A DNA stretch of 36,891 bases from Ruminococcus sp. (GTDB lineage Bacteria; Bacillota; Clostridia; Oscillospirales; Ruminococcaceae): assembly GCA_017462565.1 (NCBI GenBank), contig JAFTQW010000046.1, forward strand, positions 1 to 36,891, in the 5' to 3' direction. This document shows, piece after piece, positions 1 through 36,891 of this stretch. Made by a program: the position numbers and the translations under genes. The notes below the pieces were generated by a model that was not told the DNA's origin, ran no database searches, and saw only the letters and a program-made list of their open reading frames with translations. Positions within the stretch are counted from its first letter, which is position 1. Every line of letters begins with the position of its first letter.

Positions 1-71
1 ATGCGGTCAAAAAAATTCTTTGTTTCTGTCGCTTCAATTTGTTCCGCCGACAGTTCTTTTTTCTTAAACAT
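1..71 (-). CDS. Start of a probable conjugation ATPase (VirB4/TraE-like), runs off the left edge
   Basis: Only the first 23 codons lie in the window. They read MFKKKELSAEQIEATETKNF and then FDR. A GGAGG site (complement of 81-85) sits 9 nt before the ATG. A lysine-rich start followed by T-K-x-F-F-D-R resembles, from memory, the N-terminus of VirB4-type ATPases in Firmicutes conjugative elements. The relaxase and mobC genes nearby fit a conjugative element. The family call is tentative because no catalytic motif is inside the window. The start and ribosome site are clear. Confidence 0.4.
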   Translation of the reverse strand, partial: MFKKKELSAEQIEATETKNFFDR

Positions 72-204
72 TTTCCGTTACCTCCATACATTCTTCTCCC
101 TCAATATCGGGAATTTCATCTCCGGTCATGCTCGTGCTGAAATACAGCGCAAGCATTAATAATATCCTTACTGCAATTCAAACTGCTATTGATTTTACTT
201 TCAT
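64..204 (-). pseudogene. Small membrane-peptide gene split by a TGA codon
   Basis: On the minus strand an ATG at 204 opens MKVKSIAV and then meets TGA (complement of 178-180). The same frame continues as IAVRILLMLALYFSTSMTGD and ends at 64 in an acidic tail. A second ATG at 156 could start a 30-residue peptide on its own. If TGA were TGG, the result would be one protein of about 46 residues with a hydrophobic stretch near its N-terminus. The stop overlaps the start of the downstream gene (complement of 69-71), which suggests translational coupling. Function is unknown. It may be a small accessory protein of the conjugation module. Confidence 0.35.
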
Positions 205-255
205 ATTATTGCAAATTTATACGGATTGTTTCAGTATTGACAAAAAAGGAAATGA

Positions 256-342
256 GACTTGATTATTCAGAAAAACGAAAATAAAATAATCTGAAATAAT
301 CAGCACCAGTCTTAACGTACCTGTTACCTTATCTGATAACAG
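256..342. repeat. Two inverted repeats downstream of the relaxase gene
   Basis: TGATTATTCAG (260-270) faces CTGAAATAATCA (291-302) across a 20-nt gap. The pairing extends outward as GACT (256-259) and AGTC (308-311). A second pair, CTGTTA (321-326) and TAACAG (337-342), follows. Neither has a clear T-run on the minus strand after the relaxase gene. They could be a weak terminator or a recognition structure of the mobile element. The stretch 205-389 holds no supported gene. Confidence 0.4.
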
Positions 343-389
343 ACAAAAACACTGAAATCAAATATGATTCACTTTAGGTTAAATTACAC

Positions 390-929
390 TTACACATCAT
401 TTTCATCTACATCATAGTGCTTATCCTTATCAGAACCATACTTTACAACCCAGGACTTATCTCCAGTAACTTTTTTGATATATTCCAAAAAAGAGTATAT
501 CTCTGCATAACTTCCACCGAACATTTTCCCATCAATATAGCTTACAGAATTCATTACAAAATGAGTATGATACACAGAAGCACAACTTCCACATTTTTTG
601 GAACACGGCTTTTTATGTATACACCATATCATCTGGAACTTGTCCGAAAAATATGATGCAATAATACGGCTCATATATTCGGCTCTTTCAATATTATCTC
701 CCAATGTAGATTTTGCATCATACACCACAATAAAATGAAACGCAGGATTTCCACTGGTCTTATAAAAATATTTCTTTACCAATAAAAATTGCTCATAAGC
801 ATTATCAATATCAGTATTAAAGCTATATCTTTTATCATAATCGGTATGTACGTAAAGCACATAATTCAGGGCATTGTACATATATTGTAATCCATCATCT
901 ATATTTCTTATCACTTTAAAGATTCCCAT
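390..929 (-). CDS. Small relaxase-like mobilization nuclease
   Basis: The 179-residue protein carries the histidine pattern of MobP/VirD2-type relaxases: an early HFIVVYD strand and then YHTHFVMNSV, which matches the H-x-H-x3-N metal-binding motif III. Relaxases nick one strand at oriT to start conjugal transfer. It is very short, since most family members carry long C-terminal extensions. It has a cysteine-rich insertion, CSKKCGSCAS, just before motif III. The start overlaps the end of the upstream mobC-like gene by 19 nt, so the two are probably translated together. No candidate motif I tyrosine is assigned with certainty. It may be a minimal relaxase or one worn down by deletion. Confidence 0.6.
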   Translation of the reverse strand: MGIFKVIRNIDDGLQYMYNALNYVLYVHTDYDKRYSFNTDIDNAYEQFLLVKKYFYKTSGNPAFHFIVVYDAKSTLGDNIERAEYMSRIIASYFSDKFQMIWCIHKKPCSKKCGSCASVYHTHFVMNSVSYIDGKMFGGSYAEIYSFLEYIKKVTGDKSWVVKYGSDKDKHYDVDENDV

Positions 930-1288
930 ATCTCATAACCTCCCTCTACAAAAAGACCGATATTATTTTCAAGTTTATCATACTTTTCCTGCGGTGTGAG
1001 TGGTGTAAATAATCCTTCAAAATCATGTGATTTTTGTCTTAGTTCCTCTCTACGAATATATTCTCTTTCGTCAAGACTATCCGCAATATCTTTCACAATA
1101 TTAACCATTTCCTGCATCTTAACAGCCATATACGGTGTAATGCCCTGATTACTATGCAAGGCACAATCCAGCATATACTCGCTAAACTTCATGCCTTTTT
1201 GCTCTGCCTGTTCCATAATCTGCTGTTCCTGCTGCGGTGACATCTTAATGGACTTCGTAACTGATTTTTTCTCATTTTCACTTTTCAT
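911..1288 (-). CDS. MobC-like relaxosome accessory protein
   Basis: This 125-residue protein begins with a basic segment followed by KSIKMSPQQEQQIMEQAEQK and KFSEYML. That pattern (beta strand, helix, helix) is typical of ribbon-helix-helix plasmid mobilization proteins such as MobC. The C-terminal half is predicted helical and charged. A GGAGG site (complement of 1295-1299) lies 6 nt before the ATG. It precedes and overlaps the relaxase gene, the usual mobC-relaxase order. It probably binds oriT DNA and recruits the relaxase. Family assignment comes from pattern and context, not from a search. Confidence 0.6.
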   Translation of the reverse strand: MKSENEKKSVTKSIKMSPQQEQQIMEQAEQKGMKFSEYMLDCALHSNQGITPYMAVKMQEMVNIVKDIADSLDEREYIRREELRQKSHDFEGLFTPLTPQEKYDKLENNIGLFVEGGYEIWESLK

Positions 1289-1313
1289 AATGTACCTCCA
1301 TATGATAATTATT

Positions 1314-1348
1314 ATATATACTATTTATATCTATTATATAGTATATAT
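1314..1348. repeat. AT-rich inverted repeat upstream of mobC
   Basis: ATATATACTAT (1314-1324) is the exact reverse complement of ATAGTATATAT (1338-1348), with a 13-nt gap. It lies just upstream of the mobC ribosome site, where an operator or part of an oriT would be expected. The surrounding 100 bp are nearly all A and T, so some symmetry by chance is possible. Confidence 0.4.
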
Positions 1349-1407
1349 ACTTATATTAAATATTTTTATTTATAATTACAATACTTTATATATTTAACAC
1401 TATCTGC

Positions 1408-1441
1408 AAGACAGAGGTAATCGTAATACCTCTGTCTTTTT
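1408..1441 (+). terminator. Strong rho-independent terminator on the plus strand
   Basis: AAGACAGAGGTA (1408-1419) pairs perfectly with TACCTCTGTCTT (1427-1438) across a 7-nt loop. T residues continue on the plus strand. No T-run follows on the minus strand. There is no plus-strand gene upstream within the window, so the transcript it ends is unexplained. The rest of 1442-1630 holds no gene that I can support; it is the leader of the DUF960 gene. Confidence 0.75.
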
Positions 1442-1644
1442 GTGTTTATAAGCATTCGTATTCAAGTAACAGATATCAATTTTTCAGTTTATAGGTAATA
1501 CCTTTTATCTTTATGTTAGTATTGTAGTAAAAAAAGTAATACTGTTTTTCTTTGGTTATATATTATTGAAGTGCTACAGTAAGCTCTGCCAATAATTTTG
1601 GTAGGAGCATAGGAGCGTAACGAATCAGCAAAGGAGATGAAAAA

Positions 1645-1929
1645 ATGTTTAACAATCAACGTTATCTGACAAAAGGAGTTCAGGCAGAAATACCGCTTGA
1701 ACTCCAACTTTTTATGTGGGAATGTATCAACAGGCTTCCCGAAGAACAAGACTATTTTCAGGTATTCAAAATGGAAAGTCTGAACGGCATTCAGAAAATC
1801 ACACACTTTTCGGAGCAACCTGAATATCACAGGGAATATCTTGTCCCGACAGAAAATCCCATAACAGCAAAAGTTTACATCATAAACAGTGACACATACT
1901 CAACAATGCTTTTGGCAGAAGAATATTAA
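1645..1929 (+). CDS. DUF960 family protein
   Basis: The 94-residue protein matches the DUF960 pattern from start to end: RYLTKGVQAEIPLELQLFMW near the N-terminus, a central DYFQVF, and the C-terminal STMLLAEEY. DUF960 proteins are small, of unknown function, and commonly carried on Firmicutes conjugative and phage-like elements. An AAAGGAG site lies just upstream of the ATG. The gene is complete and is followed by a strong terminator. It is the only intact plus-strand gene of the left mobile region. Confidence 0.8.
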   Translation: MFNNQRYLTKGVQAEIPLELQLFMWECINRLPEEQDYFQVFKMESLNGIQKITHFSEQPEYHREYLVPTENPITAKVYIINSDTYSTMLLAEEY

Positions 1930-1941
1930 CTCAATGCAAAA

Positions 1942-1972
1942 CCCTCCCGATTCATTTCGGGAGGGCAATTTT
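1942..1972 (+). terminator. Terminator after the DUF960 gene
   Basis: CCCTCCCGA (1942-1950) pairs with TCGGGAGGG (1957-1965) across a 6-nt loop, and a T-rich tail follows. It lies 12 nt after the DUF960 stop codon. Confidence 0.85.
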
Positions 1973-1992
1973 TATTTATGGAGGAAATTAAA

Positions 1993-2757
1993 ATGGAAGA
2001 AAAAATCTACTGTTCCCACTTCGGAATATTCATTGACACGGACGATTAAGGCGAACTGGACGGTGAAATTTTATGCTCCGACTGCCTTGACGATTACACA
2101 ACGGTCTGCGACTGCTGCGGTGCAAGAATCTGGAACGATGATGCCGAGAGTGACGACTATACAACGCTTTGTCAGCACTGTTACGATTATCACTACACCC
2201 GTTGCGAGGAATGCGATGCACTTATTCACAACGATGATGCTTATGAGTACGATGATGAATATTTTTGTCATGAATGTTATCAGAGAATACGCAAAAACGC
2301 ACCGATTCACGAATACGGTTACAAGCCCGAACCTATTTTCTACGGTGATTCTAATCGTTATTTCGGTGTTGAACTGGAAATCGACGGAGCAGGCAAGGAC
2401 AATGATTATGCTACGGAACTCCTTGATATTGGCAATATGCATGACGAACATATCTACATCAAAACGGACGGTTCTCTTGATGATGGTATGGAGATAGTTA
2501 CTCACCCGATGTCACTTGAATACCACAAAGATTTCTGCTGGGAAGACATAATGCACCATGCCGTAAGACTCGGATACCGTTCACATCAGACAAGCACCTG
2601 CGGTCTGCACGTTCATGTCAATCGTGATTCCCTCGGTGAATATCGTGAGGAGCAGGACGAAGTTATCAGCCGTATACTTTACTTTGTGGAACACCACTGG
2701 AACGAAATACTGAAATTTTCGAGACGTTCAGAATATGCTATGAACCGCTGGTCGTAA
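1993..2757 (+). pseudogene. Element-borne amidoligase, broken by a nonsense codon and truncated
   Basis: A GGAGG site precedes an ATG at 1993, but codon 19 is TAA (2047-2049). The frame then stays open to 2757. It encodes a cysteine-rich zinc-ribbon region (CDCCGARIW, CQHCYDYHYTRCEECDALI, CHECY) and then an amidoligase-like part (YFGVELEID, DGSLDDGMEIVTHP, CGLHVHVNR). ATP-grasp-like amidoligases of this type occur on Firmicutes mobile elements. GAA to TAA would explain the stop (DTDD then GELDGE). The protein also ends early at NRWS, before the C-terminal part I would expect. The same frame after the stop reads GTL, possibly a trace of a deleted tail. Downstream initiation at ATG 2437 would lose the zinc region. 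Confidence 0.7.
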
Positions 2758-2785
2758 TACGCTTAGGGAACTCTCTCTCTGCCGA

Positions 2786-3292
2786 TTAAAAGATGCCAAC
2801 ACCCCAGAAAAACACCGAAACTTCGTTAATTCTCTTTGAAATCGGAATACGTCTGTTTGGATTTAAGCATTTTCCGACTTCAATATGTTCAATAAAGTCG
2901 GCTAACACTTCTGAGGTAAGTTCCTCGATGGCATCATATTTTTTGATTGCTGTGTACAGCATTTTCACTTTGCTGTTGACTTCATTTTTGTCATTCAGTT
3001 TGCCAATGTACTCAGCAATCATCTTATTCAGTTGTACCTTTTCATCATCGTAGGTTGATTTCAGGCTTGCAAATAACGAGCCGTCAATTTCTCCTTTGAC
3101 CTTTGCTTCAAATAAGCCCTGAATGTACTTGTCAATTTCTGTGATTCTCAGCTGAGCCTTTTCAAGCTCACTTTGCATGACTGCTTTGCTTCCGTCAGAC
3201 CGCTTCTCCAAGCGTTTCTGAACAGTATTGCGGAACTCATCGGGATTGGACTTTGCGGTTTGTAAGACCCTCTGTATCTCCTTGAAATGCAC
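2786..3292 (-). pseudogene. C-terminal remnant of a large serine recombinase
   Basis: The open frame encodes about 165 residues of a coiled-coil region (KAVMQSELEKAQLRITEIDK) followed by a conserved tail, EVLADFIEHIEVGKC. Both are typical of the C-terminal end (DUF4368-like) of large serine recombinases used by conjugative transposons. The N-terminal catalytic domain with its active serine is missing. At about 3,285-3,292 it is fused, in another frame, to a tyrosine recombinase fragment. It cannot be an active recombinase. The ATG at 3292 is incidental. Confidence 0.75.
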
Positions 3293-3899
3293 AAAGCTCG
3301 CCTATTCTGATACCGGTAGACATAGACAAAGCGATTCCAAGCGTTGAATGATTTGGATTTTCGGCAATATACTGCTGCAGCTTCTCTTGCTGTGTCTCGT
3401 CAAGCAGTTCAATCTCCGGCTTCTGCATCTTCGGCAATGTGATACCGTCCAAAGGATTTATGAAGTGATAGGTTCTGGAAGCGTATTTAAAAACAGATTT
3501 CATCATGATTATAATATCCGAGATATAGCGATTTGAAAGTCCGGATTTCTGCCTTGATTCTATAAAAGAGTAGATATCCGATTCCGTGACTGCATCTGCA
3601 TTCATATCCGAAAATGCAGGAAGCACGTGCTTTTCAGCCTTCATACGGTAATTAGCAGCGGTGGACTCTTTTACACGATGTTGAATACTCTGAAACCATT
3701 CAGAAAAGATCTGTCCAAAAGTTTTACTGCAATTACCGCTAAATTCTTGTCTGCGGATTGCTGTCATCTTATCCTGAACCTCTTCACGGCTATGCCCGAA
3801 GAAATATTGAAAACGCCTCTTGCCGTTTTGACGCTTTCCTCTTGCAATCCTACCTTCATAACGCCCATCACGTCTGTGATAAATGTTAAACAGTTTCAT
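3237..3899 (-). pseudogene. Truncated tyrosine recombinase (paralogue of the 4575-5639 gene)
   Basis: A GGAGG site precedes ATG 3899, giving MKLFNIYHRRDGRYEGRIAR. The protein matches the intact recombinase at 4575-5639 over its whole arm-binding and SAM-like core-binding domains, and into the catalytic domain as far as TGIRIGELCA, which holds the first catalytic arginine. There the match stops. The frame runs into the serine recombinase fragment and ends at 3237. The catalytic lysine, H-x-x-R and tyrosine are missing, so it cannot perform strand exchange. It might still bind its core site and act as a repressor. An earlier start at 3962 has no good ribosome site. Confidence 0.8.
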
Positions 3900-3985
3900 A
3901 GCACGACCTCCTGATTTGTTAAAAGTGTACAAAGAATTAGAGACAATTTCTATGTAATTCACTTGACGAAATTTGTTGATACAGC

Positions 3986-4014
3986 TTGACTTTTCAGGAA
4001 AAATGTGATATGCT
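3986..4014 (+). promoter_or_regulatory. Sigma-A promoter divergent from the truncated recombinase
   Basis: TTGACT (3986-3991), a 17-bp spacer and TATGCT (4009-4014) form a good sigma-A promoter reading right. A core-type inverted repeat and then a terminator follow within 110 bp. Its transcript would be a short RNA of about 100 nt. Confidence 0.6.
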
Positions 4015-4046
4015 AAAGAAAAGTCATATGTACAATTATATCACCT

Positions 4047-4073
4047 TTTCGCAAAAGGATATATTTTGCGAAA
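4047..4073. repeat. Core-type recombination site of the truncated recombinase
   Basis: TTTCGCAAAA (4047-4056) and TTTTGCGAAA (4064-4073) are perfect inverted arms around the 7-bp spacer GGATATA. The arms differ from those at 5705-5731 by one compensated base pair and the spacer length is the same. This is the expected form of a tyrosine recombinase crossover site. I found no second copy of this spacer with arms in the window. Confidence 0.6.
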
Positions 4074-4085
4074 GACTTGTCAACA

Positions 4086-4124
4086 CCGAATCGTATCTCA
4101 ATCAAGATGCAATTCGGCTTTTTT
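4086..4124 (+). terminator. Terminator ending the short divergent transcript
   Basis: CCGAAT (4086-4091) pairs with ATTCGG (4112-4117). An inner stem pairs GTATCT with AGATGC, including one G-U pair. TTTTTT follows at 4119-4124. Confidence 0.7.
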
Positions 4125-4153
4125 GTACCCAAAACGGAATTGTACCATCAAAG

Positions 4154-4183
4154 TTGACATCTGCCACAAAAATAATGTATAAT
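4154..4183 (+). promoter_or_regulatory. Sigma-A promoter reading antisense into the lipoprotein gene
   Basis: TTGACA (4154-4159), an 18-bp spacer and TATAAT (4178-4183) are both perfect hexamers. The promoter ends 3 nt before the 3' end of the minus-strand lipoprotein gene and reads into it. No plus-strand gene follows, so an antisense RNA is the simplest reading. Confidence 0.6.
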
Positions 4184-4185
4184 AT

Positions 4186-4467
4186 TTACGGATCACAGCG
4201 TTTGCAAGGCTCGTATCCCTGCAGGATGAGGTCATCACGATCACCAGCATACTCTTTTTTGTTATGCTCTGCCATTAAATCCACGCTTGGACAATCAGGA
4301 TAGTGAAATTTTCCTGTATTTAGGTTGATGATATAGTCAATGCCCACTGTTTCGTCTACGGTCGCAGGTTCAGTGTAGACAACGCTCCTATTGTCATTGG
4401 AACTATCACAGCTCACAAATAAAATCATCGAAATTACGGCAAAAATCAGAGCAGAAATTCGTTTCAT
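4186..4467 (-). CDS. Lipoprotein with C-terminal Ada-like metal-binding domain
   Basis: The start at 4467 (MKRISALIFAVISM) fits the GAGGAG site. An ATG two codons earlier would abut that site. The first 20 residues are a type II signal ending in the lipobox LFVSC. After a low-complexity Ser/Asn/Asp linker comes YIINLNTGKFHYPDCPSVDL and, at the end, GYEPCKRCDP. That C-x-n-C-x-x-C arrangement resembles the small Ada-type zinc domain often found at the ends of secreted nucleases. The protein is probably a surface lipoprotein of 93 residues with one zinc-binding module. Its job is unknown. It lies just left of the recombinase segment and would be the first gene read if that segment inverted. An antisense promoter faces it at 4154. 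Confidence 0.7.
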   Translation of the reverse strand: MKRISALIFAVISMILFVSCDSSNDNRSVVYTEPATVDETVGIDYIINLNTGKFHYPDCPSVDLMAEHNKKEYAGDRDDLILQGYEPCKRCDP

Positions 4468-4541
4468 GAACATCTCCTCTGGTGAATAGTACCAATCAAA
4501 ATCACGGATATATCTCTCCTTGCAGCGATTATCGGCAGATA

Positions 4542-4568
4542 TTTCGTAGAATTCAGGATTTAGCGAAT
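4542..4568. repeat. Left core-type recombination site (imperfect arms)
   Basis: TTTCGTAGAA (4542-4551), spacer TTCAGGA (4552-4558), then TTTAGCGAAT (4559-4568). The spacer is identical to that of the site at 5705-5731 read on the other strand. The arms match that site at 9 of 10 and 7 of 10 positions. It starts 6 nt after the recombinase stop codon and lacks a T-run, so it is not a terminator. Confidence 0.6.
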
Positions 4569-4574
4569 TTTCAC

Positions 4575-5639
4575 TCAGAAATTGACCGCCAAACGCTCCA
4601 TATACTTGATTTTCTGCTCAAATGAGGAGTGAACGTACCGATTCAGCGTCAATTCTACAGTGGAATGCCCCAATAATTCTGATAATGCCTTCACATCAAA
4701 TCCCAGTTTAACGCAAGTTGAGACAAAAATATGGCGGAGTGCATGGAAATGAACTGACGGCAATTTTACGTTTTTTAAGATTTTCTGGAAACGATACTGC
4801 ATTGATCTTGGCTCAATTGGCTTTTCCTTGCCCGAAAGGATATAGTCGCTGTCTTTGCCCTTGAACTTCTCCAGAAATGCAATCATTCCTTTTGGAATCG
4901 GAATTTTTCTGCGTGAGGATTCGCTTTTTGGTTCTGTAATAACCAGTTTTGTTTTCTTATCGCTGCCTTGAATCTGCACTCGCTGCATGGTCTTGCTGAC
5001 GGTCAAAATACGTTTTTCAAGATTGATATCCTTCCACTGCAAGGCACAAAGCTCACCGATACGAATACCTGTGGTCATAGAAAGAGCCACTCCGAGAGTG
5101 GCTTTGTTCTGATTATGACCAATATACTCCTTCAATTTCGCCTGTTCATTCTCATCAAGCAGCGTAATTTCGGGATTTTTTGCACGTGGCATTTTGATAT
5201 ATTCCATCGGATTGTAGATATGATAAGTGCGAACTGCGTACTTGAACATGGATTTCATCACGATCAGCATATCAGATATGTAGCGATTAGACAAACCGAC
5301 TTTCTGCTTGGATTCGATGAAGGCATAGATCTCCGTATCTTCAATGGACTCTGCCGATTTATCGCCAAATGCAGGCAGAATATGCTTATTTGCTTTCAGA
5401 TAGTAGTTTGCTGCTGTTGACTCCTTAACTTTGTGTTTAATGCTACTATGCCACTCACTGAAAAGCTGCGTGACAGTTAAGGGAAAATTGCTCTTTTTAC
5501 GTCGTTCCTTTGCCATTTTCTCACGGACATCTTCCTCTGTTTTGCCGAAAAAATACTGAAATCGTCTTGTTCCGTTGCTTCGTTTTCCCCGTGAAATGCG
5601 CCCTTCGAACCGTCCGTCCCGTCTTTGATAAATATTCAT
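4575..5639 (-). CDS. Tyrosine recombinase/integrase, intact
   Basis: The 354-residue protein has the full phage-integrase layout: an N-terminal arm-binding region (NIYQRRDGRFEGRISRGKR), a SAM-like core-binding domain (about 55-140) and the catalytic domain. Catalytic residues are R193 (TGIRIGEL), K238 (TEPKSESSRR), H299 and R302 (HFHALRH), H325 (LLGHS) and Y335 (LNRYVHS). A GGAGG site precedes the ATG. The gene sits between two core-type sites in opposite orientation (4542-4568 and 5705-5731). It could be the integrase of a decayed conjugative element, whose order int-next-to-att fits, or a DNA invertase acting on its own segment. Transcription probably starts at a -10 box that overlaps the divergent promoter, with its -35 inside the right-hand site, which would allow autoregulation. 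Confidence 0.9.
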   Translation of the reverse strand: MNIYQRRDGRFEGRISRGKRSNGTRRFQYFFGKTEEDVREKMAKERRKKSNFPLTVTQLFSEWHSSIKHKVKESTAANYYLKANKHILPAFGDKSAESIEDTEIYAFIESKQKVGLSNRYISDMLIVMKSMFKYAVRTYHIYNPMEYIKMPRAKNPEITLLDENEQAKLKEYIGHNQNKATLGVALSMTTGIRIGELCALQWKDINLEKRILTVSKTMQRVQIQGSDKKTKLVITEPKSESSRRKIPIPKGMIAFLEKFKGKDSDYILSGKEKPIEPRSMQYRFQKILKNVKLPSVHFHALRHIFVSTCVKLGFDVKALSELLGHSTVELTLNRYVHSSFEQKIKYMERLAVNF

Positions 5640-5660
5640 GCCGACCTCCTAAAATTTCAT

Positions 5661-5689
5661 TTGACATAATGAACAAAATATGCTATAAT
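5661..5689 (+). promoter_or_regulatory. Perfect consensus sigma-A promoter pointing out of the recombinase segment
   Basis: TTGACA (5661-5666), a 17-bp spacer and TATAAT (5684-5689) are exactly consensus. It reads right, straight into the core site at 5705, which with its T-run acts as a terminator. No plus-strand gene lies beyond in this orientation. Confidence 0.75.
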
Positions 5690-5713
5690 ATCAGCAGATT
5701 AATTTTTCGTAAA
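5685..5713 (-). promoter_or_regulatory. Likely promoter of the intact recombinase
   Basis: On the minus strand TTTACG (complement of 5708-5713), a 17-bp gap and TATTAT (complement of 5685-5690) precede the recombinase by about 45 bp. The -35 box lies inside the left arm of the core site and the -10 overlaps the divergent TATAAT. Recombinase bound to the site would block it. Confidence 0.5.
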
Positions 5714-5737
5714 ATCCTGAATTTTACGAAATTTTTT
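5705..5737. repeat. Right core-type recombination site, also a plus-strand terminator
   Basis: TTTCGTAAAA (5705-5714) and TTTTACGAAA (5722-5731) are perfect inverted arms around TCCTGAA (5715-5721). On the plus strand TTTTTT follows at 5732-5737, so the hairpin also works as an intrinsic terminator for the consensus promoter at 5661. The T-run is outside the segment bounded by the two sites. Confidence 0.65.
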
Positions 5738-5945
5738 ATGCCCTTTTGAGGATATTACTACCTATATTACGCATTTTATGAGTAACAGTCAATTACCATA
5801 GTGGACAAGAACTTCAGGCGATATTTGTGGATATTAGCTGCTGAAAAAATGGAAAAGTGCCGTCAGGAAAATCTATTTCAAGTCCAAATCAAAAGAAAAA
5901 CGGCACAGCATAACACTGCACCGCAAAAAACGTAAAATGACCGTC
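5738..5945. other. Gene-free stretch
   Basis: I see no supported gene between the right core site and the Rpn terminator. GTGCCGT (5857-5863) and ACGGCAC (5900-5906) are inverted copies 36 nt apart, of unknown meaning. Confidence 0.4.
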
Positions 5946-5980
5946 AAAAAAATCGGCTCAGTTCACAATGACTAAGCCGA
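5946..5980 (-). terminator. Terminator of the Rpn gene
   Basis: On the minus strand TCGGCTTAGT pairs with ACTGAGCCGA (one G-U pair) across an 8-nt loop, followed by seven T residues (complement of 5946-5952). It ends 15 nt after the Rpn stop codon. Confidence 0.85.
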
Positions 5981-5995
5981 CTAACTTTACAATTA

Positions 5996-6784
5996 TTATG
6001 CTACCTTGCCGTTCGCCACATTCTCAACAAGTTCAATAGAAACTTTGAGAGAATTAGCAATTTCTTCATATGTCAGTTTTCCGAGCATGAGAAGTGCTTT
6101 AATAGCATCAATTTTTTCTTCATAGACTTTTTCATTCGCACGTTCTTCAACTATTTTACACATTTCGCTCATACCTCCTTCGGTTTCCTTAAAATGGCGG
6201 AATCTTTCTATCAACTCTGAATTGTACATATCATCTGCATGAACGCACTTGAAATCATGCATCAATCTGCCGATGCTGTCATTTGGATTCTCATAAGCAC
6301 CATTCACAAATATAATATGCGCTTCATCACCTAAATACTCTCCCGTTTCTTCACATCGTCTGTCAAAATGATACAGCGGCAAATCCCTGCCCATCACATC
6401 GTTTTCAGTGATGAATATGACAAACGTCTCAGAAAGCTGATCAAACTTCTCTTTTTTCTTCAGAAGTTTGGTATCAAGCATACTGCTGTGAAACCTTGCT
6501 CTTTTAGGTGAAGCTCCTACATCTGCCCGCTGCACCTCAATATTGTACTTCTTGCCTAACTGATCTTCTGCATAGATATCCAGTGTAATAGAACGACCCG
6601 CTAAACTTCTGTACTCACTTTGTGTTTCACTTCGAAGTATTTTCAAATCATTTCTTTGCAGAATGACGCTGAGGATGAAGTGGACGCCGTCCGGATTATC
6701 ATTGAAATAAAGCCTCAAAAAATCATCATCGATCAAGCGCAGCTGCTCAGCCGTTCTTCGGTTCTTTTCTTGTTCTGTCGCCAT
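5996..6784 (-). CDS. Rpn family PD-(D/E)XK nuclease (recombination-promoting nuclease/putative transposase)
   Basis: The 262-residue protein has the family core: an N-terminal LRLIDDDFLRLYFND, then LDIYAEDQLGKKYNIEVQRA, which holds the D...ExQ nuclease residues, then KRARFHSSMLDT and a strand FVIFITENDVMG. The C-terminal helical part, ANEKVYEEKIDAIKALLMLG followed by TYEEIANSL, is typical of Rpn proteins. They are DNA endonucleases linked to recombination and possibly phage defence. The start at 6784 (MATEQEK) has an AAAGGGTG site; the longer frame begins with a weak codon. The gene is intact, solitary, and has its own terminator. Confidence 0.85.
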   Translation of the reverse strand: MATEQEKNRRTAEQLRLIDDDFLRLYFNDNPDGVHFILSVILQRNDLKILRSETQSEYRSLAGRSITLDIYAEDQLGKKYNIEVQRADVGASPKRARFHSSMLDTKLLKKKEKFDQLSETFVIFITENDVMGRDLPLYHFDRRCEETGEYLGDEAHIIFVNGAYENPNDSIGRLMHDFKCVHADDMYNSELIERFRHFKETEGGMSEMCKIVEERANEKVYEEKIDAIKALLMLGKLTYEEIANSLKVSIELVENVANGKVA

Positions 6785-7159
6785 TGGAATCACCCTTTCT
6801 GATCATTTATAGTATACCATATTCCCTTACTTTTTTCAAGTGATTTTTAAATAAATTTACCTCACAAAATTCGCTGAATCCATTTTTATACAATCCATTT
6901 TATTTTCCAGTGCTTCTTCAAACGCCCTATTCATCAGTTTGATCCTCCGTCACAAACCCGAAGTCTCAGCATTACCCTTAACGCTCACGGCTGGGATGAT
7001 GTGCAGGAACTGATTGCAGGCATCAATGCTATAGGAAAGTATGTCTGCCTGTATTGTTCGCCATTTTTTATGAAAATAGTAATTCCGTAGAAAAGTCCGG
7101 AATATTTCAGAGAATAAATGCGTACATTGAAAATATAATGTATTTTAAGGCGGTGCGTA
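6785..7159. other. Intergenic stretch with gene scraps
   Basis: No intact gene. At 6908-6932 a 25-bp stretch nearly matches 8610-8634 in the GshA remnant and reads NRAFEEALEN on the minus strand. On the plus strand about 6951-7087 an open stretch reads SITLNAHGWDDVQELIAGIN before a stop; it looks like the end of a protein I do not recognise. The promoter of the TspO gene must also lie here. Confidence 0.4.
6908..6932 (-). repeat. 25-bp near-identical copy of 8610-8634
   Basis: The two copies differ at one base and are in the same orientation. Both encode (N/K)-(R/K)-A-F-E-E-A-L. This points to a duplicated and decayed coding fragment. Confidence 0.5.
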
Positions 7160-7633
7160 ATGAAGAAAACAAAATGGACAGAGCTATTAATATTTATCAT
7201 CGGAACGGAGCTTGTCGGTGCACTTTCAAGTTTGTTATCAGGAAATTTCTCGTCCTTCTATGACGAACTTGTCAAGCCGCCACTTGCACCACTGGGAATT
7301 CTCTTTTCGATTGTGTGGGCAATCCTTTATGCTTTAATGGGAATATCAGCATATATGATCTATGTTTCAGATGCCGAAACCGGTAAAAAGGCCAAAGCTC
7401 TTACGCTGTATGCAGTGCAGCTGTTTGTAAATTTCATGTGGAGTATTGTGTTCTTCCGATTTGAACAAATAGGCGCAGCGGCCGCTGTTCTTATTCTGCT
7501 TATCATTCTTATAACTATGATGGTTGTGATATTCAAGAAAATTCGACCGCTGGCAGGACACCTAAACATACCATATTTACTCTGGGTGATATTCGCAGCA
7601 TATCTGAATATTGGATTTTTACTTCTGAACTAA
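7160..7633 (+). CDS. tspO: TspO/MBR family membrane protein
   Basis: The 157-residue protein has five hydrophobic segments and the TspO pattern: an N-terminal helix with IIGTELVGALSS, then YDELVKPPLAPLGILFSIVW, a tryptophan-rich third helix (VNFMWSIVFF) and a final helix ending in YLNIGFLLLN. TspO proteins bind tetrapyrroles and are linked to porphyrin handling and stress responses. A GGCGG site precedes the ATG. It is the only intact plus-strand gene between Rpn and the right-hand IS, and it stands between decayed genes. It has a strong terminator directly after the stop. Confidence 0.9.
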   Translation: MKKTKWTELLIFIIGTELVGALSSLLSGNFSSFYDELVKPPLAPLGILFSIVWAILYALMGISAYMIYVSDAETGKKAKALTLYAVQLFVNFMWSIVFFRFEQIGAAAAVLILLIILITMMVVIFKKIRPLAGHLNIPYLLWVIFAAYLNIGFLLLN

Positions 7634-8002
7634 GTCGATTGCAAGAGCAGTCGGCTCAGTTCTTTTTTTGGTGATTTTATAAAGGAAATTCTGATAAAGC
7701 TCGCACTGGACATTCTCATCCGGTATTGTGTGTTCAATTAGCCGCTTATCCAGTGCAGGAGTCAGATAATTTTTTCTGAAAGTCGGACAACGCGACAATC
7801 CAAGACGATTCATGATCTCAGCAGCTGAAAGTTCCTCATTACCTAACGCAGCAAGCAATCTGTTGACCGGACTATCTTGGTCACTGTCTTGGTCGGTTGA
7901 CCGACCAACAACATTTGTGTCTTTCAGCGTATCACAAAAACGTACAGCTATCCATTGAATGTTCCTTCTTAGTATTACATCAAACCTTTTCCGCTGCCCC
8001 AA
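7619..8002 (-). pseudogene. C-terminal remnant of a Fic family protein
   Basis: The useful part reads DQDSPVNRLLAALGNEELSA, then EIMNRLGLSRCPTFRKNYL and PALDKRLIEHTIPDE. This winged-helix end is the usual C-terminus of bacterial Fic (AMP-transferase) proteins that carry a DNA-binding tail. The Fic domain with its HPFxxGNGR motif is missing. The first 30 or so residues have no family look and overlap the end of the flavin reductase frame by 28 nt. It is a deletion remnant rather than a working gene. Confidence 0.6.
7627..7669 (+). terminator. Terminator of tspO
   Basis: GAACT (7627-7631) pairs with AGTTC (7658-7662), with an inner stem of AGTCGAT and GTCGGCT including G-U pairs. TTTTTTT follows at 7663-7669. 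Confidence 0.75.
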
Positions 8003-8534
8003 GCATCTCCGACCTTTTCGCCAATCACATGATATGCTCTGTTAAATGGATCGAAGCAAATCGGAGCAGCTTTGCTGACATCTACCTTACCGTCTGTGAG
8101 TGCGAATTCATCCACGCTGACATTTACTATCTCGCCTCTGAGAATGCAAGTTTCCTCATCATAGCTGATAACCCTGCACTCCATGCACACTGCCAGTTCA
8201 TTGATGATCGGTGCATTCACAAGCTCGCTTTTTGCGGCAGTAAATCCGGCTTTTGCAAACTTATCCTCAGTATTATTTCCGGAAACGATTCCGACATAAT
8301 CACATCCTGCAAAATGAGCCGCATCAGCCATGCTAATCGTAAACGCTCCTGTTTTTGCAAAATTCTTACAGGTTTTGTGATTCGGCGACAGACAAACCGA
8401 TACTTCATTTTCCTCGCTGATACCGCCCAAGCTGCGTTCATAGCATTGGGTTTACCATTCTCATCATACGTTGCAATAATGAAAACCGGCTGTGGATAGC
8501 AATAGGCCTTTGCTCCAAAATTTTTTCTGCTCAT
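7975..8534 (-). pseudogene. Flavin reductase family protein with a -1 frameshift
   Basis: A GGAGGAAG site precedes MSRKNFGAKAYCYPQPVFII. The reading follows the flavin reductase (FMN-binding split barrel) family to NAMNAAW, then the frame is lost. The next frame continues at once as GGISEENEVSVCLSPNHKTC and runs to the normal end, EKVGDAWGSGKGLM. The join is at a run of three G residues (complement of 8426-8428) where the family sequence NAAWGGI needs four. A single base is missing. Such enzymes reduce FMN with NAD(P)H. Everything else is intact, so the lesion is recent, a sequencing error, or a slippage-prone switch. Confidence 0.8.
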
Positions 8535-8561
8535 AGTAACTTCCTCCTGTATATAAAAATA

Positions 8562-9008
8562 TTACATTCTAATTATATCACCTTTTGGGGATTTATTCAA
8601 TATATTTTTCAGTGCTTCTTCAAACGCCTTATTCTGCTCCCCTGTCCGTTTGGGCATTCCTTTCAATATTCCGCCGCTTTGGCGAATCTTCTTACCGGAA
8701 TAGGCAACAGGGATTTCCGATGCGTCTGAAAAATACGGAGGATTTGAATAGACATGAAGCTTCTCACTGCTATCTGCAAGTTTTTTTCTTGCGGTCAAAT
8801 CCCATTCCGCAAGTTCTTCGATGGCATTTTTGACAGAATCATTTACGCCTGTAATAATTTCAAGCTGATTTTCGCAGAAGTCACGCTGCAAATGCGGATC
8901 ATCGAAAGGGTGAGAAGTTTGGGCAAGTCTGCCGTTTTTATCAATTCGGAGCGTTTCACGTTCCAATCCAAATCCGCCCTCAAAAAAATAGTTGCTGAAT
9001 GTATCCAT
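8562..9008 (-). pseudogene. N-terminal remnant of glutamate-cysteine ligase
   Basis: The start at 9008 (MDTFSNYFFEGGFGLERETL) has a GAGGTG site. FGLERETLRIDKNGRLAQTS, DRDFCENQ-like DFCENQLEIITG and SNPPYFSDASEIPVA match the first quarter of GshA/GshF glutamate-cysteine ligases, which make gamma-glutamylcysteine for glutathione. After about residue 105 the match ends and an unrelated tail (GMPKRTGEQNKAFEEALKNI) follows to a stop. The full enzyme needs more than 400 residues, so this is inactive. Part of the tail also occurs at 6908-6932. Confidence 0.75.
8610..8634 (-). repeat. 25-bp near-identical copy of 6908-6932
   Basis: See the partner copy. Here it forms part of the foreign tail of the GshA remnant. 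Confidence 0.5.
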
Positions 9009-9019
9009 CACATCACCTC

Positions 9020-9053
9020 AAAAGCGTCCGCCTGATAATATCAAGCAGACGCT
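9020..9053 (-). terminator. Terminator after the PaaK-like gene
   Basis: On the minus strand AGCGTCTGC pairs with GCGGACGCT (one G-U pair) across 13 nt and a short run of four T residues follows. It lies 11 nt past the paaK stop. Confidence 0.65.
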
Positions 9054-9063
9054 GCTTTTCAGA

Positions 9064-10407
9064 TTAAATTGTATAGTCCAATTTTCTTTCATCAATGATT
9101 CGCTTTGATTTATGCTCCGAACGTGTATCAAGACCACCGTCTGGATGTACAATAACTTTGTAAGGCTTTACGCCGATTCTTGCTTTTAATGCCGCTGAAA
9201 CCGTCTCTGCAACAGAATCATCAGATGCAGGATTATCAGAATTTTTCTCGATCTCAACAGAATATTTGCAGGTGAAATCCTTTTCAAATACACGAATAAG
9301 ATATTCGCCTGTCACGCCGTCAAGTTCTCTGATAACAGCCTCAATATCGCTTGGGAACACATTAACAGCCGAAACTATAAACATATCGTCCTTTCTGCCG
9401 TTGATGTGGATTCTGCCGTGAGTGCGTCCGCATTTGCAGGGCTTGTTATCTATGTAGCCGATGTCGCCTGTCTTGAAACGAATGAGAGGTCTTGCGTGTT
9501 TACGGAGTGTTGTAAACACCAGCTCGCCTACTTCACCGGGCGGCAGAATCTCACCTGTATGAATGTCAACCGTTTCCACAAGAATATGATTTTCTGCAAT
9601 GTGCAGACCGTCATGATACTCGCATTGTGCGGCACAAGCACCAAAAATATCGGAAAGTCCGTAAAAGTCGTAAACCTCAGCGCCCCATAGATCTTCAATT
9701 GCCTTTCGTGTTGCGTCAATAGAACCGCCAAGCTCTCCTGCAACGATAATTTTCTTAATAGACAAATCTTTTTTCGGATCGATGCCTGCTTTTTTCGCCT
9801 TTTCGCCCAACTGCCATGCATAGGACGGGCTTGTCCAGATAATTGTTGGCTGGTAGGTTTTCAGAATAAACAGCAGTCTTTCGCTGGGGAGAGTGCCGCC
9901 CCAGATACACAATGCACCAAGGTTCTGTGCGCCGATTACATCAGGACCACCAACATACAGGGAGAAATTCAGAGCGTGAACATAACGGTCATTTGGTCTC
10001 ATGCCCACCTGCCAAAACCAGCGGCTTTCTGTATCCTGAAATTCGTCAAAGTCCTTTTTAGTAAACGGACTCATTGTAGGCACTCCTGTCGAACCTGACG
10101 ATGTTGAAATAAACACAACATCTTCTTCGGGAACGGCACATAATTCACCAAGGAACGAGCCTACGCCTTGTGTGTCACGCTGCGTGGTCTTGTTAATGAA
10201 GGGAAACTTTTGAATATCGGCAAGAGTGTGAATATCCTCCGGCTTTACACCTGCTTCATCAAATGAACGCTTGTAATAGGGGGCGTTGTCATAAGCAAAC
10301 TTCACAATCTCTTTCAAATCTTCAAGCTGCTTCTTTTCAAGCTCCTCACGGGGCATTGTTTCAAGTTCCTCATTCCAGAATTTATTGTTAATGTCTTTTG
10401 TACTCAT
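9064..10407 (-). CDS. Phenylacetate-CoA ligase family protein
   Basis: This 447-residue adenylate-forming enzyme has the PaaK layout: YDNAPYYKRSFDEAGV near the start, the ATP motif STSSGSTGVPT (about 102), the acyl-adenylate motif YDFYGLSDIFG, RFKTGDIG and the hinge GRKDDMFIVSAVNVFPSDIE. It should join a carboxylic acid to CoA using ATP, giving AMP. The substrate could be phenylacetate, another aryl acid or a branched acid; the sequence does not say. Length is normal. The promoter carries the same palindrome as the sulfur genes and the ABC importer, so it is probably part of that regulon. Enzymes of this kind also act as generic carboxylate activators, for example F390 synthetase homologues, so the exact role is open. 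Confidence 0.85.
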   Translation of the reverse strand: MSTKDINNKFWNEELETMPREELEKKQLEDLKEIVKFAYDNAPYYKRSFDEAGVKPEDIHTLADIQKFPFINKTTQRDTQGVGSFLGELCAVPEEDVVFISTSSGSTGVPTMSPFTKKDFDEFQDTESRWFWQVGMRPNDRYVHALNFSLYVGGPDVIGAQNLGALCIWGGTLPSERLLFILKTYQPTIIWTSPSYAWQLGEKAKKAGIDPKKDLSIKKIIVAGELGGSIDATRKAIEDLWGAEVYDFYGLSDIFGACAAQCEYHDGLHIAENHILVETVDIHTGEILPPGEVGELVFTTLRKHARPLIRFKTGDIGYIDNKPCKCGRTHGRIHINGRKDDMFIVSAVNVFPSDIEAVIRELDGVTGEYLIRVFEKDFTCKYSVEIEKNSDNPASDDSVAETVSAALKARIGVKPYKVIVHPDGGLDTRSEHKSKRIIDERKLDYTI

Positions 10408-10453
10408 GTTACATTACCTCCAATTATTTCACAGGGGTTCCTGTTCTGTTATT

Positions 10454-10522
10454 ATTATATACCTATTTTGCCTATTTGTCTAATATGTATTATCTATAAC
10501 AAGCTATAGATTCAATCTATAG
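10454..10522 (-). promoter_or_regulatory. paaK promoter with LysR-type palindrome
   Basis: On the minus strand: perfect 19-bp palindrome CTATAGATTGAATCTATAG (10504-10522), 21 bp, -35 TAGACA (10477-10482), 17 bp, -10 TATAAT (10454-10459). The centre is about 67 bp before transcription start, the usual LysR recognition position. A TTATAG half-site lies between palindrome and -35. CCTATTTT and CCTATTTG (plus strand, from 10462) overlap the spacer and may bind the Rrf2 regulator. Confidence 0.7.
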
Positions 10523-10526
10523 TGCA

Positions 10527-11447
10527 TTACTTTCTCCAACGCAAAAGATACTGCTGAAATCTGTTAAACAGAAATGTCACAGCAATAACGACAATACCAA
10601 TGACCAGCAGACCGGTAATCGTGCGTGTATAATCGCCAAAGTCAGAGTAGTACTTGACATAATAGCCCATACCGTCCCTTGCTCCGATCATCTCGGCAGA
10701 CGTCAGGAGAATAAATGACACGCTGAGTCCCTGATTGCAGCCAAGGAAAATTTGCGGAAGTGATGCCGGAAGAATAACCGATGTCAGCATGGCAGGCTTT
10801 TTCACGTTCAGAACCTTTGCGGAATCCACGATTTTCTTGTCAACATTCAGTACACCACTCATTGTACCTGCAAATATTGGCCAGAACGATGCCAGAAAGA
10901 TTACAAATATCGAAACGGAACGGAATGTGGGTAAAAGTGCTATTCCGTATGGAATATATACGATTGGCGGAATAGAGCTGAAAAACTTTGTCAAATATGA
11001 TGCAGCGTTTCCAAGCCTCGCATTCAATCCAATCAGAAGCCCTAAAGGTATAGCCGCCACCACTGCCAGTAAAAATCCTTGAATGATAATTCCCACAGAG
11101 CTTTTTATATTGGTTAATATAACAGTTTTATCCTCCGCAAACTGAGAAATAACTTTTCCGGGAGCAGGAAAAAGTAAATCGTTAAGCAAATCAAATTTAG
11201 CTGTTACCAAAGTCCATACTGTCAGAAAGACATAAATAAAGCCAAAAATATCAAGTGTCAGCGACAACGATTCTTTTCTCTTTATCAAAAAGGACAATAT
11301 GATCACAACGGCTTCTGCAACAATTGCAAAAACAATCAAACTTGAAGTGCAAACTTCTTTTTGCGATTTATCAGGCAAAAGCTGTATAAGCATAAGAATT
11401 GTGAAAAAAATATGCGTCATTCTTAAAAATCTTGCTTTTATCGTCAT
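10527..11447 (-). CDS. ABC importer permease (SsuC/NrtB/TauC type)
   Basis: This 306-residue protein has at least six hydrophobic segments and the importer loop PASLPQIFLGCNQGLSVSFI followed by TSAEMIG, which is the EAA-type contact with the ATPase. The pattern is the BPD_transp_1 family of sulfonate, nitrate, taurine and related importers. An N-terminal extension with two more hydrophobic helices (about 12-75) is longer than usual for SsuC. It overlaps the ATPase gene by 4 nt, so all three importer genes form one operon. It ends 4 bp before the palindrome of the paaK promoter. Confidence 0.85.
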   Translation of the reverse strand: MTIKARFLRMTHIFFTILMLIQLLPDKSQKEVCTSSLIVFAIVAEAVVIILSFLIKRKESLSLTLDIFGFIYVFLTVWTLVTAKFDLLNDLLFPAPGKVISQFAEDKTVILTNIKSSVGIIIQGFLLAVVAAIPLGLLIGLNARLGNAASYLTKFFSSIPPIVYIPYGIALLPTFRSVSIFVIFLASFWPIFAGTMSGVLNVDKKIVDSAKVLNVKKPAMLTSVILPASLPQIFLGCNQGLSVSFILLTSAEMIGARDGMGYYVKYYSDFGDYTRTITGLLVIGIVVIAVTFLFNRFQQYLLRWRK

Positions 11448-12262
11448 AATACCACCTCATTTCCGCCGATCCTGTCGACAATATCGTGGTAGAACATGGA
11501 CAGCAGCCTGCTGCGGAATGCGGCATAATCTTTACGTGCAATCAACTCTTCACGATTTCTCGGACGCTCAAAGGGAACTGCTACAATATCATAAACTGTT
11601 CCCGGATGAGATGTCAGGACAACAATTTTATCGGAAAGAAAAATCGCTTCGTCAATGTCGTGGGTCACAAATACCACTGTTTTTTTATTTTCAGAGTTTT
11701 CTCCCTCCCACAATTTCAAAAGCAGCTCCTGCAATGCAATACGATTTTTCGCGTCAAGAGCGCTAAATGGTTCGTCCATAAGAAGAATTTCCGTATCCAT
11801 TGCCAACGCTCTTGCAATTGCTGCTCTTTGCTGCATACCGCCTGAAAGCTGGGAAGGATATTTATTTCTGAACTCGCTTAGTCCCACTTTGTCCAGAAAT
11901 TCATCTGCGACTTGCAGACGCTGCGTTCGGGATAATTCCTTTCGCACCTGCTGAATACCAAAAGCCACATTTTTTCGTGTTGTCATCCACGGAAAAAGGG
12001 AATAATGCTGAAACACAACGCTGCGATTGCTGCCAGTGCCATTCACCTTTTCACCGTCTATCAGCACCTCACCCTCCGCAGGTTTGTTGATGCCCTCTAA
12101 AACACTAAGAAGTGTGGACTTTCCACAGCCACTTGCACCGATAATGCTGACAAATTCGCCGTCATTGATAGGAAAGCTGACATTTTTCAAAGCCGTGAAG
12201 TTCTTCTTTTTCTCGATATAATCTACAGTCAGATTTCTAATTTCTATTTTACTCGTACTCAT
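11444..12262 (-). CDS. ABC importer ATPase (SsuB/NrtD/TauB type)
   Basis: Start chosen at 12262 (MSTSKIEIRNLTVDY), with an AGGAG site 8 nt upstream and a 14-nt overlap with the binding-protein gene. Walker A is GASGCGKST, the Q-loop is VVFQHYSLFPWM, the signature is LSGGMQQRAAIARAL, Walker B is ILLMDEPFSALD and the switch histidine is in VFVTHDIDEAI. These are all intact. It is a 272-residue nitrate/sulfonate/taurine-family ATPase that energises the neighbouring permease. Confidence 0.9.
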   Translation of the reverse strand: MSTSKIEIRNLTVDYIEKKKNFTALKNVSFPINDGEFVSIIGASGCGKSTLLSVLEGINKPAEGEVLIDGEKVNGTGSNRSVVFQHYSLFPWMTTRKNVAFGIQQVRKELSRTQRLQVADEFLDKVGLSEFRNKYPSQLSGGMQQRAAIARALAMDTEILLMDEPFSALDAKNRIALQELLLKLWEGENSENKKTVVFVTHDIDEAIFLSDKIVVLTSHPGTVYDIVAVPFERPRNREELIARKDYAAFRSRLLSMFYHDIVDRIGGNEVVL

Positions 12263-13316
12263 TGAAATGCTCCTGCAACTGATGATATATAGCATTATCT
12301 GGATTTTTCTTTATCACTTCTGCCAATGCGCTCTTGTATATATCTGTATTGTAAAGAGGTTCGATGTCATAATCCTCCGTATAGCCAAGTGCCACAATCG
12401 TATCTTTCAAGGCAAGCGTACCCTGCTTGTCGGGATCGGGACTGCTATAGCCATAACCGCCGTAAACCTCAGTACGAATATAATCTTCGTCAATATCGAT
12501 GTATTTCTTAACATATTTAATCGTGCCGTCTTCATTGGTTTGGGTGAAGTTATACGCACGAATTAAGGCACGCTCAAATGCTGTGAACTTCTCTGTGTTA
12601 TCTTTGAGATTGGACGTTGCAGCGACCTGACGGCAGCAGGGCTGATTCTGCAATGCAGGTTCTTCGGAGCATCTGTATACAATATCATAGCCTTGTCCCT
12701 CCGCAAGAGAGGCATATGGAGAGTAGACGGAAGCGGCATCAATGCTGTCATTCATTAGTGCGGCGTAGGCGTCCTTCTGACTGTCAAAATAAACGATGTT
12801 TACCTCATCACTGCCATCGCCAATAGAAATGCCTGCATCTTTCAGCAGAATTTGCAGCTCGGCATCCTGAATGCTGTTCTTGACCGATGCCACATTTCTG
12901 CCTTTGAGGATAGAAATGTCAACGGTGTCAGCATTTTTTGTAAATTCAGGCTTGATGACATAGCCATGACCATTTGTCATTGCACCGCCAAAGATAGTCA
13001 GATCGTGACCATTGCTTTGAAATGTCAAGGACGGAACAGAGCCGATAAATGCAACGTCTAATTTGCCTGATTCCAGACCATTTGAAAGTTCTGCCGCACT
13101 GGAAAACTGTGTCAATGTGGCATTTACTCCCTCATCTTTAAAGTAGCCTTCTTCTTGTGCTACAAATGCAAGCAGATGTGCCATTGAATTCAGATATCCA
13201 ATAGAAACATCATATTCAATTGAAACATCACTTTTTTCTGACTCATTTTTTCCGCAGCCTGTAAATGTACTAAGCAAGCTGAGTGCAACCACTCCTGCAA
13301 TAATTGATTTTTTCAT
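12249..13316 (-). CDS. Substrate-binding lipoprotein of the SsuA/NrtA/NMT1 type
   Basis: Start chosen at 13316 (MKKSIIAGVVALSLLS), preceded by GGTG. Residues 1-21 are a lipoprotein signal with cleavage at TFTGC. The mature part is the two-lobed periplasmic-binding type 2 fold (VSIGYLNSMAHLLAFVAQEE, GYFKDEGVNATL, LDVAFIGSVPSL). A QNQPCCRQVAA segment is like that in many NrtA/SsuA-type clostridial proteins. The family binds nitrate, sulfonates, taurine, thiamine precursors or aromatic acids. Promoter architecture shared with cysK and the Rrf2 regulator favours an organosulfur compound, but an aromatic acid for the neighbouring ligase is also possible. Confidence 0.85.
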   Translation of the reverse strand: MKKSIIAGVVALSLLSTFTGCGKNESEKSDVSIEYDVSIGYLNSMAHLLAFVAQEEGYFKDEGVNATLTQFSSAAELSNGLESGKLDVAFIGSVPSLTFQSNGHDLTIFGGAMTNGHGYVIKPEFTKNADTVDISILKGRNVASVKNSIQDAELQILLKDAGISIGDGSDEVNIVYFDSQKDAYAALMNDSIDAASVYSPYASLAEGQGYDIVYRCSEEPALQNQPCCRQVAATSNLKDNTEKFTAFERALIRAYNFTQTNEDGTIKYVKKYIDIDEDYIRTEVYGGYGYSSPDPDKQGTLALKDTIVALGYTEDYDIEPLYNTDIYKSALAEVIKKNPDNAIYHQLQEHFNEYE

Positions 13317-13349
13317 GTGATTCACCATTCCTTTCCTTCTGATAATTCT

Positions 13350-13418
13350 ATTATATACCTATTTTACATAGTTGTCCAATATGTATTATCTATAAAAAGC
13401 GATAGAGTGAATCTATAA
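13350..13418 (-). promoter_or_regulatory. ABC importer promoter with LysR-type palindrome
   Basis: On the minus strand: imperfect palindrome TTATAGATTCACTCTATCG (13400-13418), 21 bp, -35 TGGACA (13373-13378), 17 bp, -10 TATAAT (13350-13355). The block from the TTATAG half-site to the -35 is almost identical to that of the paaK promoter. CCTATTTT (plus strand) overlaps the core promoter. Confidence 0.7.
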
Positions 13419-13422
13419 GCGG

Positions 13423-13455
13423 AAAAATGGGCGAGCATATTGCTCACCCATTTTT
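13423..13455. terminator. Bidirectional terminator between LysR and importer
   Basis: AAAAATGGG and CCCATTTTT flank an inner GAGC/GCTC stem with a 4-nt loop and one mismatch. A and T runs at the two ends allow termination on both strands. It directly follows the LysR stop codon. Confidence 0.85.
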
Positions 13456-14354
13456 CAGACTTTCAAATATTCTTTCAGTTTTCTGATATATACATTTCCG
13501 ACTTCGCTTAGAAGTGCGTTTTTTCTCGTAATATAGCCGATCTCCATAATGCTGTCATCTTCAATTGGTACGGCAGCATAGTCATCACCGTTAAGACTGC
13601 CGCAAATAATTCCGGAGCAAAACGTGTAACCGTTCAGACCTTTCATCAGGTTCAGCATGGTGGAACGATCTGATGCTTTTATCACTCGTGCATAATCCGA
13701 TGTGCTGTAGATCTCCTCTGCAAAGTAAAACGAGCTTTTATCTCCCTGTTCAAAGGTCAGGCACGGATAGCTTTCAAGCTCCTCAAAAGTTATTTTTTTA
13801 CTGCTTGCAAGGGGATGTTCTTTCCAGAGGTAGACATAGACTCCGCAGTCAATGAGGTGATGAAACTCCAAATGATTTGTTTGCAGAATTTTAGTGATAA
13901 CCTGTCTGTTGAAGTCACTGAGATACAGCAGACCGATTTCACTTTTCATGGAAGCTACATCATTTATCACTTCAGGCGTTTTCGTTTCATAGACTGCAAA
14001 TTCATATTCAAAGGTGTCAAATTCCTTGACGGTGTTCACAAATGCCTTGACTGCAAAGGAGTAGTGCTGTGCAGAAACGCCGAACTTTTTCTTGACCTTT
14101 CCGCCTAAATATTTCTCCTGCAAGATTTCATACTGCTGATATAGCTGCCTTGCATAAGTCAAAAATTCTGCACCGTCAGCGGTTAGAGATACACCCTTTC
14201 CGCTGCGGTAAAAAATCGTAATTCCAATTTCCTTTTCAATCTCATGCACAGCGCTGGTCAAGGACGGCTGTGCGATAAAAAGCTGCTCTGCCGCTTTATT
14301 CATAGAGCCTGTGTCGGAAATGGTGATAATGTAATTTAATTGCTGTAAAGTCAT
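13455..14354 (-). CDS. LysR family transcriptional regulator
   Basis: The 299-residue protein has the LysR helix-turn-helix at the N-terminus (MTLQQLNYIITISDTGSMNK, EQLFIAQPSLTSAVHEIEKE, then RSGKGVSLTADGAEFL). The two-lobed effector domain starts at about 90. It is the last gene of the aminotransferase/oxidoreductase operon, 4 nt after the aminotransferase stop, and just upstream of the importer promoter on the same strand. The TATAG-rich palindromes at four promoters have the T-N11-A-like symmetry and the -67 position expected of its targets. The link from this protein to those sites is inference. The effector is unknown; LysR sulfur regulators often sense O-acetylserine or a related thiol metabolite. 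Confidence 0.9.
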   Translation of the reverse strand: MTLQQLNYIITISDTGSMNKAAEQLFIAQPSLTSAVHEIEKEIGITIFYRSGKGVSLTADGAEFLTYARQLYQQYEILQEKYLGGKVKKKFGVSAQHYSFAVKAFVNTVKEFDTFEYEFAVYETKTPEVINDVASMKSEIGLLYLSDFNRQVITKILQTNHLEFHHLIDCGVYVYLWKEHPLASSKKITFEELESYPCLTFEQGDKSSFYFAEEIYSTSDYARVIKASDRSTMLNLMKGLNGYTFCSGIICGSLNGDDYAAVPIEDDSIMEIGYITRKNALLSEVGNVYIRKLKEYLKV

Positions 14355-14358
14355 GATA

Positions 14359-15528
14359 TTATCCTCGCAGCTTTATTTTCTTTCTTATGTCCGCAAGACG
14401 ATTCAGAGCTTCATTCAGTGTGTCGTTCTTCTTTGCAAAATGCAGGCGAATATAACGGTTTTCAGGCTCTTTGAAAAAGCTCGAACCCGGTACAGCTCCC
14501 ACGCCTACATCCCTTGCAAGCGTCTCGCAAAATTCCAAATCGCTGTCATATCCGAACTCTGATATATCAAGAAGAATATAATATGCTCCTTGTGGAACGG
14601 TATGACGGATGTTCAAATCGTCCAGACCACCCAGGAACAAATTGCGCTTCTCGGTGTATTTTTCTTGCAGCCATTTATAGTACTCATCACCGAATTTCAG
14701 CCCCGTTACGGCAGCCTCCTGCAACGGTGCGGCAGCTCCGACTGTAAGAAAATCATGGACTTTTTTTACCGTGTCGATCACATCAGGCGATGCAATAACA
14801 TAGCCCAGCCGCCAGCCCGTAATGGAATAGGTTTTCGACAGCGAACTGCACTGAATGGTACGTTCCCACATTCTCGGCAAAGCAGCAAAATAAGTATGTT
14901 TATTCGGCTCATAGATGATATGTTCGTATACCTCGTCTGTGATAACAAAGGTGTCATATTTTTCTGCAAAATCAGCGATGATCTGCAATTCCTCAAGGCT
15001 GAAAACCTTTCCGCAAGGGTTGGATGGATTGCATAAAATGAGCGCTTTCGGGTGCTGTTGAAATGCCAATTCCAGTACATCCACATCAAAATTAAATTCA
15101 GGCGGATTCAACGGAACATATATCGGTTCAGCTCCCGAAAGAATGGTGTCTGCTCCATAATTTTCGTAAAAAGGCGAAAATACAATGACTTTATCTCCCG
15201 GGTTTGTCACGCTCATCATAGCCGCCATCATTGCTTCTGTACTGCCGCAGGTTACAACGATTTCGCTGTTCGGGTCTATTGCCCTGCCCGAAAAACGTTC
15301 GTACTTTTCAGCAAGCGCTTCACGAAAATTCTGTGCGCCCCATGTGATGGAATACTGGTGAAAATCCTCCTTTGTCACCTGTGCGAGACGGTCTAAAATT
15401 TCTCTTGGCGGCTCAAAATCCGGAAATCCCTGTGACAGGTTCACAGCTCCGTACCTGTTGGAAATTCTCGTCATTCTGCGGATAACGGAGTCCGTGAAAT
15501 CCGCTGTTCTGTTTGATAATGTGGGCAT
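14359..15528 (-). CDS. Class I/II pyridoxal-phosphate aminotransferase
   Basis: Start chosen at 15528 (MPTLSNRTADFTDSVIRRMT). Its GGAGAAAG site lies in the last codons of the upstream gene and the ATG follows that stop by 1 nt. The protein has the fold type I pattern: VNLSQGFPDFEPP, NPSNPCGKVFS, TDEVYEHI, the lysine motif SLSKTYSITGWRLGYV and RLHFAKKND near the end. It is closest in look to the aspartate/aromatic aminotransferase group that includes methionine aminotransferases. It should interconvert an amino acid and the 2-oxoacid used by the oxidoreductase encoded directly upstream in the same operon. Confidence 0.88.
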   Translation of the reverse strand: MPTLSNRTADFTDSVIRRMTRISNRYGAVNLSQGFPDFEPPREILDRLAQVTKEDFHQYSITWGAQNFREALAEKYERFSGRAIDPNSEIVVTCGSTEAMMAAMMSVTNPGDKVIVFSPFYENYGADTILSGAEPIYVPLNPPEFNFDVDVLELAFQQHPKALILCNPSNPCGKVFSLEELQIIADFAEKYDTFVITDEVYEHIIYEPNKHTYFAALPRMWERTIQCSSLSKTYSITGWRLGYVIASPDVIDTVKKVHDFLTVGAAAPLQEAAVTGLKFGDEYYKWLQEKYTEKRNLFLGGLDDLNIRHTVPQGAYYILLDISEFGYDSDLEFCETLARDVGVGAVPGSSFFKEPENRYIRLHFAKKNDTLNEALNRLADIRKKIKLRG

Positions 15529-15529
15529 A

Positions 15530-16420
15530 TTACTTTCTCCAATCTCTGCGAATCTTCTCCCATTTTGCATCACGGGACTGAATAATCATCTGAATGTCCT
15601 CGTCTGTCAAATGTCTGAATCGACTTTGTTTTTTCAGATAATCCGAGACACTTGTAAATTCCTTTGGGTCATGATTCAATGTAAATTTGCCGTTTTCGTA
15701 CTCCGCAAGATACCACAAACCGCAGTCCACAATTTCTCTTGCGGAGTCAATCGTATCGCTGACAGGGATTCCCCAACCCGTAGGGCATGGTGCGATAACG
15801 TGAATATACTTCGTCCCCTTGATTTTCGACGCTTTTTCCACCTTGTTCAAAAAATCCGTCATATATCCCACTGTAGCCGTTGCAGCATAAGGAATATCAT
15901 GAGCCGCCACGATTTCAAACATATTCTTTTTCGGACGAATATTTCCGTGTATATTTTTACCTGTCGGCGTAGTTGTTGTCTTTGCGCCAAAAGGCGTAAG
16001 ACCGCTTTTCTGGATTCCCGTATTCATGTAGGCTTCGTTGTCATAGCAGATATAGATGATATTATCGTCACGGTCAATAGCTCCCGAAAGTGCCTGTATT
16101 CCGATGTCTGCCGTACCGCCGTCACCTGCGAATCCGACCGCTGTAAAGTCTTTGATACCTCTTGCACGAAAACCCGCTTCAATACCTGTCAGCATAGATG
16201 CCGTGCCTGCGAATGTAGAAATTATGGCATTATTCGCAAAACAGAGCTGCGGGAAATTAAATCCCACTGCCGACATACAGCCTGCCGGAAGAACGGCGAC
16301 TGCGTTTTTTCCCAAAACCTTCAAGGCATTTCTAACCGCAAGACTTCCACCGCATCCTGCACAAGCCTTGTGTCCATAGAAAAATTCGTCCCTGCACAAA
16401 TTTTTTGCTGTCACGCTCAT
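15530..16420 (-). CDS. 2-oxoacid:ferredoxin oxidoreductase, beta subunit
   Basis: The 296-residue subunit binds thiamine pyrophosphate: FYGHKACAGCGGSLAVRNAL with the cysteines of the proximal cluster, VGFAGDGGTADIGIQAL (GDG motif) and YDNEAYMNTGIQKSGLTPFG. This is the PorB/VorB family. A further cysteine in VIAPCPTGWG fits a 4Fe-4S ligand set. With the alpha, gamma and delta subunits it interconverts a 2-oxoacid plus CoA and an acyl-CoA plus CO2, using ferredoxin. Substrate cannot be read from sequence; pyruvate and branched-chain or aromatic 2-oxoacids are all possible. It directly abuts the alpha gene. Confidence 0.92.
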   Translation of the reverse strand: MSVTAKNLCRDEFFYGHKACAGCGGSLAVRNALKVLGKNAVAVLPAGCMSAVGFNFPQLCFANNAIISTFAGTASMLTGIEAGFRARGIKDFTAVGFAGDGGTADIGIQALSGAIDRDDNIIYICYDNEAYMNTGIQKSGLTPFGAKTTTTPTGKNIHGNIRPKKNMFEIVAAHDIPYAATATVGYMTDFLNKVEKASKIKGTKYIHVIAPCPTGWGIPVSDTIDSAREIVDCGLWYLAEYENGKFTLNHDPKEFTSVSDYLKKQSRFRHLTDEDIQMIIQSRDAKWEKIRRDWRK

Positions 16421-17572
16421 TTATTTCACCTCAATTCCGATAAAATTCACACGTTCTGCACCGTTTTCTATTTCAGAAAAAATATTCTCAATATCCGACC
16501 GGGAGATATTTCGTCCGCCAAGTCCGCCTATAAAATTGTAAGACGGAACCTGCAGCTCCGCACCGTGCAGAGCAGAGTTGACATTTGTAAATACAGTTCC
16601 CTCGCTGCCGAAAGAAATATCTTTTTCCAGCACTCCTACAGCCTTTGCATTTTTTACGGATTCCACAAGTTCAGCAGTCGGGAACGGTCTTAGGTAACGA
16701 AGTCTGACAACACCGACTTTCTTGCCCTCTGCTCTCAGTTTATCAGCAGTTTCACGGCAAAGTCCAGTGATACTTCCGATCGTTATCAAAATAAATTCGG
16801 CATCTTCCGTTTTGTAATTTTCAGTCAGGCCACTGTATTTTCTGCCGAATATTTCCGCAAATTTTTTCTCCGATTCAGCTATCACGGAAACGGCGTTCAG
16901 CATCTCCTGATGCTCCTTGAATTTGAAAATATAGTTGTAGTCAGGACCGGCTGAAAATGCCATATTTTTTGAATTTTCCAGGTCAAGCTTATTATCCGTT
17001 TCAAATTTCGGAAGAAATTTATCTGCCTGCTCCTCATCCGGAATATTCACTTCTTCATAAGTATGAGTGAGAATAAAACCGTCCAGATTCACCATAAAAG
17101 GCGTTGCTGTTTTTTCGGCAATATAGTAGCTCATCAGTGCAAGGTCAAGGCTCTCCTGTGCATTTTCTGCATACGCTTGAATCCAACCGCTGTCAAGCTG
17201 TGAAATGCTGTCGCGCTGGTCGCCATAAATATTCCAAGGAAGAGCAGTTGAACGGTTCGCATTCATCATCACAATCGGAAAACGTCCTCCTGATGCGTAA
17301 TAAAGGCACTCTGCCATATAAAGAAGTCCCTGAGATGAAGTCGCCGTAAACGCACGTACTCCCGCCGCACTTGCTCCCATGGCACATGAAAGTGCAGAAT
17401 GCTCAGACTCAACATGAATAAATTCAGATGCAAGGCTTCCGCTTTCTACCATTTCCGAAAGACGTTCCACAACGATAGTTTGCGGAGTAATGGGATATGC
17501 CGAGATTATGGCAGGTTTTGCAAGTCTGATACCCTCTGCAAACGCTTCGTCACCTGATAAAAATTTCTTCAT
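16421..17572 (-). CDS. 2-oxoacid:ferredoxin oxidoreductase, alpha subunit
   Basis: This 383-residue subunit carries GDEAFAEGIRLAKPAIISAY and PITPQTIVVERLSEMV, FIHVESEHSALSCAMGASAA and TATSSQGLLYMAE. These are the conserved N-terminal pyrimidine-domain motifs of PorA/VorA. The C-terminal transketolase-like domain is present (LRYLRPFPTAEL, GGLGGRNIS). Length is normal for a four-subunit enzyme. It overlaps the delta gene by 4 nt. Confidence 0.92.
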   Translation of the reverse strand: MKKFLSGDEAFAEGIRLAKPAIISAYPITPQTIVVERLSEMVESGSLASEFIHVESEHSALSCAMGASAAGVRAFTATSSQGLLYMAECLYYASGGRFPIVMMNANRSTALPWNIYGDQRDSISQLDSGWIQAYAENAQESLDLALMSYYIAEKTATPFMVNLDGFILTHTYEEVNIPDEEQADKFLPKFETDNKLDLENSKNMAFSAGPDYNYIFKFKEHQEMLNAVSVIAESEKKFAEIFGRKYSGLTENYKTEDAEFILITIGSITGLCRETADKLRAEGKKVGVVRLRYLRPFPTAELVESVKNAKAVGVLEKDISFGSEGTVFTNVNSALHGAELQVPSYNFIGGLGGRNISRSDIENIFSEIENGAERVNFIGIEVK

Positions 17573-17862
17573 TTTCTCTCAGCCTCCATTTCTATCGCAT
17601 TTGGCTTGCAGATTTTTTTGCAGATACCGCAGCCTTTGCAGAAATCATAATCTATCACAGCCTTGTTGTTTTCAATAGAAATCACACCGTCAGGACAGTA
17701 TAAATAACACTGCATACAACCCACGCATTTTTCCATGTCAATTATCGGTCTGATACTTCGCCAACCAGCATTTTTGCTCACAAGATAGCCTGCTTCAAAG
17801 GAAGTATCCGAGGGAACTTCCGCAAATGAGAAGCTTGTTTTTTCTCTCAGATATGGTTTCAT
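17569..17862 (-). CDS. 2-oxoacid:ferredoxin oxidoreductase, delta (ferredoxin) subunit
   Basis: The 97-residue protein has two 4Fe-4S motifs: CVGCMQCYLYCP and CKGCGICKKICKP. This is the standard delta subunit that passes electrons from the beta subunit to free ferredoxin. It overlaps both neighbours by 4 nt. Confidence 0.93.
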   Translation of the reverse strand: MKPYLREKTSFSFAEVPSDTSFEAGYLVSKNAGWRSIRPIIDMEKCVGCMQCYLYCPDGVISIENNKAVIDYDFCKGCGICKKICKPNAIEMEAERK

Positions 17863-18377
17863 TTCAGTACCTCCTCCGCAGATTTTCTGACCGCCTGTTT
17901 ATTTTTATCACGAATTTTTTCAGGCATATATCCGTCAATGGAACGCTCTATGTCCTCCACTGAAACAGCTCCCGATACCGCTGAAAAAATACCAAGCAGA
18001 ATTGTGTTGACTGTTGGCAAGCGTAGTTCCCTTGCAATGGAATCGCAGTCAAAAGAAATTATTTTTTCATCAGCGATTTTTCTGCCGTTGATGATGATCT
18101 TACCGTTATTTTTTAGCAGTTTTTTTAGTGAATCGCTATACAGTGTATCGTCAAGAATTATGATATAATCCGCTTTTTCAGTTTCACTGCGATCAAGAAC
18201 AGGTTTGCTGCTGAGCTTTGTAAACGCCCTCACCGGAGCGCCGCGTCTTTCAGGTCCGAAAGAAGGAAATGCAAGGGCATGGTATTCACTGCCCTTGTCG
18301 GCATATGCTGCTCCAAGCAGCTTTGCGGCTGTAAACGCACCCTGTCCGCCTCTGCCAAGCCATATTATTTCTGTCAT
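17859..18377 (-). CDS. 2-oxoacid:ferredoxin oxidoreductase, gamma subunit
   Basis: This 172-residue protein starts with TEIIWLGRGGQGAFTAAKLL, the glycine-rich motif of PorG/VorG, which contacts CoA. FGPERRGAPVRAF and VNTILLGIFSAV are also family marks. It is the first gene of the operon gamma-delta-alpha-beta-aminotransferase-LysR. A moderately good AGAGGTG site precedes the ATG. Confidence 0.92.
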   Translation of the reverse strand: MTEIIWLGRGGQGAFTAAKLLGAAYADKGSEYHALAFPSFGPERRGAPVRAFTKLSSKPVLDRSETEKADYIIILDDTLYSDSLKKLLKNNGKIIINGRKIADEKIISFDCDSIARELRLPTVNTILLGIFSAVSGAVSVEDIERSIDGYMPEKIRDKNKQAVRKSAEEVLK

Positions 18378-18445
18378 GTAATTACACCTCTGCTTCTGTA
18401 TTTATCATTTTCATAAAATATCATGTATCGTCCCACAAGACGGTC

Positions 18446-18473
18446 ATTATACGATGTTGCCTTAATTATTCAA
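18446..18473 (-). promoter_or_regulatory. Promoter of the oxidoreductase operon
   Basis: On the minus strand TTGAAT (18468-18473), 16 bp, TATAAT (18446-18451), about 70 bp before the gamma subunit start. It has no palindrome of the kind seen at the four sulfur promoters. Confidence 0.55.
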
Positions 18474-18485
18474 TACGTATTAGCC

Positions 18486-19550
18486 TCAATTTATTATTCC
18501 ACCGCCCAGAACAATTTCACCATCATACAATACAACAGCTTGTCCTTTGGTAATTGCCCTCTGCGGTTCGTCAAAACGGATATGCACATTTTTTTCACCT
18601 ATTACATTAATTTCAGCCCACTGTTCCTCGTGATGATATCGTATTTTTGCTTTTGCACGAAATTTTTCAGGCGGCGTATCAAATGCTATCCAGTTGAAAT
18701 CAACTGCATTTAAATCACAACTTAATAGTTCCCGACTTTCTCCAAGAATAACAGCATTGTCAAGAATATCAATTCCGCATACATAAAGTGGATTCCTTGC
18801 GGAAATTCCAAGTCCTTTCCGCTGTCCAATCGTATAATGAATAATGCCCTTGTGCTGACCTAAAACAGTTCCGTTTCTATCAATAAAATTTCCAACTGGA
18901 TATTTCTTTCCGCTGTATTGTTCAATGAATGCAGAATAATTTCCATCTGGAACAAAGCAAATATCCTGACTGTCGGGCTTATCAGCATTGAAAAATCCCT
19001 GCTTTTCAGCAATTTTTCGTATTTCAGATTTTTCAAGTTCTCCGCACGGAAAAACTGTGTGTGCAAGCTGTTCCTGTGTCATAGCATACAGTACATAGCT
19101 TTGGTCTTTTGATAAATCCACAGCTTTTTTCAGAATGAATCGTCCATTTCCATTCACTATTCGTGCGTAATGTCCTGTTGCAATCTTTTCACATTCAAGA
19201 ATTTCCGCACGATGATACAATGCATCAAATTTTAAATAACGATTGCAGTCAATACATGGATTCGGCGTTCTGCCACTTTCATACGCTGAAATAAAAGGCT
19301 GAATCACTTTTTCAGCAAAATGATTCGTAAAATTGAATGTATAGTGTGACATTCCAAGACGAAACGCAACACTTTTTGCATCTTCAACATCATTCAAAGA
19401 GCAACAGGTTTTTTTATATTCTATGCCTATGTCCTCATTGTGAAACAGCTTCATTGTGACACCGATGCAATCATATTCCGACTGTTTCATCAAATATGCG
19501 GCAACGGAGGAATCCACACCTCCGCTCATAGCAATCAATGCTTTTTTCAT
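18486..19550 (-). CDS. mnmA: tRNA-specific 2-thiouridylase MnmA
   Basis: Start chosen at 19550 (MKKALIAMSGGVDSSVAAYL), 1 nt after the nadA stop; an ATG 15 nt earlier is also in frame. The PP-loop SGGVDSS binds ATP. NPCIDCNRYLKF holds the first catalytic cysteine and DSQDICFVPDGN the second. The C-terminal barrel domain is complete (GQRKGLGIS, GQAVVLYDGEIVLGGG). It adds sulfur to uridine 34 of Lys, Glu and Gln tRNAs, using persulfide sulfur from a cysteine desulfurase. The NifS gene in the same operon is the obvious donor. Last gene of the operon. Confidence 0.95.
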   Translation of the reverse strand: MKKALIAMSGGVDSSVAAYLMKQSEYDCIGVTMKLFHNEDIGIEYKKTCCSLNDVEDAKSVAFRLGMSHYTFNFTNHFAEKVIQPFISAYESGRTPNPCIDCNRYLKFDALYHRAEILECEKIATGHYARIVNGNGRFILKKAVDLSKDQSYVLYAMTQEQLAHTVFPCGELEKSEIRKIAEKQGFFNADKPDSQDICFVPDGNYSAFIEQYSGKKYPVGNFIDRNGTVLGQHKGIIHYTIGQRKGLGISARNPLYVCGIDILDNAVILGESRELLSCDLNAVDFNWIAFDTPPEKFRAKAKIRYHHEEQWAEINVIGEKNVHIRFDEPQRAITKGQAVVLYDGEIVLGGGIIN

Positions 19551-19551
19551 A

Positions 19552-20463
19552 TTATCCCAACTCAATCATTCTGTCAATACATTTTCGTGCATCACGGATC
19601 ACATTTTCCGGCAAAATGATCTCCTTTCCACAGCCTTGTACCGCACGATATACGTCCATAAGCGTTGTAACTTTCATGTTATGGCACACTAAATCTTTTG
19701 ACAGCGGATAGAAATGCTTGTCAGGCAATTCGTAAGATAAAGATTCTGCAATACTAATTTCCGTGCCTATAATAAACTTTTTATATTCGGATTTTCTTGC
19801 AAATTCCATGATACCTGTGGTAGAACCGATAAAATCGGCAAGTGCAACAACATCTGGCTTGCATTCGGGGTGTACAAGAAGCAGTGCATCGGGATGTGCA
19901 GCCTTTGCTTTTTTTACATCTGAAACTGAAATTCTTGCATGAGTGGGACAACCGCCGCTGAGTAATTTGAAAGTTTTTTCAGGAATTTGCTTTGCTATAT
20001 AATCACCCAAATTGCAATCGGGAACAAACAGGATTTTTTTGTCGGGAAGATTTTTCACGATTTTAACTGCCGATGATGAGGTTACGCACGCATCGCAAAT
20101 CGTTTTCAGTTCAGCTGTTGTATTGATATATGCAACTACCGCATAACCGGGATACTGCCTTTTGACTGCGGATATAATGTCCTTGTCCATCTGTTCTGCC
20201 ATTGGACAGCCTGCTTCGCTGTTGGCAAGTATGACTGTCTTTTCAGGTGAAAGAATTTTGACTGTTTCAGCCATAAAATTCACGCCGCACATGACGATAG
20301 TTTTCTGCTCCGCCTTTGCCGCCTGCACAGATAATCCAAAGGAATCCCCAGTATAATCTGCAATTTCTTGTATCTCGTGTGCCTGATAGGAATGAGCAAG
20401 AATACAGACATCATTTTCTTTTTTCAGGCAAAGTATCTCGTTTTGTAATTCATGTATTGTCAT
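19552..20463 (-). CDS. nadA: Quinolinate synthase NadA
   Basis: Start chosen at 20463 (MTIHELQNEILCLKKENDVC), with a TGAGGTG site. The 303-residue protein has the NadA pattern: ILAHSYQAHEIQEIADYTGD, FGLSVQAA, VMCGVNFMAETVKILSP with cluster ligand cysteine, VVAYINTTAELKTICDACVT, HPECKPDV and the final CGKEIILPE. The enzyme condenses iminoaspartate and dihydroxyacetone phosphate to quinolinate for NAD synthesis with a 4Fe-4S cluster. nadB and nadC are not in this window. Linkage to nifS and nifU fits its need for cluster assembly. Confidence 0.95.
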   Translation of the reverse strand: MTIHELQNEILCLKKENDVCILAHSYQAHEIQEIADYTGDSFGLSVQAAKAEQKTIVMCGVNFMAETVKILSPEKTVILANSEAGCPMAEQMDKDIISAVKRQYPGYAVVAYINTTAELKTICDACVTSSSAVKIVKNLPDKKILFVPDCNLGDYIAKQIPEKTFKLLSGGCPTHARISVSDVKKAKAAHPDALLLVHPECKPDVVALADFIGSTTGIMEFARKSEYKKFIIGTEISIAESLSYELPDKHFYPLSKDLVCHNMKVTTLMDVYRAVQGCGKEIILPENVIRDARKCIDRMIELG

Positions 20464-20471
20464 GAAACACC

Positions 20472-20909
20472 TCATTCACAAGTTATGCAGTGACCGCAGT
20501 TTTCGCAATCGGGAAATATGGCGGCATCGTAGGGAATATTATTTTTCTTGTAGTAATCAAGCACTGCCGATTTGATTGCTTCCTCTGCAAGTACAGAGCA
20601 ATGGAGCTTATGTGCAGGCAGTCCATCCAATGCTTCAACAACTGCTTTGTTGGAAAGAGTCAGCACCTCGCTAAGCGGCTTACCCTTAATCATCTCCGTA
20701 GCCATTGAGCTTGAAGCAATTGCAGAGCCGCATCCGAATGTTTCAAATTTTACATCGGTGATAATATCGTTTTGGATTTTTAAGTATATCTTCATAATAT
20801 CACCACACTTGGCATTGCCTACTTCACCGATGCCATCTGCATTCTCAATAGAACCGACATTTCTCGGATTCATAAAATGATCCATTACTTTTTCGCTATA
20901 TAGAGCCAT
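20472..20909 (-). CDS. nifU: Iron-sulfur cluster scaffold NifU (IscU-like)
   Basis: The 145-residue scaffold has the three conserved cysteines: GNAKCGDIMKIYLKI, ETFGCGSAIASSSMAT and KLHCSVLAEEAIKSA. An extra C-terminal cysteine cluster, CENCGHCITC, is present, a form I know from clostridial NifU proteins. It receives sulfur from NifS and assembles Fe-S clusters. The gene lies 9 nt downstream of nifS. Confidence 0.93.
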   Translation of the reverse strand: MALYSEKVMDHFMNPRNVGSIENADGIGEVGNAKCGDIMKIYLKIQNDIITDVKFETFGCGSAIASSSMATEMIKGKPLSEVLTLSNKAVVEALDGLPAHKLHCSVLAEEAIKSAVLDYYKKNNIPYDAAIFPDCENCGHCITCE

Positions 20910-20918
20910 TTCAGTTCC

Positions 20919-22109
20919 TCACTTTAAAATAAAATTTTTTCTTCCGCTGATTTTATCATGCCAAAGCGGTGACATTTTTCTGAGATACTCCACGACCTCA
21001 CGGACAGACTGTATGATATATTCCACTTCATTTTCCGTAGTATTCTCATCAAGAGAAAGCCGCAGCGAACCATGCGCAATCTCATGTACTCTGCCAATCG
21101 AAAGCAACACATGACTTGGGTCAAGAGAACCGGAAGTACACGCAGAGCCAGATGATGCGCAGATTCCTTTTGCATCAAGCAATAGTAACAGACTTTCTCC
21201 CTCAATTCCCTCAAAACAGAAATGCACATTGGACGGCAGACGTTTTTCCCTATCACCATTCAAAATGGAATGCGAAATTTCGGAAAATCCTTCAATGAGT
21301 CTGTCACGGAGCTTTATCAGCTTTGCAGTATTTTCGTTTATATGTTCATTGGCTTCCTCCAAAGCAGCAGCCATTCCCATAATTGCCGGAATATTTTCCG
21401 TACCAGCTCGCTTACCACGCTCCTGTGCACCGCCCTCAATGATGTTCGATAAAACAATACCTTTTCTGGCATACAGCACGCCAATGCCTTTCGGACCGTG
21501 AAATTTATGTGCCGAAAGGGACAACATATCAATGTTCTGGGCTTGTACATCAATTGCAAGATGTCCTGCCGCCTGCACCGCATCGGTGTGGAACAGCACT
21601 CCTTTTTCATGGCAAACCGCACCGATCTCCGCAATGGGTTGTACCGAGCCGATCTCGTTATTGGCATACATAACAGTTACAAGGCAGGTATCTTCACGAA
21701 TTGCATTTTTTATCTGTTCCGCAGTAACAAGTCCAAATTCTCCCACGTCTAAAAGTTCTACTTCAAAGCCCTGATTTTCCAGCTTTTGCAGTGTATGCAA
21801 AACGGCATGATGTTCAAAAGCTGTAGAAATAATGTGCTTTTTACCTTTACGTTCGCCAATTTTTGCTGCTGAAACAATTGCCTGATTATCTGCTTCACTG
21901 CCGCCGGAAGTAAAAGTGATCTCTCTTGGATGACAGTTGAGAATTATGGAAATGCTTTCCCTCGCATTGTACAAAGCTTCCGCTGCCTTTTGTCCCGATG
22001 TATGCAGGCTGGACGGATTACCATAGACCTCATCAAAATAAGGGATCATCGCATTTACTGCCGTTTTGCTCATTTTGGTGGTCGCCGCATTATCGGCATA
22101 TATTTTCAT
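20919..22109 (-). CDS. nifS: Cysteine desulfurase NifS
   Basis: This 396-residue PLP enzyme begins MKIYADNAATTKMSKTAVNA. It has the HHAVLHTL region, the lysine motif SLSAHKFHGPKGIGVLYARK and the catalytic cysteine loop CASSGSACTSGSLDPSHVL. It releases sulfur from cysteine as a persulfide for NifU, MnmA and, probably, the rhodanese-ThiF protein encoded just upstream. The gene follows thiF by 20 nt. The C-terminus is a little longer than usual, with basic residues (GRKNFILK). Confidence 0.95.
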   Translation of the reverse strand: MKIYADNAATTKMSKTAVNAMIPYFDEVYGNPSSLHTSGQKAAEALYNARESISIILNCHPREITFTSGGSEADNQAIVSAAKIGERKGKKHIISTAFEHHAVLHTLQKLENQGFEVELLDVGEFGLVTAEQIKNAIREDTCLVTVMYANNEIGSVQPIAEIGAVCHEKGVLFHTDAVQAAGHLAIDVQAQNIDMLSLSAHKFHGPKGIGVLYARKGIVLSNIIEGGAQERGKRAGTENIPAIMGMAAALEEANEHINENTAKLIKLRDRLIEGFSEISHSILNGDREKRLPSNVHFCFEGIEGESLLLLLDAKGICASSGSACTSGSLDPSHVLLSIGRVHEIAHGSLRLSLDENTTENEVEYIIQSVREVVEYLRKMSPLWHDKISGRKNFILK

Positions 22110-22129
22110 ATGAATTTCTCTCCTTTTCG

Positions 22130-23215
22130 TTAATTACTGCACATAGTTCTTAAATATTCCCATGCATTTTCTTTTATACTCTTTATATCCGCATTATACC
22201 CGCATACCCTGCAGTTTTCATTTTTATGTGAAAAATCTGCAATTCTTGTTTTCATTGTCAAACCGTCAAAAATAAAGATTTTCCCGATCAGCAGTTCTCC
22301 GATACCAAGAAGATATTTTATCGCTTCAAGTGCCTGAATACTCCCAATAATTCCTGCAATTGCTCCTATGACACCTGCCTGACTGCAATTCGGAACATCT
22401 TTCGGAATTTCCTCAAAAATACATCTATAACAAGGTTTGTTACCGGGAACATACGTCATAACCTGTCCTTGAAACTGTAAAATACCACCATGACAGAACG
22501 GTTTTGCAAGAAGAACACAAGAATCATTGATTAAAAATTTGGTTGCAAAATTATCTGCACAATCAATGATAAAATCATATTGACTAATAATTTTCTCTGC
22601 ATTTTCTGGAGTAATTTCATAGGAATATGCTGTAACCGAAATCGTATCGTTTAACTTTTCAAGCGTTTTTTTAGCAGACTCTGCTTTATTTATGTTTTCC
22701 GATTCTATATTATGCAGTATCTGCCTTTGAAGATTTGAAATACTTACATTATCATTATCCATGATTCCGATTTTTCCGACTCCAGCACCAGCAAGATAAA
22801 ATGCCACAGGTGAACCGAGACCGCCTGCACCGACAATCAGAACACTTGAATTTTTTAATTTTTTCTGTCCGTCAACACCAATTTCGGAGAGAATTATCTG
22901 TCTTTCATACCGGCTTATTTCCGATTGGCTTAAATCATTTAAATTATGTAAAAGCCATTCTCTGAATCCACCTGATAAATTATATGCAGAAAAGCCCTTG
23001 TTTCTAAATTTTTCAACAAATACAATGCTGTTTGTGCCAATACTGCAATATAAAATCAGCTTTTTGTCTTTCGGAAGAATATCAAAATTTCCGTTCCACA
23101 AAACAGCATTTGTGATATGTCCATGATTGTATGCAATTTCACTTCTCACATCAATAAAAACGTAACTGCATTTGGGCATTTCTGAAATCTGCTCCAACGT
23201 CAATTCTTCTGTCAT
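22130..23215 (-). CDS. Rhodanese-ThiF/MoeB fusion (sulfur-carrier adenylyltransferase)
   Basis: The 361-residue protein has an N-terminal rhodanese domain (about 8-95) with the loop YCSIGTNS, where the first cysteine should carry persulfide. A ThiF/MoeB E1-like domain follows: RYERQIILSEIGVDGQKKL, VGAGGLGSPVAFYLAGAGVG, DNDNVSISNLQRQ, IDCADNF, PNCSQAG and zinc pairs CYRC and CRVC. It should adenylate the C-terminal glycine of a ThiS/MoaD-like carrier and pass sulfur to it. Most fusions I know (MoeZ, MOCS3) have rhodanese at the C-terminus, so the order is reversed here. No carrier gene is in the window. The gene overlaps its upstream neighbour by 4 nt. Confidence 0.9.
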   Translation of the reverse strand: MTEELTLEQISEMPKCSYVFIDVRSEIAYNHGHITNAVLWNGNFDILPKDKKLILYCSIGTNSIVFVEKFRNKGFSAYNLSGGFREWLLHNLNDLSQSEISRYERQIILSEIGVDGQKKLKNSSVLIVGAGGLGSPVAFYLAGAGVGKIGIMDNDNVSISNLQRQILHNIESENINKAESAKKTLEKLNDTISVTAYSYEITPENAEKIISQYDFIIDCADNFATKFLINDSCVLLAKPFCHGGILQFQGQVMTYVPGNKPCYRCIFEEIPKDVPNCSQAGVIGAIAGIIGSIQALEAIKYLLGIGELLIGKIFIFDGLTMKTRIADFSHKNENCRVCGYNADIKSIKENAWEYLRTMCSN

Positions 23216-23835
23216 ATGATTTCTTTCACCTTTTTAAATACAGCCTCCGCAAGCTGAGCGTGACCCTCAGCAGAGAGATGCTCACGATCGGTCTCGCTTG
23301 GCTCTGCAAACTGCGAAGCATCCAAAAATGCAGTATGCTCCTCATGGCTGACCTTGCAGTATGCCTCCGCCAATCCCTTGGAAACATCAACAGAATGATG
23401 TGAAAATTCGGGATCAAACTCGTTCTCCCAGACCTGCTGACCTAAATGAATCGGCGAAATCACAAGCACCTTGCTGGTCGGTGCAAAGCGGCGAACCTGT
23501 TTCACAAGCCTTGCAACACCCTTGCCGATGACATCGGATGAAGCACCGTAGACCGTTTTGCAGTCATTGGTGCCAAGCATAATGATCGAAAGGTCAATTG
23601 GAGCATGAGACTCCAGCAGAGTAGGCAGTACCTTGACACCACACCTGCCGTCACGAAGAGGATCATCGAACACGGTTGTTCTGCCGCACAAGCCCGCCTC
23701 CACAACATGATATTTGACCCGACCGAGTTTTTCGCTCAGGATGCTTGTCCAGCGAATGCCCCATGGGAAACGCTCACCTGTTTTCGGAATTAATCCCCAT
23801 GTATTGGAATCACCGAAGCATAATATCTGTTTCAT
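23212..23835 (-). CDS. SGNH/GDSL hydrolase
   Basis: Start chosen at 23835 (MKQILCFGDSNTWGLIP), which has an AAGGTGA site and places the block I motif at its normal N-terminal position; the open frame reaches 49 codons further back. Blocks are FGDSN (Ser nucleophile), GLCGRTT, MLGTND and DREHLSAEGH with Asp and His. It is about 207 residues with no signal peptide, so it is cytoplasmic. The family removes acyl groups from many substrates. The target is unknown. The ThiF start overlaps its stop by 4 nt, so it belongs to the sulfur operon. Confidence 0.85.
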   Translation of the reverse strand: MKQILCFGDSNTWGLIPKTGERFPWGIRWTSILSEKLGRVKYHVVEAGLCGRTTVFDDPLRDGRCGVKVLPTLLESHAPIDLSIIMLGTNDCKTVYGASSDVIGKGVARLVKQVRRFAPTSKVLVISPIHLGQQVWENEFDPEFSHHSVDVSKGLAEAYCKVSHEEHTAFLDASQFAEPSETDREHLSAEGHAQLAEAVFKKVKEII

Positions 23836-23925
23836 ACTATCACCTTTTATTTTTATACTAATCCCCGAAATATTGATAGATAAAATTGCGAGCAGAAATT
23901 TCGTCAGACAAGGAGAACACCGCAT

Positions 23926-23943
23926 GACAGGCTGTCGCCTGTC
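23926..23943. repeat. Short perfect hairpin between cysE and the hydrolase gene
   Basis: GACAGGC (23926-23932) pairs with GCCTGTC (23937-23943) across a 4-nt loop. No T-run follows on either strand. It may be an RNA processing or attenuation structure, since the operon seems to continue across it. The rest of 23836-23984 holds no supported gene. Confidence 0.4.
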
Positions 23944-23984
23944 GAGGACGTTCGACGCAGCATGACGGAATTTATGCCGCAAGT

Positions 23985-24896
23985 TTACCTATTGCTATTT
24001 TGGAGATTAGTATTAACCTGAAGTTCCTGTGCCTTAACCGTTACTCGTAAATCCCTTGCAACAGACTCTGTCACAAAGGCATTACCACCAACGACAACAT
24101 TTTCCTCAATTACCGTTTCACCGCCAAGAATAGAGGAATTTGAGTATACAGTCACGTTGTCCATCATTGTTGGATGCCGCTTTACACCTTTGAGCTTCTG
24201 CCCGCCCTTTGTGGAAAGTCCGCCCAGCGTTACGCCCTGATATATCTTAACGTGTTCACCAATGACAGTCGTTTCGCCAATGACTACACCTGTACCGTGG
24301 TCGGTAAAGAAAAATCTGCCAATCTCTGCACCGGGATGAATATCGATACCTGTTACACTATGAGCGTGTTCTGTCATGATCCTCGGTATCATCGGAACAT
24401 CCAACAAAAACAACTCATGGGCGATTCTGTAGACTGAGATCGCATATATTCCCGGATAGGAAAGAATGACCTCGTCCTTGCTTTTCGCCGCAGGATCGCC
24501 GTCAAATGCCGCCTGAATATCAGTATCGAGAAATGCTCTAATCTGCGGTATCTTTTCCATAAAATCATAAGTGATAGTCTCGGCTCTTTCTTCGACCTCG
24601 GAATTATTTTCCGTTTTCAAAGTATATCGCAGCACCACCATAATTTGCTTGTGAAGATGATAAATCACATCTTCAATGGCAGCTGACATATTATTTTTCA
24701 GGCTATAGCTCCTGTAGACCTTGTCGCCGTAATAGCCGGGATAAATGATCATCATCAGCTTTTCCACAATCTCAATGATTGCTTTCTTGTCAGGACGATT
24801 GTAAATATCCCGCTTGTTGATTGCCCTGTTATCATCATAATCAGTGAGTATCGCCTGCACAATATATTCTACACGCTGTTCGTTTAATTTTCCCAT
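23985..24896 (-). CDS. cysE: Serine O-acetyltransferase, EpsC/CysE type
   Basis: The 303-residue protein has the long N-terminal helical domain of the EpsC type. The left-handed beta-helix domain follows: HAHSVTGIDIHPGAEIGRFF, FTDHGTGVVIGETTVIGEHV and YQGVTLGGLSTKGGQKLKGV, with both catalytic histidines. It makes O-acetylserine from serine and acetyl-CoA, the substrate of CysK. A GGAG site precedes the ATG. It lies 10 nt downstream of the Rrf2 gene and is probably co-transcribed with it. Confidence 0.93.
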   Translation of the reverse strand: MGKLNEQRVEYIVQAILTDYDDNRAINKRDIYNRPDKKAIIEIVEKLMMIIYPGYYGDKVYRSYSLKNNMSAAIEDVIYHLHKQIMVVLRYTLKTENNSEVEERAETITYDFMEKIPQIRAFLDTDIQAAFDGDPAAKSKDEVILSYPGIYAISVYRIAHELFLLDVPMIPRIMTEHAHSVTGIDIHPGAEIGRFFFTDHGTGVVIGETTVIGEHVKIYQGVTLGGLSTKGGQKLKGVKRHPTMMDNVTVYSNSSILGGETVIEENVVVGGNAFVTESVARDLRVTVKAQELQVNTNLQNSNR

Positions 24897-24906
24897 TTAT
24901 TTCTCC

Positions 24907-25347
24907 TCAGATACTGTAGCTGCCAGCAATAACGATCTCCTCCTGCCAGTCCATCAAATCCGCAAGAGTAATACCCTCCAATGTATCGTGTATCGCTGTA
25001 TCAAGCTGTCTCCACATTCGGTATGTCACGCACTGATTCTGATTCTTACATGGACTTGCACAGTTCTCTACACATTCTACAGGCGAAAGACTACCCTCTG
25101 TAGCAGTCAGAATCTGAAACATGGTGTACTGATCGGGAGGATATTTCAGAAGATAACCGCCCTGATTTCCTTTTACACTCTGAAGCAACGATGCCCTTTG
25201 CAGCAGCATCACAATTTGCTCCAAATATTTGACCGAAATATTCTGACGACCGGCAATATCTTTTAATCTTACAGGTGTTCCGTCATTATGGTTTGCTAAA
25301 TCAAGCAGCATTTTGATTGCATTTTTTCCTCTTGTTGAAATCTGCAT
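24907..25347 (-). CDS. Rrf2 family transcriptional regulator (CymR/IscR-like)
   Basis: Start chosen at 25347 (MQISTRGKNAIKMLLDLANH), 5 nt after GGGAGGTG. Winged-helix motifs: VRLKDIAGRQNISVKYLEQI and SVKGNQGGYLL. An unusual cysteine cluster, CVENCASPCKNQNQC, sits where IscR and NsrR bind their Fe-S cluster, though with four cysteines. Linkage to cysE and cysK suggests a CymR-like regulator of cysteine synthesis. In CymR the effector is an O-acetylserine/CysK complex; the cysteines here could instead sense cluster supply or redox state. It is probably autoregulated, because CCTATAGG lies between -10 and -35 of its own promoter. Confidence 0.88.
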   Translation of the reverse strand: MQISTRGKNAIKMLLDLANHNDGTPVRLKDIAGRQNISVKYLEQIVMLLQRASLLQSVKGNQGGYLLKYPPDQYTMFQILTATEGSLSPVECVENCASPCKNQNQCVTYRMWRQLDTAIHDTLEGITLADLMDWQEEIVIAGSYSI

Positions 25348-25377
25348 CTCACACCTCCCAATCAATTCTCTATGTAT

Positions 25378-25445
25378 ATTATACCATACCTATAGGAAAA
25401 GTCAAGTAGTTTTTTCCTATAACTTGTTATAGATTCAATCTATAA
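25378..25445 (-). promoter_or_regulatory. Rrf2-cysE promoter with LysR-type palindrome
   Basis: On the minus strand: perfect palindrome TTATAGATTGAATCTATAA (25427-25445), 21 bp, -35 TTGACT (25400-25405), 16 bp, -10 TATAAT (25378-25383). The palindrome-to--35 distance equals that of the paaK and importer promoters. CCTATAGG (25389-25396) fills the core spacer and is a likely Rrf2 operator. Confidence 0.72.
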
Positions 25446-25450
25446 CAAAT

Positions 25451-25472
25451 AGGGCAGACGTATATCTGCCCT
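25451..25472 (-). terminator. Probable terminator after the binding-protein fragment
   Basis: AGGGCAGA (25451-25458) pairs with TCTGCCCT (25465-25472) across a 6-nt loop. A T-rich tail (ATTTGTTAT) follows on the minus strand. It ends just before the palindrome of the Rrf2 promoter. Confidence 0.6.
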
Positions 25473-25478
25473 GTTGTT

Positions 25479-25874
25479 CTATTCTTTGTTGACGGGAATA
25501 AAATCCTCACCTTGAATCTGATAGCTGTCAGGAACATCATCAAAAAACTTGTAGGAACGCTGTATCATCGCATCCACATCCGTACTGTCTTTTAGCAGAC
25601 CAATTGCTTTCATATCGGTGCAAACATTCACAAGTGCATCGTATCCGCCCTGCACACTGGGAATGTAATGATAACTTGACAGAATAGCGGCATTGGTTTC
25701 CACATCACCGCTGACATACTCTCCTTTGATTTGAATAGCCGCCGCTTCCTCTGGATGTTCTTCCACCCATGCAGAAGCTTTTAGAACTGCTCTGGTGTAT
25801 GCAGCTGCGATTTTCGGATGATTTTCTGCCAGTTCCTGAGAAACAAAGCTGACACAGCAATATTCAGAGGCATA
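25479..25874 (-). pseudogene. C-terminal fragment of a second SsuA/NrtA-type binding protein
   Basis: Starting at the codon after the cysK stop, and in the same frame, about 131 residues read as the C-terminal lobe of an NMT1/NrtA binding protein: SEYCCVSFVSQELAENHPKI, AAAYTRAVLKASAW and VSGDVETNAAILSSY, ending DFIPVNKE. The signal peptide and first lobe are gone. It is not the end of the importer protein at 12249, whose sequence is intact and different. A deletion seems to have joined cysK to the tail of a lost importer gene. It has no start codon with a ribosome site, so it is probably not translated. Confidence 0.75.
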
Positions 25875-26813
25875 TCAATTATTGCCGAACAGCGGTGTGG
25901 ACAAATATCTGTCACCGGAATCAGGAAGAAGCGCAACAATAGTCTTTCCTGCATTTTCAGGACGCTGTGCAAGGATAATTGCTGCCTTGAGTGCTGCACC
26001 GGAGGAGATACCTACAAGGATTCCTTCGCTCTGTGCAAAACGTCTTCCCTCTGCGAACGCATCTTCATTTTCAATTGTAATAACCTCATCGTAAACGGCG
26101 GTATTGAGCGTATCCGGAACAAAACCCGCTCCAATGCCCTGAATCTTATGAGGACCTGCCTTGCCTTCTGAAAGAACGGGGCTGCCAGCTGGTTCAACTG
26201 CAACGATCTTCACATTGGGATTCTGCTCTTTCAAATACTCACCGACACCTGTAACCGTACCGCCTGTGCCTACACCTGCAACAAAGATGTCAACCTTACC
26301 GTCCGTCTGCTCCCAAATTTCGGGACCTGTTGTTTTCTTATGAATTGCAGGGTTTGCAGGATTGACAAACTGTCCGAGAATGACAGAACCCTCTATCTGC
26401 TGATTCAGCTCTTCTGCTTTTGCGATAGCGCCTTTCATTCCCTTTGCCCCCTCAGTCAGCATAAGTTCTGCGCCATATGCTTTGAGGAGATTTCTTCTTT
26501 CAACGCTCATGGTATCAGGAAGTGTGAGGATTGCCTTATAGCCCTTTGCAGCAGCCACAGCCGCAAGTCCGATACCCGTGTTGCCTGAAGTCGGTTCGAT
26601 GATTGTTGCACCGGGCTTCAAAATCCCCTTGGTTTCGGCATCTTCAATCATCGCCAGTGCGATTCTATCCTTCACTGAACCTGCTGGATTGAGATACTCC
26701 AGCTTTGCGAGAATGGTTGCATTGTTTATTCCGGCCTTCTTTGTATAGCCGTTAAGTTTAAGCATCGGTGTACCGCCGATCAGTTCCAGTGTGCTTTCCT
26801 TAATGTTGCTCAT
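25875..26813 (-). CDS. cysK: Cysteine synthase A (O-acetylserine sulfhydrylase)
   Basis: Start chosen at 26813 ([20 protein letters not shown]), with a GGAGG site (complement of 26823-26827). The 312-residue PLP enzyme has the lysine motif [19 protein letters not shown], the substrate loop [12 protein letters not shown], the PLP phosphate loop [15 protein letters not shown], and [11 protein letters not shown]. It makes cysteine from O-acetylserine and sulfide. It is followed without a gap by the binding-protein fragment. Its promoter carries the shared palindrome and a downstream CCTAT/ATAGG box. Confidence 0.95.
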
Positions 26814-26847
26814 AATAATTACCTCCATAAAATGATTTCTTAGTTTT

Positions 26848-26864
26848 CCTATTTTTTGTATAGG
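26848..26864 (-). promoter_or_regulatory. CCTAT/ATAGG operator candidate in the cysK leader
   Basis: CCTAT (26848-26852) and ATAGG (26860-26864) are inverted half-sites 7 bp apart, between the cysK transcription start and its ribosome site. The same half-site occurs in the core promoters of paaK, the importer and Rrf2. Binding here would block elongation or initiation. The Rrf2 protein is the suggested binder. Confidence 0.5.
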
Positions 26865-26883
26865 TTTTATCGGGTATGTGCTT

Positions 26884-26951
26884 AGTATACACCATATTTT
26901 TCATTTTGTCAAGGGGTTTTGAAAAAATTTCGCTATATACAAAATCTATTG
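26884..26951 (-). promoter_or_regulatory. cysK promoter with a diverged LysR-type palindrome
   Basis: On the minus strand -35 TTGACA (26907-26912), 17 bp, -10 TATACT (26884-26889). Upstream, 26933-26951 matches the 19-bp palindrome at 14 positions, including the outer half-sites, with 20 bp instead of 21 to the -35. It is the weakest member of the set and has the strongest core promoter. Confidence 0.55.
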
Positions 26952-26967
26952 CAAACCATAGACTGAT

Positions 26968-27603
26968 TCAATGACCCATACAAAGATTTTTTCTTGCTTG
27001 CACAGTCAAAAGAAAATCATGTGTAGAGACGATAAGAATATGATTTTCATCGGCATATTCGTTCAGCACATAACGGACGATTTCAGCACTGCTGGCATCT
27101 AAATTTGATGTAGGCTCATCCGCAATCAGAATATCTGTATGAAGCAGTAAAGTTCTTGCCAGTATTACTCTGCGGTATTCTCCGCCGGAAACTTCTGACG
27201 GATAAGATTTTTGAATATGTGTGATATGCAGGATTTCAAGCAATTTCTGCAATTCATATTTATCTATACTTCTGCCGCTCAGCTCTATCGGCATTCTTAT
27301 ATTGTTCAAAACATCAAGTTCAGGAATTAGAACGTTTCCCAGCATCATATAGCCTATTTTTGTGCTGCGAAGTTTTGTGCGCTCTTTTTCACACAGCTCA
27401 GTAAATATATTTTTGCCGTCAACAAGGATCTCTCCGCTATCGGGACGAAGCATTCCCGAGATGATATTCAGAAGCGTTGTTTTACCGCAGCCAGATTCAC
27501 CTGTAATGCACAGATATTCTCCGTTATTCAGTGAAAAGCTGACCGGATTCAATCCATTTTTTCCAAAATGTTTTTCTGTATTTTTTATCACTAATCTGTC
27601 CAT
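26968..27603 (-). CDS. ABC transporter ATPase, LolD/MacB type
   Basis: The 211-residue ATPase has Walker A GESGCGKTT, signature VSGGEYRRVILART, Walker B ILIADEPTSNLD and the switch VSTHDFLL. At the Q-loop, where the family has GYVFQ, this protein has GYMMLGNVLIPEL: the glutamine is replaced. It is expected to drive the FtsX-like permease encoded upstream. The export or mechanotransmission substrate is unknown. A GGAGG site is present 13 nt upstream of the ATG, farther than usual. Confidence 0.85.
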   Translation of the reverse strand: MDRLVIKNTEKHFGKNGLNPVSFSLNNGEYLCITGESGCGKTTLLNIISGMLRPDSGEILVDGKNIFTELCEKERTKLRSTKIGYMMLGNVLIPELDVLNNIRMPIELSGRSIDKYELQKLLEILHITHIQKSYPSEVSGGEYRRVILARTLLLHTDILIADEPTSNLDASSAEIVRYVLNEYADENHILIVSTHDFLLTVQARKNLCMGH

Positions 27604-27605
27604 AT

Positions 27606-28802
27606 TTATACTTGTTCCTCCGCCATAATTGCCGGTTCTTGCTTTATAATTCTGATAAATGAAAACGAAACGGAAATTCCCATCATAAGAAGATTTACCG
27701 CAAGGACACGGACAAGCACAGTTAATAATTTCGCAATGCCTATGGTTTTGTATGGTATATCTATTATTTGTGAGAGTAATGGATATAACGGATACACAAA
27801 AATGCAGACAAGTATCACACCAAAAATGTATCCGATCAGCAGCAGATACAAATACTCATGGATAAATATATTGATGATATGGCTTTTGGAAATTCCCACA
27901 GAAAGAAAACTTCCGATTCTGTTTTGCCGCTGCCGAATGCTTAACGTGACAAGTGTAAACAGCGCTGCTGATACGGTAATCATGATAAATCCGTTCAGTA
28001 TCAGTCCGAACACTTCAAAGTTGTGCAGTTTATCATACAACATACCGATCAAACTGCTGACAGTATAAACCGATGCACCCTTTCCGGCAAGTTCTATACG
28101 GAGTCTGCCTGCCACATCTTCTATATCCGCATCTTTCTGCACGCTGACAGTGATTAAAGATACGGGATTTTCCTTATTGTCAAAAAGAAAACTATACTGT
28201 CTCGAAGATGTTATTTTCTCAGCATCATCAAATGAAATAAATACTGCTGTGTCATATCCAATTCCCGTTTAAGGCAATACCCTTGCAATATGATATTCAT
28301 CTCCGTATAACATAATCGTATCACCCTTTTTCATACCAATATCAGAGCCGATTATAACCTCATGCTTTGACAGACTGTTCCTATCCTCGGGAGCAAGCCA
28401 GGACTGTACCGAAAAATCTGTATCAGGATTAATTGCGATTACTTCGATATCCCCAGACGAACAGCAGGAAAGACTTAGTGTTTCCATAAAAAGCTGTGAA
28501 CTAACCTGTGCAACACCGTCTGTACCTCGTATTGTATCAATGGGATTTTCATCAAAAAGAATCGTACATGATTTTCCCTCAAAAAGCACACCCTTTGCAT
28601 TTTCATCATAGGATGACGGAACGATCAGAATATCAGCGCTCAACTGTCGATTTGTTTCACTAATACCCGCCCTCATGTTCTCCATGCAAAATAGAGAAAG
28701 GAACAAAGCAATTGTACTGATAAAAATAAAAAACACAAATACTGTACTCTGAAATTTACGATGTGCAATGTTTTTGACTGCAATCGTTCTAACCGACATC
28801 AT
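27606..28802 (-). pseudogene. FtsX/MacB-like permease interrupted by one TAA codon
   Basis: Start at 28802 (MMSVRTIAVKNIAHRKFQST) has GGAGGAAAGG upstream and overlaps the DUF4418 stop by 4 nt. The frame shows the N-terminal helix (VFVFFIFISTIALFLSLFCM), a periplasmic-type domain and, at codon 178, TAA (complement of 28269-28271) in HIARVLP-stop-TGIGYD. The same frame then runs on through the rest of the outer domain and three more helices to 27606. The family usually has E at that position, so GAA to TAA fits. Total length would be 398 residues, normal for the family. Without readthrough no working permease is made. Confidence 0.8.
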
Positions 28803-29215
28803 TGACCTTTCCTCCTTGATTTCAGCACATTTCCGATGATGGAAATAATGGAAATCAATGTCAATAAAAGCGAAGAAATCGTAAGAGCAGGCATTGTTCT
28901 GGTATTGCAAACCATAGCAGACATTTCACAACTGCCTATCAGTTTGGGAATCAGCAGCAGTTCAACAGCGGATGCGATAGTTACAACATCCAATAGCAGC
29001 AAGGACTTATTTTCTGATGAAATCACTTTGGAAATCCCAAGTAAAGCTATTAATATCAAAATGAGTGCAGAAGCAATTGTACTGTAGTTGCAGCGCATGG
29101 CTTTTTCACCGCTGCATGGGTGAAGAAATGTGTTGACAGCCACAAAAACAAAAACAGAAATCAAAAGATTGATGATTCCGGTTATTTTACTTACGTTTAA
29201 AACTTTCTTATTCAT
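28799..29215 (-). CDS. DUF4418 family membrane protein
   Basis: The 138-residue protein has four hydrophobic segments (about 10-30, 47-62, 73-93, 108-128) and conserved cysteine/methionine elements, CSGEKAMRCNYS and CEMSAMVCNTRT. These match what I know of DUF4418 proteins, which sit next to MacB-type ABC transporters. Function is unknown; the cysteine and methionine pairs suggest metal or redox work at the membrane. It is the first gene of the operon with the permease and ATPase. Confidence 0.75.
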   Translation of the reverse strand: MNKKVLNVSKITGIINLLISVFVFVAVNTFLHPCSGEKAMRCNYSTIASALILILIALLGISKVISSENKSLLLLDVVTIASAVELLLIPKLIGSCEMSAMVCNTRTMPALTISSLLLTLISIISIIGNVLKSRRKGQ

Positions 29216-29229
29216 ATTTATAATCTCCT

Positions 29230-30408
29230 TTAATACAATATACCTTTGATACGGTCAAGCGCCTCTTTCAGAATATTTCTCGGACAGGCAACATTGATAC
29301 GCTGGAAATCCTCTCCGCTTTTTCCAAAGATTTTTCCGCTGTCAAGCCATAATTTTGCATTATGAATCATTCGCCTGTCAAGCTCCTCCGCAGACAATCC
29401 TGTTTTGTGAAAATCAAGCCATACAAGATATGTACCTTCAATGTCAATCATGGAAACATCGGGCATATTTTCAGCGATATACTCTTTTGTAAACTCAATA
29501 TTTTTCCCCACATATTCAATCATTGACCGATACCATTCCTCGCCTTTGCTGTATGCGGCTTCACAGGCAACAAGTCCCATTATGCCCAACTGGCTTGTAC
29601 CTGCAGCATCAAGTTCCTTTCGGAATTTTCCTTTCAATTTATGATTCGGAATAAAAATGTTTGACATCATCATACTTGCAAGATTGAATGTTTTGCTTGG
29701 TGACGTACAAGTAATGCTGATATTTTCAAATTCTTTTTTCAGAGATGCAAACACATGGTGTCTGCCTTTAAATACAAAATCCGCATGAATTTCATCACTC
29801 ACAACAATTACACCATGTTTGACGCAAATATCGCCAAGTTTAATAAGTTCTTCTGCCGTCCACACACACCCGACCGGATTATGCGGACTGCAAAGAATAA
29901 ACAGCCTGACTTTTTCAGAAATAATTTTCTTTTCAAAATCTTCAAAATCAATATGATAGCGATTATCGTCTCCGAGATACAATTCATTTTCAACGATTTT
30001 TCTGCCGTTGTCCCGAATGACTTCATAAAACGGATAATATACAGGAGTCTGTATCAGAACACTTTCACCGATTTCCGTATATGCTTTTACTGCCATGGCA
30101 AGCGCAAATACAACTCCGGGAGTTTTAATCAGACATTTTTCCTGAACGTCCCAGTTATGATGTTTTTTTAGCCAATTTGCCAGAATTTCAAAATATGGCG
30201 TCTGTACTTCACTGTAACCGAAAATCCCATGCTTGGCACATTCAATTAAAGCATCTTCAATATAAGAAGATGTTGCAAAATCCATATCCGCAACCCAGAG
30301 TGGAAGCACATCTTCTGGCATTCCTCGACGTTTTGCAAAATCATATTTCAGACATCTTGTATTTCTGCGGTCTATAACTTTGTCAAAATCAAGATTTCTC
30401 TCAGACAT
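29230..30408 (-). CDS. PatB/MalY-type C-S lyase aminotransferase
   Basis: The 392-residue PLP enzyme starts MSERNLDFDKVIDRRNTRCL. Family marks are LPLWVADMDFATSSYIEDAL, HGIFGYSE, TPVYYPFY, CSPHNPVGCVWT, VSDEIHADFVF, and the lysine motif TSPSKTFNLASMMMSN. MalY/PatB enzymes cleave C-S bonds of cystathionine or cysteine conjugates, giving thiol or sulfide, ammonia and pyruvate. It fits the surrounding sulfur genes. The start codon overlaps the end of a cystathionine-lyase fragment. Confidence 0.88.
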   Translation of the reverse strand: MSERNLDFDKVIDRRNTRCLKYDFAKRRGMPEDVLPLWVADMDFATSSYIEDALIECAKHGIFGYSEVQTPYFEILANWLKKHHNWDVQEKCLIKTPGVVFALAMAVKAYTEIGESVLIQTPVYYPFYEVIRDNGRKIVENELYLGDDNRYHIDFEDFEKKIISEKVRLFILCSPHNPVGCVWTAEELIKLGDICVKHGVIVVSDEIHADFVFKGRHHVFASLKKEFENISITCTSPSKTFNLASMMMSNIFIPNHKLKGKFRKELDAAGTSQLGIMGLVACEAAYSKGEEWYRSMIEYVGKNIEFTKEYIAENMPDVSMIDIEGTYLVWLDFHKTGLSAEELDRRMIHNAKLWLDSGKIFGKSGEDFQRINVACPRNILKEALDRIKGILY

Positions 30409-30550
30409 TCAATTCACGCTCCGTTTCCTGAAATACTTTTTCAAGTTCATAAATCAGATCTTCTGCATTTTCAATGCCTACTGAAAGGCGCAGTGTACTC
30501 TCTGTAATTCCATTTTTCTCACGGATTTTCTGCGGTACATCTGCATGAGT
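30401..30550 (-). pseudogene. C-terminal scrap of a MetB/MetC/OAH-sulfhydrylase family enzyme
   Basis: Forty-nine residues read THADVPQKIREKNGITESTL, then RLSVGIENAEDLIYELEKVF. This is the typical C-terminus of trans-sulfuration enzymes (cystathionine gamma-synthase or lyase, methionine gamma-lyase). The catalytic part is gone. The left end overlaps the patB start by 8 nt, the arrangement of an old metB-patB operon. The right end is joined to the tubulin-like gene at about 30,551. Confidence 0.8.
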
Positions 30551-31694
30551 CTATAAATGCAGCAAGTTCCTGCTTGAATTTTTTATCATACTTGGACCAG
30601 TCAGTCGCTTCAGAACCGCCGCCAATACGGCTCATTGCTCTGCTGTATGCAATATAATCAGCCACGTCTTCATAGGGATAACGGAGAACAGATGCACCGA
30701 TGCCGCCAAATCTGTTGCGTCCGAGATTCTGAGCATTTGCAAATTCCTTGATGATATTATCTTCCATAGAAAAAGAGCTTTTCTGCATCGCACCGATATT
30801 CTGCTCATAAAGACTCTGTGCGGCAAATTCTTTGTACTGATCAAGAGTCTGCATACTTTCAAGCTGATTATCCACTCGGTCAAGAAGGAAGCAGAAATCG
30901 AATGGAAGTGAATCCAATCGTTCAACTCCGCCGGAAGTAAGCGGAACATCCACATGGAGATCTTTAAATCTGTTAAGTTCAGGTCTTGCCTCAAAGAAAC
31001 CGGACGCTTTCATCATAAAAGCATTGATTTCCTTAATTGTTGCATAACCGTTGCGTCTGAGACTTTCACGTTCTGTCTGGGACTTGATAACGCCGCTGTC
31101 CATTACGCCGGGAAGCAGCAAGAAACCACGAATCAAAGCTGACTTCTCTCTGTAATGATCCTTCAGATATTTACGAACAAGCATACCGATTATCATAGCG
31201 ATACCAGAACCGGTACCACCAGCCGCAGATGATACAATGACTACACGAAGAGCGTGTTTCAGCTCATATCCATCTTTCAAGAACAGCTCATCAATTGCCT
31301 TATAAAGTTTCTGAATTTCGCTGCTCTTAATAGATGTATTCAGGGCAAGACGGGAAATCGCACGAACCTGACCTGCACCCTCTGATACAGTTTTCGGATA
31401 AAGGATAGCATTGTTTGGAAACCAATTTGTCATTGCGTCCTCGTCATTATTCAAATAATCCAATACGCTCTGTGTAGAAGATGTCTGGATAGACACAATA
31501 CCAGGTCCAAGTTTCTTGATTGTATCAAGGTCATTGGCATTCGTGTCAAGAATGACAAATCTAATGTTTTCTTTTTCTTCCGTATGACATCTTCGTACTA
31601 CACGGGATACAATATCAGAGCCGATGCCGCCGCAACCAATAAATATCGTTGCAGGCGTCTTATTGCTTTTAATTGTTTCACGTTTGATAGCCAT
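30519..31694 (-). CDS. Tubulin-like protein, C-terminus lost
   Basis: The protein begins MAIKRETIKSNKTPATIFIG and has the tubulin/FtsZ-type nucleotide motifs CGGIGSD (about 21) and AAGGTGSG (157-164). This matches the bacterial tubulin-like family (Tubulin_2, PF13809 by memory), whose members are often far longer. The match ends near residue 381 at AAFIDS. The last 10 codons come from the MetB scrap in another frame (CRCTAENP). An AAGGAGG site precedes the ATG. The GTPase core is probably complete, so activity is possible, but the C-terminal region is missing. It is 12 nt downstream of the vWA gene. Confidence 0.8.
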   Translation of the reverse strand: MAIKRETIKSNKTPATIFIGCGGIGSDIVSRVVRRCHTEEKENIRFVILDTNANDLDTIKKLGPGIVSIQTSSTQSVLDYLNNDEDAMTNWFPNNAILYPKTVSEGAGQVRAISRLALNTSIKSSEIQKLYKAIDELFLKDGYELKHALRVVIVSSAAGGTGSGIAMIIGMLVRKYLKDHYREKSALIRGFLLLPGVMDSGVIKSQTERESLRRNGYATIKEINAFMMKASGFFEARPELNRFKDLHVDVPLTSGGVERLDSLPFDFCFLLDRVDNQLESMQTLDQYKEFAAQSLYEQNIGAMQKSSFSMEDNIIKEFANAQNLGRNRFGGIGASVLRYPYEDVADYIAYSRAMSRIGGGSEATDWSKYDKKFKQELAAFIDSCRCTAENP

Positions 31695-31706
31695 TTGAAA
31701 TCCTCC

Positions 31707-33947
31707 TTAAATATGCTTTAATTGACACTCGCAACGGGAAATAATATCAGTCGGAGAGCCTGTTTTCATTTCAATATTGGCGTTCTTAATTATCTGCTCC
31801 AGTTTTCTCTTTGAATCAATATCAAGATAAGCTTCTTCAATCCACTTACCATGAGTATTCTTAGCATATATAACACCATTGATCGTGACGTTATATACAA
31901 CACCGCTCGTTTTGATTTCTACAATACAAATTCGCCGATTTTTAGACTTTACATATCTTCTGTCAACTGCCTTCAATATAAACGTTACAGAACACTTTGC
32001 CTCATAATTCTGTTCACACGGCGGAGAGCTTATTTCAATCTTTTTACTTTTACGTTTATATGCACATACTGCTTCCATTCCTTCTTGCGGAGACGGATTT
32101 GGAAGAACGTAGAATTGAGTAGAACCGGATAGAATCTTAATATTTTTCGGCAGAACTTTTCTTGTCATCCACCATATTAAAAGTAAAATCAATGCTGCCA
32201 ATGAGATCAAAAAGGGAATAATCCACGGATATCTTTCAAGCAGAGTCATTCCATCTGAAATATGAAGAACGCCGTCAGCCTGACCTGACCATACATTCAT
32301 ACCGATCTTTTGCTGCAAGCTAACATGAAAGGTAAAATCGCCTATAGCATTATCACGTGGAGAATCATCATAAACAGAAGGATATATCTCAAATACACCT
32401 ATCTGATCCGTTTTTTTAATCGTCAGATCACCAAGATTTTCCTTTGAAATAAACTCTATTTCAGGAATATCAAGATCATTCCACTCCTCGTTCGTGAGCT
32501 GCCTGTCATTCAGTGAAACATTCAAAATTATTGGAGAATCCGCATTCTCAAATCCATCTGTATTGATTTTGTATACATTACTATCATCTATACTGAAGTT
32601 CAAGGGCTTGTCCTGAAAAACATCGTAATGCAAAGATGTTGACACTGCATTATAATCAAGATATTCTGCTGTTGCATCAATATCCATAGAGCCTTCAGGA
32701 ACAGTTATACTATCCCCGTTATAGTATTGTTTACCATCCGATTCTCCGTTAAAACTTACTTTTGCAGAAAAATCGATCTCACCAAGAAGATCTGAATCAG
32801 GAAGGATTTCATCTGTACCTGGTTTTACAAAACCGTATTCTAAAGTATATGTACCTTGTGGAATGGGATCTGAGGTAGATAACCGAGTACCTTCAGAGTT
32901 TACAAGGTGAATCGCAATATCAACATTTGGTCTATAATACACTTCAATTGTACTTGCACCCGGAGCGTCGACCACATAATCACCGGCATCAAAATCGCCA
33001 TTGAAATATGCAATTTTTCCAACAAGGTTATCGTTTATAACAACATTTTTATCGTTCTTATAATTTAAGGCAGCAACTTCTGAATATTTTACTTCGACCG
33101 GATCAGAACTTGCTTTGATCGCAGAACTATCAAATTTATTTATGCCTTTGATGTTTACATTTTTGCCTTGTGCAAAGACAATCAACTCACTCATCGGAAT
33201 ATCAAATGAAAAATTTCCATTAGCAGGATCAACCTGTAATCTGTTTCTTTCAAAAATGCGATTGCTCATTTCAGTAAGTTTACTAAGAATATCTGTGCTG
33301 TTTGCTGCAGAAAATGCATAGATACTCTTTGAATCATTTCCGGAAATATTCAACGCATTATTGCCAATAGCAAGATACATAAGTGAAATATCATCATTTT
33401 TCTTATTGAAGAAATCATTCACCTGTGCAATATTCATTTCAGTATTAAAATCTTTTGTAAAAATGCCATCTGTAAGTACAACCAACCATTTTTCATCAGC
33501 AGATGACTGAGTCAAATCGGAATATGCTTTCTCGACAGTCTGAAAAGGTGTAGAACTTGCATTAGTCAGCATATTATGAATAACAGCAACATTATCTGCC
33601 GGAGCTGAACTTCCTGACAAAGTAATATGAGGTGGAACTTTTGAATAATCTATATCACTATAACTGAAGTCACTCATAGCATAAACGTTCATTGTGTCAT
33701 TTTCTTCAAGCATTGCAGCAAACACTTCAAGAGCATACTTTGCCTGACACCAGCGGTCAAGATAACCTGATCCATCGTCAATCATACTTCCAGAGTCGTC
33801 ATATACGAGATTGATTTCCCGTGTTGGCTTTTCTGTCTCTGCGTTGACACCTGCACTAAATGGGGACATTATCATAGAAATACAGAATGTCAGCAAGATT
33901 GCTATTATTCGTTTTAGTTTATTTGATTTTATGGTAAACACCCCCAT
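31707..33947 (-). CDS. Membrane-anchored von Willebrand A domain protein
   Basis: A signal peptide (KRIIAILLTFCISM, cleavage near VNA) precedes a vWA domain with MIDAS residues D50, S52 and S54 (YDDSGSM) and LVVLTDG. A long extracellular part of beta-rich repeats follows, then one membrane helix (about 570-595, WIIPFLISLAALILLLIW) and a cytoplasmic tail of about 150 residues. It pairs with the tubulin-like gene in one operon. The listed ATG at 33947 has no ribosome site. A GGGGGTG site (complement of 33939-33945) lies 6 nt before ATA (33932), where MKSNKLKRIIA would be expected. The true start codon may be ATA or mutated. Confidence 0.82.
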   Translation of the reverse strand: MGVFTIKSNKLKRIIAILLTFCISMIMSPFSAGVNAETEKPTREINLVYDDSGSMIDDGSGYLDRWCQAKYALEVFAAMLEENDTMNVYAMSDFSYSDIDYSKVPPHITLSGSSAPADNVAVIHNMLTNASSTPFQTVEKAYSDLTQSSADEKWLVVLTDGIFTKDFNTEMNIAQVNDFFNKKNDDISLMYLAIGNNALNISGNDSKSIYAFSAANSTDILSKLTEMSNRIFERNRLQVDPANGNFSFDIPMSELIVFAQGKNVNIKGINKFDSSAIKASSDPVEVKYSEVAALNYKNDKNVVINDNLVGKIAYFNGDFDAGDYVVDAPGASTIEVYYRPNVDIAIHLVNSEGTRLSTSDPIPQGTYTLEYGFVKPGTDEILPDSDLLGEIDFSAKVSFNGESDGKQYYNGDSITVPEGSMDIDATAEYLDYNAVSTSLHYDVFQDKPLNFSIDDSNVYKINTDGFENADSPIILNVSLNDRQLTNEEWNDLDIPEIEFISKENLGDLTIKKTDQIGVFEIYPSVYDDSPRDNAIGDFTFHVSLQQKIGMNVWSGQADGVLHISDGMTLLERYPWIIPFLISLAALILLLIWWMTRKVLPKNIKILSGSTQFYVLPNPSPQEGMEAVCAYKRKSKKIEISSPPCEQNYEAKCSVTFILKAVDRRYVKSKNRRICIVEIKTSGVVYNVTINGVIYAKNTHGKWIEEAYLDIDSKRKLEQIIKNANIEMKTGSPTDIISRCECQLKHI

Positions 33948-33998
33948 TAAGCATAGAATTTAATTCCTTATGCTGTTTCTATAAACATCAAGTTTGTT

Positions 33999-34343
33999 TT
34001 ACAGATTATCTACATACAACACTGTCATACTGCCGTCAGTCATGATCACTAACCAGAACTGTGCAGTTGTATCGGATTCATTAATGCTCTCGATTTTCTG
34101 TCTGGCAGTATCTAATGCCTCACCAGAAGTACTGCCGCTGTCAGACCAATCATGTATTTTCTTGATTGTGCTTGGTAAATTTGAAGTATCCATTTGAATT
34201 GCTGTAGTTGGATCAGTCATAAAGGTGATGTATAGCTCGTATTGTTCATTTAACAAGGCAATTAAAGCTTGCATAGACCAAGGTTAACCACGTATACCGT
34301 CAGAGTCATCATAGACAACGGAAATAATTTTTATGTTCTTACT
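33999..34343 (-). pseudogene. Decayed N-terminal half of a second vWA gene
   Basis: The minus frame reads KNIKIISVVYDDSDGIRG, then TAA (complement of 34284-34286), then PWSMQALIALLNEQYELYIT and FWLVIMTDGSMTVLYVDNL before the end. The parts match the vWA protein at 31707 (INLVYDDSGSM, WCQAKYALEVFAAMLEE, WLVVLTDG). The signal peptide and all after the second strand are missing. It is a degraded paralogue directly upstream of the intact gene. Confidence 0.7.
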
Positions 34344-34512
34344 TTATCTCCAATATCTGCATATGATTGAAATAACCCTACTGTAATATTAGTGTTAAAG
34401 CATATACTATAAGTAAAAAATGTTTTTCTTCATTGTATCAGCATTTTCATGAATATTAAATCAGTAGTTTGCTTCTCGTAATGTTCTATTTGTAGACTAA
34501 TACGTAATAAAA
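34344..34512. other. Gene-free stretch
   Basis: No gene is supported here. The promoter of the vWA/tubulin operon may lie in this AT-rich stretch, but I cannot assign it. Confidence 0.4.
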
Positions 34513-34601
34513 AACTCTGTAGCACGGAAATACAAATAGACGTCGACAAATGATTCGAACAGAATCTATTTTCTCAGATACAATCTTCTAGCTACAGAGT
34601 T
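34506..34601 (-). terminator. Large structured hairpin with T-run after the methyltransferase gene
   Basis: On the minus strand AACTCTGTAGC (34591-34601) pairs perfectly with GCTACAGAGTT (34513-34523). A T-run follows the second arm. The 67-nt interior is also structured: AAATAGA with TCTATTT, and GATTC-TGTTC-GAATC inside. It ends transcription of the cupin/methyltransferase genes, but the branched interior is far more than a terminator needs. Confidence 0.6.
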
Positions 34602-34636
34602 AATGATTATGATGTTTTAATTTGCGACGATAATAG

Positions 34637-35419
34637 TTACAACTTTTCAGTAGTTATAAAATAATATTCGCCGATTCGATTACGATACTCGCTAATATAC
34701 CTGTGATACTCCCCGGATTCAATATCTGCACGTAGTTTCGCGCAACCAATTTCAACAGATTTTGCCTCTGCCGCATTGGCAAATATGGACATTCCATTTC
34801 TAAATGACTCCTCCAAGTAAAGTTCAGGTCTTTCAAAACGAGCTCCTAAGAAATTGTCTTTCACATCACTTTTGATATAGTATGGATCAATCCTAAGTAT
34901 TCTAAAGCCAGAAGAACATAATGAATCAACAATAACATCAATATCAGGCATATATGTTGTTATTAATTCCAATTCATTTGGAAAGTATTTATAAAGCCAA
35001 TAATTCCTTAACTGCCTATGCGAGCAACTCAGAATGACGAACCTCCCATGGTTAATCACTCTGTTCACTTCATGAAATGCTGTTTGTAGATTCTGAAAGT
35101 GGTGACATGCCAATGTACACATACAGCCATCAAATATGCCAGAGTCTAAAGGTATACTATTTACATTTCCGCTAAACCAATTTACATCCGGTCCCTTTAC
35201 ACGAGCTGTTTGCAACATTGTTTCAGAAATATCTAATCCCCACATTCTAAATCCATGATTAGACATTGCCACAGTATAGTTTCCAGGTCCGCAGCCGATA
35301 TCCAATATTTTAGCATTCGGGGGAACTTTTAGCAGTTCGATTATTGTTGATAGAATAATCGGATCACATGCTCGCGTATAATCGTAATCCACCCCGATTC
35401 TATCATAAAGTTGATTCAT
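34637..35419 (-). CDS. SAM-dependent class I methyltransferase
   Basis: The 260-residue protein starts MNQLYDRIGVDYDYTRACDP and has motif I LDIGCGPGNYTVAM, the acidic end of strand 2 in GLDIS, and FDGCMCTLACHHF with the post-I/IV region. It is a UbiE/COQ5-like small-molecule methyltransferase. The substrate is unknown. The ATG overlaps the cupin stop by 4 nt, so the two are translated together. Confidence 0.88.
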   Translation of the reverse strand: MNQLYDRIGVDYDYTRACDPIILSTIIELLKVPPNAKILDIGCGPGNYTVAMSNHGFRMWGLDISETMLQTARVKGPDVNWFSGNVNSIPLDSGIFDGCMCTLACHHFQNLQTAFHEVNRVINHGRFVILSCSHRQLRNYWLYKYFPNELELITTYMPDIDVIVDSLCSSGFRILRIDPYYIKSDVKDNFLGARFERPELYLEESFRNGMSIFANAAEAKSVEIGCAKLRADIESGEYHRYISEYRNRIGEYYFITTEKL

Positions 35420-35754
35420 ACTTTCACTCTAACAAACACCATTCGATTTTCAATTGTATCAGTGTTCTCCATTTCGTGGAATACACCATTTGGCAAAATA
35501 AAGAAATCTCCTGGCTCATAGGGGTACTCGCCATCTTCATCACGAACCACCCCATGTCCTTGCAGAACAAGCATGACCTCATTGAGTCCTTCGTGGTTAT
35601 GCCACTCGAATTTTCTACCTACAGGAAGATAACCGTAGGTCATCCCCTGAACATTCTCAATCTCGTTATCATCGAGATAAAGGCGTCTGCCACCACTTCC
35701 GCCGTGTGCGCCCTCGCGCTTAACGATCTCTTTAGTTTTTTTGATGACTTTCAT
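35416..35754 (-). CDS. Small single-domain cupin
   Basis: Start chosen at 35754 (MKVIKKTKEIVKREGAHGGS), which has a GGAGGGCT site. Cupin motif 1 is HNHEGLNEVMLVLQGHGVV and motif 2 is YEPGDFFILPNGVFHEMENT, with the metal-binding histidines and glutamate. At 112 residues it is one barrel with no other domain. It could be an isomerase, a dioxygenase-like enzyme or a sensor. It is coupled to the methyltransferase. Confidence 0.85.
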   Translation of the reverse strand: MKVIKKTKEIVKREGAHGGSGGRRLYLDDNEIENVQGMTYGYLPVGRKFEWHNHEGLNEVMLVLQGHGVVRDEDGEYPYEPGDFFILPNGVFHEMENTDTIENRMVFVRVKV

Positions 35755-35777
35755 AATATAGCCCTCCATTTGAATAA

Positions 35778-36758
35778 TCATTTCAAGTGCCGTTTTACCT
35801 CATCCGACTCATGAGTCATTCCAAGTCGCTCAAACATTTCTAAAGCGGATTGAGCATGCTTACTTGCTTTTCTTTTATGTTTACGCATTGCTTCGGATTC
35901 AGCAAGCACTTGATAACATCTTCCTATTGTACTTTTCCTATTAACGGATAACGCTAGCTTTAAGCCTTCACTACAAAGCTCTTCTGCTTTCGCATAATCA
36001 TTCAGTCCAAGGTATGAAAAACCTAAATGACTTAAAGAAACAGCCTGTCCCTCGTAATCGGATATTTCTTTTGCCAAGTCAAGAGACTTTTCAAGCCAAC
36101 CAATCGCTTTTTGATATTGAGAATTTCTGTTAAAAGTAATGCCGAGTTATTGATAAATCGCCACAATTCCTGCCTTATACCCCGAATCGCTATTCACTCG
36201 CCAGTCAGCAAATAATTTCACATCAGCCTTATCTGCCAATTCTAAGGTTTGTAAAACCGACATAAATTTTTCTACGCTTGTTTCGCTATCGTCGGTCATG
36301 TGAATTAGAGCTTCAAGTCTTAATACTAAGGCGTTACATGTAGAATCGTTGGTGTTTGACAAGAGACTTTTACAATTTTCTACCGCTTTACTAGCGTTAG
36401 TTATGTCGCCTTGCCAGAACTTAACAATTCCAACATAGTATTGATGAATAATTGCCTGTTTGTAATTGCTTGATTGAACTGCCATATCACATGCTAATTC
36501 TGACAGCGCGATTCTCTTAGTCCAATAACCACGGCTCCACAAAAACGCGCTTAAATGAGAAATAAGCTGAATTACAGATTCACTGTAATTCGGGATTTTT
36601 TTCGACCAGTGAACAATTTTAATTATATTTGTTTGTTCGTTTTCAAGTTTATCATAAGCGGATTTTGTTCCTTTCTCACCATACTCTCTACAAAAATCAA
36701 TGTAATATTTCAGTAAAGGCTGATAGAACTGTTCGTCATCAATATTGGAATCTTGGTG
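35778..36758 (-). pseudogene. C-terminal part of a STAND/TPR protein, stop codon inside, cut by an IS
   Basis: One frame from 36758 to 35778 encodes YYIDFCREYGEKGTKSAY, DKLENEQTNIIKIVHW, FLWSRGYWTKRI and then TPR helices such as EGQAVSLSHLGFSYLGLNDY and KAEELCSEGLKLA. This is the winged-helix plus TPR end of AP-ATPase/STAND regulators. A TAA (complement of 36147-36149) interrupts it after GIVAIYQ, followed at once in frame by LGITFNRNSQYQKAI. The NTPase domain would lie to the right but the frame stops at an IS end. It ends 24 nt before the cupin start. Confidence 0.7.
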
Positions 36759-36772
36759 CTATACTAAAAAAG

Positions 36773-36801
36773 TAGACAGCAAAAAAGAAAAATGATATAA
36801 T
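36773..36801 (+). promoter_or_regulatory. IS transposase promoter
   Basis: TAGACA (36773-36778), 17 bp, TATAAT (36796-36801), about 45 bp before the transposase ATG. Confidence 0.65.
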
Positions 36802-36845
36802 AGAAGTAAACAGGCAAAGAGAAGATCATCAAGGAGGAAAAACCA

Positions 36846-36891
36846 ATGACAAACAAACAACCGCAGTACGATGAAAACTTTAAAAAGAACA
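36846..36891 (+). CDS. Transposase OrfA, IS3 family, partial
   Basis: An AAGGAGG site precedes ATG 36846. The 15 visible residues, MTNKQPQYDENFKKN, match the usual start of IS3-type OrfA proteins (basic, aromatic, then E/D-F-K). The gene runs off the right edge. Confidence 0.6.
   Translation, partial: MTNKQPQYDENFKKN

Follow-up and report, generated by a model that had tools for sequence, protein, structure and literature searches.

A tyrosine recombinase gene between inverted core sites in Ruminococcus sp. and its family of probable self-inverting cassettes in Clostridia

Introduction

A tyrosine recombinase gene that lies between two short inverted sites raises the question of whether the enzyme serves to move a larger element or to invert the very segment in which it is encoded. 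Such a gene is found in the window analysed here, which is a stretch of 36,891 nucleotides from Ruminococcus sp. (GenBank assembly GCA_017462565.1, contig JAFTQW010000046.1). A preliminary description of this DNA had read the locus as a self-inverting switch, and that reading gains support from the paired sites, the outward promoters and the relatives in opposite orientation that are reported below. The window very probably holds a self-contained phase-variation cassette.

Organisation of the window cassette

The annotated features of the cassette and its predicted target are as follows.

4186..4473, minus strand: small lipoprotein, the predicted target (start at 4473 or 4467; lipobox VSCD; ribosome-binding site AGAGGAG)
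4542..4568, no strand: left core site, downstream of the recombinase, with outer arm TTTCGTAGAA and imperfect inner arm TTTAGCGAAT
4552-4558: left-site spacer, TTCAGGA
4575..5639, minus strand: tyrosine recombinase of 354 aa (open reading frame and Pfam Phage_integrase)
5661..5689, plus strand: outward promoter TTGACA-17-TATAAT (TTGACA at 5661-5666, TATAAT at 5684-5689), between the recombinase start and the right site
5685..5713, minus strand: weak candidate recombinase promoter TTTACG-17-TATTAT, its -35 element within the inner arm of the right site
5705..5731, no strand: right core site, upstream of the recombinase, a perfect 10-7-10 palindrome
5715-5721: right-site spacer, the reverse complement of TTCAGGA, i.e. 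in the opposite orientation
5732..5737, plus strand: T6 run directly outside the right site

A shufflon has three or more sites together with alternative gene segments; a repeat search of positions 4000-6500 found a single inverted pair with the spacer TTCAGGA. This pair (4541-4567 and 5706-5732; 27 nt, 89% complementary) is the longest inverted repeat among the matches listed for the region, and together with the sequence itself it confirms the inverted core sites with an identical spacer in opposite directions that had been claimed before. The pair scores 24 out of 27, a score reached or exceeded by 0 of 471 and 1 of 454 controls, in which the upstream flank of one locus was cross-paired with the downstream flank of another. 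The sites were also found, as described earlier, to bracket one recombinase tightly: a single open reading frame (4575-5639, minus strand) is enclosed, and its stop codon is only 10 bp from the left site. The two sites are thus inverted and enclose the recombinase gene alone, unlike the ends of an ICE around its transfer genes. The perfect, rightward-facing TTGACA-17-TATAAT promoter of the preliminary description was recovered at 5661-5689, and the inward candidate has a shuffle p of 0.08.

The recombinase matches Pfam Phage_integrase (PF00589) with an E-value of 2.9e-24, and it is a tyrosine rather than a serine recombinase by Pfam, NCBIfam and fold. Residues R193, K238, H299, R302, H325 and Y335, which we take to be the catalytic R-K-H-R-H/W-Y positions, are invariant across 19 aligned members. 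Against the FimB/FimE profile (NCBIfam NF007370) the protein scores 20.6 bits, below the cut-off of 221. The nearest solved structures are Tn1549 integrases in a structure comparison (model pLDDT 88) that barely covers the N-terminal 50 residues. These residues are predicted by the model to follow a strand-strand-strand-helix order, which presumably resembles that of arm-binding domains.

Proposed switch and orientation of the window locus

In the proposed mechanism, the recombinase would bind the two inverted core sites and cut at the 7-bp spacers, so that the 1.16-kb segment carrying the recombinase gene and the outward promoter would be inverted. In the assembled orientation, which would be OFF, transcription from the promoter would run rightward to the weak hairpin and T6 run, with the lipoprotein gene behind it. 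After inversion (ON), it would run leftward across the other site and reach the lipoprotein gene after a leader of 110 nt. Mapping of the inversion moves the promoter start from about 5696 to 4577; the distance to the ATG of the lipoprotein at 4467 is then 110 bp, in agreement with the value of about 110 bp given earlier. We infer that the window recombinase itself performs the inversion, that the window copy still flips and that the switch state is heritable and reversible in the population. The lipoprotein (4186-4473), for which no Pfam family match was found, is the presumed target; on the other side, the first rightward reading frame of at least 80 aa outside the segment begins at 7160.

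The right site had also been described as a terminator. The T6 run does adjoin the site, and it is the terminator function that is weaker than described: the hairpin (-8.7 kcal/mol, z -4.0) has an 11-bp stem with two G-C pairs and falls below the terminator threshold used in our family scan. The rule for intrinsic terminators quoted in the available part of PMC2784873 asks for at least four G-C pairs in the stem, and a terminator role for the right site is therefore doubtful. In the present orientation, the hairpin and T6 run form at best a weak terminator-like structure.

Two complete copies of the window locus (L057, in genome G086, and L177) and one partial copy (in genome G117) were found, and the partial match crosses the right site without a break and extends into the flank on that side. 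No inverted copy was found in a DNA search of 125 same-genus genomes or among the relatives in the matches listed (at least 80 per list), and an exact search for the right site in the viral_contigs set gave one match, L257, which is on the same contig as L177 and in the same orientation. As the copies in G086, L177 and G117 all share one orientation, inversion of the window's own locus was not seen. This uniformity is consistent with a former switch that has become locked, in which the inner arm of the left site has decayed and the window is fixed OFF; the imperfect left site and the truncation of the adjoining cassette (cassette B, described below) point the same way. Such a reading concerns the window copy only and is compatible with our reading of the family. 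We consider it unlikely, as the reading frame is intact with its catalytic residues, the spacers are identical, the promoter is perfect, and the left site is imperfect in a similar way in L057 and L177, whose protein is 93% identical. A working phase-variation cassette is preferred for the window as well.

Paired core sites and spacers in related cassettes

Site pairs in related loci were scored as the best ungapped inverted 27-mer between the 350 bp upstream of the recombinase and the 460 bp around the gene end, so that the search extends about 400 bp from the gene. The same-genus set comprised 84 hits, including fragments and a few duplicates, from which 80 genes were scored, and the genome_contigs set comprised at least 80 loci, from which 77 were scored. 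An inverted 27-mer of at least 22 matches was found in 46 of the 80 same-genus genes against 7 of 471 controls, and in 56 of the 77 genome_contigs loci (among the matches listed) against 5 of 454 controls. Direct matches of at least 22 occur in 6 of 80 and, among the matches listed, 12 of 77 loci respectively, which is partly expected because the core sites are palindromes. The counts retain the high-scoring pairs of L047/L112, L130 and L143, which by eye are not core sites.

The crossover region of a tyrosine recombinase is expected to be identical within a locus and free in sequence between loci under strand exchange. The centre was fixed by using only the upstream site and its palindrome, which was too weak in 19 of the 101 loci; in 75 of the 82 loci that remained, the two spacer copies are exactly identical. 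Between loci, spacer identity is 0.35 per base, as compared to 0.57 for the outer arms. A 7-bp spacer fits best in 93 of 101 loci, with a centre placement that favoured spacer identity. Among related loci, 172 out of 180 spacer differences are common to both copies, a count that carries the same kind of biased centre placement and is drawn from non-independent pairs.

Further repeats were observed at the inner ends of many cassettes. The motif GCCGTCA occurs inside 32 of 115 downstream and 26 of 115 upstream ends and is a lead for an arm-type site, although the window cassette leaves no more than 10 bp from the stop codon to its left site. GTCA-type repeats (CCGTCAGA...GGTCA), as in L048 and L091, are candidate arm-type sites for the recombinase or for an accessory factor.

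Recombinase tree and hosts

A tree of 150 rows was built with FastTree; it is unrooted and has long branches. A single group of 131 rows (support 88) contains all 109 recombinases that were scored as flanked, together with 17 unflanked and five unscored members. The 19 rows outside the group are all unflanked, and their best inverted match is 16-19 of 27. The hosts among the matches listed include Ruminococcus flavefaciens, Blautia, Butyricicoccus, Agathobaculum and Eisenbergiella as well as Lachnospiraceae and Oscillospiraceae MAGs. Isolates with a cassette are Ruminococcus flavefaciens FD-1, Ruminococcus sp. YE71, Butyricicoccus pullicaecorum DSM 23266, Blautia glucerasea MSK.21.93 and Eisenbergiella porci WCA-389-WT-23B. 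Three loci deposited under Butyricicoccus, Blautia and Agathobaculum (L140, L141 and L142) have a 100% identical cassette and a matching upstream flank, which reflects either recent transfer or contamination.

Promoters and terminators across the family

A sigma-70-like promoter was scored as standing out when it was matched by at most 10% of shuffles, and 104 distinct cassettes were included in this test. For an outward promoter, this is the case in 100 of the 104 cassettes (about 10 expected) and in three of the 19 integrases outside the group. For an inward promoter of the recombinase gene, 25 of the 104 cassettes reach a p of up to 0.1 where about 10 are expected, which gives no convincing family-wide signal.

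Of 100 cassettes, 56 have a terminator-like hairpin immediately beyond the promoter-side site, compared to 13 of 100 on the other side and 40 of 1000 shuffles (4%). Eight of the 56 promoter-side hairpins already start in the first bases of the site, and a combined site and terminator therefore does exist in relatives of the window cassette. By terminator side, 54 of the 104 assembled loci are scored OFF, eight ON and 42 undecided, the window itself being one of the undecided; three of the eight ON calls (L104, L152 and L161) depend on the site palindrome itself. The excess of OFF among the assembled loci suggests that flipping may be rare or that the scoring is biased.

Inversion observed between relatives

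A total of 118 cassettes were taken into the comparison of flanks, in which 152 pairs had any match. Both flanks have the same orientation in 33 pairs (several of which are one genome held twice) and opposite orientations in four; one flank is matched in the same orientation in 94 pairs and in the opposite orientation in 18, and the remaining three are mixed. Two of the four pairs with both flanks opposite, L034/L037 and L034/L102, count as one comparison since L037 and L102 are the same locus.

Four related pairs (L052/L095, L034/L037, L098/L100 and L077/L134) have a collinear site-to-site segment between inverted flanks. In L077/L134 (Ruminococcus sp. YE71) the segment is 90.1% identical over 1376 bp. 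The inverted flanks of this pair both reach the sites, one with 92% identity across 983 bp and the other with 72% across 116 bp. This pair is tallied above as one flank opposite because just 48 bp passed on one side in that tally. Relative to L077, L183 is in the same state as L134 on one flank. In L098/L100 the segment is 80% identical and the inverted flank homology reaches the sites on both sides. The segment of L034/L037 is 78% identical, with inverted flank homology that reaches one site and begins 126-173 bp off the other; one and the same terminator adjoins the upstream site of one locus and the downstream site of its relative. Finally, L052/L095 has a segment of 76% identity and both flanks inverted at 79-88%, beginning 32-509 bp from the sites.

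The opposite orientation between shared flanks in these four pairs demonstrates inversion by comparison. The preliminary description had looked to related genomes for both orientations, and these are present in the relatives, with the window's own locus represented by one orientation only.

The same evidence bears on the plain alternative, in which the enzyme is an ordinary mobile-element integrase beside its own att site and a degenerate secondary site, and would move a larger element and switch nothing. The opposite-orientation pairs refute this as a general reading, since related loci flip while both flanks are retained. In addition, dozens of loci have identical spacers in inverted orientation, an att site would not be expected to come with a terminator and an outward promoter that are both conserved, and the 19 integrases outside the group are without a site pair. 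We regard this alternative as very unlikely for the window, and the self-inverting cassette remains the favoured reading.

Cassette B and other cassettes in the genome

A second, truncated cassette (cassette B) adjoins the window cassette and contains the following features.

3237..3962, minus strand: truncated cassette B recombinase, the N-terminal part of about 209 aa, a paralogue of the window recombinase (61%)
3986..4014, plus strand: outward promoter-like sequence TTGACT-17-TATGCT, identified by eye
4047..4073, no strand: upstream core site of cassette B, TTTCGCAAAA-GGATATA-TTTTGCGAAA, a perfect palindrome
4086..4124, plus strand: terminator-like hairpin and T6 outside the cassette B site (-13.9 kcal/mol, z -4.6)

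No partner of the cassette B core site was found within the window, and the remainder of the cassette was not found elsewhere in the window's genome. The two cassettes occur in tandem with a complete cassette B in G086 (L057) and L177, and the homology of the window to relatives with an intact cassette B stops at 3282.

Other cassettes with the same layout and sites of their own are found on further contigs of the same genome, namely C39 with C23 and C24, C64 with C28, and C57 (at 44 kb). A 32-bp site region, in inverted sense relative to the gene, is shared by C39, C23 and C24 (L022 on C39, 482-513; L023 on C23, 793-824; L024 on C24, 794-825), where the contigs break inside another self-flanked recombinase. 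The N-terminal halves on C23 and C24 are 94% identical and adjoin partly different DNA. In C64 and C28 the recombinase is split between the two contigs and the 21-bp site copies are inverted.

Tyrosine recombinases normally need identical spacers. That the recombinase acts on other genomic sites as well, giving larger inversions or exchanges between cassettes, is very unlikely, as none of the 44 within-genome pairs of complete cassettes has an identical spacer (with seven free bases, few would be expected by chance), despite arm sequences common to several cassettes within one genome and the near-identical N-terminal halves on C23 and C24 with one site sequence that is also present on C39. Inversion between a cassette's own two sites remains our reading.

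The end of the window (36754-36891) was considered as an inversion junction, as its 138 bp equal the start of C28 in inverted sense. This candidate was rejected, and we interpret the stretch as one end of an insertion element that is present in several copies, not as part of the switch; C64 has its own, similar 138-bp inverted repeat of different sequence at its two ends.

Elsewhere in the window, positions 390-3292 encode a relaxase, a NikA-like protein and the end of a DUF4368 protein, which we take to be the end of a serine recombinase; this region consists of relics of a mobilizable element. A 69-bp direct repeat of 88% identity (10453-10521 and 13349-13417) flanks an ABC transporter operon. 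No RNA family was found in the window at the Rfam gathering score.

Predicted target genes

The target of each related cassette was chosen by the side of the terminator or, where this was undecided, as the sole outward reading frame or the downstream one, which gave 77 reading frames. Pfam was scanned with 74 of the 77, cut at 600 aa (L037, L152 and L161 omitted). Response_reg and LytTR domains were each found 15 times among the 74 targets, followed by BspA-type leucine-rich repeats (four), Wzz (two), SPFH-type (two) and CpsB/CapC (one). A signal-peptide-like or membrane start was found in 30 of the 74 targets and a lipobox in six by a simple heuristic. Judging from these sequence matches, the targets of the cassettes are likely to include LytTR regulators, secreted proteins and exopolysaccharide genes.

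Comparison with known systems

The H-segment of Hin in Salmonella flagellar switching contains a serine recombinase and a promoter, and its inversion connects or disconnects the neighbouring gene. Hin is also cited, in the available part of PMC5903667, as an example of a recombinase inside its own segment. The window cassette would work like Hin with a tyrosine recombinase in its place. It too holds the recombinase gene and an outward promoter inside the segment; the differences lie in the type of recombinase, the 7-bp crossover spacers, the hairpin that is often present outside the promoter-side site, and the diverse targets (regulators, secreted proteins and exopolysaccharide).

In fimS (FimB/FimE) and the Tsr systems of Bacteroides, short inverted repeats flank a promoter that is inverted by a tyrosine recombinase encoded outside the invertible segment. 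The promoter inversion is the same here, whereas the recombinase gene flips together with the segment. Integrases of the Tn1549/Tn916 type sit at the end of a large element, in contrast to the cassettes described here, in which inverted sites about 1.2 kb apart hold no cargo besides the recombinase.

The cwpV and flagellar switches of C. difficile (RecV) resemble our cassettes in belonging to Clostridia and in using a tyrosine recombinase. In cwpV, however, the segment does not include the promoter and the RecV gene is located elsewhere, and here both promoter and recombinase are inside. The available part of the cwpV study (PMC2784873) proposes an intrinsic terminator where the left repeat meets the segment in the OFF state. 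This is a precedent for a site-linked terminator, and it weakens the earlier statement that no described switch with a combined site and terminator was known.

The hCom2 inverton group 139 of PMC11892184 contains, according to the available part of that paper, 33 invertons (32 of them of the class Clostridia) assigned to a tyrosine recombinase/integrase group, to which they are tied by proximity within 5 kb. The recombinase-inside layout and the arrangement of promoter and terminator are unmentioned in the text of that part, and this inverton group may include members of the cassette family. In the literature searched (papers outside subscription), no description was found of tyrosine recombinase cassettes that flip their own gene together with an outward promoter.

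Implications

We hold it to be quite possible, at a strength somewhat short of probable, that these cassettes are autonomous 'plug-in' phase-variation modules found across Clostridia, each with its own recombinase, promoter and site pair, which have been moved before surface, exopolysaccharide and LytTR genes. A private 7-bp spacer, of which both copies are renewed together, would insulate the switches from one another within a genome. The paired sites, with spacers that vary freely and are mutually distinct, are natural candidates for orthogonal tyrosine recombinase inverters. If the proposal is true, many integrases of phage-type appearance in Ruminococcus and in further Clostridia of the gut and rumen would be phase-variation switches, whose sites, likely ON or OFF state and target gene would be readable from the sequence. 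The heterogeneity of surface proteins and LytTR regulators would then become directly testable in bacteria that are hard to grow.
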